From Pectobacterium punjabense (GTDB lineage: Bacteria > Pseudomonadota > Gammaproteobacteria > Enterobacterales > Enterobacteriaceae): a stretch of DNA of 64,000 nt. The DNA lies in contig NZ_CP038498.1 of NCBI RefSeq assembly GCF_012427845.1, forward strand, positions 434,001 to 498,000, written 5' to 3'. Both the position numbers and the translations under genes were made by a program. Of the stretch, positions 1-64,000 are shown one piece after another; positions within the stretch are counted from its first letter, which is position 1, and every line of letters begins with the position of its first letter. The notes beneath the pieces were generated by a model that saw only the letters and a program-made list of their open reading frames with translations, searched no databases and had not been told where the DNA came from.

Positions 1-1229
1 CGCCAATAGCGGTGTTCGGGTTCCCCGGTGCGACGGTTGTGTCGGCTCATCGTTACGCGTTCACCGTCCCAACAGAGAACAATCTGCGAGGCAAGGTTGC
101 ACTGGAATTCCCCCTGAACGGTGACGAGCACTTCCGCGCGACTAATGGGGAGCGGTGATGCATAGTTTGCGACACCCTGCCAACGGTAATGCTGCTTGCG
201 CAACTGTTGCAGTTCGCGAGCAGGACGCTGGTAAACGCGGTTGCCATGCAGTGTGAGTTCACGCGGGCAGGTCATGGTATGAATCCAACCGTATTCGATC
301 GTCGGTTCAAAAAACTCATTATCGTCAGGAATCGACATCCAGCCGAATAGCAAGCGTCGCCCATCTTCACTCAGCGTGGTTTGTGGCGCGTAAAATTCGA
401 AACCGAGATCCAGTTCGTGGAATTCCTGATGTGGGTAAGCACCGCTTGTGTAGTCGAGCGAGCCAATAAAATAGCCAGCCTGGAAGGTATTCAGGTAGCG
501 TTCTTCCTCGGCAGGAACACCCTGTGGGCAGCAAACCAGTACATCTTTGCCATCCAGCGGGAAGAGGTCTGGACACTCCCACATATAGCCAAAATCACCA
601 AGTCCACCTAAACGGGAACCGGCGATCTCGCCGATCTTGTCCCATGCCAGCAGGTCGGTAGAACGATAGAGCAGGACTTTTCCCTGAAGATCGAGATCCT
701 GCGCACCGAGCACCATGTACCAATGAGCGTCATGACGCCACACTTTAGGATCGCGAACGTGGCCCGTATAGCCGTCAGGAAGCGTCAGCACGGCTCCCAA
801 CTTGTCATATTCACCGTGAGGATTCTCACGGGCGATGCATTGAAACGCGGTGCGTGAGCCATCGTCGTATTTCACGTTACCCGTATACATCAGCATGATG
901 GCCCCTTGATCCACCACGGCAGAACCGGAGTAGCAGCCGTGGCTTTCATAGCTTTCGCTCGGCACCAGTGCGACGGGCTCATGCTTCCAGTTCACCAGAT
1001 CGGTGGAGCTCCAGTGCCCCCAGAATTTCGCTCCGTGGGCACAAGACAAAGGGTTCCACTGATAAAACAGATGGTAACGCCCCTTGTGATGAATAAATCC
1101 GTTCGGATCGTTGAGTAGGCCTACGCACGGGGATAGATGCCATTCCGGGCGATACGGGTCTTCCTGTTTCCGTGAGTGACCTGACATCAGGGCGTGCGCC
1201 ATGCGCTTTAATAAGTGGACTTCCTTCAT
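1..1229 (-). CDS. scrB: Sucrose-6-phosphate hydrolase, 3' end beyond the window
   Basis: Glycoside hydrolase family 32 enzyme that splits the sucrose 6-phosphate delivered by the PTS into glucose 6-phosphate and fructose, in the cytoplasm. The minus strand reads continuously from ATG at 1229 to the window edge. It contains the GH32 nucleophile region (LLNDPNGF near residue 40), the RDP motif (HVRDPKVW) and the acid/base motif WECPDLFPLDG. The start overlaps the scrA stop by one base (TAATG), so the two are translationally coupled as the last two genes of scrKYAB. Only about 409 codons are present and the C-terminus is cut by the window edge, not by mutation. Identity is nearly certain; a repressor gene scrR would be expected further left but cannot be seen. 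Confidence 0.95.
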   Translation of the reverse strand, partial: MKEVHLLKRMAHALMSGHSRKQEDPYRPEWHLSPCVGLLNDPNGFIHHKGRYHLFYQWNPLSCAHGAKFWGHWSSTDLVNWKHEPVALVPSESYESHGCYSGSAVVDQGAIMLMYTGNVKYDDGSRTAFQCIARENPHGEYDKLGAVLTLPDGYTGHVRDPKVWRHDAHWYMVLGAQDLDLQGKVLLYRSTDLLAWDKIGEIAGSRLGGLGDFGYMWECPDLFPLDGKDVLVCCPQGVPAEEERYLNTFQAGYFIGSLDYTSGAYPHQEFHELDLGFEFYAPQTTLSEDGRRLLFGWMSIPDDNEFFEPTIEYGWIHTMTCPRELTLHGNRVYQRPARELQQLRKQHYRWQGVANYASPLPISRAEVLVTVQGEFQCNLASQIVLCWDGERVTMSRHNRRTGEPEHRYW

Positions 1230-2599
1230 TATTCGCTATCCGTTTTATATTTCAGCAATAAGGACAGGGTAAAGGCGGCACCGAACGCAATGAACATCCC
1301 AATCAGGTAGTTAAGCATCGATCCTCCTTGCACAATGGCCAGCCCCGGAAAACCGGTCAGCCCGACGGCCGTCATATTGACGTGATTGAAGACCACCCAC
1401 GCGCCACCGAGCGCACCGCCAGCCAGTGCGGCCAGGAACGGTTTAATGAAGCGCAGGTTGATACCAAATATCGCGGCTTCCGTGATGCCCAGCAGACAAG
1501 ACAGCCCTGCGGGAACGGCAATGGCTCGGGTTTTGGCATCACGCGTTTTGAAATAGACCGCCAGACACGCGCCACCCTGCGCTACGTTCGCCATCGCCCA
1601 AATCGGCAGCAGGAAGTTGACGCCGATACTAGGGTTACCCAGTAGCCCAGCTTCAATGGCATGGAAACTGTGATGAACGCCAGTGATGACGATGGCGGAA
1701 TAGAGGCCACCGAACAGCAAACCGGCCAGCCAGCCAGCGTGAGCAATCAACGTGCTGAGTAAGAAAGAGATGCCGTCGCCCAATGCGCGCCCAGCCGGAC
1801 CAATGATCAACATGGCGACGAAGCCGGAAATGATGACCGTCAGGAAAGGCGTGACGATGATATCCAGCGCATCGGGTACGATTTTACGCAGGCGCTTTTC
1901 CACGATGCTCATGAACCAGACGGCCAGCAGTACCGGGAACACGGTGCCCTGATAGCCAATCATGGCGATGTCCATGCCGAAGAAATGCATGGTCTGGAAG
2001 CCCCCTGCGACGCCCCAGGCATTGGTCAGCGCCGGATGTGTCAGGATACCGCCCAGCGTTGCGCCCAGATAGGGGTTGCCGCCGAATTCCCTTGCGGCGG
2101 TAAAACCGATCAAAACAGGCAAGATAATAAAGGCTGCGGAACTGAACATATCCAGCATCACGAAGATCGCACTGCTGGCATCGACCCAGCCGTAGGTCTT
2201 GATCATGCCGAGCAGACCCATCAACAGGCCGGAAGCGATAATTGCCGGCATGATAGGGACGAAAATATTCGATAGCAGACGCGCCAGTCTTTGCAGCGGG
2301 TTAAGCTTTTTCGCGGCGATCGAGGCGGCTTCGGATTTACTTGATTCACTGATGCCAGCGGCTTTAATGAATTCAGCGTAGACCTTATTCACCAGACCGG
2401 TACCGAAAATAATTTGCATTTGTCCGGCGTTCTGAAAGCACCCTTTAACGCCATCAACGTTCTCGATCGCTTTTTTGTCTGCCAGACCGTCGTCGTTCAG
2501 CACTAAACGCAGGCGAGTGGCGCAGTGGGCAGCACTGGCGATATTCTCTTTTCCGCCAAGTAAGGGGATGAGCGCGGAGGCAGTTGCGTTGATATCCAT
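1229..2599 (-). CDS. scrA: PTS sucrose-specific EIIBC component
   Basis: Inner-membrane permease of the phosphotransferase system that imports sucrose and phosphorylates it to sucrose 6-phosphate. It is 456 residues, the usual length for ScrA. The N-terminal IIB domain (about residues 1-90) contains the phosphocysteine in AAHCATRLRLVL. The rest is a IIC domain with about ten membrane segments and the GVHHSFHAIE signature near residue 300. There is no IIA domain, so it must borrow the IIA-Glc (Crr) protein encoded elsewhere, as is known for enterobacterial ScrA. It sits 70 bp downstream of scrY and overlaps scrB by one base. Confidence 0.96.
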   Translation of the reverse strand: MDINATASALIPLLGGKENIASAAHCATRLRLVLNDDGLADKKAIENVDGVKGCFQNAGQMQIIFGTGLVNKVYAEFIKAAGISESSKSEAASIAAKKLNPLQRLARLLSNIFVPIMPAIIASGLLMGLLGMIKTYGWVDASSAIFVMLDMFSSAAFIILPVLIGFTAAREFGGNPYLGATLGGILTHPALTNAWGVAGGFQTMHFFGMDIAMIGYQGTVFPVLLAVWFMSIVEKRLRKIVPDALDIIVTPFLTVIISGFVAMLIIGPAGRALGDGISFLLSTLIAHAGWLAGLLFGGLYSAIVITGVHHSFHAIEAGLLGNPSIGVNFLLPIWAMANVAQGGACLAVYFKTRDAKTRAIAVPAGLSCLLGITEAAIFGINLRFIKPFLAALAGGALGGAWVVFNHVNMTAVGLTGFPGLAIVQGGSMLNYLIGMFIAFGAAFTLSLLLKYKTDSE

Positions 2600-2669
2600 G
2601 TTATTCCTCTGTGTATACCGTTTCTTTGGCGTCGATTAGCGTGTCATTGACGCCAAGGCTAGCCAATCA

Positions 2670-4284
<1,615 letters not shown>

Positions 4285-4392
4285 GAGAAAAATAAAAGCC
4301 GGAAGGTGGGTTAGCAAGAAATTTCATTCGCCCGATTCTGTAACTGTGATCCTGACTACAAAACCGGGCGTTAACCGTATGAAGCGAAGGGG

Positions 4393-5328
4393 TTAGGACT
4401 TGGTTACGGGGAGGGTGTGCAATTGCTGCGCGTAAGGGAGTGCTGTCATTGCGCCTTTTGCCGTGGTAGCCAGCGCACCGCACCGCTGCGCCTGCTCGAT
4501 AATTGGGTCCCAGCTAAGTGGCTGTGACAGGTCGTCATATTGCGCCAGGCCATGCAGTAAACCGGCGACGAAGGCATCCCCTGCTCCCGTAGTATCGACA
4601 GGGGTCACCATTGGTGCGGCAAAGTGCTGTAGCTGGTGGCGATCGTGCAGCCAGACGCCTTCGCTGCCCAGCGTCACCAGCAGCAATCGAGTAGGGTAGC
4701 GCTGCATGAACTGTTGAATCCCTTCTTCAACATCCGCTGTTGGACAGAGAAAGGTCAGCTCCTCGCGCGACAGTTTTACCACATCGGCCAGCATCAGCGC
4801 CTGTGTCAGGCAATCGCGCAGTTCCTGCTCGCTGTGCCAGAGGTCGTCACGGATATTAGGGTCGAAACTGACCCGCCCCAGCGAGGCTTTAACCTTGCGC
4901 ATCGCCTCAAATGCGGTACTGCGCGACGGTTCTTGCGACAGCGCGATGGAGCAGAGGTGCAGCCACTCTCTGCGGTTAAATATTGGTAGATCTTCCGGCT
5001 GTAAAAACAGGTCGGCACTGGGACGCACCATAAACGTGAAAGTGCGTTCCCCCGTCTCATCAAGGCTCACGACCACGGTTGATGTCCGGTGATGCCTGTC
5101 GTGCGCCATATAGTGGGTATCGACGTTTTCCTGCTCCAGCACCGTTTTGAGAAAATGCCCAAAAACATCGTCACCGACGCGACCGACAAAGGCGCTGTTT
5201 CCCCCCAGTCTGGCAATGCCGACAGCGACATTGGCTGGCGCACCGCCGGGGCATTTCAGATAGCGTTCCGTATCTTCCGGGATGAGATCGACAACCGCGT
5301 CGCCCATGACCCAAATTCTGTTTGCCAT
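4393..5328 (-). CDS. scrK: Fructokinase
   Basis: PfkB/ribokinase-family kinase that phosphorylates the fructose released by ScrB to fructose 6-phosphate. It is 311 residues, of normal length. The N-terminal PfkB signature is seen in GGAPANVAVGIARLGG and the C-terminal ATP-binding/catalytic motif in DTTGAGDAFVAGLLHG, whose Asp is the catalytic base. ATG at 5328 gives MANRIWVMGDAVVDLIPED, the usual N-terminus. It is the first gene of the scrKYAB operon, preceded by an operator-like site, with a 187-bp gap to scrY that holds a second one. Confidence 0.96.
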   Translation of the reverse strand: MANRIWVMGDAVVDLIPEDTERYLKCPGGAPANVAVGIARLGGNSAFVGRVGDDVFGHFLKTVLEQENVDTHYMAHDRHHRTSTVVVSLDETGERTFTFMVRPSADLFLQPEDLPIFNRREWLHLCSIALSQEPSRSTAFEAMRKVKASLGRVSFDPNIRDDLWHSEQELRDCLTQALMLADVVKLSREELTFLCPTADVEEGIQQFMQRYPTRLLLVTLGSEGVWLHDRHQLQHFAAPMVTPVDTTGAGDAFVAGLLHGLAQYDDLSQPLSWDPIIEQAQRCGALATTAKGAMTALPYAQQLHTLPVTKS

Positions 5329-5360
5329 AACGTGACTCTTATCAATGATAATTAGACTGT

Positions 5361-5396
5361 TTGCTAAAATAGAAGAATCGGTTTAGCTAAGCAATA
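5361..5396 (-). promoter_or_regulatory. Operator-like site upstream of scrK
   Basis: The half-site CGGTTTAGC at 5379-5387 is the same as the one upstream of scrY, and a second GCTAAA motif at 5363-5368 lies 10 bp away in inverted orientation. Such paired GCTAAA/TTTAGC arms are what a LacI-type repressor would use. Together with the site at 4258-4284 this suggests co-regulation of scrK and scrYAB by ScrR; FruR (Cra) could also recognise this type of sequence. Confidence 0.5.
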
Positions 5397-5534
5397 CTCT
5401 TCACCGCAGAGACACATCCACATCAATAAAACGCACATTTCCACATCGCGTTGGCGAAAATTTATGCGATAGTCATCACGTTGCCACGGTCATCGGACTA
5501 AATAAACGGGCCTGTTATCCGATATCTATGGGGC

Positions 5535-6338
5535 GTGGCTGAATTAAGCCGCAAAAAGGACGAATGGAGAAGGATATGTATTACCCCACCTCTTTCTGGG
5601 TTTATCCCGGTGCGTAATTACAACCTGCTTTGGGGAATATGGGCGATATGGGCGTTATTGGTTGCCGTTTGGCTTATTGATATCTATAGCGAATTTCCCC
5701 TTCGCTATTACGGTCAGGGCGTGGTTGCGCTACTGGCCGCGAGTGCCGCTATCGCATTTTTTTATACTGTTAAAAGGAATAACACGATGTTTTCATTTGA
5801 TAAAAACAAAAAAGACGTAAAAGAACCGCAAGGGCACAGTGAAGTAAACAGCTCTCCCGCTATTAGCCCATCGAACGAGTTGATTAATTCAGTGAATCCT
5901 GTGCGCGTGAAAAAGGACACCTTTATTTCTCAGGGCGCGCGTATGACGGGCGCTTTATCTGTTGATGGCAACATTACCGTGGAAGGTCAGGTAGAGGGTG
6001 ATGTGCAGTGTGATAACACGGTGAAAGTGGAGCACACGGGTCAGGTAAACGGTGAAATAAAATCGCAGCAGATCGTCATCAACGGCCGCGTTGAAGGACG
6101 TGTGGCTGCCAGCGTTGTGGCTATTTTGGCGCAGGGAAAAGTGTTCGGTGATATTTTCACTGATGAACTCTCTATCGAAAAAGGCGGCATCTTCACGGGT
6201 CAATCCCATCCGCTAACCCCGCCAACGCAGAGTCAGGAAAAACTGACCTATGTGGAAAAGAAAAAAGAGAAAACCAGCAAAACGCCCGCAGAACAAGAAA
6301 ATGTCGTGGCGCTAGCGAGTAATGCGCCCACGGCGTGA
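5535..6338 (+). CDS. Bactofilin family protein with N-terminal membrane segments
   Basis: Bactofilins polymerise without nucleotide into membrane-associated filaments that act as scaffolds. Here a bactofilin beta-helix domain (about residues 120-205) shows the short hydrophobic-glycine repeats typical of the family, for example GALSVDGNITVEGQVEGDV. In the longest form (GTG at 5535, 267 residues) two hydrophobic segments (about 31-50 and 62-78) precede the domain. An internal ATG at 5787 has a good ribosome-binding site (AAGGAAT) and would give a soluble 183-residue protein without them; both forms may be made, or two genes may be fused here. The tail is Lys/Glu-rich. It ends 36 bp before cas3 on the same strand, but no functional link to CRISPR is known. 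Confidence 0.8.
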   Translation: MAELSRKKDEWRRICITPPLSGFIPVRNYNLLWGIWAIWALLVAVWLIDIYSEFPLRYYGQGVVALLAASAAIAFFYTVKRNNTMFSFDKNKKDVKEPQGHSEVNSSPAISPSNELINSVNPVRVKKDTFISQGARMTGALSVDGNITVEGQVEGDVQCDNTVKVEHTGQVNGEIKSQQIVINGRVEGRVAASVVAILAQGKVFGDIFTDELSIEKGGIFTGQSHPLTPPTQSQEKLTYVEKKKEKTSKTPAEQENVVALASNAPTA

Positions 6339-6374
6339 TATTGTCGGGAAAGGTCACTTTGACAGGTAAAGTCT

Positions 6375-9095
6375 ATGGACAAGGAAGACATCATCGGCCG
6401 GCGCTACTTCCAGTATTGGGGAAAAGCAAAAAAATCGGCAGATGCGCTGGAGGGGGATGATTATCACCTGCTGCCTTATCACGGTTTGGATGTGGCAGCC
6501 TGCGGTTATTTCTTATTAAAGGGAAACTATTTTCAGGCTAACCATGTGCTGCGTGAACTGGCATCTGGCGATGATGATGTCGCCGCATGGTTTGCGTATT
6601 TTCTGGCCTGGCACGATATCGGAAAATTTGCCCGTGGTTTTCAGGGCAAATATGCCAACCCTGATTCCCCGTTAGTCCAGCATTCGGGGCAGTCCGGGAG
6701 AGACAGGCATGACGATCTGGGCTTCTGGCTATGGACGATGCGTGATGACATTCCCAATTTATTTCCTTTAGGGACGAAAAAGCCCACTTCGGTGGTGAAA
6801 AATACGCTGGAGATTTGGCTGAACATTGTTACCGGGCACCACGGCAAACCGGCGGCGGAATGCAAAGGCAGTCTGGCTTTTCATCGTGATGACTATCTGG
6901 CGGTAGAACATTACCTGCATGATCTGGAAACGTGTTTTCCCGACGCGTCTACGTTCCCTGCCTGCTTCGCTGATAAAGGCTGGCGAAACCGGCTGAAGCA
7001 GCAAAGCTGGGGATTGGCTGGTTTGACCGTACTGGCAGACTGGCTGGGTTCGCGCCAGCAGGATTTCCACTATTGCAGCACACCGATGCCGCTCGAAACC
7101 TACTGGCGTGAGCATGCGCTACCGATAGCGGAAAAGGTCGTCTCGCGCCTGCCGCGTACGCCGTCTCCCGCGCTTTTCCATTCTATCCAACGACTCTTTC
7201 CGTTTATCCAGCAGCCAACGCCGCTACAACAGAACGCGCTAGAGGCTGATATTTCCGCTGACGGGCCGCAGCTTTTCATTCTGGAAGATGTGACTGGCGC
7301 GGGGAAAACGGAAGCGGCGATGATCCTGGCGAGCCGACTGATGGCGCAGCAAAAAGCGAGCGGGATCTATGTCGGTCTGCCGACGATGGCGACAGCCAAT
7401 GCCATGTACAAACGGCTGGCGCAAGCCTATCGCGCATTATATTCACCAGAACATAACCCTTCGCTGATGTTGGCGCACGGTGCGCGACATATGTCGTCCG
7501 CCTTTATGCAATCGCTATGGGAAGGCGACAGTCAGGGGCAGGCACAGTACGACAAGGAAGAAAACGCGGCCAGCAAAGACTGCAACATTTGGTTTGCGGA
7601 CTCGCGCAAGAAAGCGCTGCTGGCCGATATTGGCGTGGGTACGCTCGATCAGGCGCTGATGGCGGTGATGCCGTTTCGCCACCAGTCGCTACGGGTGCTG
7701 GGGCTACAGAATAAACTGCTGATTCTGGATGAAGTGCATGCGTATGACGCTTACATGAGTAAGCTGATTGAGCTGTTGATTGGCTTCCATGCACAGCAGG
7801 GCGGTAGTGTCATCATCTTAACGGCGACGTTGCCGCTTAACCTGCGAGAGAAGCTGACGCGGGCGTTTGCGCAGGGCATAGCCTGTGAGGCTGCGCAGCC
7901 CGATCCCAATGCAACGTATCCGTGGCTGACGCAGTTAACACGCGAAGGATTGCAGGAAACGACGCTGGAAACGCGGGCGGAAGTGCGACGCGAGGTCAAG
8001 ATTGGCTGGCTGACTGAGCGGTTAGAGGGCATCGAACGCGTAAAAGTTGCCGTCGCGGCAGGGCAATCGATCTGTTGGATTAGAAACACGGTGGATGATG
8101 CCATCGCGGTTTATCGCCAGCTCATTGATGCGGGTGTCGCAGAGCACAATATGCTGCTATTCCATAGCCGTTTTGCCTTTTGCGATCGTATGGCGATTGA
8201 AGAACGGGCTCTGGCGTGGTTTGGCAAAGACAGTACGCCGGATGAGCGTGCTGGTAAGGTGCTGATTGCCACGCAGGTTGTCGAGCAGTCGCTGGATATT
8301 GATGTCGATAACATGATTAGCGACCTTGCGCCCATCGATCTGCTGATTCAACGCGCAGGGCGGCTACAGCGACATATTCGGTTTCTCGACGGGCGTCGTA
8401 AAACTGAGGCGGACGCTGCACCACTAACGGATGAGCGCCCAGCAGCGGTGCTGCATATCATGGCTCCGGTCTGGCAGCCGGAAGCGGAGGCTGACTGGTT
8501 GGGAGACGGATTGCGTAACAGCGGTTACGTTTACCCCGATCATGCTGCGCTGTGGCGCACGCAGGCGATATTACGCGAGTGTGGTGCGATCAACATGCCG
8601 GAAGCGGCGCGTCTGCTGATTAACAGCGTGTATGAAGAACAGATCGTGGTGCCTCTGGCATTGGAGGCAATAGCCAATAAGGTACTGGGTGAGCGATACG
8701 GCCAGCGTTCAGTGGCGAGTCAGTCCTCGCTAGCGCTTGTCCACGGTTATTGTGCCCAATCCAGCGAAGCAGGCTGGAGCGATGCAGTGGACATTTCCAC
8801 CCGTCTGGGAGAGGAAACGCTGGATCTGTATCTGGCGTGGAAGTCAGAAAACGATGGTGAGCTACCGCAGCCTTATGCCACATCGGACACTTTCGCCTGG
8901 GAACAGAGCCGCGTGCAGGTACGAGTTAGCTGGTGGCAGAAACGTAAAACCGGATTACCGATACTGGAAGGTGAGGCACTGGAGCGGTTTCGGCAGCAAT
9001 TACACCGCCCACAGGCGGAAGTGTTGCTGTTGAACCGAGGGGAAAACCACGCATTTTATAGCGAACGGGTGGGGTTGATGCTATTGGGCTCGTGA
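6375..9095 (+). CDS. cas3: Type I-E CRISPR helicase-nuclease Cas3
   Basis: Degrades DNA marked by Cascade R-loops: an HD nuclease fused to a superfamily 2 helicase. The 906 residues are the usual length. The HD domain shows His36 (YHGLDVAACG), the HD pair His80-Asp81 (AWHDIGK) and HHGK near residue 157. Helicase motifs follow: Walker A TGAGKTEAA (about 307), DEVH at 452-455, TATLP, and motif VI QRAGRLQRH (about 658). ATG at 6375 follows a weak AGGTAAAG ribosome-binding site. It is separated from cse1 by an inverted toxin-antitoxin pair and a mini-array, unlike E. coli where cas3 and cse1 are neighbours with only a regulatory gap between them. No disabling change is visible. Confidence 0.97.
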   Translation: MDKEDIIGRRYFQYWGKAKKSADALEGDDYHLLPYHGLDVAACGYFLLKGNYFQANHVLRELASGDDDVAAWFAYFLAWHDIGKFARGFQGKYANPDSPLVQHSGQSGRDRHDDLGFWLWTMRDDIPNLFPLGTKKPTSVVKNTLEIWLNIVTGHHGKPAAECKGSLAFHRDDYLAVEHYLHDLETCFPDASTFPACFADKGWRNRLKQQSWGLAGLTVLADWLGSRQQDFHYCSTPMPLETYWREHALPIAEKVVSRLPRTPSPALFHSIQRLFPFIQQPTPLQQNALEADISADGPQLFILEDVTGAGKTEAAMILASRLMAQQKASGIYVGLPTMATANAMYKRLAQAYRALYSPEHNPSLMLAHGARHMSSAFMQSLWEGDSQGQAQYDKEENAASKDCNIWFADSRKKALLADIGVGTLDQALMAVMPFRHQSLRVLGLQNKLLILDEVHAYDAYMSKLIELLIGFHAQQGGSVIILTATLPLNLREKLTRAFAQGIACEAAQPDPNATYPWLTQLTREGLQETTLETRAEVRREVKIGWLTERLEGIERVKVAVAAGQSICWIRNTVDDAIAVYRQLIDAGVAEHNMLLFHSRFAFCDRMAIEERALAWFGKDSTPDERAGKVLIATQVVEQSLDIDVDNMISDLAPIDLLIQRAGRLQRHIRFLDGRRKTEADAAPLTDERPAAVLHIMAPVWQPEAEADWLGDGLRNSGYVYPDHAALWRTQAILRECGAINMPEAARLLINSVYEEQIVVPLALEAIANKVLGERYGQRSVASQSSLALVHGYCAQSSEAGWSDAVDISTRLGEETLDLYLAWKSENDGELPQPYATSDTFAWEQSRVQVRVSWWQKRKTGLPILEGEALERFRQQLHRPQAEVLLLNRGENHAFYSERVGLMLLGS

Positions 9096-9100
9096 TGTAT

Positions 9101-9466
9101 TTATTGCGGATCAATAAGGTTGATTAACTTAATAATCACATCCTGTATGAGGACATCCTCCGCGACGGTTTCAAATGTTGCTCCACGTGCAATAAGATCT
9201 ATCGCCTGAGCCTGATGGCATAGCACCACACCCCGTAAATCCCCGCGTTCTGTATCCACTGGCGTGACTACGACGGTGACGCCCGAAGAACGTGCTGCTT
9301 CTGCTTTGGTTGAAATAGGGCAGCAAATGGCGACGCCTAGTGCTGCATTCAATGCACCTTCGGTGACGACAATCCCATAGTGATCGCCTTGCAACTCGCG
9401 ACCGAAAACGGGGTCAGGGCTAAAATGCCAAATGTCACCTTTTTGCGGAATACGTGTTGCTGACAT
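9101..9466 (-). CDS. PemK/MazF-type endoribonuclease toxin
   Basis: Growth-inhibiting toxin of a type II pair; the family cuts mRNA at short sequences. The 121 residues have the PemK/MazF (ChpB-like) pattern: PQKGDIWHFSPDPVFGREL at the N-terminus, HYGIVVTEG, then GVAICCPIST and a GVVLCHQAQAID segment that matches the RSxQ-type strand, ending in a helix. I choose ATG at 9466, which overlaps the antitoxin stop by one base (TAATG); a TTG two codons upstream is also open. It lies antisense to the cas operon, between cas3 (stop 6 bp away) and the cse1 promoter region. Such antisense insertion in a cas operon suggests an addiction or control role, which is inference. Confidence 0.87.
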   Translation of the reverse strand: MSATRIPQKGDIWHFSPDPVFGRELQGDHYGIVVTEGALNAALGVAICCPISTKAEAARSSGVTVVVTPVDTERGDLRGVVLCHQAQAIDLIARGATFETVAEDVLIQDVIIKLINLIDPQ

Positions 9467-9741
9467 TACCAATATTCCTTGCCTGTTGGTACGGCATCGG
9501 TGAAGACTTTCACGTCTTCATTGAGTGCTGCAATCTCTTCACTATCGATTTGAGTGAGTAGCTCTGCAACGCTGAATTTACCACGTGGTTTTCTTTTGGT
9601 CGGTTGTAAACTGATCCCTTCACCACTGCGTTCTACCGCGATTTCTGTCCCTATATCCCACCCCAGTTCTTTACCGTAGTCTCGGGGGATAGTGACGATC
9701 AATGCTCCACCTTGCTGACGAATCTTTACTATTTGCATCAT
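9466..9741 (-). CDS. AbrB/MazE-type antitoxin
   Basis: Cognate antitoxin of the adjacent PemK-like toxin and probably autoregulator of the pair. The first 45 residues form a swapped-hairpin AbrB/SpoVT DNA-binding domain (KIRQQGGALIVTIPRDYGKE, then LGWDIGTEIAVE). The C-terminal half is the acidic tail (SEEIAALNEDVKVFTDAV) that normally wraps around the toxin. Two ATGs in tandem (9741 and 9738) can start it; an AAGAGAA ribosome-binding site lies a few bases upstream. It is the first gene of the toxin operon and is preceded by a predicted promoter and a CRISPR mini-array on the same strand. Confidence 0.87.
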   Translation of the reverse strand: MMQIVKIRQQGGALIVTIPRDYGKELGWDIGTEIAVERSGEGISLQPTKRKPRGKFSVAELLTQIDSEEIAALNEDVKVFTDAVPTGKEYW

Positions 9742-9772
9742 ATCATTCTCTTTCAGTGCTACTTTGTGGAAC

Positions 9773-9800
9773 AGGGTAACACGCTGTGATTGCCTGTCAA
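9773..9800 (-). promoter_or_regulatory. Predicted promoter of the antitoxin-toxin operon
   Basis: On the minus strand a perfect TTGACA (9795-9800) is followed after 16 bp by TACCCT (9773-9778), preceded by TG at one base distance (extended -10). Transcription would start about 25 bp upstream of the antitoxin ATG. The sequence around it should hold the antitoxin operator. Confidence 0.55.
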
Positions 9801-9872
9801 TTAATCAACAAGCATGTTTATTGAGCGATGAAATGCGTTTTTTGGTGGCCTGACTCGCTATTTTTCTTCTCG

Positions 9873-9951
9873 CGGTTTGTCCCCGCTGGCGCGGGGAAGT
9901 ATGACTCAATAGTCCGATTACTCGGTTCATCCCCGCTGGCGCGGGGAACAC
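9873..9951 (-). CRISPR. CRISPR mini-array: two degenerate repeats with a 21-nt pseudo-spacer
   Basis: Two copies of the local 29-bp repeat lie at 9873-9901 and 9923-9951, in reverse orientation to the main arrays. Read on the minus strand, both keep the Cas6e stem-loop core (TTCCCCGCGCCAGCGGGGA). The upstream repeat differs at one base of the 5' handle (ATGAACCG for ATAAACCG). The downstream repeat starts TAC instead of GTG and ends ACAAACCG. The spacer is 21 nt (9902-9922), not the 32-33 nt of all other spacers. Processing by Cas6e would still give a short crRNA. No terminator follows on the minus strand, so a transcript could run into the antitoxin gene. The spacer matches a PAM-flanked site at 9985-10005. 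Confidence 0.85.
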
Positions 9952-9962
9952 GGAAGAAGTTT

Positions 9963-9992
9963 AACATAGTTTAGATAAATAATTTGATTCAA
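9963..9992 (-). promoter_or_regulatory. Predicted promoter of the mini-array
   Basis: Minus strand: TTGAAT (9987-9992), 18-bp spacer, TATGTT (9963-9968). The predicted start, around 9956, lies a few bases before the first degenerate repeat, as expected for a dedicated short crRNA-like transcript. The -35 box is inside the pseudo-spacer target. The hexamers are only moderately close to consensus. Confidence 0.45.
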
Positions 9993-10005
9993 TAGTACGT
10001 TTACT
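9985..10005 (-). promoter_or_regulatory. Candidate Cascade target of the mini-array spacer, with AAG PAM
   Basis: Read on the minus strand, these 21 bases match the 9902-9922 pseudo-spacer at 18 positions. Mismatches are at spacer positions 6, 9 and 18 counted from the PAM side. The three bases directly 5' on the same strand (10008-10006) are AAG, the canonical type I-E PAM. Seed positions 1-5, 7 and 8 match fully. Positions 6 and 18 are ones that Cascade flips out and does not read. Matching stops where the spacer ends. Confidence 0.7.
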
Positions 10006-10008
10006 CTT

Positions 10009-12591
<2,583 letters not shown>

Positions 12592-12594
12592 CTG

Positions 12595-13659
12595 ATGACC
12601 ACTTTTATCCAGCTTCACTTTTTAACCGCTTATCCCTCTTCCAACCTGAATCGTGATGACGCGGGTCGCCCAAAAACCGCAATCGTTGGCGGTATTGAAC
12701 GTTTGCGAGTGTCCTCGCAAAGCCTGAAGCGTGCATGGCGCACCTCTGAGGTATTTGAAGACGCACTCGATGGACACATCGGCACCCGCAGCCGCCGGGT
12801 AGGGCGCGATATCTATAACGCGCTGATTGCCAGCGGTATGAGTGAAAAGTTGGCCGATGAGGCGGCGCTGAGTATCGCTAGCCAATTCGGTAAATTGAAA
12901 GATGCGAAGGGGAGTAAAGACCCGCTAGAGAAATACGATATCGAACAGCTTGCTCATTTCAGCGTGCAGGAGAGGGCGTTGATCGATCAACTGGTTGTTC
13001 GCCTGATTGCGGAATCACGTAAGCCAAATAGTGAAGAATTGAAATTGCTGCGCAAAGATGCCGCCAGCGTCGATATCGCGCTGTTTGGTCGTATGCTGGC
13101 CTCCAGCCCAGAATTCAATATTGAAGCGGCGTGTCAGGTCGCACACGCGCTGGGCGTGAGTGCTGTTACCATCGAAGATGACTTCTTCACGGCGGTGGAT
13201 GACCTGAATACGTCAGCCGACAGCGGATCGGCACATATGGGCGAACAGAGCTTTGCTTCGGCGCTGTTCTACCACTATGTGTGCATTAACCGCGATCTGC
13301 TGCTGGAAAACCTGAACAACGATGAAGATCTGGTGGCACGAACCCTGCGTGCGCTGACCGAAACGGCATTAACCGTGTCGCCGGGCGGCAAGCAGAACAG
13401 CTTTGCCAGTCGAGCGCTGGCGAGCTATGCGCTGGCAGAAAAGGGAACCGATCAGCCGCGTACTTTGTCTGTCGCATTTTTCAAACCGATTCGTCATGAC
13501 AATCAGGTCAATGATGCCATCGATCTGCTGTGCCAGCAAAAGGCCAAATTTGACCGAGTGTACGCCTCTGGGGGCCGTGTTCCTTCCTATGAGCTGAACG
13601 TGGAAGCGACCAATGAGGGCGGATCGCTGCAAGGATTACTGGATTTCATCAGCCAGTAG
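12595..13659 (+). CDS. cas7e: Cascade backbone subunit Cas7e (Cse4, CasC)
   Basis: Six copies normally form the crRNA-binding backbone; the thumb of each copy flips out every sixth crRNA base. The 354 residues open with FIQLHFLTAYPSSNLNRDD and contain GGIERLRVSSQSLKRAWR, the RAMP-type palm of Cas7e. The segment SPGGKQNSFAS near residue 263 is also conserved in CasC. It is tightly packed between cse2 (3-bp gap) and cas5e (9-bp gap). Confidence 0.96.
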   Translation: MTTFIQLHFLTAYPSSNLNRDDAGRPKTAIVGGIERLRVSSQSLKRAWRTSEVFEDALDGHIGTRSRRVGRDIYNALIASGMSEKLADEAALSIASQFGKLKDAKGSKDPLEKYDIEQLAHFSVQERALIDQLVVRLIAESRKPNSEELKLLRKDAASVDIALFGRMLASSPEFNIEAACQVAHALGVSAVTIEDDFFTAVDDLNTSADSGSAHMGEQSFASALFYHYVCINRDLLLENLNNDEDLVARTLRALTETALTVSPGGKQNSFASRALASYALAEKGTDQPRTLSVAFFKPIRHDNQVNDAIDLLCQQKAKFDRVYASGGRVPSYELNVEATNEGGSLQGLLDFISQ

Positions 13660-13668
13660 GAGCGCGCT

Positions 13669-14403
13669 ATGGATAACTATCTGGTCTTCCAGATCTATGC
13701 CCCGCTGGTGTCATGGGGAGAAGCGGCGGTCGGGGAAGTACGCCACACCTCAACGGTGCCTAGCCGTTCCGCCCTGTTGGGGTTACTGGCGGCGGCGCTA
13801 GGGATTCGGCGCGACGATCGGGCTGCGCTGACGGAGTTTAATCAGCATTACTCTGTGGCGGTGCGGCCGCTTTCCGATCGTGAAACCTGGCTGAATGACT
13901 ACCACACAGTACAGATGCCGAAAGAAAACCGCAAAGTGCCACGCTATACCCGGCGTGATGAACTGCGGTCGGAGGCGGGGCAATCGCTCGAAACTATGCT
14001 GACCTCACGCGAATACCGCTGTGATGCCTATTACCACATTGCCATTAGCGTCACACCGGATGCGCCTTATTCGCTAACTGCGCTGCGTGATGCGCTGTTA
14101 TCTCCCGTGTTCGCGCTCTATTTCGGACGTAAAAGCTGTCCGCCCGCTCTGCCGCTGGCACCACACCTGTTTTCAGGCTCGCTGGCCGAGGTGTGGCAGC
14201 AGGCAAGACTGACGCCTGCATTGAACGATCTCGCCTTGCAGTCGATCGGCAGTGCCGAAGGCCTGTGCTACTGGGAGCAGGAAAACGACACGGGATTAAC
14301 ACCGCAATACCGCGTCGTGCGCAACGATCAGCCTGCCGATCGACGGCGCTGGCAGTTCACTTCTCGCGTGCAATACGTCGGTAGTGGGAAGGGAGATAAA
14401 TAA
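13669..14403 (+). CDS. cas5e: Cascade subunit Cas5e (CasD)
   Basis: RAMP protein that caps the 5' handle of the crRNA. The 244 residues begin YLVFQIYAPLVSWGEAAVGE, followed by the Cas5-specific STVPSRSALLGLLAAALGI segment. The last base of the stop is the first base of the cas6e ATG (TAATG), so the two are coupled. Confidence 0.95.
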   Translation: MDNYLVFQIYAPLVSWGEAAVGEVRHTSTVPSRSALLGLLAAALGIRRDDRAALTEFNQHYSVAVRPLSDRETWLNDYHTVQMPKENRKVPRYTRRDELRSEAGQSLETMLTSREYRCDAYYHIAISVTPDAPYSLTALRDALLSPVFALYFGRKSCPPALPLAPHLFSGSLAEVWQQARLTPALNDLALQSIGSAEGLCYWEQENDTGLTPQYRVVRNDQPADRRRWQFTSRVQYVGSGKGDK

Positions 14404-15050
14404 TGTATTTTTCCAGAATAACGCTGAACCTTAGTGCGTTACCGCATGCTATGGCGACAAAGCGGTTACATGCAGGGGGTTATGCCAGCCACCAATGGCT
14501 CTGGCAACTGTTTCCCGACCAGCCACAGCGCTCGTTCCTCTTTCGTGAAGAGGAACAAGAGACAAAAAGCCTATTTTATCTGCTCTCTGAACAGGCTCCG
14601 CAGGTTGACCATAATCTGTTTCGGGTAGAGACCAAACCGTACCAACCGCAGTGGCATGATGGTATGACGCTGGCGTTTTCGCTGCGTGCTAATCCGGTTG
14701 TCACGCGGGATGGCAAGCGTAGCGATGTGTTGATGGATGCGCGGCATCAGGCGAAAGCCGCGGGGCTTTCCGGTGTGGCATTGTGGCAGCACCAGCAACA
14801 GCGTGCTCGCGACTGGTTAGTGCGTCAGGGGGAAAACGCAGGCTTCACGCTGTCGTCGTGTTGTGTGGACGGTTATCAACGCCACCGCCTGAATAAACCC
14901 AGCCAGTCGGCAGCGATCGTGTTCAGCAGCGTGGATTATGATGGGGTGCTCCACATTACGGACGCCGAACGGTTTGCGGCATCTGTCCGGCAGGGGTTAG
15001 GAAAAAGCAAAGCACTGGGGTGCGGCCTGCTGCTATTGAAACGGGCGTAG
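14403..15050 (+). CDS. cas6e: crRNA-processing endoribonuclease Cas6e (CasE)
   Basis: Cuts the precursor crRNA 3' of the repeat stem-loop and stays bound to the 3' hairpin. The 215 residues contain the N-terminal ferredoxin fold with the catalytic His region (AGGYASHQWLWQLFPD, residues about 22-37). The C-terminal glycine-rich loop GLGKSKALGCGLLLLK binds the repeat. All array repeats, including the mini-array, keep the stem CCCCGC/GCGGGG it should recognise. The start overlaps the cas5e stop. Confidence 0.95.
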   Translation: MYFSRITLNLSALPHAMATKRLHAGGYASHQWLWQLFPDQPQRSFLFREEEQETKSLFYLLSEQAPQVDHNLFRVETKPYQPQWHDGMTLAFSLRANPVVTRDGKRSDVLMDARHQAKAAGLSGVALWQHQQQRARDWLVRQGENAGFTLSSCCVDGYQRHRLNKPSQSAAIVFSSVDYDGVLHITDAERFAASVRQGLGKSKALGCGLLLLKRA

Positions 15051-15077
15051 CGCGCCCCGTTACAGGGAGAGTTGACG

Positions 15078-15995
15078 ATGTATGTTCCGCTCAACCCGAT
15101 CCCCCTTAAGGATCGGGTCTCATTGATCTTTCTGCAATACGGGCAGATTGATGTTATCGACGGTGCGTTTGTTCTGGTGGATAAAACCGGTGTGCGTACG
15201 CATATTCCCGTTGGTTCGGTGGCCTGCATTATGTTGGAGCCGGGTACACGGGTTTCTCATGCTGCGGTGCGGCTGGCGGCAACGGTAGGCACACTGCTGG
15301 TGTGGGTCGGCGAAGCGGGCGTGCGGCTGTACGCGTCTGGTCAGCCCGGCGGCGCACGGTCAGACAAATTGCTCTATCAGGCTAAGCTGGCGCTGGATGA
15401 GGATCTGCGTCTTAAAGTGGTGCGCAAAATGTTTGAGCTCCGCTTTGGTGAACCTGCACCGAGCCGCCGTTCGGTCGATCAGCTTCGAGGGATTGAGGGG
15501 GCCCGCGTGCGTCAAACCTATACGCTGCTGGCACAGCAGTACGGTGTGAAATGGAATGGCCGCCGCTACGACCCGAAAGACTGGGAACGGGGCGATAAGG
15601 TTAACCAGTGCATTAGCGCGGCGACGTCCTGCCTGTACGGTATTACGGAAGCGGCGGTACTGGCCGCGGGTTACGCCCCTGCGATCGGATTTGTCCACAG
15701 CGGTAAACCGCTCTCTTTTGTCTATGACATTGCCGACATCATCAAATTCGAGGGTGTGGTGGCAAAAGCGTTTGAGATTGCAGCCCGTAACCCTGCCGAA
15801 CCGGATCGTGAAGTGCGGCTTGCCTGCCGTGACATTTTCCGCAGCCAGAAAACGCTGAGCAAACTGATTCCCCTGATTGAAGAGGTGTTGTCTGCGGGTG
15901 GCATTACGCCGCCGCTACCGCCGGATGATGCGCAGCCGCCCGCGATCCCAGAACCGAAACCGTTTGGTGACAGCGGCCACCGAGGGCAGGGTTAA
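15078..15995 (+). CDS. cas1: CRISPR integrase Cas1
   Basis: With Cas2 it inserts new spacers at the leader end. I use ATG at 15078 (305 residues, the same length as the E. coli protein) rather than the TTG two codons upstream, since ACAGGGAG lies 9 bases before the ATG. The metal-binding triad is visible: Glu140 (GIEGARVRQ), His207 (GFVHSG) and Asp220 (DIADIIKF), each one position before E. coli 141/208/221. The proline-rich tail is normal. The cas2 ATG follows the stop directly. The recent repeat variant in array 1 suggests adaptation has been active. Confidence 0.97.
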   Translation: MYVPLNPIPLKDRVSLIFLQYGQIDVIDGAFVLVDKTGVRTHIPVGSVACIMLEPGTRVSHAAVRLAATVGTLLVWVGEAGVRLYASGQPGGARSDKLLYQAKLALDEDLRLKVVRKMFELRFGEPAPSRRSVDQLRGIEGARVRQTYTLLAQQYGVKWNGRRYDPKDWERGDKVNQCISAATSCLYGITEAAVLAAGYAPAIGFVHSGKPLSFVYDIADIIKFEGVVAKAFEIAARNPAEPDREVRLACRDIFRSQKTLSKLIPLIEEVLSAGGITPPLPPDDAQPPAIPEPKPFGDSGHRGQG

Positions 15996-16373
<378 letters not shown>

Positions 16374-19150
16374 GTATTCCCCGCGCCAGCGGGGATAAAC
16401 CGCACGTTCCGCATGCCCTCGCCACATCGACGTGGTATTCCCCGCGCCAGCGGGGATAAACCGACAGTGCCACCGCGTTGGGGGTAGGCCACAATCGTAT
16501 TCCCCGCGCCAGCGGGGATAAACCGTCAGAATTTAGCTTTTCAAACGATCACATGGAGTATTCCCCGCGCCAGCGGGGATAAACCGCGATCCATAAATTC
16601 CCGTTTTGCGTCTATTGCGTATTCCCCGCGCCAGCGGGGATAAACCGAACAGCAAGATGAACGTTTAACCCATCAAGACGTATTCCCCGCGCCAGCGGGG
16701 ATAAACCGTCATAATTCCATGCAGCGGCATTTGCTCAATCGTATTCCCCGCGCCAGCGGGGATAAACCGGTTTCAGGTTTGTATATGGTTTGCTGGAGGC
16801 GGTATTCCCCGCGCCAGCGGGGATAAACCGCGCCTGTTGGTAAATTGCCAAAAATGGATACAGTATTCCCCGCGCCAGCGGGGATAAACCGAAATTCTGT
16901 AGCCTGTTGAGAATGTTCTCGTCGTATTCCCCGCGCCAGCGGGGATAAACCGTATGCAGTGCCGTGGATATCAGTTCGAAATCGGTATTCCCCGCGCCAG
17001 CGGGGATAAACCGGGTCTTTATCATTGAATGCTAGCCAGAGAAAAGTATTCCCCGCGCCAGCGGGGATAAACCGCAAGCAGAATATGTTGACCTGTTAAA
17101 TAAAACATATTCCCCGCGCCAGCGGGGATAAACCATTTTGCGACTCAGCGGGACCAGATGAAATAACGTATTCCCCGCGCCAGCGGGGATAAACCGGGTA
17201 AATCATAATTTTCGTAATGCGAAGGTCGGTATTCCCCGCGCCAGCGGGGATAAACCGAAATGGCGAAGAAATAAAATTCGACATGACTAGTATTCCCCGC
17301 GCCAGCGGGGATAAACCGCAATTTTTGAGCTATACACGACCATGACTCTAGTATTCCCCGCGCCAGCGGGGATAAACCGCACCGTTGATCCTAACGTTTC
17401 GTTCCATGGAAGTATTCCCCGCGCCAGCGGGGATAAACCTGCATCGTATGAAAAATCAAAGCGCGGCGTTCTGTATTCCCCGCGCCAGCGGGGATAAACC
17501 GGTCTATGTGATGACATGGCTCAAGCGGAAAACGTATTCCCCGCGCCAGCGGGGATAAACCGCGCGGTAACAGTAATGTCGGTCTGGAGTTCGTGTATTC
17601 CCCGCGCCAGCGGGGATAAACCGCGTAGGAACCGGATCTATGTGAATCGCTGGCGGTATTCCCCGCGCCAGCGGGGATAAACCGAGCAGGAGATTCTTTT
17701 CGGGGATGGGACCGGGGTATTCCCCGCGCCAGCGGGGATAAACCGGATAACCTCAATTTCTTCCCTACCCCGGCAAAAGTATTCCCCGCGCCAGCGGGGA
17801 TAAACCGCACAGATAGATTTTTCTGTTGGGCGCTTACTAGTATTCCCCGCGCCAGCGGGGATAAACCGCTGATTTCCATTTTCATCAAATCCGTTTGTTA
17901 CGTATTCCCCGCGCCAGCGGGGATAAACCGTAGTGATTATGAGCACCATTACAGACCCTGAAGTGTTCCCCGCGCCAGCGGGGATAAACCGTGTCAGCGG
18001 ATCGGACGGTCGGTTTTGGGAGAGTGTTCCCCGCGCCAGCGGGGATAAACCGCGCAGTTCATCCATGTACGCCGCCCAATATTCGTGTTCCCCGCGCCAG
18101 CGGGGATAAACCGTGGGCGCGGTATAGTCATGAATCCTCATGTAGGTGTTCCCCGCGCCAGCGGGGATAAACCGTGGGCGCGGTATAGTCATGAATCCTC
18201 ATGTAGGTGTTCCCCGCGCCAGCGGGGATAAACCGCGGGGTCAGAAAAAGACCACTACGCCCAAGACGTGTTCCCCGCGCCAGCGGGGATAAACCGTCTC
18301 CGCGCCCCATGTGTTTTCGTAGGAAAAGGTGTTCCCCGCGCCAGCGGGGATAAACCGCGTTTAGGCGGGAACGGCGCAAGGCCGCTATAGTGTTCCCCGC
18401 GCCAGCGGGGATAAACCGTCTGATTTGTTCAATGCGGCCTCTGTTTTGGGGTGTTCCCCGCGCCAGCGGGGATAAACCGAGGTAAAGGCAGTATCGATTA
18501 TCGGTTTATCCGTGTTCCCCGCGCCAGCGGGGATAAACCGATAATCATTAATGTCCGGCTGCGCTGGTAACTGTGTTCCCCGCGCCAGCGGGGATAAACC
18601 GCGTTTAGGCGGGAACGGCGCAAGGCCGCTATAGTGTTCCCCGCGCCAGCGGGGATAAACCGATTAATTGCATAGACCGGGGGGAATATGCACCGTGTTC
18701 CCCGCGCCAGCGGGGATAAACCGCTTGCAGGCTTGCGATCTCTCTCAAATAAAAAGTGTTCCCCGCGCCAGCGGGGATAAACCGTCTGATTTGTTCAATG
18801 CGGCCTCTGTTTTGGGGTGTTCCCCGCGCCAGCGGGGATAAACCGATAATCATTAATGTCCGGCTGCGCTGGTAACTGTGTTCCCCGCGCCAGCGGGGAT
18901 AAACCGTGAACACGACGATCGCCCAGCCAATTGCGCTAGTGTTCCCCGCGCCAGCGGGGATAAACCGGGGGAAATATCATCCGGCGTGCATATTCGGGGG
19001 TGTTCCCCGCGCCAGCGGGGATAAACCGTACCAAAAATTGGGGATGATAAGCACTCGGAGGTGTTCCCCGCGCCAGCGGGGATAAACCGGCGTATGAGGG
19101 GCAGATTTCGACCACTGATGTGTATTCCCCGCGCCAGCGGGGATAAAACC
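16374..19150 (+). CRISPR. CRISPR array 1, type I-E, 46 repeats and 45 spacers
   Basis: 29-bp repeats of the form GT(A/G)TTCCCCGCGCCAGCG followed by GGGATAAACCG, with a period of 61 bp (32-nt spacers; three spacers are 33 nt). The leader end is at 16374. Repeats 1-26 (16374-17930) read GTATT, except repeat 13 which begins ATATT and ends in A. Repeats 27-45 read GTGTT. The last one (19122-19150) reads GTATT and ends degenerate (AAAACC). Identical spacers occur at 18114/18175, 18358/18602, 18419/18785 and 18541/18846. The spacer at 17014-17045 is also present in array 2 at 22569-22600. Confidence 0.98.
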
Positions 19151-19166
19151 TAATCCGTGGAAGCGG

Positions 19167-19538
19167 CTACAGGATTAGCTGTTCTGGTTCGCAGTGGTAC
19201 AGCTTAGCCAGCTTTTCTCGGGTGCGCTTCTGCGGCCTTGAGTCTGGGGATTCAAGCTGAGAGACGGCCGCTTGGGTCATGCCGAGCGCGGTTGCAACTT
19301 CTTGCTGAGAAAAGCCTCTGAAAATTCTCCAGGCTGCCTGTAAGCTGACATCTTGATCAATGTGGATGCTAACCACTTCATGAGGAATCGAGACGTCATC
19401 CTCTGCGCTATGATCGTAGGGAATGCTCTCATAGAGGGCGGGGTCGTCAGCATTTTCAATAAGTTTCTGATATAACTCGTACGGAACAACAGCATATTCA
19501 GGTTTACCGCTTTTATCCCGAATGACTTGTATGCTCAT
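19167..19538 (-). CDS. HTH antitoxin of a RelE-type pair
   Basis: A 123-residue protein starting at ATG 19538 (GGAG ribosome-binding site 9 bases upstream); longer in-frame starts run into the toxin gene and look spurious. The N-terminus (MSIQVIRDKSGKPEYAVVPY) resembles the short antitoxin strand-helix of RelB/Phd-like partners. The C-terminal half is a Cro/C1-type helix-turn-helix (FSQQEVATALGMTQAAVSQL). It follows the toxin gene with a 73-bp gap, the toxin-first order of HigBA/RelE-HTH pairs. It ends 16 bp from the last repeat of array 1. Confidence 0.82.
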   Translation of the reverse strand: MSIQVIRDKSGKPEYAVVPYELYQKLIENADDPALYESIPYDHSAEDDVSIPHEVVSIHIDQDVSLQAAWRIFRGFSQQEVATALGMTQAAVSQLESPDSRPQKRTREKLAKLYHCEPEQLIL

Positions 19539-19611
19539 AGTGTATTGCTCCAACATTTTCTTTCGATGGGTGAAAATCAGCTGTGTTGTAAAGAAGGATG
19601 CGCTTTCCTCC

Positions 19612-19872
19612 TTAGTATGTCGTCGTTGTCCTGCGCTTGACTTCAAGAATCTCGCACACTTGTGGTACATCGTTGATTAGCTCAAAGATAATGCGGTAAT
19701 CCCCAACCCGTAGCCGATATTGTTTACCAGACGATTCGAGTTTTTTCAGATCTAGATTCACATCTGGAAATGTACTCAGCTCACCCACTTTTTCTTTGAT
19801 TCGTTTTCGATATCTGGTGTCAATGGTGCCGAGTTGTTTTAATGCCCGTTTTGACCAACTAACCTTAAGCAT
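19612..19872 (-). CDS. RelE/ParE-family toxin
   Basis: An 86-residue basic protein of the RelE/ParE superfamily, which includes ribosome-dependent mRNA interferases and gyrase poisons. Pattern: VSWSKRALKQLGTIDTRYRK, then LESSGKQYRLRVGDYRIIFE (the conserved YRLRxGDYRIxF strand), then a C-terminal strand EILEVKRR. The conserved Arg residues of the RelE sheet are present. It lies upstream of the HTH antitoxin gene on the minus strand, in the gap between the two CRISPR arrays. Confidence 0.87.
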   Translation of the reverse strand: MLKVSWSKRALKQLGTIDTRYRKRIKEKVGELSTFPDVNLDLKKLESSGKQYRLRVGDYRIIFELINDVPQVCEILEVKRRTTTTY

Positions 19873-19968
19873 GAATTCCTCAAACGAAACCCTTCCTTGA
19901 TATAAGTTAATTATAAGATAATTTCAGGTTTTTTTCATTTTTTTCTTATTTTTTTGCCGATGACTATG

Positions 19969-20034
19969 CTGTTCCTCCAGGGATAAACCGTGGTGACGCA
20001 ATGCGGTGAAGAGAGGCAATGTAAAGTGTTCCCC
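19969..20034 (+). repeat. Probable decayed CRISPR repeat and repeat-like start at the 5' end of higB
   Basis: The sequence CTGTTCCTCCAGGGATAAACCG (19969-19990, two parts CTGTTCC and CCAGGGATAAACCG) looks like the array repeat with internal deletions and keeps the last 11 bases intact (GGGATAAACCG). After 35 bp, near a spacer length, GTGTTCCCC (20026-20034) matches the first nine bases of a repeat. The first part is convincing. The second could be chance, since it is also the start of higB. Confidence 0.55.
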
Positions 20035-20319
20035 CGGACACCTTTTGACACTGCAATCGCCCAGCTCCTGAATCCGGCGACAGCACTGGCTGACTTATAT
20101 CGGGTTATCTATGCAACGCCGGACGATATGAAAAAACGCTTCCCCAGCTTAGACAGGATAAAGTTCAGGGAAAAGTGGTGGGTGATTGATATCGGTGGTG
20201 GGCATCTTCGCGTGATGTTTTTTGCAGATTTTGAGCGAGAGAAGATCTTCATTAAACACATTACCACCCATGCAGAGTATGACAGGCTGATAGAGTATTA
20301 CCGGAGGAATAAAGAATGA
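20026..20319 (+). CDS. higB: HigB-family mRNA interferase toxin
   Basis: Ribosome-dependent mRNase toxin of a toxin-first type II pair. The diagnostic stretch is FPSLDRIKFREKWWVIDIGG, followed by HLRVMFFADFE and HITTHAEYDRLIEYYR near the end. From GTG 20026 (GAGAGG 9 bases upstream) it has 97 residues, a usual HigB size. An upstream GTG at 19990 would add 12 residues that read through the CRISPR-like remnant and do not look like HigB. The stop overlaps the higA start by four bases. Confidence 0.85.
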   Translation: MFPRTPFDTAIAQLLNPATALADLYRVIYATPDDMKKRFPSLDRIKFREKWWVIDIGGGHLRVMFFADFEREKIFIKHITTHAEYDRLIEYYRRNKE

Positions 20320-20732
20320 TGTACGCAGACGCTATCAAGGCCGCTAACACGCTGACGAGTATCGTACCGTTCCTCGGAGGTAGCACCTCTCGTAAAGATT
20401 ATGAGGACGCGCTGAAACTCACGGAATATTTGATCGAGAGTGAGCCTGATAGCCCGCTGATCGATATGCTGACGGCTAAAATTGATAAATATGAAGAGGA
20501 TGCGCCAGAATTTGCAGACTTCAACGAGCGGATTAAAGCGCTCCCTGCGGGTATCGCTTTACTGCGCATACTTATGGATCAGCATGGGCTAACGCAAAGT
20601 GACTTTGAAGCTGAGATCGGTAAAAAGTCTCTGGTATCCCGCATTTTAAACGGTGAACGTACGTTAACGCTTGATCACATGAAAGCGCTTGCTAAACGAT
20701 TCGATATTCCCGTGAGTGCTTTTATTGATTAG
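20316..20732 (+). CDS. higA: HigA-family antitoxin
   Basis: Partner and autoregulator of HigB. It is 138 residues with two adjacent ATGs at 20316 and 20319. The N-terminal half is helical and acidic (DYEDALKLTEYLIESEPDSP). The C-terminal half is an HTH domain (LRILMDQHGLTQSDFEAEIG, then KSLVSRILNGERTLTLDHMK, with DIPVSAFID at the end), the layout of enterobacterial HigA. It ends the pair, and a terminator follows about 70 bp further on. Confidence 0.9.
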   Translation: MMYADAIKAANTLTSIVPFLGGSTSRKDYEDALKLTEYLIESEPDSPLIDMLTAKIDKYEEDAPEFADFNERIKALPAGIALLRILMDQHGLTQSDFEAEIGKKSLVSRILNGERTLTLDHMKALAKRFDIPVSAFID

Positions 20733-20802
20733 TACGATTTTTGCCAAGTACAGCATGATGCGCCATGTAATAAAGGTTGCCGTGCTGGACTGTTATTTGA
20801 AT

Positions 20803-20829
20803 AATCCCTGCGTTAGCAGGGATTACTTT
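20803..20829 (+). terminator. Rho-independent terminator after higBA
   Basis: Nine-base stem AATCCCTGC / GCAGGGATT with a GTTA loop (20803-20824), followed by ACTTTA. The T-run is short, but position and stem fit a terminator for higBA. Confidence 0.7.
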
Positions 20830-20935
20830 ATGACTAAGATGCGTTTTAATAAATTGTTGAAATGAATTGGCAGATTGCCTGTAATTATTAAGAATGACGA
20901 GTTTACCCTGTAATAAAGTATAGGTCTGTGTATAC

Positions 20936-21439
20936 CTACTTCTCTGCTATATTGTTGGCTTTGTTAAATTTACTTAGCTTTAATTGTTCTTCTGCTTTCT
21001 TGGTTTCTGCATTTTCTTTGTCTGTTTGCGCTATATCTCCAACGACTTTTAAAATAGCATCAAATCGGCCAACAACTTCAGATTGATTTAATGATCCATT
21101 CATTGAAAGAAAGCACAAGCTATTCAAAGAATAAACTAGGACATTCGTAGTAGTATTTCTTTTAGCCAGATCCACTATCGCTGTTTTTAAGCTGGCATCA
21201 GCGCTGGCATTATTTCCTGATTTATCAGCCAGCGTTGTAGCTAAGGTACTATCAATAGTTTTAGCCGTGTCAGCTGGAGCATCGGGGCAATATTTAGCAT
21301 TGACAGAATTTGGTATTAATACACCAACTCTCTGGCTGGAGTCGCTTCTGACAAGCGTTGGTGAATCACTTTTAATGGTTTTTGTAACCATACACCCAGA
21401 TAACAGCATAGCAATAGGTATAACAAGAATTACTCTCAT
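20936..21439 (-). CDS. Putative lipoprotein of unknown function
   Basis: A 167-residue protein with a type II signal peptide: MRVILVIPIAMLLSGC, where LLSGC is a good lipobox. The mature protein would be anchored to a membrane by Cys16. The rest is polar and Ala/Thr-rich, contains two further Cys (in KYCPD and SLCFLS) and ends in a charged helix (DKENAETKKAEEQLKLSKF). I do not recognise the family. It is base-composition poor in G+C compared with the cas genes. It sits alone between higBA and array 2. Confidence 0.75.
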   Translation of the reverse strand: MRVILVIPIAMLLSGCMVTKTIKSDSPTLVRSDSSQRVGVLIPNSVNAKYCPDAPADTAKTIDSTLATTLADKSGNNASADASLKTAIVDLAKRNTTTNVLVYSLNSLCFLSMNGSLNQSEVVGRFDAILKVVGDIAQTDKENAETKKAEEQLKLSKFNKANNIAEK

Positions 21440-21881
21440 AGCTTCACCTATATATTTACGAATAGTAGAGGGCGGTTATTAAATAAAATGTAATTTTTAC
21501 TTTACAGCTTAGTGCTGGAAATCTACAGCCTCTATTAAAGCTATAACACAAATGTGGAAATTTTCATTACATTTATTCACATTTAATGAGAGATTTTTTC
21601 ACTGATGTTAGTCAGCTAATTATTTCCTGAATTACTTCACTTTAGTGAATATGTACTGATTACCTTCCATTTATGCCAATATATTTGTAATCATTGAAAA
21701 TAGAGTGTGAAAATATTTTCGTATTTATGCGTTATATCGATATGAAGTTACGAAGAAAGTGTTAACCATTGGCGTATTACCGCATCATAAAAAATGAAAG
21801 TATAATCCTTGCTGTATCGCGCTGTGTCTAATTCAGTGACGTGATGTTTTTTCAGATGCTTGATATCAACGTGGAGGAAGC

Positions 21882-21977
21882 ATGTATATCAGTCCTGAAA
21901 ACAGAAACTTTGTCGCTGCGCTTACGTTGGTGATGAGTATCGCTAAATCTGGGGTGAAAACTGCCGGATACCGGTAG
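21882..21977 (+). other. Short ORF (31 codons) running into the duplicated cas2 tail
   Basis: ATG at 21882 has a strong GGAGGAAG ribosome-binding site. It encodes MYISPENRNFVAALTLVMS and 12 more residues, and stops within the copied end of cas2. The first 20 or so codons are not related to cas2. It may be the start of a gene cut off when the cas2-leader segment was inserted. No function can be assigned. Confidence 0.35.
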
Positions 21978-22027
21978 ATCGGGGTGGCTCACGGTTACTC
22001 TCTTTTTCACCTTTTTAAAATCAATAA
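21946..22027 (+). pseudogene. Remnant of the 3' end of cas2
   Basis: From about CTGGGGTGAAAAC onward this stretch follows the last 75-80 bases of cas2 (16211-16289), including CCGGTAGATC, CTCTTTTTCACCT and AATCAATAAG. Small deletions break the frame, so it is not coding. It marks the left edge of a duplicated segment that continues through the leader of array 2. Confidence 0.85.
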
Positions 22028-22111
22028 GTTAGCTATTTTTAACAACATGGAAAAATTGGTGGGATTTTTTCTGCTGAAAAAAGTGTTATAAAACAACTCT
22101 CTACTTTTAGA
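22019..22111 (+). promoter_or_regulatory. Leader of CRISPR array 2 (copy of leader 1)
   Basis: Nearly identical to 16281-16373 over its full length, with only a handful of substitutions and the same 81-bp spacing from the IHF-like site AATCAATAAGTTA (22019-22031) to repeat 1. Conservation over the whole leader suggests it can still serve transcription and spacer uptake. Confidence 0.8.
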
Positions 22112-23789
22112 GTGTTCCCCGCGCCAGCGGGGATAAACCGGCGTTACAGCAAAACGTATTGCGGGTGCGTTGCGTGTTCCCCGCGCCAGCGGGGATAAAC
22201 CGTGCGGGTTTTCTCAGTAATAAATGGGAGTTTTGTGTTCCCCGCGCCAGCGGGGATAAACCGCAATTCAACCGTGCTTTCGCAGTCGTTGCCCCGTGTT
22301 CCCCGCGCCAGCGGGGATAAACCGGCTCAGTAGCACAGTCCGCAGCGCGTAGTAATGTGTTCCCCGCGCCAGCGGGGATAAACCTTTGTGCCACTCAAAT
22401 ACGCCAAATTCAAACCCGTGTTCCCCGCGCCAGCGGGGATAAACCGCGCTCGTTAGGGGTTAGAGGGAAATAATGAAAGTGTTCCCCGCGCCAGCGGGGA
22501 TAAACCGATATTATCGACCCAACCCCCGAACCAAAAGATGTGTTCCCCGCGCCAGCGGGGATAAACCGGGTCTTTATCATTGAATGCTAGCCAGAGAAAA
22601 GTGTTCCCCGCGCCAGCGGGGATAAACCGAGGTTTGTTTAACCCGGTGCCGCCAAAGAAAAGTGTTCCCCGCGCCAGCGGGGATAAACCGAAATCCCAAG
22701 GCTGGATTAACCGCCTGAAAACGTGTTCCCCGCGCCAGCGGGGATAAACCGACGACCCTCCTGTCGGCAAGTTCTCTGCCACGGTGTTCCCCGCGCCAGC
22801 GGGGATAAACCGCGGTTTCTATTATTAACGAAGAGCGAGATAAAGTGTTCCCCGCGCCAGCGGGGATAAACCGCATTCAGGGTAGGAGATGAATTCCTGA
22901 TTACGGTGTTCCCCGCGCCAGCGGGGATAAACCGGATGACTTCACCAACTCCTACGCTAAAATTTCGTGTTCCCCGCGCCAGCGGGGATAAACCGTGGCT
23001 CTGTTGCTCATCAAAGAAAAACGCCCGGTGTTCCCCGCGCCAGCGGGGATAAACCGTAATAAAGGTTTTCGTTAACTTTTGATTTCAAGTGTTCCCCGCG
23101 CCAGCGGGGATAAACCGAAAAATTCAGTCCTTATGAACTTATTATCGAAGTGTTCCCCGCGCCAGCGGGGATAAACCGTTTTTCTTCTTGCTCCATCAGA
23201 TAACGGGTATGTGTTCCCCGCGCCAGCGGGGATAAACCGATAATGCGTCTTTAATAAAGGAGAGCATGACAGTGTTCCCCGCGCCAGCGGGGATAAACCA
23301 GTGGTGTGATGCATGGTATCTTCTGCGCTGCCGTGTTCCCCGCGCCAGCGGGGATAAACCGTGCCGTTGGCGGTTTTCAGTAGTCGCTGCTGTGTGTTCC
23401 CCGCGCCAGCGGGGATAAACCAGCGCAGTAAAGGCGCACATCACAGCGTTAATAAGTGTTCCCCGCGCCAGCGGGGATAAACCGCGAGTTATACAACTCT
23501 AAACCTAAAACCCTTTGTGTTCCCCGCGCCAGCGGGGATAAACCGTAAAGTGCGGCTAACTTAGCCACACTTGATTTGTGTTCCCCGCGCCAGCGGGGAT
23601 AAACCGCGCCTCGCCAGATCGCTTCCTGATACAGGAGCGTGTTCCCCGCGCCAGCGGGGATAAACCGAACCCTGTGTGTCGCAATGACAAAGCGTTGCTG
23701 TGTTCCCCGCGCCAGTGGGGATAAACCGGTCTGCGCCGCCCGTTGCAGGTGTGCTCATAAGTGTTCCCCGCGTCAGCGGGGATAAACGG
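22112..23789 (+). CRISPR. CRISPR array 2, type I-E, 28 repeats and 27 spacers
   Basis: 29-bp repeats with GTGTT at the start and a 61-bp period (32-nt spacers; those at 22141-22173 and 23423-23455 have 33). The distal end is decayed: repeat 27 (23700) has GCCAGTGGGG and repeat 28 (23761-23789) has GCGTCAGCGG and ends ACGG, as expected far from the leader. The repeat at 23272 and the repeat at 23394 end in A instead of G. There is no cas gene of its own; it must use the Cas proteins at 6.4-16.3 kb. Confidence 0.98.
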
Positions 23790-23969
23790 TTATACCCCTT
23801 GTTGTATGTTGGTCTAAATATTCCTCGTGCGGAGTCAAATCCCGCTTCTGGCTGGCGTGATGGCAGATTGCGTGTCAGTATTACAGCATGCTGTTTTTGT
23901 GCTCACCGTACTGGTGAGGTACGATGCCAATAATGTTTGTCTTCCATACGTTACCCGTAAGGAGGTGAT

Positions 23970-24428
23970 ATGAAAGTTGAAGCCGCAGAGTCGTCCGTTT
24001 TTGCCAGCCAGCAGGTGATGGCAAAGCGTTCCACAGAACATGCGGAAAAAGTGGCGCTGTCCGAACAGCTTCAGTCTTATCAGGCGGGCAGCGGCGCTGT
24101 TCCTGCTGGTCAGACGACGCGCTATGATTTCACCCGCATCAGCCCTGCTGAACTGTATGAAACGGTTGGTAGCCTGGTTAGCAGCGGGCAGTTGGGGCGT
24201 GAAGACGGTTCCGCGCTGCTGGGTTTTATCTCGTCACCACGAGCGAATATCGGCAGTGTGCCGCCTTCTAATGTGTTCCAGCCGATCAATGTTTTCGATA
24301 CCATCCAGCAAGGCGTCGCGGGGGCATCATCCCGTAGCGAAGTGCAAAATACCGAAAGCCTGCAACGCGCCGCAGAGGCGTTGAACCGCTTTCAGGGGCA
24401 GGTTTCCAGCATTAGCGTGTACGTCTAG
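23970..24428 (+). CDS. Hypothetical protein
   Basis: A 152-residue protein starting at ATG 23970 with a near-perfect ribosome-binding site (AAGGAGGTGAT). It has no signal peptide or membrane segment. It is Ser/Gln/Ala-rich and probably mostly helical (SEQLQSYQAGSG; TESLQRAAEALNRFQGQVS). The middle (YDFTRISPAELYETVGSLVS) looks like a folded motif, but I do not recognise the family. It lies just after array 2 and ends before a strong hairpin. The strong ribosome-binding site suggests it is really expressed. Confidence 0.7.
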   Translation: MKVEAAESSVFASQQVMAKRSTEHAEKVALSEQLQSYQAGSGAVPAGQTTRYDFTRISPAELYETVGSLVSSGQLGREDGSALLGFISSPRANIGSVPPSNVFQPINVFDTIQQGVAGASSRSEVQNTESLQRAAEALNRFQGQVSSISVYV

Positions 24429-24470
24429 CACATCGGTACGCAATGGTTTGATGGCGTCGTCCTTTCTCTT

Positions 24471-24496
24471 CTCCCCGTGTTGGCGGGGAGTGTTGT
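24471..24496. terminator. Hairpin between converging genes
   Basis: CTCCCCG TGTTGG CGGGGAG at 24471-24490, a 7-bp stem, followed on the plus strand by TGTTGTTTT. It lies between the ends of two converging genes (24428 and 24509) and may serve the plus strand mainly. Confidence 0.65.
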
Positions 24497-24508
24497 TTTA
24501 CGCTGCGA

Positions 24509-25861
24509 TCAGCGTTGGGTCTGAGCTTTTATTTCCGTCAGCAGCGCGATGAGCGCCTGTACGTTGTCGTCCTGTGTGCGCCAGGATGATACGCTGATGC
24601 GTAATGCCGGACGCCCTTGCCAGACGGTGCCGCCAAACCATGCCTTGCCCGACGCCTGTAACGCTTCCCGTATTGCTGCCGTTTGGCTGTCGGTTTCCCC
24701 ACGTAACAGAACCTGATTGAGCACCACCCGGTTTACTATCTCAAAACCCGCATGGCGCAGGCCGTCGGCGATCGACGTTGCCTGTCGGCAGTGCCGTTCG
24801 ATCATCTCAGCTACGCCGTCACGCCCTAACGTGCGCAGCACCGCCCAGACGGGAATCCCACGCGGGCGACGGGAAAATTCGAGCGTTAGGTTTTTCTGGG
24901 CATCGCGTGCTGCACTTGAGTAAACCGCATCTGCGTTCATCGCCTCGGCTAACGCGTCCGCACGGCGGCAAATTGCCATCGCACAGTCGTAGGGCGTGTT
25001 CAGCCATTTATGCGCGTCTGTCGTCCAGCTGTCGGCCAGTTCGATCCCCTCGGTGAGTGCTGCGTGAGATGACGCTCTGGCCCAGAGACCGAATGCACCA
25101 TCAACGTGAACCCAGGCACCGGCTGCTTTAGCGATTGGAATGATCTGCGCAAAATCATCGAACTCGCCCGTGTTTACCTCGCCAGCCTGTAAACAAAGAA
25201 GGGTGCGATCGTCGAGCGGAGGGAGCTGAGCGACATCGATTTGCCCAAATGCGTTAACGGGCGCGATGTGTAAATGGCGTAGCCCAAAGCCGAGCACGCG
25301 CAGCGCTTTTTTCACGGTAATGTGCGTCAGTTCTGAAATCACAACCTTAATTTCAGGTGCGCCGATCAGTCCATCGTTGTCAAAATCCCAGCTCTGTTTT
25401 GCCAGTAGATCACGGCGTGCGGCGGTGAGGCAGGAAAGCGTGCAGGCGGTGGCGCTGGTGCCGAACCCAACGGCGCTTTCTTTTGGTAAGTTCAGAACAT
25501 CGAGCACCCAGCGGCTGGCGAGGCGTTCCAGCGTGGCGGATACTGGTGAATTATCAAAGGTGGAGGCGCACTGATCCCAGGCGATCATTAATCGCTCGGC
25601 AGCGGCAGCGACTGGCAATGCCGCACCGATAACAAAGCCGAAATAGTTCGGGCCATTGGAGGCGGTGGTGGCTGGCGATCCGACCTCGTCCAGCAGCGTC
25701 AGCGTGCTTTCGGGCGAGAAGCCCTGTTGCGGCAGCGCTTCATCAAAACGTGCCAGCGCGGCGAGAGCGTCTGCATCGGGGAAAACCCGACGCTGTGCAT
25801 TCTCAGCCAGATAGCGTCGGCCGCGCTCGTCGGCATCAGCCAGTAATGTCAGTTCGCTCAT
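24509..25861 (-). CDS. PLP-dependent decarboxylase, group II
   Basis: Pyridoxal-phosphate enzyme of the group II decarboxylase family (related to glutamate, 2,4-diaminobutyrate and aromatic amino acid decarboxylases). ATG at 25861 has a good GAAGGAG ribosome-binding site and gives 450 residues; a longer start at 25885 is unlikely. Visible motifs are GFGTSATACTLSCLTAAR (cofactor phosphate region), HVDGAFGLWA (Asp to the pyridine nitrogen) and TTDAHKWLN, whose Lys should form the Schiff base. The substrate cannot be told. It is followed upstream by an MFS exporter 33 bp away on the same strand, so decarboxylation and export may be linked. Confidence 0.85.
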   Translation of the reverse strand: MSELTLLADADERGRRYLAENAQRRVFPDADALAALARFDEALPQQGFSPESTLTLLDEVGSPATTASNGPNYFGFVIGAALPVAAAAERLMIAWDQCASTFDNSPVSATLERLASRWVLDVLNLPKESAVGFGTSATACTLSCLTAARRDLLAKQSWDFDNDGLIGAPEIKVVISELTHITVKKALRVLGFGLRHLHIAPVNAFGQIDVAQLPPLDDRTLLCLQAGEVNTGEFDDFAQIIPIAKAAGAWVHVDGAFGLWARASSHAALTEGIELADSWTTDAHKWLNTPYDCAMAICRRADALAEAMNADAVYSSAARDAQKNLTLEFSRRPRGIPVWAVLRTLGRDGVAEMIERHCRQATSIADGLRHAGFEIVNRVVLNQVLLRGETDSQTAAIREALQASGKAWFGGTVWQGRPALRISVSSWRTQDDNVQALIALLTEIKAQTQR

Positions 25862-25894
25862 GGTTTCTCCTTCATCAGTAATCATTTTCTGTTA

Positions 25895-27178
25895 TCACAA
25901 CGGTGTAAATGCTGTCGGTGACGGATCTGAAAGACGTCGTGTCACTTTCCAGAAAAGCAGCGCCGTCAGGCTGACGGCGGCGCCAAGCAGGCACACACCT
26001 GACCAGCCAGCAGAGTCATACGCTACTGTTGTTGCCATCGCGCCAAGCCCGCTGCCGATGCTATAAAACAGCATATAGCAGCCAACCAGACGGCTGTGTG
26101 CATCAGGATGCGTCTTGAAAATCATGCTTTGGTTGGTAACGTGAATGGCCTGTCCGCCCAGATCCAGAATGATGATGCCGACGACCAAGGCGAAGAGAGA
26201 GTAGGGCGCTAACCACAGCGGTAGCCACGAGGCCAGCAGCAATAACAGAGCGATGCCGCTGACCCACTGTCCTCGCCCTTTATCGGCCAGTGAACCTGCT
26301 TTCACCGCCGCCAGTGCACCGAGAATACCCACCAGACCAAACGCGCCGATAACGGTATGAGAAAAGAAATAGGGTGCGCGACTCAGCGGCAGAACCAGCG
26401 CGCTCCAGAAGATGCTCAGGGCAGCAAACATCAGTAAAGCGATCACGCCGCGTATTTGTAATACCCGCTCTTTACGCAGCAAAGCCAGCATAGAAAGCAG
26501 CAGCGCGGGGTAGTGTGGGCGCTGTTGGGCAGGTGGCTGATGTGGTAATGCACGCCACAGCAATACGGCAAGCAGGAGCATCAGCAGTGCGGAGAAAAAG
26601 TACACGCTACGCCAGCCCGCTATATCGGCGATGAAGCCAGACAGCACGCTAGCTAACAAAAGCCCAATCACCACGCCGCCCTGTGCGGCTCCCACAACGC
26701 GCCCACGCTCCTGAGGTGCAGCAGCCGTTGCGGCATAAGCAATCAGACCCTGAGTCATTGCTGTGCCGAGCATGCCTACGGCCAGCATGCCGATCAATAA
26801 ATACAGGGATGTGGTAGCGAGTCCTACGGCAATCAGCGCCACGATGAGCGCACCCAACTGAGCCAACATCAAATAGCGTCGGTTGAGGATATCACCCAGC
26901 GGGACCAGAAGAATTAACGCCAGCGCACAGCCAAGCTGTGTTGCCGTCATTACCCCGCCAACGGCGGCGATGCTGATGTGAAAATCTACCGATAATGCAT
27001 CCAGCAGCGGCTGTGCGTAATACACATTGGCGACACTGAGGGCGCTGGCACAGGCAAACAGCAATACTAACGCGCGCGGCAGTACCCTCTGTGCGGGCAG
27101 TATAGTGCTGTAAAGATCATATTCAGTGACAGATGACGTGGTATGAATAGGGCTATTTTTCATGATATTGGCTGTCAT
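25895..27178 (-). CDS. MFS transporter
   Basis: Twelve-helix major facilitator, probably a proton-driven exporter. The start is uncertain: ATG at 27178 or 27163; a TTG at 27196 is also open. Residues 35-60 form the first helix (PRALVLLFACASALSVANVY). The loop 2-3 motif is seen in PLGDILNRRYLML. Motif C-like sequence GAAQGGVVIGLLLASVLSGF, typical of efflux-type MFS, lies in helix 5. It precedes the decarboxylase gene on the same strand. A divergent HxlR regulator lies 140 bp away and is the likely controller. Confidence 0.85.
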   Translation of the reverse strand: MTANIMKNSPIHTTSSVTEYDLYSTILPAQRVLPRALVLLFACASALSVANVYYAQPLLDALSVDFHISIAAVGGVMTATQLGCALALILLVPLGDILNRRYLMLAQLGALIVALIAVGLATTSLYLLIGMLAVGMLGTAMTQGLIAYAATAAAPQERGRVVGAAQGGVVIGLLLASVLSGFIADIAGWRSVYFFSALLMLLLAVLLWRALPHQPPAQQRPHYPALLLSMLALLRKERVLQIRGVIALLMFAALSIFWSALVLPLSRAPYFFSHTVIGAFGLVGILGALAAVKAGSLADKGRGQWVSGIALLLLLASWLPLWLAPYSLFALVVGIIILDLGGQAIHVTNQSMIFKTHPDAHSRLVGCYMLFYSIGSGLGAMATTVAYDSAGWSGVCLLGAAVSLTALLFWKVTRRLSDPSPTAFTPL

Positions 27179-27317
27179 TATTCTGTGTGGTTTCAAAATA
27201 AAACCAGTTGAAGCATGAATGATCTGGTTTTACTCTGCAACCAAAAAATGTGCGGTCAGTTTTTCAGTTTGTGGATAAGGCAGATAGGATGAACAGGAAA
27301 AAGGGGAGGAAATAGTT

Positions 27318-27764
27318 ATGGTGAAGCGCAAAAGTCTGAAAGAGGATGCGTGTCCCGTTGCGCGCGCGCTGGATGTGGTCGGCGATCGTTGGACATTAAT
27401 GATTATCCGCGATGCCTTCGACAATCGCCGCCGTTTCAGCGATTTTCAGCGCAGTTTGGGCGTAGCCAAAAATATTCTTACCGACCGTCTGCGTACTTTG
27501 GTTGATGAAGGCATTTTGTCCGTTCAGCCCGTTTCCGAGAGTTCGGCCTATCAGGAATATGTTCTGACACCAAAAGGTGAGCAGCTATTCCCGCTCGTTG
27601 TGGCACTACGCCAGTGGGGCGAACAGCAGCTGTTCTCTGAAGGGGAACCGCACTCACTGCTATTGGATAAGCACACCAGCCAGCCTCTGCAAGCCATGCT
27701 GCCACATTCTGCGCAGGGGCAACGGTTGGCTGGGCAAGATACGTTCGTTCAGAAAATAGATTGA
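27318..27764 (+). CDS. HxlR-family transcriptional regulator
   Basis: Winged-helix regulator of 148 residues. The HxlR signature is clear: a conserved Cys in EDACPVARALDVVGDRWTLM, IRDAFDNRRRFSDFQRSLG and NILTDRLRTLVDEGIL. Several members sense electrophiles or oxidants through this Cys. Its promoter faces the MFS/decarboxylase pair, which it probably controls. The yhbP start follows after 9 bp. Confidence 0.92.
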   Translation: MVKRKSLKEDACPVARALDVVGDRWTLMIIRDAFDNRRRFSDFQRSLGVAKNILTDRLRTLVDEGILSVQPVSESSAYQEYVLTPKGEQLFPLVVALRQWGEQQLFSEGEPHSLLLDKHTSQPLQAMLPHSAQGQRLAGQDTFVQKID

Positions 27765-28271
<507 letters not shown>

Positions 28272-28296
28272 AAGACGCAAAGCAAGGGGGAAACTG

Positions 28297-28950
28297 ATGA
28301 GCCGGGTACTGTTATTAGGTGCAACGGGGTTAGTGGGGCACGAATTGTTAGCACTGCTGAAAGCCAATAACCGGGTAGAGACGATCTATGCGCCGACTCG
28401 TAAGCCGTTGGCGCATTCGGAGAAAGTCGTCAATCCACACGATCCCGATCTGTCTGCTGCATTGGCGCAGTTGACCGATCCTGTCGATATTGCCTTTTGT
28501 TGCCTGGGATCGACGCTCAAGACGGCAGGCAGTAAGCAAGCTTTTCGCTACGTGGATTACACGCTGGTTGTGGAAGGATCGAAAGTGGCGTTAGCGCTGG
28601 GCGCGACGCACCTTTTGGTGGTCAGTTCGCTGAGCGCGAATGCCACATCACCTTTCTTTTACTCGCGGGTGAAGGGGGAAACGGAAAAATCGCTGCGTCA
28701 GCAAGGCTGGCAGCATCTGACATTGGCACAGCCCTCGATGCTACTGGGTGAAAGAGAGGACAGTCGCACGCTGGAGAGCCTTGCCGCGCCGCTATTCCGA
28801 CTGTTCCCGGCGAAGTGGCGTGCGATTGAGGGAAAAACCGTGGCGCAGGCGTTGTTGAATCAGGCGTTCTCGCCGGAACCAAAAGCGCGGGTGACGGTAC
28901 TGGAATCCGATCAATTACGTTCGTTGGGTAAGTGGCAACCGCTTCAGTAG
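28297..28950 (+). CDS. yraR: NAD(P)-binding Rossmann protein, YraR-like
   Basis: Short atypical dehydrogenase/epimerase of 217 residues. GATGLVGHELL at residues 8-18 is the nucleotide-binding glycine motif. FCCLGSTLKTAG and SSLSANATSPFFYSRVKGETE (with the Y-x3-K pair) complete the family pattern. It resembles E. coli YraR; the substrate is unknown. Position next to yhbP supports the name. Confidence 0.85.
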   Translation: MSRVLLLGATGLVGHELLALLKANNRVETIYAPTRKPLAHSEKVVNPHDPDLSAALAQLTDPVDIAFCCLGSTLKTAGSKQAFRYVDYTLVVEGSKVALALGATHLLVVSSLSANATSPFFYSRVKGETEKSLRQQGWQHLTLAQPSMLLGEREDSRTLESLAAPLFRLFPAKWRAIEGKTVAQALLNQAFSPEPKARVTVLESDQLRSLGKWQPLQ

Positions 28951-28961
28951 CCACTTATCGC

Positions 28962-29426
28962 TCAACGCAGGCGGTGAACAACCTGATTGCTGCTACCGCG
29001 CCAAATCAGTGCGGGATCTTTCAGATCTTGCACAAATTTTCCATCGACTAACACGTTGATGAGATCGACCACCCGCTGTTGTTCCGGCGTGATGTCCGCC
29101 AACACGTAGCCTGTCCAAACCCAGATATCTTTGCCGGGGCATTCCGCACGGATACGTTCTACCAGCCGCAGAATATCAGGCACATTCTGTGGGTGAAGCG
29201 GATCGCCGCCAGACAGCGAAATTCCCTGCCGTGGGATCGTCGTATCCTGAAGATCGGCGATGATCCGATCTTCCTGTTCCTGCGTAAACGGCTGACCGGA
29301 GTTCAATCGCCAGGTGCTTTTGTTGTAGCACCCAACACATTCATGCACGCAACCAGCGACAAATAGCGTACAGCGGGTGCCGGGGCCGTTGACCACATCG
29401 ACGGGATAATATTGGTGGTAATTCAT
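28962..29426 (-). CDS. nrdG: Anaerobic ribonucleotide reductase activating protein
   Basis: Radical-SAM activase that makes the glycyl radical on NrdD under anaerobiosis. The 154 residues carry CVHECVGC, the CxxxCxxC cluster motif (Cys about 26/30/33), and SLSGGDPLHP, the SAM-binding GGD motif. It is of normal length and lies 81 bp after nrdD in the same operon. Confidence 0.97.
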   Translation of the reverse strand: MNYHQYYPVDVVNGPGTRCTLFVAGCVHECVGCYNKSTWRLNSGQPFTQEQEDRIIADLQDTTIPRQGISLSGGDPLHPQNVPDILRLVERIRAECPGKDIWVWTGYVLADITPEQQRVVDLINVLVDGKFVQDLKDPALIWRGSSNQVVHRLR

Positions 29427-29478
29427 ACGATAGAGCCCATGTTATGAAGCGGGCGCGTGTTGACGGTGCCGCGAAAGG

Positions 29479-29500
29479 TGGGCCGCATTGCTGCGGCCCA
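29479..29500 (-). other. Intercistronic hairpin between nrdD and nrdG
   Basis: Perfect 9-bp stem TGGGCCGCA / TGCGGCCCA with a TTGC loop. No T-run follows on the minus strand, so it more likely stabilises or attenuates the message than terminates it. Confidence 0.6.
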
Positions 29501-29507
29501 GCAGGGA

Positions 29508-31646
29508 TCACCCCAGTTGACCGTTGCCCAGATGCTTAATCCGGCGTTTAACTTCTTCCTGCTTACCGGCGTTGAACGGGCGTGCATCCGGGCTACCGAG
29601 GTAACCGCACACACGGCGCGTCACGGAAACGCGCGCTGAGTCGTGGTTACCGCATTTCGGGCAGGTGAAGCCTTTGCTGGTACACTCGAATTCACCCGTG
29701 AAGCCACACTCATAGCATTCATCGATCGGCGTGTTGGTGCCGTAATAAGGCACGCGCGTGTAGCTGTAATCCCACACGTCTTCCAGCGCTTTGAGGTTGT
29801 GTTGCAGGTTTGGATATTCGCCGTAGCAAATGAACCCACCGTTAGCCAGCGGCGGATAGGGCAGCTCAAAGTCGATTTTCTGATAAGGGTTCACCTTCTT
29901 CTCCACATCAAGGTGGAAGCTGTTGGTATAATAGCCTTTGTCCGTCACGCCTTGTACGACGCCAAACTCGGCGGTATCCAGACGGCAGAAGCGGTCACAC
30001 AGATTCTCGCTTGGCGTGCTGTACAGGCTGAAGCCGTAACCCGTTTCGTCTTTCCACTGCTCGGTGGCGGCTTTCAGGCGAGTGATAACGGCCACGGCTT
30101 TAGCACGTAGCGCCTCATCATCAAACACGTGTGTCTGGCTACCGAAAAGCGCGTTAATCGTTTCATGCAGGCCGATGTAACCCAGTGAAATCGAGGCGCG
30201 TCCGTTCTTGAAGATGTCCGCGATGCTGTCGTCCGCTTTTAAGCGTACGCCGCAGGCTCCTTCCATATACAGGATTGGCGCGACGCGAGCTTTCACGCTT
30301 TCCAACCGCGCAATACGCGTCATCAGCGCTTTCTTTGCCAACGTTAGGCGTTGATCCAGCAACGTCCAGAAGCGGTCTTCATTGCCTTCGGCTTCTAGTG
30401 CAATACGCGGCAGGTTCAGGCTGATGACACCCAGATTATTACGCCCGTCGTGAATCTGCTGGCCGTTTTCTTCATAAACGCCGAGGAAGCTGCGGCAGCC
30501 CATTGGCGTTTTGAACGAGCCGGTGACGTTAACGACCTGATCGTAGTTCAGGATGTCGGGATACATGCGTTTGCTGGCGCACTCTAACGCGAGCTGCTTG
30601 ATATCGTAATTCGCATCGCCTGCCTTATGGTTCAGACCGTCGCGGATGGCGAAGACCAGTTTCGGGAACACCGCGGTTTTGTGGTTTTTACCCAGCCCGG
30701 CAATGCGGTTGCGCAGAATGGATTCCTGAATCAGACGCGATTCCCAGCAGGTGCCAAGCCCGAAGCCAAAGGTGACAAACGGCGTTTGGCCGTTAGCGGT
30801 GTGCAGCGTGTTGACTTCATATTCCAGTGACTGAAAGGCGTCGTAGCACTCTTTTTCCGTGCGGGTCAGGGCATAGTTTTCTGCATCTGGGATCTTCCAC
30901 TCTTCTGCCACGGCTTTGTGTTTCGCATGGCTGGCGGTGACGAACGGTGCCAGAATTTCATCAATACGATTAATCGTGGTGCCGCCATAAATGTGGCTGG
31001 CGACCTGCGCGATAATCTGTGCGGTGACAGCGGTAGCGGTTGAGATCGACTTCGGTGGCTCAATCTCCGCATTGCCCATTTTGAAGCCGTTGGTCAGCAT
31101 GCCGTTCAGATCGATCAGCATGCAGTTAAACATCGGGAAGAACGGCGAGTAGTCGAGGTCGTGATAGTGAATCTCACCACGCTCATGCGCCAGTACCACA
31201 TCACGCGGTAGGATGTACTGTTTGGCGTAATGCTTGGCGACGATGCCTGCCAGCAGATCGCGCTGGGTGGGGATCACTTTACTGTCTTTGTTGGCGTTCT
31301 CGTTCAGCAGCGCCATGTTGCTCTGCTCGACCAGACCGCGAATTTCCTGATTGAGGCGACCGTGGCGTTCACGCGCAATATCTCGGTCATGGCGGTATTC
31401 GATATAGGTACGCGCCAGCTGCTTATAGTTGCCGGACATCAGCAGATTTTCGACCGCATCCTGAATATCGCGGATATCTACGCGCGATTTATCCTGCATT
31501 TGTTGAGCGACCGCACAGGCCACAGTTGCACAATAGTCTGCATCATTGACACCGGCCGCATGTGCCGCGCGCTCGACCGCCTCTTTGATACGAATTTCAT
31601 CAAAAGGCACCTGGCAACCGTCCCGTTTAATCACAACTGGTTTCAC
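29508..31646 (-). CDS. nrdD: Anaerobic ribonucleoside-triphosphate reductase
   Basis: Class III ribonucleotide reductase that supplies dNTPs without oxygen. It is 712 residues, as in E. coli. An N-terminal ATP-cone (VIKRDGCQVPFDEIRIKEAV) senses nucleotides. Near the C-terminus two CxxC pairs (CYECG and CPKC) bind zinc, and RRVCGYLG holds the glycyl radical glycine. Two NrdR boxes and an FNR-like site upstream fit oxygen and dNTP control. nrdG follows. Confidence 0.97.
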   Translation of the reverse strand: MKPVVIKRDGCQVPFDEIRIKEAVERAAHAAGVNDADYCATVACAVAQQMQDKSRVDIRDIQDAVENLLMSGNYKQLARTYIEYRHDRDIARERHGRLNQEIRGLVEQSNMALLNENANKDSKVIPTQRDLLAGIVAKHYAKQYILPRDVVLAHERGEIHYHDLDYSPFFPMFNCMLIDLNGMLTNGFKMGNAEIEPPKSISTATAVTAQIIAQVASHIYGGTTINRIDEILAPFVTASHAKHKAVAEEWKIPDAENYALTRTEKECYDAFQSLEYEVNTLHTANGQTPFVTFGFGLGTCWESRLIQESILRNRIAGLGKNHKTAVFPKLVFAIRDGLNHKAGDANYDIKQLALECASKRMYPDILNYDQVVNVTGSFKTPMGCRSFLGVYEENGQQIHDGRNNLGVISLNLPRIALEAEGNEDRFWTLLDQRLTLAKKALMTRIARLESVKARVAPILYMEGACGVRLKADDSIADIFKNGRASISLGYIGLHETINALFGSQTHVFDDEALRAKAVAVITRLKAATEQWKDETGYGFSLYSTPSENLCDRFCRLDTAEFGVVQGVTDKGYYTNSFHLDVEKKVNPYQKIDFELPYPPLANGGFICYGEYPNLQHNLKALEDVWDYSYTRVPYYGTNTPIDECYECGFTGEFECTSKGFTCPKCGNHDSARVSVTRRVCGYLGSPDARPFNAGKQEEVKRRIKHLGNGQLG

Positions 31647-31730
31647 GTTTTCTTCCTCTAGAAAGGTTATCCACAGGCAAAAGCCCTACCCGACAAGGGT
31701 TACAGAGGCTGTGGATGATACTGTGGATAA

Positions 31731-31777
31731 ACACTATATGTAGGTCGTGTTTATAGGATAGGCACTATATATTGAAA
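31731..31777 (-). promoter_or_regulatory. Paired NrdR boxes upstream of nrdD
   Basis: Two 16-bp sites, ACACTATATGTAGGTC (31731-31746) and GCACTATATATTGAAA (31762-31777), both close to the NrdR consensus, start 31 bp apart, that is three helical turns. NrdR pairs normally have this spacing and overlap the promoter. Confidence 0.75.
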
Positions 31778-31813
31778 TTGCGTAGGGGTGTTTGCGCTTT
31801 TATCGCTGCAAAA

Positions 31814-31827
31814 TTGATGTAGAGCAA
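31814..31827 (-). promoter_or_regulatory. FNR-like site upstream of nrdD
   Basis: TTGATGTAGAGCAA differs by one base from the FNR consensus TTGATNNNNATCAA. It lies about 170 bp upstream of the nrdD start; activation of nrdDG by FNR is known in E. coli. Apart from this site, the NrdR boxes and the ridA terminator, I see nothing else in the 31647-32045 gap. Confidence 0.5.
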
Positions 31828-31995
31828 AGAAATCATCATGTCGGAGCGAATTTGAACCTGAACAAAAAATAGTCAAAAAAGACGATTAAAGCGTGGAGGC
31901 TTGCTACGCGCGGGTTGGCAGAAATTCGTCTGTTTTTTGACCGTAATATGTGCCTGGGATGCCCACGATCTTGCTGTGGCGAAAGAAAAAGCAAA

Positions 31996-32025
31996 AAAAA
32001 GCGCACCAGTTATCGTGCGCTTTTT
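31996..32025 (-). terminator. Terminator after ridA
   Basis: GCGCAC / GTGCGC stem (32001-32006 and 32015-32020) flanked by A and T runs (AAAAA...TTTTT), giving a T-run in the minus-strand transcript directly after the ridA stop. Confidence 0.85.
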
Positions 32026-32045
32026 GGGGATGGCGCTGCCGAACG

Positions 32046-32432
32046 TTAGCGGCGAACGGCGATCGCTTCGATTTCGATCTTCACGTCTTTCGGCAGGCGG
32101 GCGACTTCAACGCAAGAGCGAGCCGGGAATGGTGCGCTATGTTCGTTGAAGAAGGCTTCATATGCGGTGTTCACGAGAGCGAAATCGTGCAGGTCTTTCA
32201 CGAACACGGTCATTTTCACGATATCGGACACTTTCAGGCCAGCGGCTTCCACAATCGCCTGAACGTTTTCCAGTGACTGGCGCGTCTGGGCGGTGATGTT
32301 GTCAGCCACCAGACCGCTTTTTGGATTCACGGGGATCTGACCAGACGTGAAGATCATACTGCCAAGGTCGACGCCTTGAACATAAGGGCCGATGGCGGCT
32401 GGGGCGTGCTCAGTGCTGATAATGCGTGACAT
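32046..32432 (-). CDS. ridA: Enamine/imine deaminase RidA
   Basis: Hydrolyses reactive enamines such as 2-aminoacrylate made by PLP enzymes. ATG 32432 has AAGGAGAT 5 bases upstream and gives 128 residues, the E. coli length; the longer reading frame to 32477 has no family support. MSRIISTEHAPAAIGPYVQG is the RidA N-terminus, and the active-site Arg is in SCVEVARLP. In the same order as E. coli, it follows pyrI with a terminator between. Confidence 0.96.
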   Translation of the reverse strand: MSRIISTEHAPAAIGPYVQGVDLGSMIFTSGQIPVNPKSGLVADNITAQTRQSLENVQAIVEAAGLKVSDIVKMTVFVKDLHDFALVNTAYEAFFNEHSAPFPARSCVEVARLPKDVKIEIEAIAVRR

Positions 32433-32481
32433 GGTATCTCCTTGGTGGGGGCGTAAAAGGAACGCGGACGCAGCCATTATT

Positions 32482-32519
32482 CAAAAAAGCCCCGTGACAG
32501 GCAATGTCCATTACGGGGC
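32482..32519 (-). terminator. Terminator after pyrBI
   Basis: Stem GCCCCGT (32489-32495) / ACGGGGC (32513-32519) followed on the minus strand by GCTTTTTTGA. It lies 12 bases after the pyrI stop. Confidence 0.85.
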
Positions 32520-32530
32520 AAAGCAGAAAA

Positions 32531-33010
<480 letters not shown>

Positions 33011-33946
33011 TTACAGAACCAGTTCGCGATTCAAGACCAGTGCCAGCAGCGCCTGACGGGCGTAAATGCCGTTTCCCGCCTGTTGGAAATAATAGGCGTA
33101 AGGCGTGGCATCCACATCAATGGTGATTTCATCGACGCGTGGCAGCGGGTGCAGCACTTTCAAATTCGGGCGGGCGCGGTGCAGGTCGGCGGCGCGCAGG
33201 ACAAACTGGGATTTGATGTTGATGTATTCGGATGGGTCCAAACGCTCTTTCTGGACGCGTGTCATGTAGAGAATATCCAGTTCGCCGACGACGTCGTCGA
33301 TGCTGTTGTGCAGGCTGTAGGCAATATTCTTCTCTTTCAGCATGCTCAGAATGTAGTCCGGCATTGCCAATGCGTCTGGGGCGATGAAGTAGAAGCGGTT
33401 GCCTTCGAACTTAGCCAGCGCCTGCGTGAGTGAATGCACGGTGCGACCATATTTCAAATCGCCGACCATCGCGATGTTGATGTTATTCAGCCGGCCTTGC
33501 GTTTCCTGAATGGTGAACAGATCGAGCAGCGTCTGCGTGGGATGCTGGTTCGCGCCGTCACCAGCGTTCAGTACCGGAATACCGCCAGAAAACTCGGTGG
33601 CAAGGCGGGACGCGCCTTCCTGCGGATGACGCATCACGATGGCATCAACATATTGGCTGATGACGGAGATCGTGTCGGCCAGCGTTTCACCCTTTTTCCC
33701 CAGCGATGTGTTATTGCTGTCGGCGAAACCGACGACGGAGGCGCCCAGGCGATGCATCGCGGTTTCAAAGGATAGACGCGTCCGGGTGGAGGCCTCGAAG
33801 AAGCAACTGGCAATCACTTTATGTTTTAACAGCTCAGGCTGAGGTTTAGCTTTCAGGCTGGCGGCGACATTCAGCGCCAGCTCTAAATCTTCCCGGCTGA
33901 GGTCGTTAATCGAAATAATATGTTTTTGATAGAGCGGATTGACCAT
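33011..33946 (-). CDS. pyrB: Aspartate carbamoyltransferase catalytic chain
   Basis: First committed step of pyrimidine synthesis: carbamoyl phosphate plus aspartate to carbamoyl aspartate. The 311 residues have the family's phosphate-binding motif [14 protein letters not shown] (residues about 49-60, STRTR) and HPLPRVDEI near residue 265. It is controlled by the upstream pyrL attenuator and is the paralogue of the argI product nearby. Confidence 0.97.
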
Positions 33947-34004
33947 GTTGTCTTTCTCCTAACGAGTAAACAGGAAATGTCGTATCTGGCGGCCCGGACG
34001 GTGG

Positions 34005-34032
34005 GCAAAAAAAAGCCCCTCATTGAGGGGCT
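34005..34032 (-). terminator. pyrBI attenuator
   Basis: AAGCCCCTCATTGAGGGGCTT hairpin (about 34013-34033), followed on the minus strand by a run of eight T. The pyrL stop codon (34020-34022) is inside the stem, so a ribosome that closely follows RNA polymerase (low UTP) would prevent the hairpin from forming, the classical UTP-sensing attenuation of E. coli. Confidence 0.9.
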
Positions 34033-34142
34033 TTCTTAATTGATCGATTGAGCAACGGAAAGGAAAACGCTGGCTGGCTGCCGGATGGCAGTTGTGGTTG
34101 AGAACCAACATAAGCAGCGGATTTTTTGGTGTAACGGTGCAT
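34020..34142 (-). CDS. pyrL: pyrBI operon leader peptide
   Basis: A 40-codon ORF with a GGGAGGGG ribosome-binding site starting at ATG 34142. It encodes MHRYTKKSAAYVGSQPQLPS and 20 more residues, ending in SIKKAPQ, and stops within the attenuator stem. The sequence is not similar to E. coli PyrL, as is usual for leader peptides, but its placement, and the U-rich stretch that follows it, are the same. Confidence 0.85.
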   Translation of the reverse strand: MHRYTKKSAAYVGSQPQLPSGSQPAFSFPLLNRSIKKAPQ

Positions 34143-34167
34143 GACCCCTCCCGGCAAACTGTCGGGA

Positions 34168-34195
34168 ATTATACGCGCCGACTAGGCTATTTCAA
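34168..34195 (-). promoter_or_regulatory. pyrBI promoter
   Basis: Minus strand: TTGAAA (34190-34195), 16-bp spacer, TATAAT (34168-34173). It is 26 bp upstream of pyrL, as in the strong E. coli pyrBI promoter. Confidence 0.8.
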
Positions 34196-34295
34196 GCAGA
34201 AAACGTGGTTTTTTACGCATCGCAATCGGTTGCGGAGTGAGTGCTATACGCATGGTGACTGTAGGCAGGGGAAGAGTGGTTGAGAAGAGTGATGA

Positions 34296-34859
<564 letters not shown>

Positions 34860-35227
34860 GATTTCTGTGAACAAGGAACGTTCAACCATAAAATGGAAGA
34901 AAAGAATGGCAATGATGCCTCAGAGGCCTCTCGGTGGTTTTCCCCTTCTACAGAGTGGTAAAGGAAAAACCACATAAATACCGCAAGGCCTAGAAAAAAA
35001 TAGCCAGTCAGCTGCTTAACCGACTGGCATTATTCAGAAAATGATTTTCTTGCTAGAAAATCTCATGATCTTTCGATTATAGGTATATTATTACTTTACA
35101 TTATGTAGGATGTTTTCCCTGGCATTGGCCTGTCACAGACTTTTTATTCTATTTTAGTTTTTATAAACAGGTGCATATCAGGTACGGCATATTTTATGTA
35201 GGGTAATTTTAATGTAGGGATGCGCTG
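34860..35227. other. A/T-rich intergenic gap before the PAS-LuxR pair
   Basis: 368 bp. A hairpin GCCAGTC / GACTGGC (35003-35009 and 35022-35028, 12-base loop) may end yjgK transcription. From about 35040 the base composition becomes clearly A/T-rich, marking the left edge of the accessory regulators. Confidence 0.4.
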
Positions 35228-35911
35228 ATGAAACAAATTACATTACCTGACAGATTAATCGCCATGTTCGAAGGCGACCCTCTTGTCGGCTGGGCAATAA
35301 AAGACACAAACTCCCGTTTTATTTATGTCAATAACACCTTTAAAACCTGGCAAACCATATCAACTCGTTATGATTATGAAGGCTTGAATATTAGGGATAT
35401 CCCTGTTCCTGTCGCCGAATTTTCAGACATTTTTAACCAGCAGGAACGAGAGATAGAGCGTACGGGTAAGGCGGTGAGAGCCATTACAACGCATATTCAA
35501 GGCACGGAAAAAATAATGCAGCCTGCCTACAATATTCAGGAGCCAATCTATGATGAACATCGCAACTGTATAGGCACAGTTATCAGCGTCAGACATGTTA
35601 GGATCATCACACCGACCTCGTTGCTAAATGGAACCATAATTCAACACTCCACCTTCGAGCCCCCTTCTACAATATTTACCGAGAAGGAGTGGGAGGTTAT
35701 TTACCTGCTTGTCTGTGGGATGATGCTTAAAGATATAAGCAGTATCCTCTCAATCACCGTCGATGCCGTTAACAGCAGACTCCGAAGCTGCTACAGAAAA
35801 ACAGGCTTGAATTCACTATCAGGCTTAAAGGAATACTGTAGAGATAACCGATTTGATAACTACATCCCGCTGTTCTTTCTGAAAAAAGGACATATCATTA
35901 TCAGAGGCTAA
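35228..35911 (+). CDS. PAS-type LuxR-family orphan regulator 1
   Basis: A 227-residue regulator. Residues about 10-130 form a PAS-like sensor (LVGWAIKDTNSRFIYVNNTF is a typical PAS core). The C-terminal half is a LuxR/GerE HTH (FTEKEWEVIYLLVCGMMLKD, then LSITVDAVNSRLRSCYRKTG). There is no luxI gene and no receiver domain, so the ligand is unknown. It forms a pair with the next gene, 4 bp downstream; both end in a DNYIPLFFLKKGH / DNYIPPFFLIKGH block. They are A/T-rich relative to neighbours and break the yjgK-argI synteny, so they were probably gained by transfer. Confidence 0.85.
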   Translation: MKQITLPDRLIAMFEGDPLVGWAIKDTNSRFIYVNNTFKTWQTISTRYDYEGLNIRDIPVPVAEFSDIFNQQEREIERTGKAVRAITTHIQGTEKIMQPAYNIQEPIYDEHRNCIGTVISVRHVRIITPTSLLNGTIIQHSTFEPPSTIFTEKEWEVIYLLVCGMMLKDISSILSITVDAVNSRLRSCYRKTGLNSLSGLKEYCRDNRFDNYIPLFFLKKGHIIIRG

Positions 35912-35915
35912 CCTG

Positions 35916-36581
35916 ATGGACCCAGATTTGACTCCTGTTGAGTATTACTTTGATAACTCTTTGTTTGGCTGGGCAATAAAGGACTGTAACTCCCAGTATG
36001 TTTATGGCAATAAGATGGCATGTCAGTATTTCGGCGTAACAGAAAATAAACTTTTAGGCTGTCTCGACACTGACTTAACGCCCGATATCAGCGAGCACTA
36101 CGGCCATATACTGTATGACGACCAAAAAATATTGACCACAAATGAAATGAGTATTGTCCTCAAAACATTTGATTACGGAAGACGAAATAGACTCAGGTCT
36201 TTTCTGGTGGAGAAGCGCCCTTGGCGGCTCAATGATGGCAATGGCGGGATTGTTTGCACTTACATAGAAATCACCAATGTTTATTTTTCAACCTTTCTTA
36301 TGCCATGCGAAAGGAAGCCCGTTGTGTTCACCCGACCGGCAAATATTTTTACAGACAAGGAGTGGGAGGTTGTTCTTTTACTACAGAGCGGGGTGAAGCA
36401 GAACCGTATTCCGGACATACTCGGTATAAGTTCTTCAACGCTTCGTAACCGGATAACGCGTTGCTGTGATAAAGCAGGTGTGGCAAACAGCACCGCCCTG
36501 ATCCAACACTGCAACCAAAAAGGGTGGGATAACTACATTCCTCCTTTTTTTCTGATAAAAGGGCATGTGTCGATTACCTGA
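35916..36581 (+). CDS. PAS-type LuxR-family orphan regulator 2
   Basis: A 221-residue paralogue of the preceding gene. The PAS core is SLFGWAIKDCNSQYVYGNKM, and the HTH is FTDKEWEVVLLLQSGVKQNR, then LGISSSTLRNRITRCCDKAG. The shared GWAIKD start and the DNYIPxFF tail show they arose by duplication, but the sensor halves have diverged, so the two may see different signals. ATG 35916 lies 4 bp after the first stop, so they are coupled. Confidence 0.85.
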   Translation: MDPDLTPVEYYFDNSLFGWAIKDCNSQYVYGNKMACQYFGVTENKLLGCLDTDLTPDISEHYGHILYDDQKILTTNEMSIVLKTFDYGRRNRLRSFLVEKRPWRLNDGNGGIVCTYIEITNVYFSTFLMPCERKPVVFTRPANIFTDKEWEVVLLLQSGVKQNRIPDILGISSSTLRNRITRCCDKAGVANSTALIQHCNQKGWDNYIPPFFLIKGHVSIT

Positions 36582-36633
36582 GGGACTGCCTACCTCTGAT
36601 CTGTTTTTAAACACATCAAAGGCAGGCTAAATC

Positions 36634-37641
36634 TTAATCTTGTACCAGCGTGGCGACCATCACGGCTTTAATGGTGTGCATGCGGTTTTCCGCCTGATCG
36701 AACACGATACTGTGTGCGGATTCAAAGACCTCGTCCGTGACTTCCATTCCGCCGTGCAGGCCGTACTGTTCCGCCATTTGTTGACCCATGGTCGTCTGGT
36801 CATCATGGAATGCAGGCAGGCAGTGCAGAAATTTCACCTGTGGATTGCCCGTTGCGGCGATCATCGCCGTGTTCACCTGATACGGTTTCAGCAGTGCGAT
36901 ACGCTCCTTCCAGGTCTCTTTTGGCTCGCCCATGGAAACCCAAACGTCGGTATAAATGAAATCTGCGCCCGCAACGCCTGCGGCGATATCTTCCGTCAGC
37001 GTGATGCTGCCACCCGTTTGCTCTGCCGCTGCCTGACACTCAGCCACCAGACCGGCATCCGGCCAGCAGGCTTTTGGCGCAACAAGGCGTAAATCTAATC
37101 CGGTCAGCGCTGCCGCTTCCAGCATGGTGTTGCCCATGTTGTTGCGCGCATCGCCCACGTAAACGAGCGTCATCTCTGACAGCGCTTTACTTGGCAAATG
37201 TTCCTGCATTGTCAGCAGATCGGCCAGCAACTGTGTGGGGTGGAATTCGTTTGTCAGTCCGTTCCACACTGGAACGCCCGCGTATTGCGCCAGCGTTTCC
37301 ACAATTTGCTGACCGTAGCCGCGATATTGAATGCCGTCGTACATTCTTCCCAGTACACGTGCGGTATCCTTGATGGATTCTTTATGACCGATTTGGCTAC
37401 CGCTCGGGCCGAGATAGGTCACTTGCGCGCCCTGATCGTATGCAGCAACTTCGAAAGAGCAGCGAGTACGAGTCGAATCTTTTTCGAAGATGAGTGCGAT
37501 GTTTTTACCTTGCAGGCGGCGGGCTTCGGTCCCGTTTTTTTTATCAGCCTTTAGTGTCGTTGACAGGGTTAAAAGATGGGCAATTTCTGCGGGTGTAAAA
37601 TCCATTAACCTTAAAAAGTGACGTTTATAGAATGGTTGCAT
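36634..37641 (-). CDS. argI: Ornithine carbamoyltransferase
   Basis: Makes citrulline from ornithine and carbamoyl phosphate in arginine synthesis. ATG 37641 ([20 protein letters not shown]) gives 335 residues; an extension to 37665 is not conserved. [12 protein letters not shown] binds carbamoyl phosphate and [10 protein letters not shown] contains the ornithine-site Cys. Two ARG boxes lie just upstream. The locus corresponds to E. coli argI. Confidence 0.96.
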
Positions 37642-37673
37642 GATGTATCTCTCCATGTGGCTCAATACTATTG

Positions 37674-37713
37674 ATTGAATTAAAATTCACTTTATATGTG
37701 TAATTATTCAAAT
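37674..37713 (-). promoter_or_regulatory. Two ARG boxes upstream of argI
   Basis: Two 18-bp sites, ATTGAATTAAAATTCACT (37674-37691) and ATGTGTAATTATTCAAAT (37696-37713), are close to the ArgR consensus (WNTGAATWWWWATTCANW) and separated by 4 bp, near the usual spacing for an ArgR hexamer. They overlap the likely promoter. Confidence 0.8.
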
Positions 37714-37802
37714 TCAAGTGGTGATATCAAACTTTGTGGTGGAGCAAGCCGCAGGGCTGTGGGACAATAAGCAATATTACGTCGATTAATGAGGACTGAG
37801 GC

Positions 37803-38228
37803 ATGGCAAATCGCGAATTACTGGAAGAACAACGGGAAGAGACACGCCTGATCATTGAAGAACTGCTGGATGATGGCAGCGATCCTGACGCGCTCTATAC
37901 CATTGAACACCATTTCTCCGCTGAGAAGTTTGAAGTGTTGGAAAAAGTTGCTGTAGAAGCCTTCAAACTGGGCTACGAAGTGACGGATGCGGAAGAACTG
38001 GAAGTGGAAGATGGCGTGTTGCTGATGTGCTGTGATGCCATCAGTGAAGTTGCGCTGAATGCGGAACTGATCGACGCACAGGTAGAACAGCTGCTGGCGT
38101 TGGCAGAACGCCACGGTGTGAATTACGACGGTTGGGGCACCTACTTCGAAGATCCAGATGGTGAAGGCGAAGAAGACGGGGATGACGAAGATTTTTATGA
38201 TGAAGATGATGACGGCAAGCGCCACTAA
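37803..38228 (+). CDS. rraB: Regulator of ribonuclease E activity B
   Basis: Acidic protein that binds the RNase E scaffold and lowers its activity on some messages. It is 141 residues beginning [20 protein letters not shown], with an extremely acidic tail ([20 protein letters not shown]), as in E. coli RraB. It is divergent from argI and followed by a terminator. Confidence 0.97.
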
Positions 38229-38268
38229 TTATTGAGTCATTAACTCGAAAGAACACGCCTCACTGAAA

Positions 38269-38298
38269 ACGCCGCCGGAACCCCTGCGGCGTTTTTTA
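38269..38298 (+). terminator. Terminator after rraB
   Basis: Stem ACGCCGC (38269-38275) / GCGGCGT (38286-38292) followed by TTTTTATT. Confidence 0.9.
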
Positions 38299-38337
38299 TT
38301 CGGTATGACCGCGCGGTATTACCGTACTTTCAGCCTA

Positions 38338-38841
38338 TTACAGTACCTTCAGCATCGTCACTTCACAATCGGTATGACCCGTGTTACCCATTGAATGGGG
38401 AATTAGCTCGAAGCCCAGTGATTCATACAGCCGGATCGCGCTGGTCAGGTGGCCGGTTGTTTCCAGATAGCAGCGGCGAAAACCCTGCTCACGTGCAAAA
38501 TCAAGTGCCTGTATTGCTAGCTGACGTGCCAAACCTTTACCCCGCACGACGGGTAGGAAATACATCTTCTGTAATTCACACACATCCTCCTCCCCTGCGA
38601 CCAGCGGGGCAACGCCGCCGCCGCCCACGACCCGGCCGTCATATTCAACCACCCAGTAGGCGCTTTTCGGCTGACTATATAGAGTAAACAGCGTATCCAG
38701 ATTAGGGTCGGAAACGGTGTAACCTTTGTCGGCCGTCAAACCAAATTCAGCAGAAACCTGGCGGATGACTTGTGCGATGGCTGCATCGTCCTGTTCGGTG
38801 ATTGGACGTAGCTGAAGATTGGTGGAGGTCGCGGTTGTCAT
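38338..38841 (-). CDS. yjgM: GNAT acetyltransferase YjgM
   Basis: A 167-residue GNAT protein. [20 protein letters not shown] carries the acetyl-CoA binding R/QxxGxG/A motif (RGKGLA). [23 protein letters not shown] sequence (here [20 protein letters not shown]) and [10 protein letters not shown] match E. coli YjgM. It lies in the same order (rraB, yjgM, yjgN). Confidence 0.92.
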
Positions 38842-39135
38842 AATACGTACTCTTGTTCTTACGGTTTACGAGGGTAATGATCTTGGCCGATTGTAATACC
38901 ATTTCAGGCCACATTGATGCAACGTCTATACTCGCCGACTTCACGTTATCAATGTGTTTTTTACTTTGTGGATTTCCCTATTCCATGTAATTAGTAAGTA
39001 TATGAACTTGTTTGATTTTTGTTAACTTTTATTGTTGTGATTAACAGGACATGCTTAAATGAGCCGCTTTTTGTATGCCACTAACGTATCGAATAATACG
39101 TTTATCTGGCTTATTTCTTTTAGGATGAAAGGGTT

Positions 39136-40317
39136 ATGACCATCAATACTTCAAAAGATAGCGCGCTGCATCGCGTGCAGTTTCATGGTAAGGCTGGGGA
39201 ATATTTTGCAATTTGGCTGGTGAATGCGTTATTAACGGTCATCACTCTCGGTATTTATTCTGCCTGGGCCACGGTGCGTCGTCGTCGTTATTTTTACGGT
39301 AACACAGAAATTAACGGTGACCGTTTTGATTACCACGCGCAGCCTATTCAGATCCTTAAAGGGCGTCTGCTGGTTATCGCCGGTTTGATTCTGTTTTATT
39401 TTGTATTGGCGATATCACCCACGCTGGGGACGATTCTTGCATTGGCATTTGCGGCACTTATTCCGGTTATCGTGATCCGCAACTGGCGTTATGGTGCCAT
39501 TATGTCCAGCTATCGCGGCGTCCGTTTTAACTATCATTGCAAGACGGGCCGTGCGTATTGGGTATTGCTGCTTTGCCCTATCCTGTTACTGCTGGCTTTT
39601 TATATTGCTCTGGTTGTGGTTATCATGATCGGTATGCAGAGCAATAGCCCAATTCTGATTGGGCTTATTACGCTGGCGATTGCTATTCCGGGGTTTGCCG
39701 CGGTAAATGGCATCATGAAAATGATGCAGCTTGATTTCTATGTGAATAATCTGTTCTTCGGTAAAACCGCGTTTAACGCAGAATTAACGAAAGCAGCGTT
39801 TATTAAATTTTCCCTGGTTAGCCTGCTGATTTTTGTTCCTTTCCTGATCGCATCGTTGTCATTCATGAGTTCATTCTTCTTCACGCTATTCCAAACTATT
39901 ATGATGGGTGGTGGAAATGAAGATCTCGTCATGATGATGCTGCTGAGCAACGTCTTTAATATGATCATGATGGTTGTTGTGGCGCTGCTGGGTGTGCTGG
40001 TTTCCAGCAGCTATCTGGTGGTCGCGCAGCGTAATTATCTGTTTAATCAGACGTCGCTGAACGGTGGTGTGAAATTGCATTCTTCCATGCAAACGATGTC
40101 TTACATGGGGCTGCTGATAACCAATAGCCTGATCACTATTTTCTCTTTGGGTTGGGCTGCACCAGTCGCAGAGATTCGCCATGCACGCTATATCGCGAAT
40201 GCGACAGCGGTTGAAGGCGATCTGGCACTGCTGCACGTTCAGGCACATCAGGACACAGCAAACAGCGCACTGGCCGAAGAAGCGGTGCAGGCGCTCGATT
40301 TGGGTGTCGGCCTGTAA
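39136..40317 (+). CDS. yjgN: YjgN family (DUF898) membrane protein
   Basis: Polytopic inner-membrane protein of 393 residues with about eight hydrophobic segments. Sequences such as FHGKAGEYFAIWLVNALLTV and LGIYSAWATVRRRRYFYGNT recur in two halves, as is typical of DUF898 (second: LITIFSLGWAAPVAEIRHAR). Transport substrate or function is unknown. A secreted-type protease gene starts 9 bp downstream, so the two are an operon. Confidence 0.9.
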   Translation: MTINTSKDSALHRVQFHGKAGEYFAIWLVNALLTVITLGIYSAWATVRRRRYFYGNTEINGDRFDYHAQPIQILKGRLLVIAGLILFYFVLAISPTLGTILALAFAALIPVIVIRNWRYGAIMSSYRGVRFNYHCKTGRAYWVLLLCPILLLLAFYIALVVVIMIGMQSNSPILIGLITLAIAIPGFAAVNGIMKMMQLDFYVNNLFFGKTAFNAELTKAAFIKFSLVSLLIFVPFLIASLSFMSSFFFTLFQTIMMGGGNEDLVMMMLLSNVFNMIMMVVVALLGVLVSSSYLVVAQRNYLFNQTSLNGGVKLHSSMQTMSYMGLLITNSLITIFSLGWAAPVAEIRHARYIANATAVEGDLALLHVQAHQDTANSALAEEAVQALDLGVGL

Positions 40318-40326
40318 GGCAGGAAT

Positions 40327-41364
40327 ATGAATATTGAGGGGCATTATCAATACCCCGGATTGGCGGCCCGCGTGGCCGCTTCTCTTCATTTAACGGACAA
40401 TGGTTCGACGATGGTGCTGAACACCGGGTCATCGAACACCACATTTGCGTTGGAGCAAGTCACGGTTTCCGATGCGCTGGGTTCTATTCCTCTGATATTA
40501 ACGTTTCCTGATGGCGGTCGTTTTGTTCCTGCCGACGATCCCGTTTTTCGTGCCTGGTATTCCGCACGACGCCGGCCGGGGTTTGTCCATCGGCTGGAAC
40601 GCCATAAGCGTGGCGTGATTTTCACGTTATTTGCCACGATTTTGATCGTCATAAACTACGTTTACGTGGTGTTGCCTTGGGCGAGTTCCGCGCTGGCGCT
40701 ACGCATCCCTACCGCTATCGAACAGCAACTGGGACAACATACGCTGAAGCTGCTGCGGCACAGTGATTTTAAGTCTTCCAAACTGCCTATTGAACGTCAG
40801 CAGGCGATGCAAACGCTGTTTCGGCAGGTTATGCCCGCCGATATGCGGGAAGATAAAACGCCGTTGCGTCTGGAGATCATGGCTGCGCCTATCGGACCGA
40901 ACGCTTTCATGCTGGCGGATGGCACGCTGATTATCAGTGACGATCTGGTGAAGCTGGCGAAAAATGACAACGAACTGGCGGCGGTGATGCTGCATGAAAT
41001 GGCACACCACGCCTATCGCCATCCAATGCGCATGGTGGTGCGCTCATCGCTGGTGTCGTTGACGTTCATGTGGATGACGGGAGATGTGAGTGGAATCGGT
41101 GATACCGTGTTGCAGTCTGCCGCCTTTATCAACGAGATGCAGTTTTCTCGCGATATGGAGCGGGAAGCCGATGCATGGGCAATAGCAAAAATGCAGCAAC
41201 AAGGGCGTTCGCTTCAGTCAATGCAGGCAATGTATCGAGCCTTGCTCAATCACGACCGCAGCGGGGATGAGGTTGAATCGCTGGATTTACCCGATTGGCT
41301 GAGTACACACCCAGATATGGACGAGCGGCTGAGAACGATTGAAAGAGAAATGAATCAGCACTGA
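40327..41364 (+). CDS. M48-family membrane metallopeptidase
   Basis: 345 residues. An N-terminal part of about 100 residues ends in a transmembrane segment (about 99-120, GVIFTLFATILIVINYVYVV). The zinc protease domain follows with HEMAHH (HExxH) near residue 223 and the downstream READAWA Glu ligand, the M48 (HtpX/BepA-like) pattern. It may act on membrane or periplasmic proteins. It is downstream of and probably co-expressed with yjgN. Confidence 0.88.
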   Translation: MNIEGHYQYPGLAARVAASLHLTDNGSTMVLNTGSSNTTFALEQVTVSDALGSIPLILTFPDGGRFVPADDPVFRAWYSARRRPGFVHRLERHKRGVIFTLFATILIVINYVYVVLPWASSALALRIPTAIEQQLGQHTLKLLRHSDFKSSKLPIERQQAMQTLFRQVMPADMREDKTPLRLEIMAAPIGPNAFMLADGTLIISDDLVKLAKNDNELAAVMLHEMAHHAYRHPMRMVVRSSLVSLTFMWMTGDVSGIGDTVLQSAAFINEMQFSRDMEREADAWAIAKMQQQGRSLQSMQAMYRALLNHDRSGDEVESLDLPDWLSTHPDMDERLRTIEREMNQH

Positions 41365-41703
41365 TCCTCAACGCCAATGTTACCCCTTCCTTATGCCGAT
41401 AGTGTGCGGATATCACCGCGCACTATCGGCATTCTTGTTCGCGATATGAACGACTTTTCCCACTTTTTGTTGTTTTTATGGACGTTAATGCCGAGCGGAA
41501 AGTATGAGCGGCGTAGTCAGACGATTAACGGGAATGCGTTAAATGTCATTCTATTGAAAACTTCTTATAGAATATTTCGTTATAAATAAAAAAATCAGAT
41601 AATAATATCTTTTTATTATTAGCTCACTTATGTTTATTGGGATTTTTCCTAATAGACATTAAAATCGCGGCTTCACGACTTCATGATTACCGAAGAGCTA
41701 TTT
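41365..41703 (+). terminator. Intergenic gap with a terminator (41395-41438)
   Basis: A hairpin with arms GCCGATAGTG (41395-41404) and CACTATCGGC (41421-41430), followed by ATTCTTGTTC, ends the yjgN operon. The rest of this gap is A/T-rich. A 70-codon ORF at 41377-41589 spans the hairpin and is not credible. Confidence 0.7.
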
Positions 41704-42783
41704 ATGGTTAACCGAATACTATCAGGGGTGGTGGGTGCATTTCTGTTAATGCTGTCACCATTAACGTATGCACAGACCAATTTTTCAGCACCACAAGAAG
41801 GCGATTGGATCGCGCCAGAATTTACCTTCAACAGCGGCGAAAAATTAAAAGATCTGCGCATTCACTATTACACGCTCGGTGATAAAACCAAGCCTGCCGT
41901 GTTATTACTGCATGGAACGAATCAGCCGATTAAAGCGCTGTTAGCAAATGGCTTTGGTGGAGAGCTTTTCGGGCCAGGTCAGGCGCTGGATAGCAGCAAA
42001 TACTTTATTATCATGCCGGAGAGCATTGGTTCTGGAAAATCTTCCAAGCCGTCAGACGGCTTACGGATGAAATTTCCTCAGTACGATTATAACGATATGG
42101 TGCAGGCGCAATATCGCTTAATCAAAGAAGGACTGGGGATTAACCACCTGCGTCTGGTGATGGGATATTCCATGGGCGGAATGCAGACCTGGCTCTGGGG
42201 GGAAAAATACCCGGACATGATGGATGCATTGGTGCCAATGGCGTCGTTGCCAAACGAGCTGTCTGGCCGTAACTGGATGATGCGTCGCATCTTGATTGAA
42301 TCCATCAAGAATGATCCAGCCTGGAATAATGGCGATTATACGCAGCAGCCGCCGACGCTAAAAACGGCCAGTATTATGTTTAGTATTGCGACTACTGGCG
42401 GAACGCTGGCCTATCAGAGCAAAGCGCCGACACGTGCACAGGCGGACAAACTGGTAGCAGATCGTCTTGCCGCACCGTCAACCAGCGATGCGAATGACTT
42501 TATTTATATCTGGGGTTCGTCTGCAAATTATAATGCTGCGCCGGAGCTGAATAAAATTAAAGCCCCTGTTCTGGTGATCAACTCTGCGGATGATGAGCGT
42601 AATCCTGTTGAAACAGGCATCCTGGATAATGAGCTTAAGAAAATTAAGCAGGCGACCTTGTTCCTTATTCCCGCCAGTAACGAAACCAGCGGGCATGGCA
42701 CGATGATGTCGGCGAAGTTTTATAAAGATGAGCTGCAACGTTTCTTAGACAAAAATCAGTCTCAGGAAAAGAATAAAAAATAA
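41704..42783 (+). CDS. Exported alpha/beta hydrolase, homoserine acetyltransferase-like
   Basis: The start at ATG 41704 gives a classic signal peptide (MVNRILSGVVGAFLLMLSPL, then TYAQ); an ATG at 41683 is less likely. The mature protein has an alpha/beta hydrolase fold: LLLHGTNQ (oxyanion region), GYSMGGMQTW with the nucleophilic Ser, a late Asp in SADDERNP and a His in SGHGTMM. The overall layout is that of MetX-like acyltransferases/hydrolases, but periplasmic location argues against methionine synthesis. Substrate unknown. About 359 residues. Confidence 0.83.
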   Translation: MVNRILSGVVGAFLLMLSPLTYAQTNFSAPQEGDWIAPEFTFNSGEKLKDLRIHYYTLGDKTKPAVLLLHGTNQPIKALLANGFGGELFGPGQALDSSKYFIIMPESIGSGKSSKPSDGLRMKFPQYDYNDMVQAQYRLIKEGLGINHLRLVMGYSMGGMQTWLWGEKYPDMMDALVPMASLPNELSGRNWMMRRILIESIKNDPAWNNGDYTQQPPTLKTASIMFSIATTGGTLAYQSKAPTRAQADKLVADRLAAPSTSDANDFIYIWGSSANYNAAPELNKIKAPVLVINSADDERNPVETGILDNELKKIKQATLFLIPASNETSGHGTMMSAKFYKDELQRFLDKNQSQEKNKK

Positions 42784-42793
42784 ATATTAACGG

Positions 42794-42827
42794 TCGACAG
42801 AAAGTTTATTTCTGTCGATCATTATTT
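42794..42827 (+). terminator. Terminator after the hydrolase gene
   Basis: Ten-base stem TCGACAGAAA (42794-42803) / TTTCTGTCGA (42809-42818), loop GTTTA, then TCATTATTTTC. Confidence 0.8.
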
Positions 42828-42994
42828 TCTTTATACGTTTCTTTATTTTATTACGGTTTTATAACCAGTTTATTTCAGTTCGTGGAAATTCACACGTCTG
42901 GAAAATGAATAACGACTATTACGTAAATAACTGAACGGCTCTGCTCTGGAGCTGGCGCCCACCCCTTCTTATTTTCAGACCACAGGGATAATTT

Positions 42995-44614
42995 ATGTTT
43001 CGTAAGATAAAGATCCGTACTGCACTCAGCATGATGGTGTTTTCATTAGCGGCGCTACTGCTTTTTGTCGGCGTGTTAGGGTTGGTTGCGGTTCAGTCGG
43101 GGAATAAATCATTTGCCCGTGTCGATATGGAAGTGCTGCCAGGGTTGGTTGCGTTGAATGACAGCTCCGAACTGCTGTTGCGTGGTCGGTTAGATTTACG
43201 TCTGTACGAATCATTAATGGGCAAAGGGGATGTCGAGGCGGCTAAAGTCGCACTGGGACGTGCCAGAGGCAAGGTCGATGGTGCCAGCGAGAAATGGCAG
43301 GAATATTTGAAATATCCGCAGTCCGAAGAAGAAAAAGTCATTTCTACGGACATGGCCGAGAAGCGTAATACGCTGATGCAAGAGTTTATTGACCCGGCAT
43401 TTGCGGCGCTGAACGCCGGGAATCTGGATGAATATCGCCAGCGTGCAGGGAAGTCGACAGTGCTGTATGCCGCGTTTGATAAATCTTCTAAAGCGTTGGT
43501 TGCCTTCAAGCTGAAGAGTATTGATGAAGCCTACGCGGATTCAAATGGGCGTGTGGAACTCATGGAAACCATCCTGTACGCCGCGATTGCCTGTGCGTTG
43601 CTGCTGGCTGCACTGGCCTGGTCCGTGATGACCAACCTTATCGTGAAACCGTTGAATCAGGCTATTTCCGTCTTTGACCGCATCGCGGAAGGCGACCTGC
43701 GTGCGCAGATTGATAGCAGCGGGAAAAATGAAATTGCACAGTTGTTCGCCGCAGTTCAGCGTATGCGTGACGGGCTGGAAAACATGGTGCGCGTGGTGCG
43801 TAACGGTACTGATGCGATCAGCATCGGCGTTGAGGAAATCGCATCCGGCAATATCGATCTCTCCAGCCGTACCGAGCAGCAGGCGGCCTCGTTGGACGAA
43901 ACGGCTTCAAGCATGGAGCAGATCATGTCAACGGTGAAAAACAACGAAGACAACACGCGTAAAGCCAACGATCTGGCGCAGAAAGCTTCGGATTCTGCGT
44001 CTCGCGGCGGGAATGTTGTCACCGAAGTGGTTGATACGATGCGTTCTATTAAGCAAAGCTCTGCCAAAATCTCCGACATTGTTGGGGTGATAGACGGCAT
44101 CGCCTTCCAGACTAACCTGCTAGCACTGAACGCTGCGGTAGAATCTGCCCGTGCAGGTCAATATGGTAAAGGCTTTGCCGTGGTGGCTTCTGAAGTTCGG
44201 ATGTTGGCGGCGCGTAGTGCGACAGCGGCGAAAGAGATTGGCACCATGATTGATGCCTCCCTCAGCCGTATTGAAAAGGGCGCAGGGCTGGTTGAGCTGG
44301 CGGGTAATACCATGGACGAAGTGCTGATGGATGTGAAAAAAGTGGTCGATATCATGGATGAAATCACGCTGGCTTCCAGCGAGCAGAGCCGCGGCATTTC
44401 GCAGATTAATATCGCTATTAATCAGATGGACGGTGTGACGCAGCAGAATGCGTCATTGGTATCCGAAGTGGCGACCTCAGCAAATGCGCTTCAGGAGCAG
44501 GTTATTAACCTGCAACAGTCCGTTTCCCGTTTTCAGATCGCAAGAGAAGAGGTGGAAATGAACAATGCTCTGCCCGGCTTGCGTCAGAACATTGCGCTGG
44601 CCGATGCTCGCTAA
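42995..44614 (+). CDS. Methyl-accepting chemotaxis protein
   Basis: 539-residue chemoreceptor. TM1 is at about 10-32, a periplasmic helical-bundle sensor (Tar/Tsr type 4HB) at about 33-187 and TM2 at about 188-210 (LYAAIACALLLAALAWSVMT). HAMP follows (VKPLNQAISVFDRIAEGDL), then the signalling coiled coil with the conserved tip (IDGIAFQTNLLALNAAVESA) and methylation helices. The C-terminus lacks an NWETF-type CheR/CheB docking pentapeptide, so it may need a major receptor for efficient adaptation. The ligand is not known. It is monocistronic. Confidence 0.93.
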   Translation: MFRKIKIRTALSMMVFSLAALLLFVGVLGLVAVQSGNKSFARVDMEVLPGLVALNDSSELLLRGRLDLRLYESLMGKGDVEAAKVALGRARGKVDGASEKWQEYLKYPQSEEEKVISTDMAEKRNTLMQEFIDPAFAALNAGNLDEYRQRAGKSTVLYAAFDKSSKALVAFKLKSIDEAYADSNGRVELMETILYAAIACALLLAALAWSVMTNLIVKPLNQAISVFDRIAEGDLRAQIDSSGKNEIAQLFAAVQRMRDGLENMVRVVRNGTDAISIGVEEIASGNIDLSSRTEQQAASLDETASSMEQIMSTVKNNEDNTRKANDLAQKASDSASRGGNVVTEVVDTMRSIKQSSAKISDIVGVIDGIAFQTNLLALNAAVESARAGQYGKGFAVVASEVRMLAARSATAAKEIGTMIDASLSRIEKGAGLVELAGNTMDEVLMDVKKVVDIMDEITLASSEQSRGISQINIAINQMDGVTQQNASLVSEVATSANALQEQVINLQQSVSRFQIAREEVEMNNALPGLRQNIALADAR

Positions 44615-44628
44615 TCATTAAATGCCCC

Positions 44629-44671
44629 ACCGTCTGTTTCCTTACTCGCTTTAGCTAAGGGAACAGACGGT
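44629..44671 (+). terminator. Hairpin after the chemoreceptor gene
   Basis: Arms ACCGTCTGTT and AACAGACGGT with an inner CCTTA/TAAGG pairing form a long stem 14 bp after the stop. A proper T-run is lacking. Confidence 0.6.
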
Positions 44672-44863
44672 ACTCCCTCTGAACCGCATCGTCACGCGAT
44701 AGATACTTCGACATGTAAACCTATCAGAACGCTACGCTCGCCCCTTCATTTTTCCGCTGTTCTGCCAATGACAGATAAGAACGAATAAGACTGTTCCCAT
44801 TCCTAATATGTTTATCCGAGATGAAAATGTAACTAATTATTTTCATTTTCAGGTTTATTTATC

Positions 44864-46642
44864 ATGACAAGGACTGTTTGTTTTGATTTTTTATCATTAA
44901 AAATCAATAAAATAAAATCTATCCCATTAACGCTCTCTGTATCATTTCGTCCGTTATTGTTCACGCTGCCTTTACCTTTCTTTGCAGTCATGGCGAATGC
45001 GGCTACGCCCGCTGAGTTGCAACAGCTCGATCAACGTCAGATCAACCAGCAGCAAATCAATCAGCAGGAACGGCAGCGTGCGCAAGAGCGACAGCTTTCA
45101 CCTCAGGCCCCGGATGTCCGCCTGCAAGAACCAGGGGCATTTCTGACACGGCTGCATTTTCCCGTGGAGATGACGCCCTGTTTTCCCATTAACAAGGTGG
45201 AATTACAGGGAAAGAAGGATTTTCCCAGTTGGCTGCCGTTGCAGCGGCTAGCCGATCAGGCGGTGAACCAATGTCTGGGCGGTAAAGGCATTAACCTGTT
45301 AATGAGCGCGTTGCAAAACCGTCTGGTGAATCACGGCTATGTGACCGCTCGCGTGCTGGCACCTGCTCAGGATCTGAAAAGCGGTACGCTGAAGCTGGTG
45401 GTGATGGCCGGTAAGGTTGGCAAGATAACGCTGTCGCCGGACAGTGACCGCTATATTCAGCTCTATAGCGCTTTGCCTGCACGCGAAGGTGAACTGCTTG
45501 ATTTGCGCGATATCGAGCAGGGGCTGGAGAATTTACAGCGCGTGCCGACAGCACTGGCTGATATGCAACTGGTTCCGGGAGAGAAGCCGGGCGAAAGCGA
45601 TATCGTTGTTAGCTATAAACAAGCAAAACACTGGCGGCTTGGTGCGACGCTGGATGATTCCGGCACCAAAAGCACAGGGCGCTATCAGGGCGGTCTGACG
45701 CTTTTCCTCGATAATCCCTTTTCACTTAGCGACACGTTTTATCTCTACGGTGGTCACGATCTGCAAGGGCGTACCAGTAAAGGCAGCAAGAGCTACGTTG
45801 CCCACTACTCGGTGCCGTTTGGCTACTGGCAGGCTGGGATGACCGCCAGCGGTTATGACTATCACCAGACGATAGCCGGATTGAATGAAAACTATACCTA
45901 TAAAGGTGAAAACGAGAGCCTCAATTTCCAACTGAGTCGAGTATTACATCGTAGTGGTAGCCAGAAGACGTCGGTGAGTTATGAGGTCATGACGCGTGAA
46001 TCACGCAATTTTGTCAATGATACCGAGGTTGAGGTACAGCGGCGTAAAACGGCGGGATGGCGTCTGGGCTTACAGCATCGTCACTATATTTCCCAAGCCA
46101 CGCTGGATGCTGCTGTTAGCTATCAGCGCGGCACTCGCTGGTTCGGGGCGCAGCCCGTTCCAGAAGAAACCAACGATGAAGGAACCGGGCTGTCAAAAAT
46201 TATTCAGTTCTCTTCCGAGTTGGATGTTCCCTTCGCCGTGTTTGATGAAGCTTTCCGCTACAACGTGCAATACCGTCGTCAGCTCGCGAGTACCCGCCTG
46301 ACGGCACAAGATCAATTCTCCATTGGTAACCGCTGGACGGTTCGCGGCTTTGACGGTGAGCTCACGCTCAGCGCCGACGACGGTTGGCTGGTACGCAATG
46401 AGCTCGCCTGGCGCACGCCGCTTCAGAATCAGGAACTGTATCTGGGTGTGGATTACGGCGAGATCAGTAACAACAGTAAAGAGCGGCTGATTGGTAACCA
46501 TTTGGCAGGTGGTGTCATCGGGGTACGTGGCAACGTATTGAGCACCGGCTATGACCTGTTTGCGGGCATTCCGCTTTCCAAGCCTGATGGCTTTGAAACC
46601 AGCCCGGCCGTCTTCGGTTTCAGCCTGAACTGGCAGTACTGA
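44864..46642 (+). CDS. cdiB: Two-partner secretion transporter CdiB/HecB
   Basis: Outer-membrane Omp85-type transporter that exports CdiA/HecA. The 592 residues have a signal sequence at about 20-45 (cleavage near VMANAATP) and a Gln/Arg-rich N-terminal linker. Two POTRA domains follow ([39 protein letters not shown]), then a 16-strand barrel with [10 protein letters not shown], the conserved VRGY-like tip of the plug loop. It ends in an aromatic residue motif (FSLNWQY). The cdiA ATG is 71 bp downstream. FhaC/ShlB relatives share the layout; the partner CdiA with VENN and CdiI makes CDI the best name. Confidence 0.92.
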
Positions 46643-46713
46643 AGCATCCGTCGGAATGCGCCAGTCATAAACCTGTTTGTTGAAAAATTTCTTTCTTTGA
46701 ATGGATAACAAGA

Positions 46714-49700
46714 ATGAATAAGCACCTGTATCGCATCGTTTTTAACCGCGCTCGTGGCGTGTTGATGGTGGTCTCTGAACTGTGTCGCGGCTGCGTCAAA
46801 GATTCTTCTCCGTTGGGACTTGGGTCGACGCTGAGTCAGATAACCGGGCGGCTTTCTCCACTGACGTTCCTATTGCTCGGCGTGATGGGGTTTGTCGCGC
46901 TTGCGCCTGTGGCACAGGCGAACATTGTCGCGGACGGCAATGCGCCCGGTAACCAAAAACCTAACGTCTTACAAACCGCAAACGGGACGCCACAGGTCAA
47001 TATTCAAACGCCAAGTGCCGGCGGCGTATCGCGCAATGTCTACAGCCAGTTCGATGTGAATCAGCAAGGTGCCATTCTCAATAACTCGCGTAATCAGGTG
47101 CAAACACAGCAAGGCGGCTGGGTGGCGGGTAACCCGTGGCTGGCTAAAGGCGAAGCGAAGATCATTCTGAACGAAGTGAATTCACGCGATCCCAGCAAAT
47201 TAAATGGGTACATCGAAGTTGCAGGGAAAAAAGCGCAGGTGGTTATCGCCAACCCGTCGGGCATCACCTGTGACGGCTGCGGTTTCATCAATGCGAACCG
47301 GGCGACGTTGACGACCGGCAAGGCGATGATGGAAAACGGCCAACTTAAAGGCTATCAGGTTGAGAAAGGCACGATTCGCGTTCAAGGGGCGGGGATGGAC
47401 TCCAGCCGTCAGGATTATACCGACCTGATCGCGCAGAGTGCAGAAATCAACGCCGGGCTGTGGGCGAATGACCTAAAAGTAACGGCGGGACGTAATACCG
47501 TTGATGCCGAGCAGCAGAAAATCGAGAAAGCCGCGACGGCTTCAACGTCAACGGATCGCACAGAGCCGAAGCTGGCGGTGGACGTAGCGCAACTCGGTGG
47601 TATGTACGCGGGTAAGATCCAGCTCATTGGTACGGAGCAAGGTGTTGGGGTACGCAACGCGGGTGCGATTGGTGCACAGGCAGGAAGCGTGACGATCTCT
47701 GCCGATGGCCGCATTGAGAACAGTGGCAGCATTAATGCCTCACAGGATGTACAGCTGGCGGGTCGTGAACTGGATAATAGCGGCAAAGTTTACGCTCAGC
47801 GTGATGTCGGTGTCGGCACACAGAAACAGACGACTAACCGTGGCGTACTGGCGGCACAGCGCGATGTGACCCTGAAAGCGGCAAACATCACTAACCAGAA
47901 AGGTGCTGTGCTGGGGGCGGGTATCAACAGCGATGGTTCGGTGGCGCAAACGGGCAATTTATCTCTGACAGCCAGCCAGCGCGCTGATGCTAACGGCCAG
48001 CAACTCGCCGGCGGGTCGCTGACGATAGCCGCGGCAGAGGTGAATACCGATGGCGGTCAGACGCAGGCGACCGATGTTACGCTCAATGCCACCAGTGGAT
48101 CGGTTTCCAGCCGTAAAGCGAAAGTCAGTGCGGATAACAACCTTAAGGTGACGGCGGCGAAAGCCGTCAATAATACCGACGGCACGCTCATTGCCGGGAA
48201 AAAGCTGGATGTACAAGCCGATAGTCTGAGTGGCGACGGCCAACTGTTGTCACTGGGTGACATGTCGCTGACTGCCGCACAGCGCTTCGATAACCAGAGC
48301 GATGTCATTGCAAACGGTAAACTCGACCTCACGGTGGCGGGGGATGTCACCAACCGCCAAAAAATCCAGTCTGGTAGTGAGCTGACGCTGACGGCTACAC
48401 GTCTCGATAATCAGGCAAGTGGTGAAATCAGCAGCCACAAGACGCGACTGGCGCTGTCGGATTCGTTAACCAACCGCGGCCTGATCGATGGCGATCAAAC
48501 CCGTATTGATGCGGGCACGCTGAGCAACATGGGGAGCGGTCGCATTTATGGCGACTGGATCAGCCTGCAAGCGCAGACGCTGAACAATCTGAATGAAGGT
48601 GGCATGGGGGCGACGATCGCCGCACGCCAGCGTTTGGATCTCGGTGTAGGCACGCTTAACAATCGTCAACATGGGCTGATTTACAGTGATGGCGTGATGA
48701 CGCTGGGACGTAATCTGGATGCGGAAGGTATGGCAACAGGCCAAGCCGATGCCATCAATAACCACAGTGCCACCATTGAGTCCATTGGTGATATGGCATT
48801 GTCCGCTGGTCAGATTAATAACGTTAACGATAATTTGGTGACGGAAATTGTCACCAGTGCGACCCATATCGATGAAGCCGTGCTGCGTGGACATACCACG
48901 CGCTACAACTGGAGCGATATTTGGCTGACAGACAATAAATACGGCGTGAACACTGCGCATATGCCGGATGGCTATGCCAGTGAGGACTTCTATCGCTACA
49001 TCTATACCCGAACGGTGAATGAAACCAGGGTGAAAGAGAGCGATCCGGGGCAGATTCTGTCCGGTAATAATCTGTATCTGACAGCGGCACGGATGACCAA
49101 CAGCGATAGCCGCGTGATTGCGGCCGGTCTGTTAATTGACGGTGTGAAGGCGCTGAGCAATCTGGCGACGCCGGGCGAACGTACTACGTCTGAGAGTGGG
49201 TGGCAGGAACGCTGGTATGCCAAGAAGAAAAAGAACTGGCGCGGGGTAACAAAAACCTCACAGGGTATTGACGGCAATAACTATGCGCCAGCGGCTCAAG
49301 TCGAAACGATCGATCTAAAAGTGCATGACTGGCGTGACCAGGCAGCATTTGACGGATCGGGCTATGTGGTGACGGCGCTGCGAGCAGGTAACGTTGGTCA
49401 GAATGTGGGTACGCCGACGGCGACGCTTCCAGGCAGTAGTTTATTTACGCTACAACCCGCAGCAGAAAGCCGCTATCTGGTGGAAACGGATGTGCGCTTC
49501 ACCAACCAAAAACAGTGGCTTAGCTCTGATTATATGCTACAGGCCTTCAGTATTGAGGGGCAGGATAAACGACTGGGTGATGGCTTCTACGAACAGCGAG
49601 AAGTACGCGAACAGATCGCCCAATTAACCGGGCAGCGCTATCTGGCGGGTTATAACAGCGATGAAGCACAGTACAAAGCATTGATGAATGCGGGTATCGC

Positions 49701-52700
49701 ATTTGGTCGTCAGTTCTCATTGACGCCGGGTGTGGCGCTGACGCAAGAGCAGATGGCGTTGCTCACCACCGATATGGTCTGGATGGTGAGAAAATCGGTG
49801 ACCTTGGCAGACGGCTCTTCGCAGACGGTGCTTGTTCCGCAGGTTTACACCAACGTCCGCTCGAATGAACAAATCGGTGCGGGTAGTCTGCTGGCGGGGA
49901 ACACGATCTCTGTTGGACTTGCCGGAGGCCTGCTGAACAGCGGACGTATTGCCGCGCGCGATACCCTGTTTATCTCGTCCGATGCGCTGGACAATCAGGG
50001 GGGGACTCTGCTGGGTAAACAGGTGCAGCTACAGGTTCGTAACGATCTGAATAATGTCGGTGGTGTCATTCAGGCGGAAGATAAATTGACCGCACTGGCG
50101 GGCGGCACTATCACCAGTACCAGCACGTTGAGTGGCGGTGAGGATAATCGCATTCTGGATCGCATCGCGGGCATGTACGTTCAGAATGACAAGGGTGAAC
50201 TGACGCTGGCGGCCAGCAAAGACATCAACCTGATCGGAAGCCAGGTGATTAACTCGGGGGCTGACAGTTCCACGCTGATCAGCGCGGGGAATAACCTGAA
50301 TCTGGCAACGCTGACGACCACGGAAACGCAGAATAGCGACTGGGACAGCAATAATTATCGCCATTATCAGGCAAGCAAAGATATCGGTAGTGAAATCGCC
50401 GCGAATGGCCAGATAGCATTACGTGCGGGACTCGACCTGAATGCGACGGCGGCATCCGTCACCGCGCAGCAGGGGCTACAGGTTCAGGCGGGCAATGACA
50501 TCAATCTGACCAGCGGTGAGTCATCCTATACGTTGACGGAACACAGCAAGCAAAGCAGTCGTGGCCTGCTCTCTGCGCAGTCCAGCGAACGCCATGACAG
50601 CATTCAGCATCAATCGGCGGTGGGCAGTTCGTTCAGCGGCGAGACGGTGGCGATCGGTGCAGGCAATAACGTGCAGATCGCGGGTAGCTCCGTTGCGGGT
50701 ACGCAGGATGTCAGCATTACCGCCGGACGCGATATTACCGTGACGACGGCGCAAGAAAATCATCAGGAAACTCATTTAAAGGAAGAGAAAAAATCCGGTT
50801 TGATGGGCAGTGGCGGTATCGGATTTAGCATTGGTCAGGCCAGCCAAAAGAGCACGACCGATACAGATGGCATGAGTGAGAAAGCCAGCATCATCGGTAG
50901 TGAAAAAGGCAACACGACGCTGCTGGCGGGCAATCAACTGACTGTGAAAGGTAGTGACGTGGTTGCCGGACAGGATCTGGCGCTGCAAGGTAAGACGATA
51001 GCAGTGACGGCGGCGGAGAACAGTCAGACGCAGCGCCAGACCTATGAACAGAAGCAGAGTGGGTTAACGCTGGCGCTGAGTGGCACGGTCGGTGGTATGG
51101 TGAATACGGCGGTACAAACGGCGCAGACGGCTAAGGAGACGGAGGATAGCCGTCTTCAAGCGTTACAGGGTGTGAAAGCGACGTTAAGCGGCGTACAAGC
51201 GGGGCAGGCTGCCTATCTGGCTGCGCTGAAAGGTAAAGACGATCCTACGAATAACAATGTTGTGGGCGTCAGCGTCTCGCTGGGAAGCCAGTCATCGAAA
51301 TCTGAGCAAACGGTGGAGCAGCGCACCGCGCAAGGTAGCAGCCTGAACGCGGGTAGGAACCTGTCTCTGACCGCAACGGGTGATGATATCCGCGTGCAGG
51401 GAAGCGAGCTGCGTGCGGGTCAGGATGTGGCACTGGATGCGGCACGTGATATCCAGCTACTGTCTGCACAAAACAGTCAGCACACGGAAGGAAGTAACAA
51501 GAGCAAAGGCGGCAGCATTGGTCTGAGCCTGGGTGCTGGCAGCGGCGGCTTTAGTCTGAGCGTAAACGCCAGCATGAATAAAGCGAAAGGCAGTGAACTG
51601 GGTGAAGGGCTGAGCCACACTGAAACGCTACTGGACGCGGGGCGTCAGGTTCGGCTAAACAGCGGCCGTGATACCACGTTGCAGGGTGCACAGGTCAGTG
51701 GGCAGCAGGTAACGGCACGCGTCGGACGGGATTTGCTGTTGCGCAGTGAGCAGGATAGCGACGTTTACGACAGCAAGCAGCAGAGCATGAGTGCAGGCGT
51801 CAGCATTCCGATTTATGGTGCGGGAAGCGCGTCAGCCAGTTTCAACATGAGCAAGGACAAAATGCACAGCGATTATCGCAGCGTGCAGGAGCAGACCGGG
51901 CTGTTTGCCGGGCAAGGTGGCTACGATGTGCAGGTGGGCAATCATACGCAGCTCGATGGCGCGGTGATTGGCTCCACGGCAGAGGCCGCGAAAAACCGAT
52001 TAGACACCGGGACGCTGGGCTTTAGTGATATTGAGAACCGAGCCGAGTTTGAGACCTCTCACAGCGGCGTCGGTATCAGTACGGGCGGGCCGGTAGGCAT
52101 GCAGATGCTCAGTAATCTGGCATCCAACTCACTGATAAGCGGAAATAATGACGGTAATGCGGCGAGTACCACGCGTGCGGCAATCAGCAATGGGCAGTTG
52201 GTCATCCGTGATGAGGCGAACCAGCGTCAGGATGTCGCGCAGCTGAGTAACGATGTTGAACATGCAAACCAGACGCTGAGCCCGATTTTTGACAAAGAGA
52301 AAGAGCAGAAGCGTCTGCAACAAATGCAGGTGATTGCAGAAATCAGCAGTCAGGTGATGGATATTGCTGGTACGCATGGGGCGATTATTGCGACGAAAGC
52401 GGCGAAAGCGGAGGCCGATGCGAAGACTGCGGGGCTCTCTGATGCTGACAGGAAGATGGCGAGAGACGCGCTCGCGACGGGCAATAAGCCAAACCTGAAC
52501 CCGACAGAGGCCGAGATTCAGCAATACGTTTATCAGACGACGTATGACAAAGCCTATACTCAGGCCTTGAACAGTTCGGGTTTTGGCACGGGGGGCGCGA
52601 TCCGTCAGGGTATAATGGCGGTCTCGGCGGCGGTGCAGGGACTGGCGGGGGGTAACGTTGCACAGGCGATAACGGGTGCAGCGGCGCCGTATCTGGCGGC

Positions 52701-53964
52701 AGAAATCAAGAAAGCGACGACGGATGCAAATGATAATGTCAATATTGCAGCCAATGCGGTAGCGCACGCGGTACTGGGCGGTATAGTGGCGGAAGCCAGC
52801 GGTAACAGTGCGTTGGCGGGTGCTGCGGGTGCGGCGACGGGTGAGCTGGCGGCGCGGGTCATTGCCGACAGGCTCTACCCGGGTAAAGCTATCTCGGAGA
52901 TGACGGAAAGCGAAAAACAGACGGTCACCACGCTTTCGCTTCTGGCAGGTGGTCTGGCGGCCGGCACGGTGGGCGACTCGACGACAAATGCGGTAGCGGG
53001 TGCGCAGGCAAGTCAGAATGCGGTGGAGAATAACTATCTGAGTGCGACAGAAGCCGCAAGGAAAGCGGCACTGGAGCGCAAGGAAAAAGCTGGAACACTG
53101 ACAACCGACGAAGCGAAAGAGCTGGCTGATACCGATCAGTTGGATAAAGAGCGCAATCAGGCTATCCATGATATCTGTACGCAGGGTAATAAATCGGGGG
53201 CGGGTTGTTCGGCACTGGTGGCGAAGGCACAGCAGGCGCTGGACAGTTACGGTGAAAGCGCAGCCAGTTACCGACTCATCTTTAAAGACCTGTACCCGCA
53301 GGATGCGGCTAATGCGAGTGACATACTGTATGGCTTGGATGCAGGCAGTATTACACGCGATGCGGCAATTACCGCGATAGCGGAGAAGAATCACAAAGAC
53401 TGGAATGAAGTGGCATCGGAATATGATAGGGCGATGCAACTGCATGGTCTTGTCAGTGCGCTGGCTGGGTTCTATGGGATAAAGAGCGTTAGCAAGCCAT
53501 CTGAAGCGACCAGTACCACGACATCAATGGCAGATCGTATCAAAGTCAATATCTCGGAAAGCCAGAAGGCGCGGGAGTCGTCTAATTTTGATATTCACAT
53601 TGCGAAATCTGATCAGATTCAATGGGGATATAAAGCAGATGAATGGGGAATGGTTACTTTACCTGCTGGTAGAAGAGTATACGGCGGAATACCTGGACAA
53701 TCGTCTTATTATACTTCATGGGATACATTACTAGATGCAGGATTTAGCAGAGAATCAATATTTAAAAATCTACAAGTATCACCTCACCCAGAGTTCGGAT
53801 ACCGCCCTCAAATGGGAATTTATGAGATTACTAGTGATATAAGAATTCCTTCTGGTCAAGTAATGGCTAATCCATTGTTGGGGCCCGGCGGCGCTACTCA
53901 GTACTTTATAAAAGACTACAATAGCCAATTGAAATTGATAGATAAAATAGACTTGGGTAAGTAA
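46714..53964 (+). CDS. cdiA: Contact-dependent inhibition toxin CdiA (filamentous haemagglutinin type)
   Basis: 2416-residue exoprotein that delivers its C-terminus into neighbours. An extended signal peptide (ESPR, MNKHLYRIVFNRARGVLMVV) is cleaved near VAQA. The TPS secretion domain follows (NPSGI and CDGCGF, about residues 165-190), then a long region of haemagglutinin repeats. The VENN motif at residues 2104-2107 (DNA 53023-53034) marks the C-terminal toxic module of 309 residues. From about residue 2280 base composition turns A/T-rich. This last domain (RRVYGGIPGQSSYYTSWDTL ... GPGGATQYFIKDY) I do not recognise with certainty; the GGxxQYF end recalls NAD-acting ART/TNT-type toxins. cdiI follows directly. 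Confidence 0.93.
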   Translation: MNKHLYRIVFNRARGVLMVVSELCRGCVKDSSPLGLGSTLSQITGRLSPLTFLLLGVMGFVALAPVAQANIVADGNAPGNQKPNVLQTANGTPQVNIQTPSAGGVSRNVYSQFDVNQQGAILNNSRNQVQTQQGGWVAGNPWLAKGEAKIILNEVNSRDPSKLNGYIEVAGKKAQVVIANPSGITCDGCGFINANRATLTTGKAMMENGQLKGYQVEKGTIRVQGAGMDSSRQDYTDLIAQSAEINAGLWANDLKVTAGRNTVDAEQQKIEKAATASTSTDRTEPKLAVDVAQLGGMYAGKIQLIGTEQGVGVRNAGAIGAQAGSVTISADGRIENSGSINASQDVQLAGRELDNSGKVYAQRDVGVGTQKQTTNRGVLAAQRDVTLKAANITNQKGAVLGAGINSDGSVAQTGNLSLTASQRADANGQQLAGGSLTIAAAEVNTDGGQTQATDVTLNATSGSVSSRKAKVSADNNLKVTAAKAVNNTDGTLIAGKKLDVQADSLSGDGQLLSLGDMSLTAAQRFDNQSDVIANGKLDLTVAGDVTNRQKIQSGSELTLTATRLDNQASGEISSHKTRLALSDSLTNRGLIDGDQTRIDAGTLSNMGSGRIYGDWISLQAQTLNNLNEGGMGATIAARQRLDLGVGTLNNRQHGLIYSDGVMTLGRNLDAEGMATGQADAINNHSATIESIGDMALSAGQINNVNDNLVTEIVTSATHIDEAVLRGHTTRYNWSDIWLTDNKYGVNTAHMPDGYASEDFYRYIYTRTVNETRVKESDPGQILSGNNLYLTAARMTNSDSRVIAAGLLIDGVKALSNLATPGERTTSESGWQERWYAKKKKNWRGVTKTSQGIDGNNYAPAAQVETIDLKVHDWRDQAAFDGSGYVVTALRAGNVGQNVGTPTATLPGSSLFTLQPAAESRYLVETDVRFTNQKQWLSSDYMLQAFSIEGQDKRLGDGFYEQREVREQIAQLTGQRYLAGYNSDEAQYKALMNAGIAFGRQFSLTPGVALTQEQMALLTTDMVWMVRKSVTLADGSSQTVLVPQVYTNVRSNEQIGAGSLLAGNTISVGLAGGLLNSGRIAARDTLFISSDALDNQGGTLLGKQVQLQVRNDLNNVGGVIQAEDKLTALAGGTITSTSTLSGGEDNRILDRIAGMYVQNDKGELTLAASKDINLIGSQVINSGADSSTLISAGNNLNLATLTTTETQNSDWDSNNYRHYQASKDIGSEIAANGQIALRAGLDLNATAASVTAQQGLQVQAGNDINLTSGESSYTLTEHSKQSSRGLLSAQSSERHDSIQHQSAVGSSFSGETVAIGAGNNVQIAGSSVAGTQDVSITAGRDITVTTAQENHQETHLKEEKKSGLMGSGGIGFSIGQASQKSTTDTDGMSEKASIIGSEKGNTTLLAGNQLTVKGSDVVAGQDLALQGKTIAVTAAENSQTQRQTYEQKQSGLTLALSGTVGGMVNTAVQTAQTAKETEDSRLQALQGVKATLSGVQAGQAAYLAALKGKDDPTNNNVVGVSVSLGSQSSKSEQTVEQRTAQGSSLNAGRNLSLTATGDDIRVQGSELRAGQDVALDAARDIQLLSAQNSQHTEGSNKSKGGSIGLSLGAGSGGFSLSVNASMNKAKGSELGEGLSHTETLLDAGRQVRLNSGRDTTLQGAQVSGQQVTARVGRDLLLRSEQDSDVYDSKQQSMSAGVSIPIYGAGSASASFNMSKDKMHSDYRSVQEQTGLFAGQGGYDVQVGNHTQLDGAVIGSTAEAAKNRLDTGTLGFSDIENRAEFETSHSGVGISTGGPVGMQMLSNLASNSLISGNNDGNAASTTRAAISNGQLVIRDEANQRQDVAQLSNDVEHANQTLSPIFDKEKEQKRLQQMQVIAEISSQVMDIAGTHGAIIATKAAKAEADAKTAGLSDADRKMARDALATGNKPNLNPTEAEIQQYVYQTTYDKAYTQALNSSGFGTGGAIRQGIMAVSAAVQGLAGGNVAQAITGAAAPYLAAEIKKATTDANDNVNIAANAVAHAVLGGIVAEASGNSALAGAAGAATGELAARVIADRLYPGKAISEMTESEKQTVTTLSLLAGGLAAGTVGDSTTNAVAGAQASQNAVENNYLSATEAARKAALERKEKAGTLTTDEAKELADTDQLDKERNQAIHDICTQGNKSGAGCSALVAKAQQALDSYGESAASYRLIFKDLYPQDAANASDILYGLDAGSITRDAAITAIAEKNHKDWNEVASEYDRAMQLHGLVSALAGFYGIKSVSKPSEATSTTTSMADRIKVNISESQKARESSNFDIHIAKSDQIQWGYKADEWGMVTLPAGRRVYGGIPGQSSYYTSWDTLLDAGFSRESIFKNLQVSPHPEFGYRPQMGIYEITSDIRIPSGQVMANPLLGPGGATQYFIKDYNSQLKLIDKIDLGK

Positions 53965-54225
53965 ATGACTAAATCACCTTATATAGACCACGCTATTGAG
54001 CTCTCTCTTGCTGAAGGTAACTCAGTGAAAGAGATATCAGATGGATGGTCTAACATGGAGCAAGTGATATTTTTTTCTAAAAAAATGTCACAATCTTTAC
54101 AACTGAAAATAAAAAAGGAAGAGCCGACATTAAGGTATTTTTCAACGGATAGAACCCCTCATAATAAAGCTGATGAGGGATTTATCTGCGATGAATATAA
54201 GGTTGCAATCTCATATCCAAAATAA
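53965..54225 (+). CDS. cdiI: Immunity protein of CdiA
   Basis: An 86-residue acidic/mixed protein starting at the base after the cdiA stop (TAA ATG), the standard cdiI position. It is A/T-rich like the toxin domain. Sequence MTKSPYIDHAIELSLAEGNS has no recognised family. It should block only the toxin encoded at 53.5-53.96 kb. A terminator follows within 10 bp. Confidence 0.82.
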   Translation: MTKSPYIDHAIELSLAEGNSVKEISDGWSNMEQVIFFSKKMSQSLQLKIKKEEPTLRYFSTDRTPHNKADEGFICDEYKVAISYPK

Positions 54226-54233
54226 ACTCAATG

Positions 54234-54265
54234 ATCCCGGCCCTTAAAACAGGCCGGGATTTCTT
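54234..54265 (+). terminator. Terminator after cdiI
   Basis: Nine-base stem ATCCCGGCC (54234-54242) / GGCCGGGAT (54252-54260), then TTCTTG. Confidence 0.85.
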
Positions 54266-54273
54266 GTTGCCTG

Positions 54274-54333
54274 TCATTCAACCACAATGCGTATCACCAC
54301 TTGGCCCTGTTCAACGGTGATAACGACCGGGGT
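54274..54333 (-). pseudogene. SymE-family remnant 1 (C-terminal end)
   Basis: The minus strand reads PVVITVEQGQVVIRIVVE and a stop at 54274, matching the C-terminal strand of SymE-like AbrB-fold toxins. Only this end is left; the N-terminus is replaced by the 43-bp junction repeat. Confidence 0.6.
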
Positions 54334-54334
54334 T

Positions 54335-54377
54335 CTGACTTGACGTCGTGTTCAGCTTTATCAACGTCGAGAACCGA
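54335..54377 (+). repeat. Module junction repeat, copy 1 of 3
   Basis: 43 bp beginning CTGACTTGACGTCGTGTTCA and ending GTCGAGAACCGA. It joins a SymE remnant on its left to a cdiA-derived piece on its right; other copies are at 56011 and 56631. Confidence 0.85.
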
Positions 54378-54406
54378 AATCGAAGACTGCGGGGCTCTCT
54401 GATGCG

Positions 54407-55387
54407 ATGGCGAGAGACTCGCTTGCGACGGGTGAGTTGGCGGCGCGAGTCATTGCCGACAGGCTCTACCCGGGTAAAGCTATCTCGGAGATGACGGAAA
54501 GCGAAAAACAGACGGTCACCACGCTTTCGCTTCTGGCAGGTGATCTGGCGGCCGGCACGGTGGGAGACTCGACGACAAATGCGGTAGCGGGTGCGCAGGC
54601 AAGTCAGAATGCGCAGAAACAGCTCGTTGCTATGGTTGAAGAATTCAAAGCTCAAAATTGTGCGGGATTAAGTGCGGAAGCGTGTTCGGCAAAGATAAGT
54701 GAACATCGCAATGAATTGTTGAAAGGCGCTGCTGGTTTTGGAGTAGATTTTGTCCCAGTTGTGGGCGATATCAAAGGCTTTGCGGAAGCGCAAAGTGCAA
54801 TTGACTATCTTGCAGCAATGGTTGGGTTAATTCCTATTGCGGGCGATGCTGCGGGGAAAGCGATTAAAGCAGCAGAAATGGCGCTGAAGAAAGGGGATGT
54901 TGCTGAAGAGTCTAAGCTGATCAATAAGGCTAGTGATGAAATTGCTGGCTCAGTAGCTCATACGGGAGCCGCTGTTAACCTTGACGAAGTAAACCGATTG
55001 AAGTTTGATCCTCACGCTGGCAAGAACAAGCTTGCAGAAGGTTCAGCCGCCACCGAATTGCGAAATACTATGGGCGGGAAATTGGAACGTGTTGAGCCTG
55101 ATGCCAGTGGTGCCGATTTTGTATTTTCCAGCGGACCAAACAAAGGGAAAACTGTTGACTTTATGTTTACAACAGCAAAAGGTTCAGAGAAAGAAATTGA
55201 GGGGATGAATAAGTTTTTTAATAATAACTGGGATAGAAATATTACGCAGTTACGCACACACTTAGATAAAGCAGATATAGTCCCCTTAGATTTCAGGAGT
55301 TTAAATGTTGAAAATCAACATAAGCTATTGAACCACATCAACTCATTGTCACAGGCAGATAAAGCAAAGATTGTTATCATGAGGTGA
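54407..55387 (+). CDS. Orphan CdiA C-terminal toxin module 2
   Basis: 326 codons. The first 70 ([20 protein letters not shown] and so on to AGAQASQNA) are almost identical to cdiA residues 2043-2103. They are fused after QNA to a different toxic end, without VENN (QKQLVAMVEEF). A pretoxin part (GFGVDFVPVVGDIKGFAEAQ, then YLAAMVGLIPIAGDAAGKAI) precedes the final domain LKFDPHAGKNKLAEGSAATE ... GADFVFSSGPNKGKTVDFMF. The E-x-n-D-x-n-(V)DF spacing could be a PD-(D/E)xK nuclease, an inference. Upstream homology starts at 54378, but there is no transport domain, so it can only be used after recombination into cdiA. Compared with cdiA it lacks 360 bp. Confidence 0.82.
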   Translation: MARDSLATGELAARVIADRLYPGKAISEMTESEKQTVTTLSLLAGDLAAGTVGDSTTNAVAGAQASQNAQKQLVAMVEEFKAQNCAGLSAEACSAKISEHRNELLKGAAGFGVDFVPVVGDIKGFAEAQSAIDYLAAMVGLIPIAGDAAGKAIKAAEMALKKGDVAEESKLINKASDEIAGSVAHTGAAVNLDEVNRLKFDPHAGKNKLAEGSAATELRNTMGGKLERVEPDASGADFVFSSGPNKGKTVDFMFTTAKGSEKEIEGMNKFFNNNWDRNITQLRTHLDKADIVPLDFRSLNVENQHKLLNHINSLSQADKAKIVIMR

Positions 55388-55389
55388 AT

Positions 55390-55743
55390 ATGGCCGGTTT
55401 TTTATTTTTTTCAAAAAATAATGGTGTGTCATTGGGGTCTTCAGCCATAGATATTATGGCTGATTATTTACGCCCCTACATGAGCCAAATAAGCAAAGAG
55501 ATTATGGAGGAAATCTATGAAACTTATGATTTCTATGATCAAACCTTAGATTTTTCTAAGCTATCGAAATCCAATTATATGCAATGCTATAGAAATATAG
55601 AGAAAGCAATAGAAATAGACCTCAAAGCTAATCCTGTAATAAATAATCGTCCACAAGACTGGATTTTTAAGGCTTGGTATGAAGAAATCAAGCCCAAAAT
55701 GCAGGACTCGCCTTTGTACGATCCTAACATGTTGGATAAGTAA
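55390..55743 (+). CDS. Orphan CdiI-type immunity protein 2
   Basis: 117 residues from ATG 55390, which lies 2 bp after the stop of the orphan toxin module (a GTG at 55384 would overlap it). A/T-rich, mixed charge, starting MAGFLFFSKNNGVSLGSSAI and with several aromatic residues. The family is not recognised; the role is inferred from its place behind a CdiA-CT and before a terminator. Confidence 0.72.
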   Translation: MAGFLFFSKNNGVSLGSSAIDIMADYLRPYMSQISKEIMEEIYETYDFYDQTLDFSKLSKSNYMQCYRNIEKAIEIDLKANPVINNRPQDWIFKAWYEEIKPKMQDSPLYDPNMLDK

Positions 55744-55800
55744 TTCGGACGTTATAAATAGTTCTGTATGCAGGTTTCTCGATTAGTTATGTTGAATTAA

Positions 55801-55833
55801 AAAATCCCGCCCCCTAAAAAGGCCGGGATTTTT
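55801..55833 (+). terminator. Terminator after orphan immunity gene 2
   Basis: AAAATCCCG / CGGGATTTT arms (55801-55809 and 55824-55832) followed by T. It resembles the terminator after cdiI, as part of the repeated module. Confidence 0.8.
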
Positions 55834-55844
55834 ACATCAGCCAG

Positions 55845-55994
55845 TCAAAACCGCAGTTCCGTCTCAATGACCAGCCTACCGTGTTCAACAGTGACAATCA
55901 CCGGCTGTCCGGTGTTAAAACCAAGGTCTTCCAGCCACTTTCCGCTGAGCTGCTGGCTGGGCGGTTTTTTGCCCGCGGTTGTGGTTCTTTTACT
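55845..55994 (-). pseudogene. SymE-family remnant 2
   Basis: The minus strand reads an open frame of 49 codons to the stop at 55845: [20 protein letters not shown], then TGQPVIVTVEHGRLVIETEL and RF. This is the SymE/AbrB-like core of type I toxin SymE relatives, and the longest of the three copies. A TGA at 55995-55997 closes the frame upstream and no start codon is present, so the N-terminus is missing. Confidence 0.7.
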
Positions 55995-56010
55995 TCAGTT
56001 GTGCAGAGGG

Positions 56011-56053
56011 CTGACTTGACGTCGTGTTCAGCCTTATCAACGTCGAGAACCGA
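56011..56053 (+). repeat. Module junction repeat, copy 2 of 3
   Basis: Same 43 bp as at 54335 with one base changed (GCCTT for GCTTT). The right side continues GCTGAGTTTGAGGCCTCACA, a copy of cdiA around 52041-52062 (GCCGAGTTTGAGACCTCTCA), so this copy carries a different cdiA piece from the other two. Confidence 0.85.
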
Positions 56054-56113
56054 GCTGAGTTTGAGGCCTCACATATTTTTACCTAATCCAAAGAGTGAGT
56101 GGATCATCAAAAA

Positions 56114-56419
56114 ATGAGCACTAATGAGTTAATCAAAATGTGGATTGCAGGAAAAGAGTCACTCTATTTCTTTTTACCTGATGGTCCTTATGGACGACCT
56201 TTTGATAATCAATTTTTTGTAAAAAAAATAGACTCGGCTGAAAAATATCTGGTTATCCAGTTTGAAGGCGACATTGTTCTATCTTTTATTGGTGAGTTAA
56301 AAATAGTCGATGAAGGATGTAATTTATTGATAAGTAATTATATCGAATGTAAATTCGAGACTAAATTGCAAGCGCCGAAGTGCTTTGATTATGGTGAAGT
56401 TATATTAAATGGGTTTTGA
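56114..56419 (+). CDS. Orphan immunity-type protein 3
   Basis: 101 residues from ATG 56114 (a GTG at 56099 is in frame). Starts MSTNELIKMWIAGKESLYFF; about half beta-strand pattern (YLVIQFEGDIVLSFIGELKI). The family is not recognised. It is A/T-rich and sits 60 bp behind a short cdiA scrap, in the place of a cdiI, but its toxin gene is almost wholly lost. An immunity gene kept without its toxin could protect against siblings that still make it. Confidence 0.65.
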   Translation: MSTNELIKMWIAGKESLYFFLPDGPYGRPFDNQFFVKKIDSAEKYLVIQFEGDIVLSFIGELKIVDEGCNLLISNYIECKFETKLQAPKCFDYGEVILNGF

Positions 56420-56464
56420 ATATGACGCTCCCAGCTTCCGAGTCGGGAGCGTCATTTTTGCCAG

Positions 56465-56620
56465 TCAGAACCTTAGCTCAGTCTCAATCACCAATTTACC
56501 GTGTTCAACAGTGACAACCACCGACTGTCCGGTGTTAAAACCGAGGTCTTCCAGCTACTTGCCAACTGAGCTGCTGGCTGGGAGGTTTTTGCCCTCGGTT
56601 GTGGTTCTTTTACTTCAATT
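56465..56620 (-). pseudogene. SymE-family remnant 3, disabled
   Basis: Minus strand LEDLGFNTGQSVVVTVEHGK, LVIETELRF and a stop at 56465. The Trp codon of the GKWLED motif is now TAG, and one base is inserted upstream, so the copy is dead. It is otherwise about 85-90 percent identical to remnant 2 at the DNA level by eye. Confidence 0.7.
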
Positions 56621-56630
56621 GTGAAGAGGG

Positions 56631-56673
56631 CTGACTTGACGTCGTGTTCAGCCTTATCAACGTCGAGAACCGA
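56631..56673 (+). repeat. Module junction repeat, copy 3 of 3
   Basis: Identical to copy 2 over 43 bp. It is followed by AAGCGAAGACTGCGGGG, a cdiA piece (from 52422) also found after copy 1. Confidence 0.85.
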
Positions 56674-57348
56674 AAGCGAAGACTGCGGGGCATCTCTGAT
56701 GCTGACAGGAAGATGGCGAGAGATGCGCTTACGACGGGTGAGCTGGCGGCGCGAGTCATTGCCGACAGGCTGTAAACTCGAGTCTGATTTGGCTGCTGCC
56801 ATCGCAGGTGGGGTCGGTGTTGCGAAAGCAGGGGCAGCACTCACGGAAAGAGTGGTAGCTAAAGTAGTGGGTAAAGCTGAATCTGCTGTTAATCACAGTG
56901 TTGTTTCGTTCCCCACTATAAGGGTATTGGGGAATATTCAGCAATTAAGCCTGAACCGTTAGATAATGATTTAGCAGCCACTTTTAGTGGTGGTATTGAA
57001 GGACGATATTATTCTTTTTTGGGGAGAGGGATGATAAACCTTATGGTCAGTTCTTTAGTTACGAAGCGCTGCAAGATGTTATTTAAACAAGGATCGATAA
57101 AGCGGTCTGATGGGGGGCGTCACCGATAGACACATATTTTTCGATAAAAACCCCCTCAGGTAAAAAAGTGTATGTAGGTGAAGTTGGAACCCCAGATGTA
57201 GTCCGAGCAGAGCTTCTGGGCCTTTATGGTGGAATGGGATCATTGAATGACTTATTACTCTACAAGGATGGTGTTCTTCTATTTGATGAAAATGAAGAGT
57301 TTGATTGCTTAAGAGCAGAAGTTTTCAATTTGGTTTCATACGCTTGAA
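56674..57348 (+). pseudogene. Degraded orphan CdiA C-terminal module 4
   Basis: Starts with a cdiA-like piece ([20 protein letters not shown]) that stops at TAA in the Tyr codon of the RLYPGK segment. Then come pieces in shifting frames: [40 protein letters not shown] (frame shift near 56920), GERDDKPYGQFFSYEALQDV (second shift) and, after stops, a last open stretch of 77 codons ending at 57348 (PIDTYFSIKTPSGKKVYVGE ... LRAEVFNLVSYA). The last part may be the toxin end or an immunity gene. At least three disabling changes show it is dead. Confidence 0.75.
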
Positions 57349-57584
57349 TGCTCCCGGCCCTTGAGCCAGGATCGTTGTTTTTATCGGTAAGAAGCGCAGT
57401 TCAGTCCTGGCAAGCCGACGGCTGACGTGAAGTAATGTGAGGTGGAAATGGCAACAGATTACAATTTGTGGGCAGTGGGCAATAGCAGAAACGACGATGT
57501 ATAGGATAAAAAACTGTCAGCCAGAGCGCTGACGTTATGGGATAATGTGCCTCCCGTTTCATTTAAAACGCCGGAGTTTTAATA

Positions 57585-58205
57585 ATGTTAACGCTATCGA
57601 CAATTATTTATTTTAGTATGATCGCATCTCTGCAAACACTTTCTCCTGGACCGGCGGTAACGCTTTTAATTAACGAAGGAATTAGTAACGGATTTAAAAA
57701 AACACTTCCTTTTATGATTGGGTTTCGTTTAGGTGAGGTGATGTTGATTACCGCATCTTTAGTTATTACCTATGTTGGGGCTAAAGCATTTAGTGAATAT
57801 GTTTATCTTATAAAACTAGTTGGTGGTGCTTATCTTGTATTTTTAGGCTGTAGGATTATTTTAAATAAAAGAAGAGTGAGCAGTACCAATAAAAAAGATG
57901 ATAATAGGTTTTTTGTTAGTTTAATAAAGGCAATGGTGACGACATTATCTAATCCTAAAGCTATTATTTTTTTCTCCACATTTATCCCGTCATTTATATA
58001 CTCTTTATCTGACTATGAGTTTAATTTTATTATATTAGGTATTGTCTTTATTTGTGTGAGTATGACAACAGATCTTCTATATGCGGCAGTTTCTTCTATT
58101 GGAAAAAACATTGTTAATGCTTCATTTATTAAAACTCTCTCTTTCATTAGTGGGAGTTCGTTAATTCTCACTGGCAGCTATTCTATTTTCTCTGGTTTGT
58201 CTTAA
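57585..58205 (+). CDS. LysE-family exporter
   Basis: 206-residue inner-membrane protein of the LysE/RhtB amino-acid exporter family. The N-terminal signature SLQTLSPGPAVTLLINEGIS (the conserved PGP) and VGGAYLVFLGCRIIL are family marks; five to six hydrophobic segments are seen. ATG 57585 follows GGAG by 8 bases. It is strikingly A/T-rich compared with valS, so probably acquired. The substrate is unknown. Confidence 0.87.
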   Translation: MLTLSTIIYFSMIASLQTLSPGPAVTLLINEGISNGFKKTLPFMIGFRLGEVMLITASLVITYVGAKAFSEYVYLIKLVGGAYLVFLGCRIILNKRRVSSTNKKDDNRFFVSLIKAMVTTLSNPKAIIFFSTFIPSFIYSLSDYEFNFIILGIVFICVSMTTDLLYAAVSSIGKNIVNASFIKTLSFISGSSLILTGSYSIFSGLS

Positions 58206-58245
58206 TTCATATTGATAGTAGAACATCGTTTACACGAGAAAAAAA

Positions 58246-58275
58246 TAAAAGCCCCGTTTTGCAACGAGGCTTTCA
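58246..58275 (-). terminator. Terminator after valS
   Basis: AAAGCCCCG / CGAGGCTTT arms (about 58250-58275) with one mismatch, then TTTTATTTTTTT on the minus strand. Confidence 0.75.
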
Positions 58276-58309
58276 TATTAATCATACTACTGCTGGAAAT
58301 CGATTAGCG

Positions 58310-61165
58310 TTACAGCGCCGCGATGACTGCTTGCTGCTCCAGCAGCTTGGCTTTGTCTACGGCGTAGCCGTCCAGCTTCTCACGCTCTTTGGCAACAACC
58401 GCTTCCGGTGCACGTGCCACAAAGCCTTCGTTGGACAGCTTGCTTGCGATGCGCTCAATCTCTGCTTCGATTTTCGCCACTTCTTTCGCCAAACGATCCA
58501 GCTCTGTCGCTTTGTCGATCAGGCCGGCCATTGGGATCAACAGCTCGGCACCATCGATGAGTTTAGTGACGGAAATTGGACCTTTATCGTCCGCTGGCAG
58601 CAGCGTAATGCTTTCTAGACGTGCCAACGTTTGGATGAAGCTGCGGTTCTCTTCCACACGACGCTGTGCTTCGGCAGTGGCATCGCGCAGTAAGACTTCC
58701 AGCGGTTTACCCGGCGCGATGTTCATTTCTGCACGAATGTTACGCACTGCGGTAATCGCCTGCTTGATCCACTCCAGATCGTTCAATGCCAGCGTATCTT
58801 CCTGCGCGGCGTCGAACTCAGGGAATGGCTGCAACATGATCGTGCCATCGTTAATGCCTTTCAGCGCTTTAACACGTAGCCAGATGGTTTCGGTAATGAA
58901 CGGAATAATCGGATGCGCCAGACGCAGTAATGCTTCCAGTACGGTAACCAGCGTGTGGCGTGTACCGCGCAGTTCCGCTTCTGTACCACCGTTCATTACA
59001 GGCTTCGTCAGCTCCAGATACCAGTCACAGAACTGGTTCCAGGTGAATTCATACAGAATGTTGGCGGCAATATCAAAGCGATAACCGTCCAGTGCATCAC
59101 GGTAAGCTTTCACTGTGCGGTTGAATTCTGCCAGAATCCAACGGTCAGCCAGAGACAGCACTTTTTCGCCTGCACCAAAACCGCAATCCTGATCTTCGGT
59201 GTTCATCAGCACAAAACGGCTGGCGTTCCACAGCTTGTTACAGAAGTTACGGTAACCTTCCAGACGCTTCATGTCCCAGTTGATGTCACGGCCAGTAGAG
59301 GCGAGCGCCGCCAGCGTGAAGCGTAGGGCGTCTGTACCGTGAGGTTCGATGCCGTTCGGGAATTGCTTCTCAGTGCGCTTGCGGATTTTTTCCGCTAGCT
59401 GTGGCTGCATCATGTTACCGGTGCGTTTTTCCAGCAGCGCTTCCAGCGAGATGCCATCGACCATATCCAGCGGGTCGATCACATTCCCTTTGGACTTAGA
59501 CATCTTCTGGCCTTCTTCATCACGGATCAGGCCGGTCATGTAGACAGTGTGGAATGGCACCTGCGGTTTGCCGTCTTCGTCTTTGATGAAGTGCATGGTC
59601 AGCATGATCATGCGAGCAATCCAGAAGAAGATGATGTCGAAGCCACTCACCATCACGCTGCTTGGGTGGAACGCTTTCAGATCGGGCGTTTGTTCCGGCC
59701 AACCCAATGTAGAGAACGTCCACAGCCCGGATGAGAACCAGGTATCCAGCACATCTTCGTCCTGATTCAGAACGACATCGTCAGCAAGGTTGTTTTCACT
59801 GCGTACTTCCGCTTCGGTACGGCCCACATAGACGTTGCCATTGGCATCGTACCAGGCAGGGATACGGTGACCCCACCACAGCTGACGGGAGATACACCAG
59901 TCCTGAATGTCACGCATCCAACTGAAGTACATGTTTTCGTACTGTTTTGGCACGAATTGGATGCGGCCATCTTCTACCGCTTCCACCGCAGGTTTAGCCA
60001 GCACGGCAGCACGCACGTACCACTGGTCAGTCAGCATCGGTTCAATAACAACACCGCCACGATCGCCGTAAGGAACAGTCAGATCGTGTGCCTTGATCTC
60101 TTCCAACAGGCCGAGTTCATCGAATGCTGCGACGAGTGCTTTACGTGCAGCAAAACGTTCCAGACCCTGGAAGGCTTCTGGAATGTCGCTGCTGTAAGCG
60201 GTACTGACTTCGCCATTGGTGTCAAAAATTTCGGCGCTCTGGCGGATATCACCGTCGAACGTCAGAATATTTACCATCGGCAACTGATGGCGTTTACCCA
60301 CTTCGTAGTCGTTGAAGTCGTGAGCTGGCGTGATTTTCACGCAGCCGGTGCCTTTTTCCATGTCGGCATGTTCATCGCCAACGATCGGAATACGACGGCC
60401 AATCAATGGCAGGATCACTTCTTTGCCGATCAGATCTTTATAACGTGGATCTTCCGGGTTAACGGCAACGCCGGTATCACCCAGCATCGTTTCCGGGCGA
60501 GTCGTGGCGACGACCAGATAGTCTTTTCCTTCGGCAGTTTTCACGCCATCGGCCAGCGGATAACGCAGGTGCCACATTGACCCTTTCACTTCGCGGTTTT
60601 CGACTTCCAGATCGGAAATCGCGGTGCGCAGCTTCGGGTCCCAGTTTACCAGGCGCTTGCCACGATAAATCAGGTCTTCTTTATACAGGCGGACAAAAAC
60701 TTCTTTCACCGCGTTGGACAGGCCTTCATCCATGGTGAAACGCTCGCGTTCCCAGTCAACGGAGTTGCCCAGACGGCGCATCTGGTTAGTAATGTTGCCG
60801 CCGGATTCGCCTTTCCACTGCCAGATTTTGTCGATGAACGCCTCGCGGCCGTAATCGTGGCGAGTTTTGCCTTCTTCTGCGGCGATCTTGCGCTCAACCA
60901 CCATCTGCGTAGCGATACCGGCGTGATCGGTACCCGCCTGCCACAGGGTATTTTTGCCTTGCATACGCTGATAGCGGATCAACGTATCCATAATGGTTTG
61001 CTGGAAAGCATGACCCATATGCAAGCTGCCGGTGACGTTGGGCGGCGGGATCATAATGCTGAAACTTTCTTTACTCGTGTCGCCGTGCGGCTTGAAGTAG
61101 CCTTGCTTTTCCCAGAGTTCGTAGAGCGGCTGCTCGATATCTTGCGGGTTATATTTCGTTTCCAT
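58310..61165 (-). CDS. valS: Valyl-tRNA synthetase
   Basis: Class I synthetase that charges tRNA-Val. ATG 61165 gives [20 protein letters not shown] and 951 residues, the E. coli length; an ATG three codons upstream is possible. HIGH motif is [14 protein letters not shown] (about residue 42-52), KMSKS is [10 protein letters not shown] (about 550), and a C-terminal coiled coil ends [13 protein letters not shown]. It follows holC by 12 bp. Confidence 0.98.
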
Positions 61166-61177
61166 TATGCTCAAAAT

Positions 61178-61627
61178 TCAGTGAGTTGGCGGCGTAGCCG
61201 TGGTCAATTGGAAGCCGACGCTGCGATAGGTTTTGTAGCGGTCGCGCGCCAACTGTTTTAAGGATTCTTCGTAAGGGACAAAGTCTATCACTTCATGGAA
61301 AGCGGTGGCAAAATCTGCGAACTGCGGCAATAGGCTGATCAGCAGGTCACGTGGTGCATTACCACGTCGCTGTGGCCATGCCAGCTCGACCGGTGCGCCG
61401 TGACGCGGCCCTTCGCCTGCCAGATTATGTGGCACGAACGCGTTGGGATCGCGCTGCCATAATGCTTCATCCAGCCTGATAGCCTGCTGCTCGTCTTCGC
61501 AGGCAATCAACACGCGCTTTCCTGCTCGCCAACGTTCTGCCGCCAGATCGCATGCCAGTGCCTCATGGGCGCTGAGCTCACCGCTTTTGCTGTCGTGTTC
61601 GAGAAGATAGAACGTTGCGTTTTTCAT
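61178..61627 (-). CDS. holC: DNA polymerase III chi subunit
   Basis: Clamp-loader accessory subunit that contacts SSB. It is 149 residues, starting MKNATFYLLEHDSKSGELSA; KRVLIACEDEQQAIRLDEAL, FVPHNLAGEGPRHGAPVELA and VIDFVPYEESLKQLARDRYK are the conserved blocks of HolC. It lies between pepA and valS as in E. coli. Confidence 0.96.
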   Translation of the reverse strand: MKNATFYLLEHDSKSGELSAHEALACDLAAERWRAGKRVLIACEDEQQAIRLDEALWQRDPNAFVPHNLAGEGPRHGAPVELAWPQRRGNAPRDLLISLLPQFADFATAFHEVIDFVPYEESLKQLARDRYKTYRSVGFQLTTATPPTH

Positions 61628-61666
61628 TGTTTACACTATTGAGTGCTAAGAGCCAGAAAGTGATAA

Positions 61667-61684
61667 GGGCCGGAAGTCCGGCCC
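61667..61684 (-). other. Hairpin between pepA and holC
   Basis: Perfect 7-bp stem GGGCCGG / CCGGCCC with AAGT/ACTT loop. No clear T-run; may be a weak terminator or stabiliser for pepA mRNA. Confidence 0.5.
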
Positions 61685-61731
61685 ATAAGACGACAATGAC
61701 ATGATAAGGCCATCGCACTGACGCGAAAGCC

Positions 61732-63525
<1,794 letters not shown>

Positions 63526-64000
63526 GTGATCATCATTCGATATCTGGTACGGGAAACCTTTAAGAGCCAACTGGCGATCCTTTTCATTCTGCTACTGATT
63601 TTCTTTTGTCAGAAATTAGTACGGATATTGGGCGCCGCTGTTGATGGTGAAATCCCGACAAATTTGGTTATCTCCCTGTTGGGATTGGGCGTGCCAGAGA
63701 TGGTGCAGCTCATCCTGCCATTAAGTCTGTTTCTTGGCGTATTGATGACGTTTGGCCGCCTCTATGCGGAAAGCGAGATCACCGTCATGCACGCCTGCGG
63801 ATTAGGCAAACGCGTGTTGCTGAAAGCCGCGCTGGCCTTGGCTGTATTCACTGCCATCATCGCAACGATTAACGTCACGTGGCTCAGCCCGTGGTCGTCA
63901 CGGCATCAGGAAGAAGTGTTGGCAGAAGCGAAAGCCAATCCTGGCATGGCCGCCTTGGTAGAAGGACAGTTCCAATCTGCACAAGGTGGCAATGCGGTGC
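63526..64000 (+). CDS. lptF: LPS export permease LptF, 5' part
   Basis: Inner-membrane subunit of the LptB2FG transporter. GTG at 63526 gives (M)IIIRYLVRETFKSQLAILF, as in E. coli, which also begins with GTG. Three hydrophobic segments (about 12-32, 57-80, 98-118) and SPWSSRHQEEVLAEAKANPG follow. Runs off the right edge after 158 codons. Confidence 0.96.
   Translation, partial: MIIIRYLVRETFKSQLAILFILLLIFFCQKLVRILGAAVDGEIPTNLVISLLGLGVPEMVQLILPLSLFLGVLMTFGRLYAESEITVMHACGLGKRVLLKAALALAVFTAIIATINVTWLSPWSSRHQEEVLAEAKANPGMAALVEGQFQSAQGGNAV

What the first reader, a model, noticed from the sequence alone, without database searches (positions are those of the whole stretch)
9873..10005. CRISPR mini-array with a self-matching 21-nt spacer and an AAG PAM, placed before a toxin-antitoxin operon inside the cas operon
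Seen: two degenerate repeats (9873-9901, 9923-9951) flank a 21-nt spacer. On the minus strand the spacer matches 9985-10005 at 18 of 21 positions, the matched site has AAG directly 5' (10008-10006), seed positions 1-5, 7 and 8 agree, and the mismatches are at 6, 9 and 18. Known: AAG is the type I-E PAM; Cascade does not read every sixth base (6, 12, 18); short or mismatched guides let Cascade bind without Cas3 cutting; CreA/CreR RNAs with degenerate repeats use this to repress a toxin or cas promoter. Inference: Cascade with this short crRNA silences the promoter at 9963-9992, whose -35 box lies in the target. Loss or blocking of Cascade would release transcription towards the antitoxin/toxin genes. 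Known CreTA systems use RNA toxins; a PemK/MazE-type protein pair behind such a guide is, as far as I know, not described.
Basis: partly seen in the sequence, partly recalled or inferred. Interest (0 to 1): 0.95.

Follow-up and report, generated by a model that had tools for sequence, protein, structure and literature searches.

The report
CRISPR-silenced small toxin gene module
Inside its CRISPR gene cluster this Pectobacterium genome carries a miniature CRISPR guide that matches a site in front of a small conserved gene, so the CRISPR complex would keep that gene, likely a toxin, switched off and release it when the complex fails; guide-and-target pairs of the same layout turn up in nine genera of the family.

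Summary
It looks selected: two unrelated spacers in Pectobacterium each match their own target, and pairs of the same layout were found in 13 loci of 9 genera (cognate seeds 9-10 of 10; 136 non-cognate pairs reach at most 8). The inferred target gene is probably wrong. MazEF has its own conserved promoter block, is replaced by HicAB, a HigA-like gene or nothing beside such guides, and persists where guide and target are lost. The better candidate is an unannotated 54-aa ORF (10187-10351) between target and cse1, under purifying selection. This is the layout of the experimentally tested Cascade-repressed toxin of Citrobacter rodentium (PMC12055562). I read the locus as a CreTA-type module with a small translated toxin candidate; toxicity, RNA and promoter use are untested, and the promoter towards the ORF looks weak here. 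Autorepression of the cas operon (CreR) is the main rival. In passing, E. coli K-12 has a similar guide-target pair before casA.

The parts
9873..9901 (-). 3' degenerate repeat of the mini-array (3' handle of the guide RNA)
   Evidence: 4 of 29 mismatches to the array repeat, hairpin CCCCGC-GCCA-GCGGGG kept
9902..9922 (-). 21-nt spacer (guide)
   Evidence: 18 of 21 match to 9985-10005
9923..9951 (-). 5' degenerate repeat with 5' handle ATGAACCG
   Evidence: 1 of 29 mismatches to the array repeat
9963..9992 (-). promoter-like TTGAAT-18-TATGTT reading into the mini-array; its -35 lies in the target
   Evidence: same letters in G012; not listed by the consensus scan; use untested
9985..10008 (-). 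guide target with AAG PAM (10008-10006)
10007..10035 (+). candidate promoter towards the small ORF and cse1 (TTCCAT-17-TATCTT, weak); same place as TTGTTA-17-TATATT in G019
   Evidence: Picked by position from relatives; not among the four best plus-strand sites of this region and not listed
10080..10105 (+). inverted repeat GTGTTC..GAACAC in the inferred leader of the small ORF, kept in relatives
   Evidence: role unknown, and the fold of the longer stretch does not show it as a hairpin
10173..10178 (+). Shine-Dalgarno AAGGAA of the small ORF
   Evidence: Searched for and found upstream of the TTG start in 7 of 7 Pectobacterium loci
10187..10351 (+). small ORF, 54 aa from TTG (61 aa from ATG 10166): toxin candidate
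   Evidence: pN/pS 0.20-0.61 in 15 pairs; homologs named hypothetical protein
10404..11972 (+). cse1 (casA), first Cascade gene downstream
   Evidence: Pfam PF09481, NCBIfam TIGR02547
9466..9741 (-). mazE-type antitoxin: neighbour, not part of the module
   Evidence: Pfam PF04014; own promoter block 9773-9800
9101..9472 (-). PemK/MazF-type toxin: neighbour, not part of the module
   Evidence: Pfam PF02452
6375..9095 (+). cas3, upstream border of the module
   Evidence: Pfam Cas3_HD and Cas3-like_C_2

Best explanation
The mini-array at 9873-9951 is likely the guide gene (creA) of a CRISPR-regulated toxin module of the I-E locus, in which Cascade carrying this 21-nt guide would sit on 9985-10008 and likely silence the promoter region of the small ORF at 10187-10351, a predicted toxin, and of the cse1 operon behind it. 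Loss or inhibition of Cascade would release the ORF, so the module would guard the CRISPR system. Shown here: guide, PAM and target; their co-variation; the selected ORF between target and cse1; the same layout in other genera. Inferred: that the RNA is made, that Cascade binds, that the short and mismatched pairing blocks without Cas3 cutting, which promoter is blocked (plus-strand, minus-strand or both), and that the ORF product is toxic.
For: Guide-target pairs in 5 of 12 Pectobacterium genomes with full cse1 and in 9 of 30 cse1 loci fetched from the family (G000 counted in both), 13 loci and 9 genera in all. Cognate seed 9-10 of 10 against at most 8 in 136 non-cognate pairs. Two unrelated Pectobacterium spacers each fit their own target; guide position 10 changes together with its target between G004 and G018. 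Position 6 differs in 10 of 13 pairs. The ORF is under purifying selection. An SD-led ORF of 26-96 aa ending 47-79 nt before cse1 is found in 7 of 9 genera (about 2.2 expected from shuffles, 0 of 9 antisense). A plus-strand promoter-like site starting within -3 to +9 of the PAM is the top one in 4 of 9 minus-oriented targets (1.2 expected). In G138, whose cse1 has two stops, guide-like repeats remain but no target was found. Precedent with the same layout and experiments: C. rodentium.
Against: In this window the plus-strand site beside the target is weak and no scan lists it; the best-scoring site there is the minus-strand one. The guide has a seed mismatch at position 9, while in H. hubeiense altering any of the ten paired seed bases had a strong effect (passage). 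G004 keeps guide, target and cse1 but its ORF is frameshifted. G015 and G023 keep an intact ORF and cse1 without guide or target, and five more Pectobacterium have cse1 with only ORF debris and no pair. That ORF remains occur in the same 12 of 25 genomes as cse1 is expected of any neighbour. The ORFs of other genera are mostly without visible kinship and some are within chance length; G186 and G132 have none. No family matches the window ORF. The ORF and cse1 seem to share a transcript, which also fits CreR.
Confidence: 0.6

Rival explanations
1. CreR-type autorepression: the guide leads Cascade to the promoter of its own cas operon so that Cascade limits its own supply, and the small ORF is only a leader reading frame.
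For: CreRs are reported for I-B, I-E and V-A (passage in PMC13131331; review PMC12737573). The targets lie upstream of cse1, though only that region was searched; no terminator was listed on the plus strand between target and cse1. G186, G132 and E. coli K-12 have guide and target but no SD-led ORF was seen.
Against: A selected ORF lies first behind the target in Pectobacterium, and ORFs end at a similar distance before cse1 in 7 of 9 genera. Where the module is absent cas3 lies 66 nt (G081) or 147 nt (G129) before cse1, so the cassette comes and goes together with the ORF or most of it.
Confidence: 0.27
2. One reading: Cascade with this guide silences the minus-strand promoter 9963-9992 and thereby the mazEF-type operon.
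For: The promoter-like site overlaps the target, and only half of the palindrome that separates cas3 from the guide in G018 remains at 9838-9854, so read-through into mazE is conceivable.
Against: Guide-target pairs stand beside a HigA-like gene, HicAB or no TA genes; mazEF persists without spacer and target; mazEF has its own conserved promoter block. In G098 no gene stands between cas3 and the repeats.
Confidence: 0.06
3. A decayed, non-functional array remnant with a fossil self-spacer.
For: Degenerate repeats and a short spacer; single-repeat remnants exist in G015 and G023.
Against: Hairpins, 5' handle, PAM and seed are kept while letters change, in 9 genera.
Confidence: 0.05

Closest known systems
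Cascade-repressed toxin (CreTA) of Citrobacter rodentium type I-E, PMC12055562
   Same: Same subtype, same gap between cas3 and casA, CreA on the strand opposite the ORF, target with an I-E PAM near the predicted promoter, small ORF with ribosome site before casA; toxicity there needs translation (section 13 read).
   Different: Different PAM (ATG there, AAG here) and ORF length (96 bp there, 165 bp with stop here); sequence relation not tested because that locus was not fetched. Here two clear repeats with a 21-nt spacer. Toxicity not shown here.
Haloarchaeal CreTA (H. hispanica, H. hubeiense), PMC8501985 and PMC9458426
   Same: Degenerate repeats (two in most modules), seed 1-5 and 7-11 pairing with a PAM-flanked promoter site, position 6 unread, module next to or inside the cas operon (passages read).
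   Different: Toxin is an RNA there; here a conserved protein-coding frame. In H. hubeiense toxin and guide share a promoter; here they are divergent.
CreR (cas-regulating RNA)
   Same: Mini-CRISPR with limited complementarity to cas promoters, reported for I-E (passages).
   Different: Described in the review as generally not coupled to a toxin gene; original paper not held, known to me otherwise only by recall.
CrePA
   Same: Protein toxin silenced by a crRNA-like RNA and the CRISPR effector (review section).
   Different: The review names a KilA-N domain; no Pfam family was reported for the window ORF.

Membership tests
CreTA-type module | Degenerate repeat(s) plus spacer outside the arrays, at the cas genes | tested here: met
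CreTA-type module | Seed 1-5 and 7-11 pairs with a site carrying the subtype PAM | tested here: met
   AAG PAM; 9 of 10 seed positions, position 9 differs in this strain
CreTA-type module | Guide and target co-evolve | tested here: met
CreTA-type module | Target lies in the promoter of the toxin gene | tested here: inconclusive
   Top plus-strand site at the PAM in 4 of 9 minus-oriented targets (1.2 expected), among the best four in 7 of 9 (3.3 expected), weak in this window
CreTA-type module | The repressed gene is toxic when Cascade is lost | not testable with these tools
   Needs expression or deletion experiments
CreR | Guide represses the cas operon promoter | not testable with these tools
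   Position is compatible, but only the region upstream of cse1 was searched
CreR | No toxin gene coupled | tested here: inconclusive
   A conserved small ORF follows the target, toxicity unknown
CrePA | CreP toxin with KilA-N domain (as in the review) | tested here: not met
   No Pfam or PHROG family listed at E up to 10 for the window ORF (HMMER filters drop most weak matches)
MazEF operon under guide control | TA operon depends on the guide-target promoter | tested here: not met
   Own promoter block in four genomes; kept without spacer and target
Ordinary I-E CRISPR array | 61-nt period with 32-nt spacers | tested here: not met
   50-nt period, 21-nt spacer, opposite strand to the arrays

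The most novel reading that the evidence does not exclude
The gap between cas3 and cse1 in enterobacterial I-E loci is a dedicated slot for Cascade-silenced micro-toxins: guide, target and toxin are all replaced from genus to genus while hairpin, handle, PAM, seed geometry and the toxin's place before cse1 are kept. Pectobacterium holds a new 54-aa toxin family, other genera hold unrelated ones of 26-96 aa, and E. coli K-12 keeps the guide and target without a toxin.
Probability: 0.45. Interest if true: 0.8.

Novelty: new member of a known kind. Interest (0 to 1): 0.62.

Why it matters
If true, CRISPR addiction by small translated toxins is not a curiosity of one mouse pathogen but a recurrent part of type I-E loci in Enterobacteriaceae, and it offers many natural guide-target pairs that show which mismatches Cascade tolerates for silencing without cutting. 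It predicts that deleting single Cascade genes in such strains is costly while deleting the whole locus is not, a simple test. The E. coli K-12 pair, if it works, would put an RNA-guided switch into the most studied cas promoter region.

Tried and rejected
MazEF as the regulated toxin: rejected on gene neighbourhood and its own promoter block. An RNA toxin in the conserved inverted repeat 10080-10105: no Rfam match at gathering scores in 1-30000, and folding the inferred leader did not show that hairpin; left open. A first leader alignment used wrong minus-strand coordinates for two loci and was replaced. A pattern scan with intact stems found only G000 and G098 (2 of 198 family genomes, 1 of 2 in the genus of G098, 1 of 394 order genomes): too strict, since stems change in other genera; it led to the cse1-anchored search. 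A first intergenic-border script mis-set borders at some loci and was replaced by fixed windows. In one search four further hits with only 5 of 8 handle letters (about 1.1 expected) were not counted; one is the mirror image of the G000 pair. G038, G094, G120 and G058 have long gaps or no measured border and gave no pair. One search's rule missed G132, whose stem has a long loop; its pair comes. The count of 13 pairs uses together; position-6, PAM and strand counts are over those 13 and exclude E. coli.

Full report
OBSERVATION. On the minus strand it reads repeat (9951-9923, ending in the 5' handle ATGAACCG), 21-nt spacer, repeat (9901-9873). The spacer matches 10005-9985 at 18 of 21 positions, AAG lies directly 5', and the mismatches are at 6, 9 and 18. 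The window's arrays (16374-19178, 46 repeats; 22112-23817, 28 repeats) run on the plus strand with 61-62 nt periods. All I-E genes are recognised by Pfam: cas3, cse1, cse2, cas7, cas5, cas6e, cas1, cas2. In the own genome only target and guide match the 24-nt PAM-plus-target pattern within 3 mismatches; 0 of 300 shuffles reach the seed score.

RELATIVES IN THE GENUS. Of 25 Pectobacterium genomes 12 have full-length cse1 (one more, G011, has a 71-aa partial hit). Five of the 12 have guide and target: G000 and G012 with one spacer, G004, G018 and G019 with an unrelated one, each matching its own target next to AAG. A-type guides score at most 6 of 10 on B-type regions and B-type guides at most 7 of 10 on A-type regions. 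Guide position 10 and its target change together between G004 and G018; position 6 does not follow. The other seven (G015, G023, G009, G010, G002, G022, G013) give no pair. Of these, G015 and G023 keep one repeat and have lost spacer and target; no repeat core within 3 mismatches was found in the other five (L008-L012).

THE TA NEIGHBOURS ARE EXCHANGEABLE. Beside the guide-target pairs stand MazEF (G000), HicAB (G004 by Pfam; G019 nearly the same proteins by eye), a HigA-like HTH gene (G012; a close relative of it lies beside a HigB in G010) or nothing (G018). MazEF stands without spacer and target in G023, and without any repeat found in G013. The stretch upstream of mazE is alike in G000, G023, G013 and G138 from TTAATTGACA onwards and unlike beyond it in the last two, so MazEF seems to bring its own promoter. 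In the TA-free G018 a palindrome (GTCAGGCCACC..GGTGGCCTGAC) separates cas3 from the guide; in G000 only half of it remains (9838-9854), which suggests that MazEF entered later. This is inference from sequence.

OTHER GENERA. The window Cse1 finds cse1 in 35 of 197 family genomes; 30 loci were fetched with 1500 nt upstream. The distance from cas3 to cse1 could be measured in 26 of 30: under 190 nt in 16 (one of them, G121, from a hit to the wrong part of Cas3 and so unsure) and 370 nt or more in 10. Of those 10, seven hold a pair (G000, G207, G098, G186, G127, G181, G132) and three do not (G038, G094, G138); of the four unmeasured loci two do (G074, G051) and two do not (G120, G058). So 9 of 30 loci have a guide with 5' handle, hairpin and PAM-flanked target. 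With the four further Pectobacterium relatives this makes 13 pairs in 9 genera. PAMs are AAG in 12 and ATG in G181; targets are on the minus strand in 9 and on the plus strand in 4. With AAG alone and the last 700 nt, guides with at least 7 of 8 handle letters and 9-10 of 10 seed matches: 7 found, 0.01 expected from 100 shuffled sets. Cognate scores are 9-10, non-cognate scores 4-8 in 136 pairs; for G207 and G074 1 of 300 shuffles reaches the cognate score, for the other 11 none. Stems change while staying paired, as in G207 CCTCAC..GTGAGG and G186 CCCCAC..GTGGGG. G081, of the same genus as G207, lacks the whole cassette: cas3 ends 66 nt before cse1.

THE SMALL ORF. Between target and cse1 Pectobacterium has an ORF of 48-59 aa (54 in the window) behind AAGGAA. 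It is intact in 6 of 7 loci and frameshifted in G004; the six differ in length by whole codons and pN/pS is 0.20-0.61 in 15 pairs. It or its debris is present in the same 12 of 25 genomes that have full cse1: full-length or nearly full match in 6, two pieces in G004, C-terminal part only in 5; since it is a neighbour of cse1 this is weak evidence. Pfam and PHROGs give no family for it; a profile search lists 7 proteins, those with names being hypothetical proteins of P. versatile, P. carotovorum and P. cacticida. G207 has a 49-aa ORF with 25% identity to the window ORF at the same place. SD-led ORFs of 26-96 aa whose stop lies 47-79 nt before cse1 occur in 7 of 9 genera; the sum of shuffle frequencies for any such ORF of 25 aa or more is about 2.2, and none is found antisense. 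Single cases such as G098 (26 aa) are within chance.

MECHANISM. A study of C. rodentium found in the same gap a CreA-like guide on the opposite strand, a target with ATG PAM over the predicted UP element, and a 96-bp ORF that arrests growth only when translated; a Cascade mutant could not colonise mice unless part of the gap was deleted too (PMC12055562, section 13 read). The window has the same parts in the same order, so I infer the same working. For the nine minus-oriented targets the top plus-strand promoter-like site starts within -3 to +9 of the PAM edge in 4 (G018, G019, G207, G098; 1.2 expected from shuffles) and one of the best four does so in 7 (3.3 expected); the five Pectobacterium are not independent. 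In G000 the top plus-strand site lies elsewhere and only the third-ranked one, with a poor -10, is there; G012 has none. In both the better site is the minus-strand one that feeds the guide, so guide self-control may be added, as reported for H. hubeiense. Spacers of 20-24 nt silence a target gene without interference in the I-B system of H. hispanica (passages of PMC10989794); for I-E this is inference.

RIVALS. CreR is reported for I-E (passage in PMC13131331); the original paper is not held, so I cannot say whether some of these loci are already in it. The ORF and cse1 may share a transcript, and then both functions could be joined. The evidence for a toxin is the selected ORF, the recurrent ORF position and the C. 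rodentium precedent; the evidence against is the frameshift in G004, the intact ORFs without guide in G015 and G023, the five cse1 loci with only ORF debris, and the weak promoter here.

LITERATURE LIMITS. A full-text search for Pectobacterium, CreTA, CRISPR and toxin returned one paper, a TA review that I did not open. The papers on CreR, CrePA and the first CreTA were seen only through reviews and passages. The rule that Cascade does not read every sixth base is supported by the H. hubeiense passage for positions 6 and 12; for position 18, and for I-E PAMs other than AAG and ATG, it is recalled.

Noticed in passing
L073:4854-5034 (E. coli K-12 MG1655, between cas3 and casA): A hairpin CCCTACTTAAGTAGGG with perfect handle ATAAACCG precedes a guide that matches 14 of its first 16 positions (mismatches 6 and 9) at an AAG-flanked site about 217 nt before casA; 1 of 1000 shuffles has a target with 9 of 10 seed matches; no SD-led small ORF seen. 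The region (query of 491 nt) is covered to at least 80% in 1104 of 5426 E. coli genomes. It may be known as an I-E CreR.
   Followed up: partly
L074-L077 (E. coli AR_0085, HS, MSB1_9D, 4/2-1): Within the 24 compared guide and 24 compared target positions, differences from K-12 fall only at guide 12 and target 17 and 20. casA is annotated as broken in AR_0085 and MSB1_9D, yet the seeds are unchanged there.
   Followed up: partly
window 9101-9872 and L002-L012: The stretch between cas3 and the guide or cse1 is an exchange site for classical TA genes: MazEF, HicAB, HigA/HigB-like genes, none, and a 343-aa protein without Pfam match in G002 and G009.
   Followed up: partly
L040 (G138), 197-310 nt before cse1: cse1 has two in-frame stops; three repeat-like hairpins with handles remain but no PAM-flanked target was found, and no small ORF of the Pectobacterium kind was seen by eye.
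   Followed up: partly
window 10080-10105: Inverted repeat GTGTTC..GAACAC with a conserved middle, upstream of the small ORF in the six Pectobacterium loci aligned (one arm altered in G019 and G012); role unknown.
   Followed up: partly
window 10370-10388: Hairpin TGCCGC..GCGGCA just before the cse1 ribosome site; a hairpin at this place also occurs in G081, which lacks the module (by eye).
   Followed up: no
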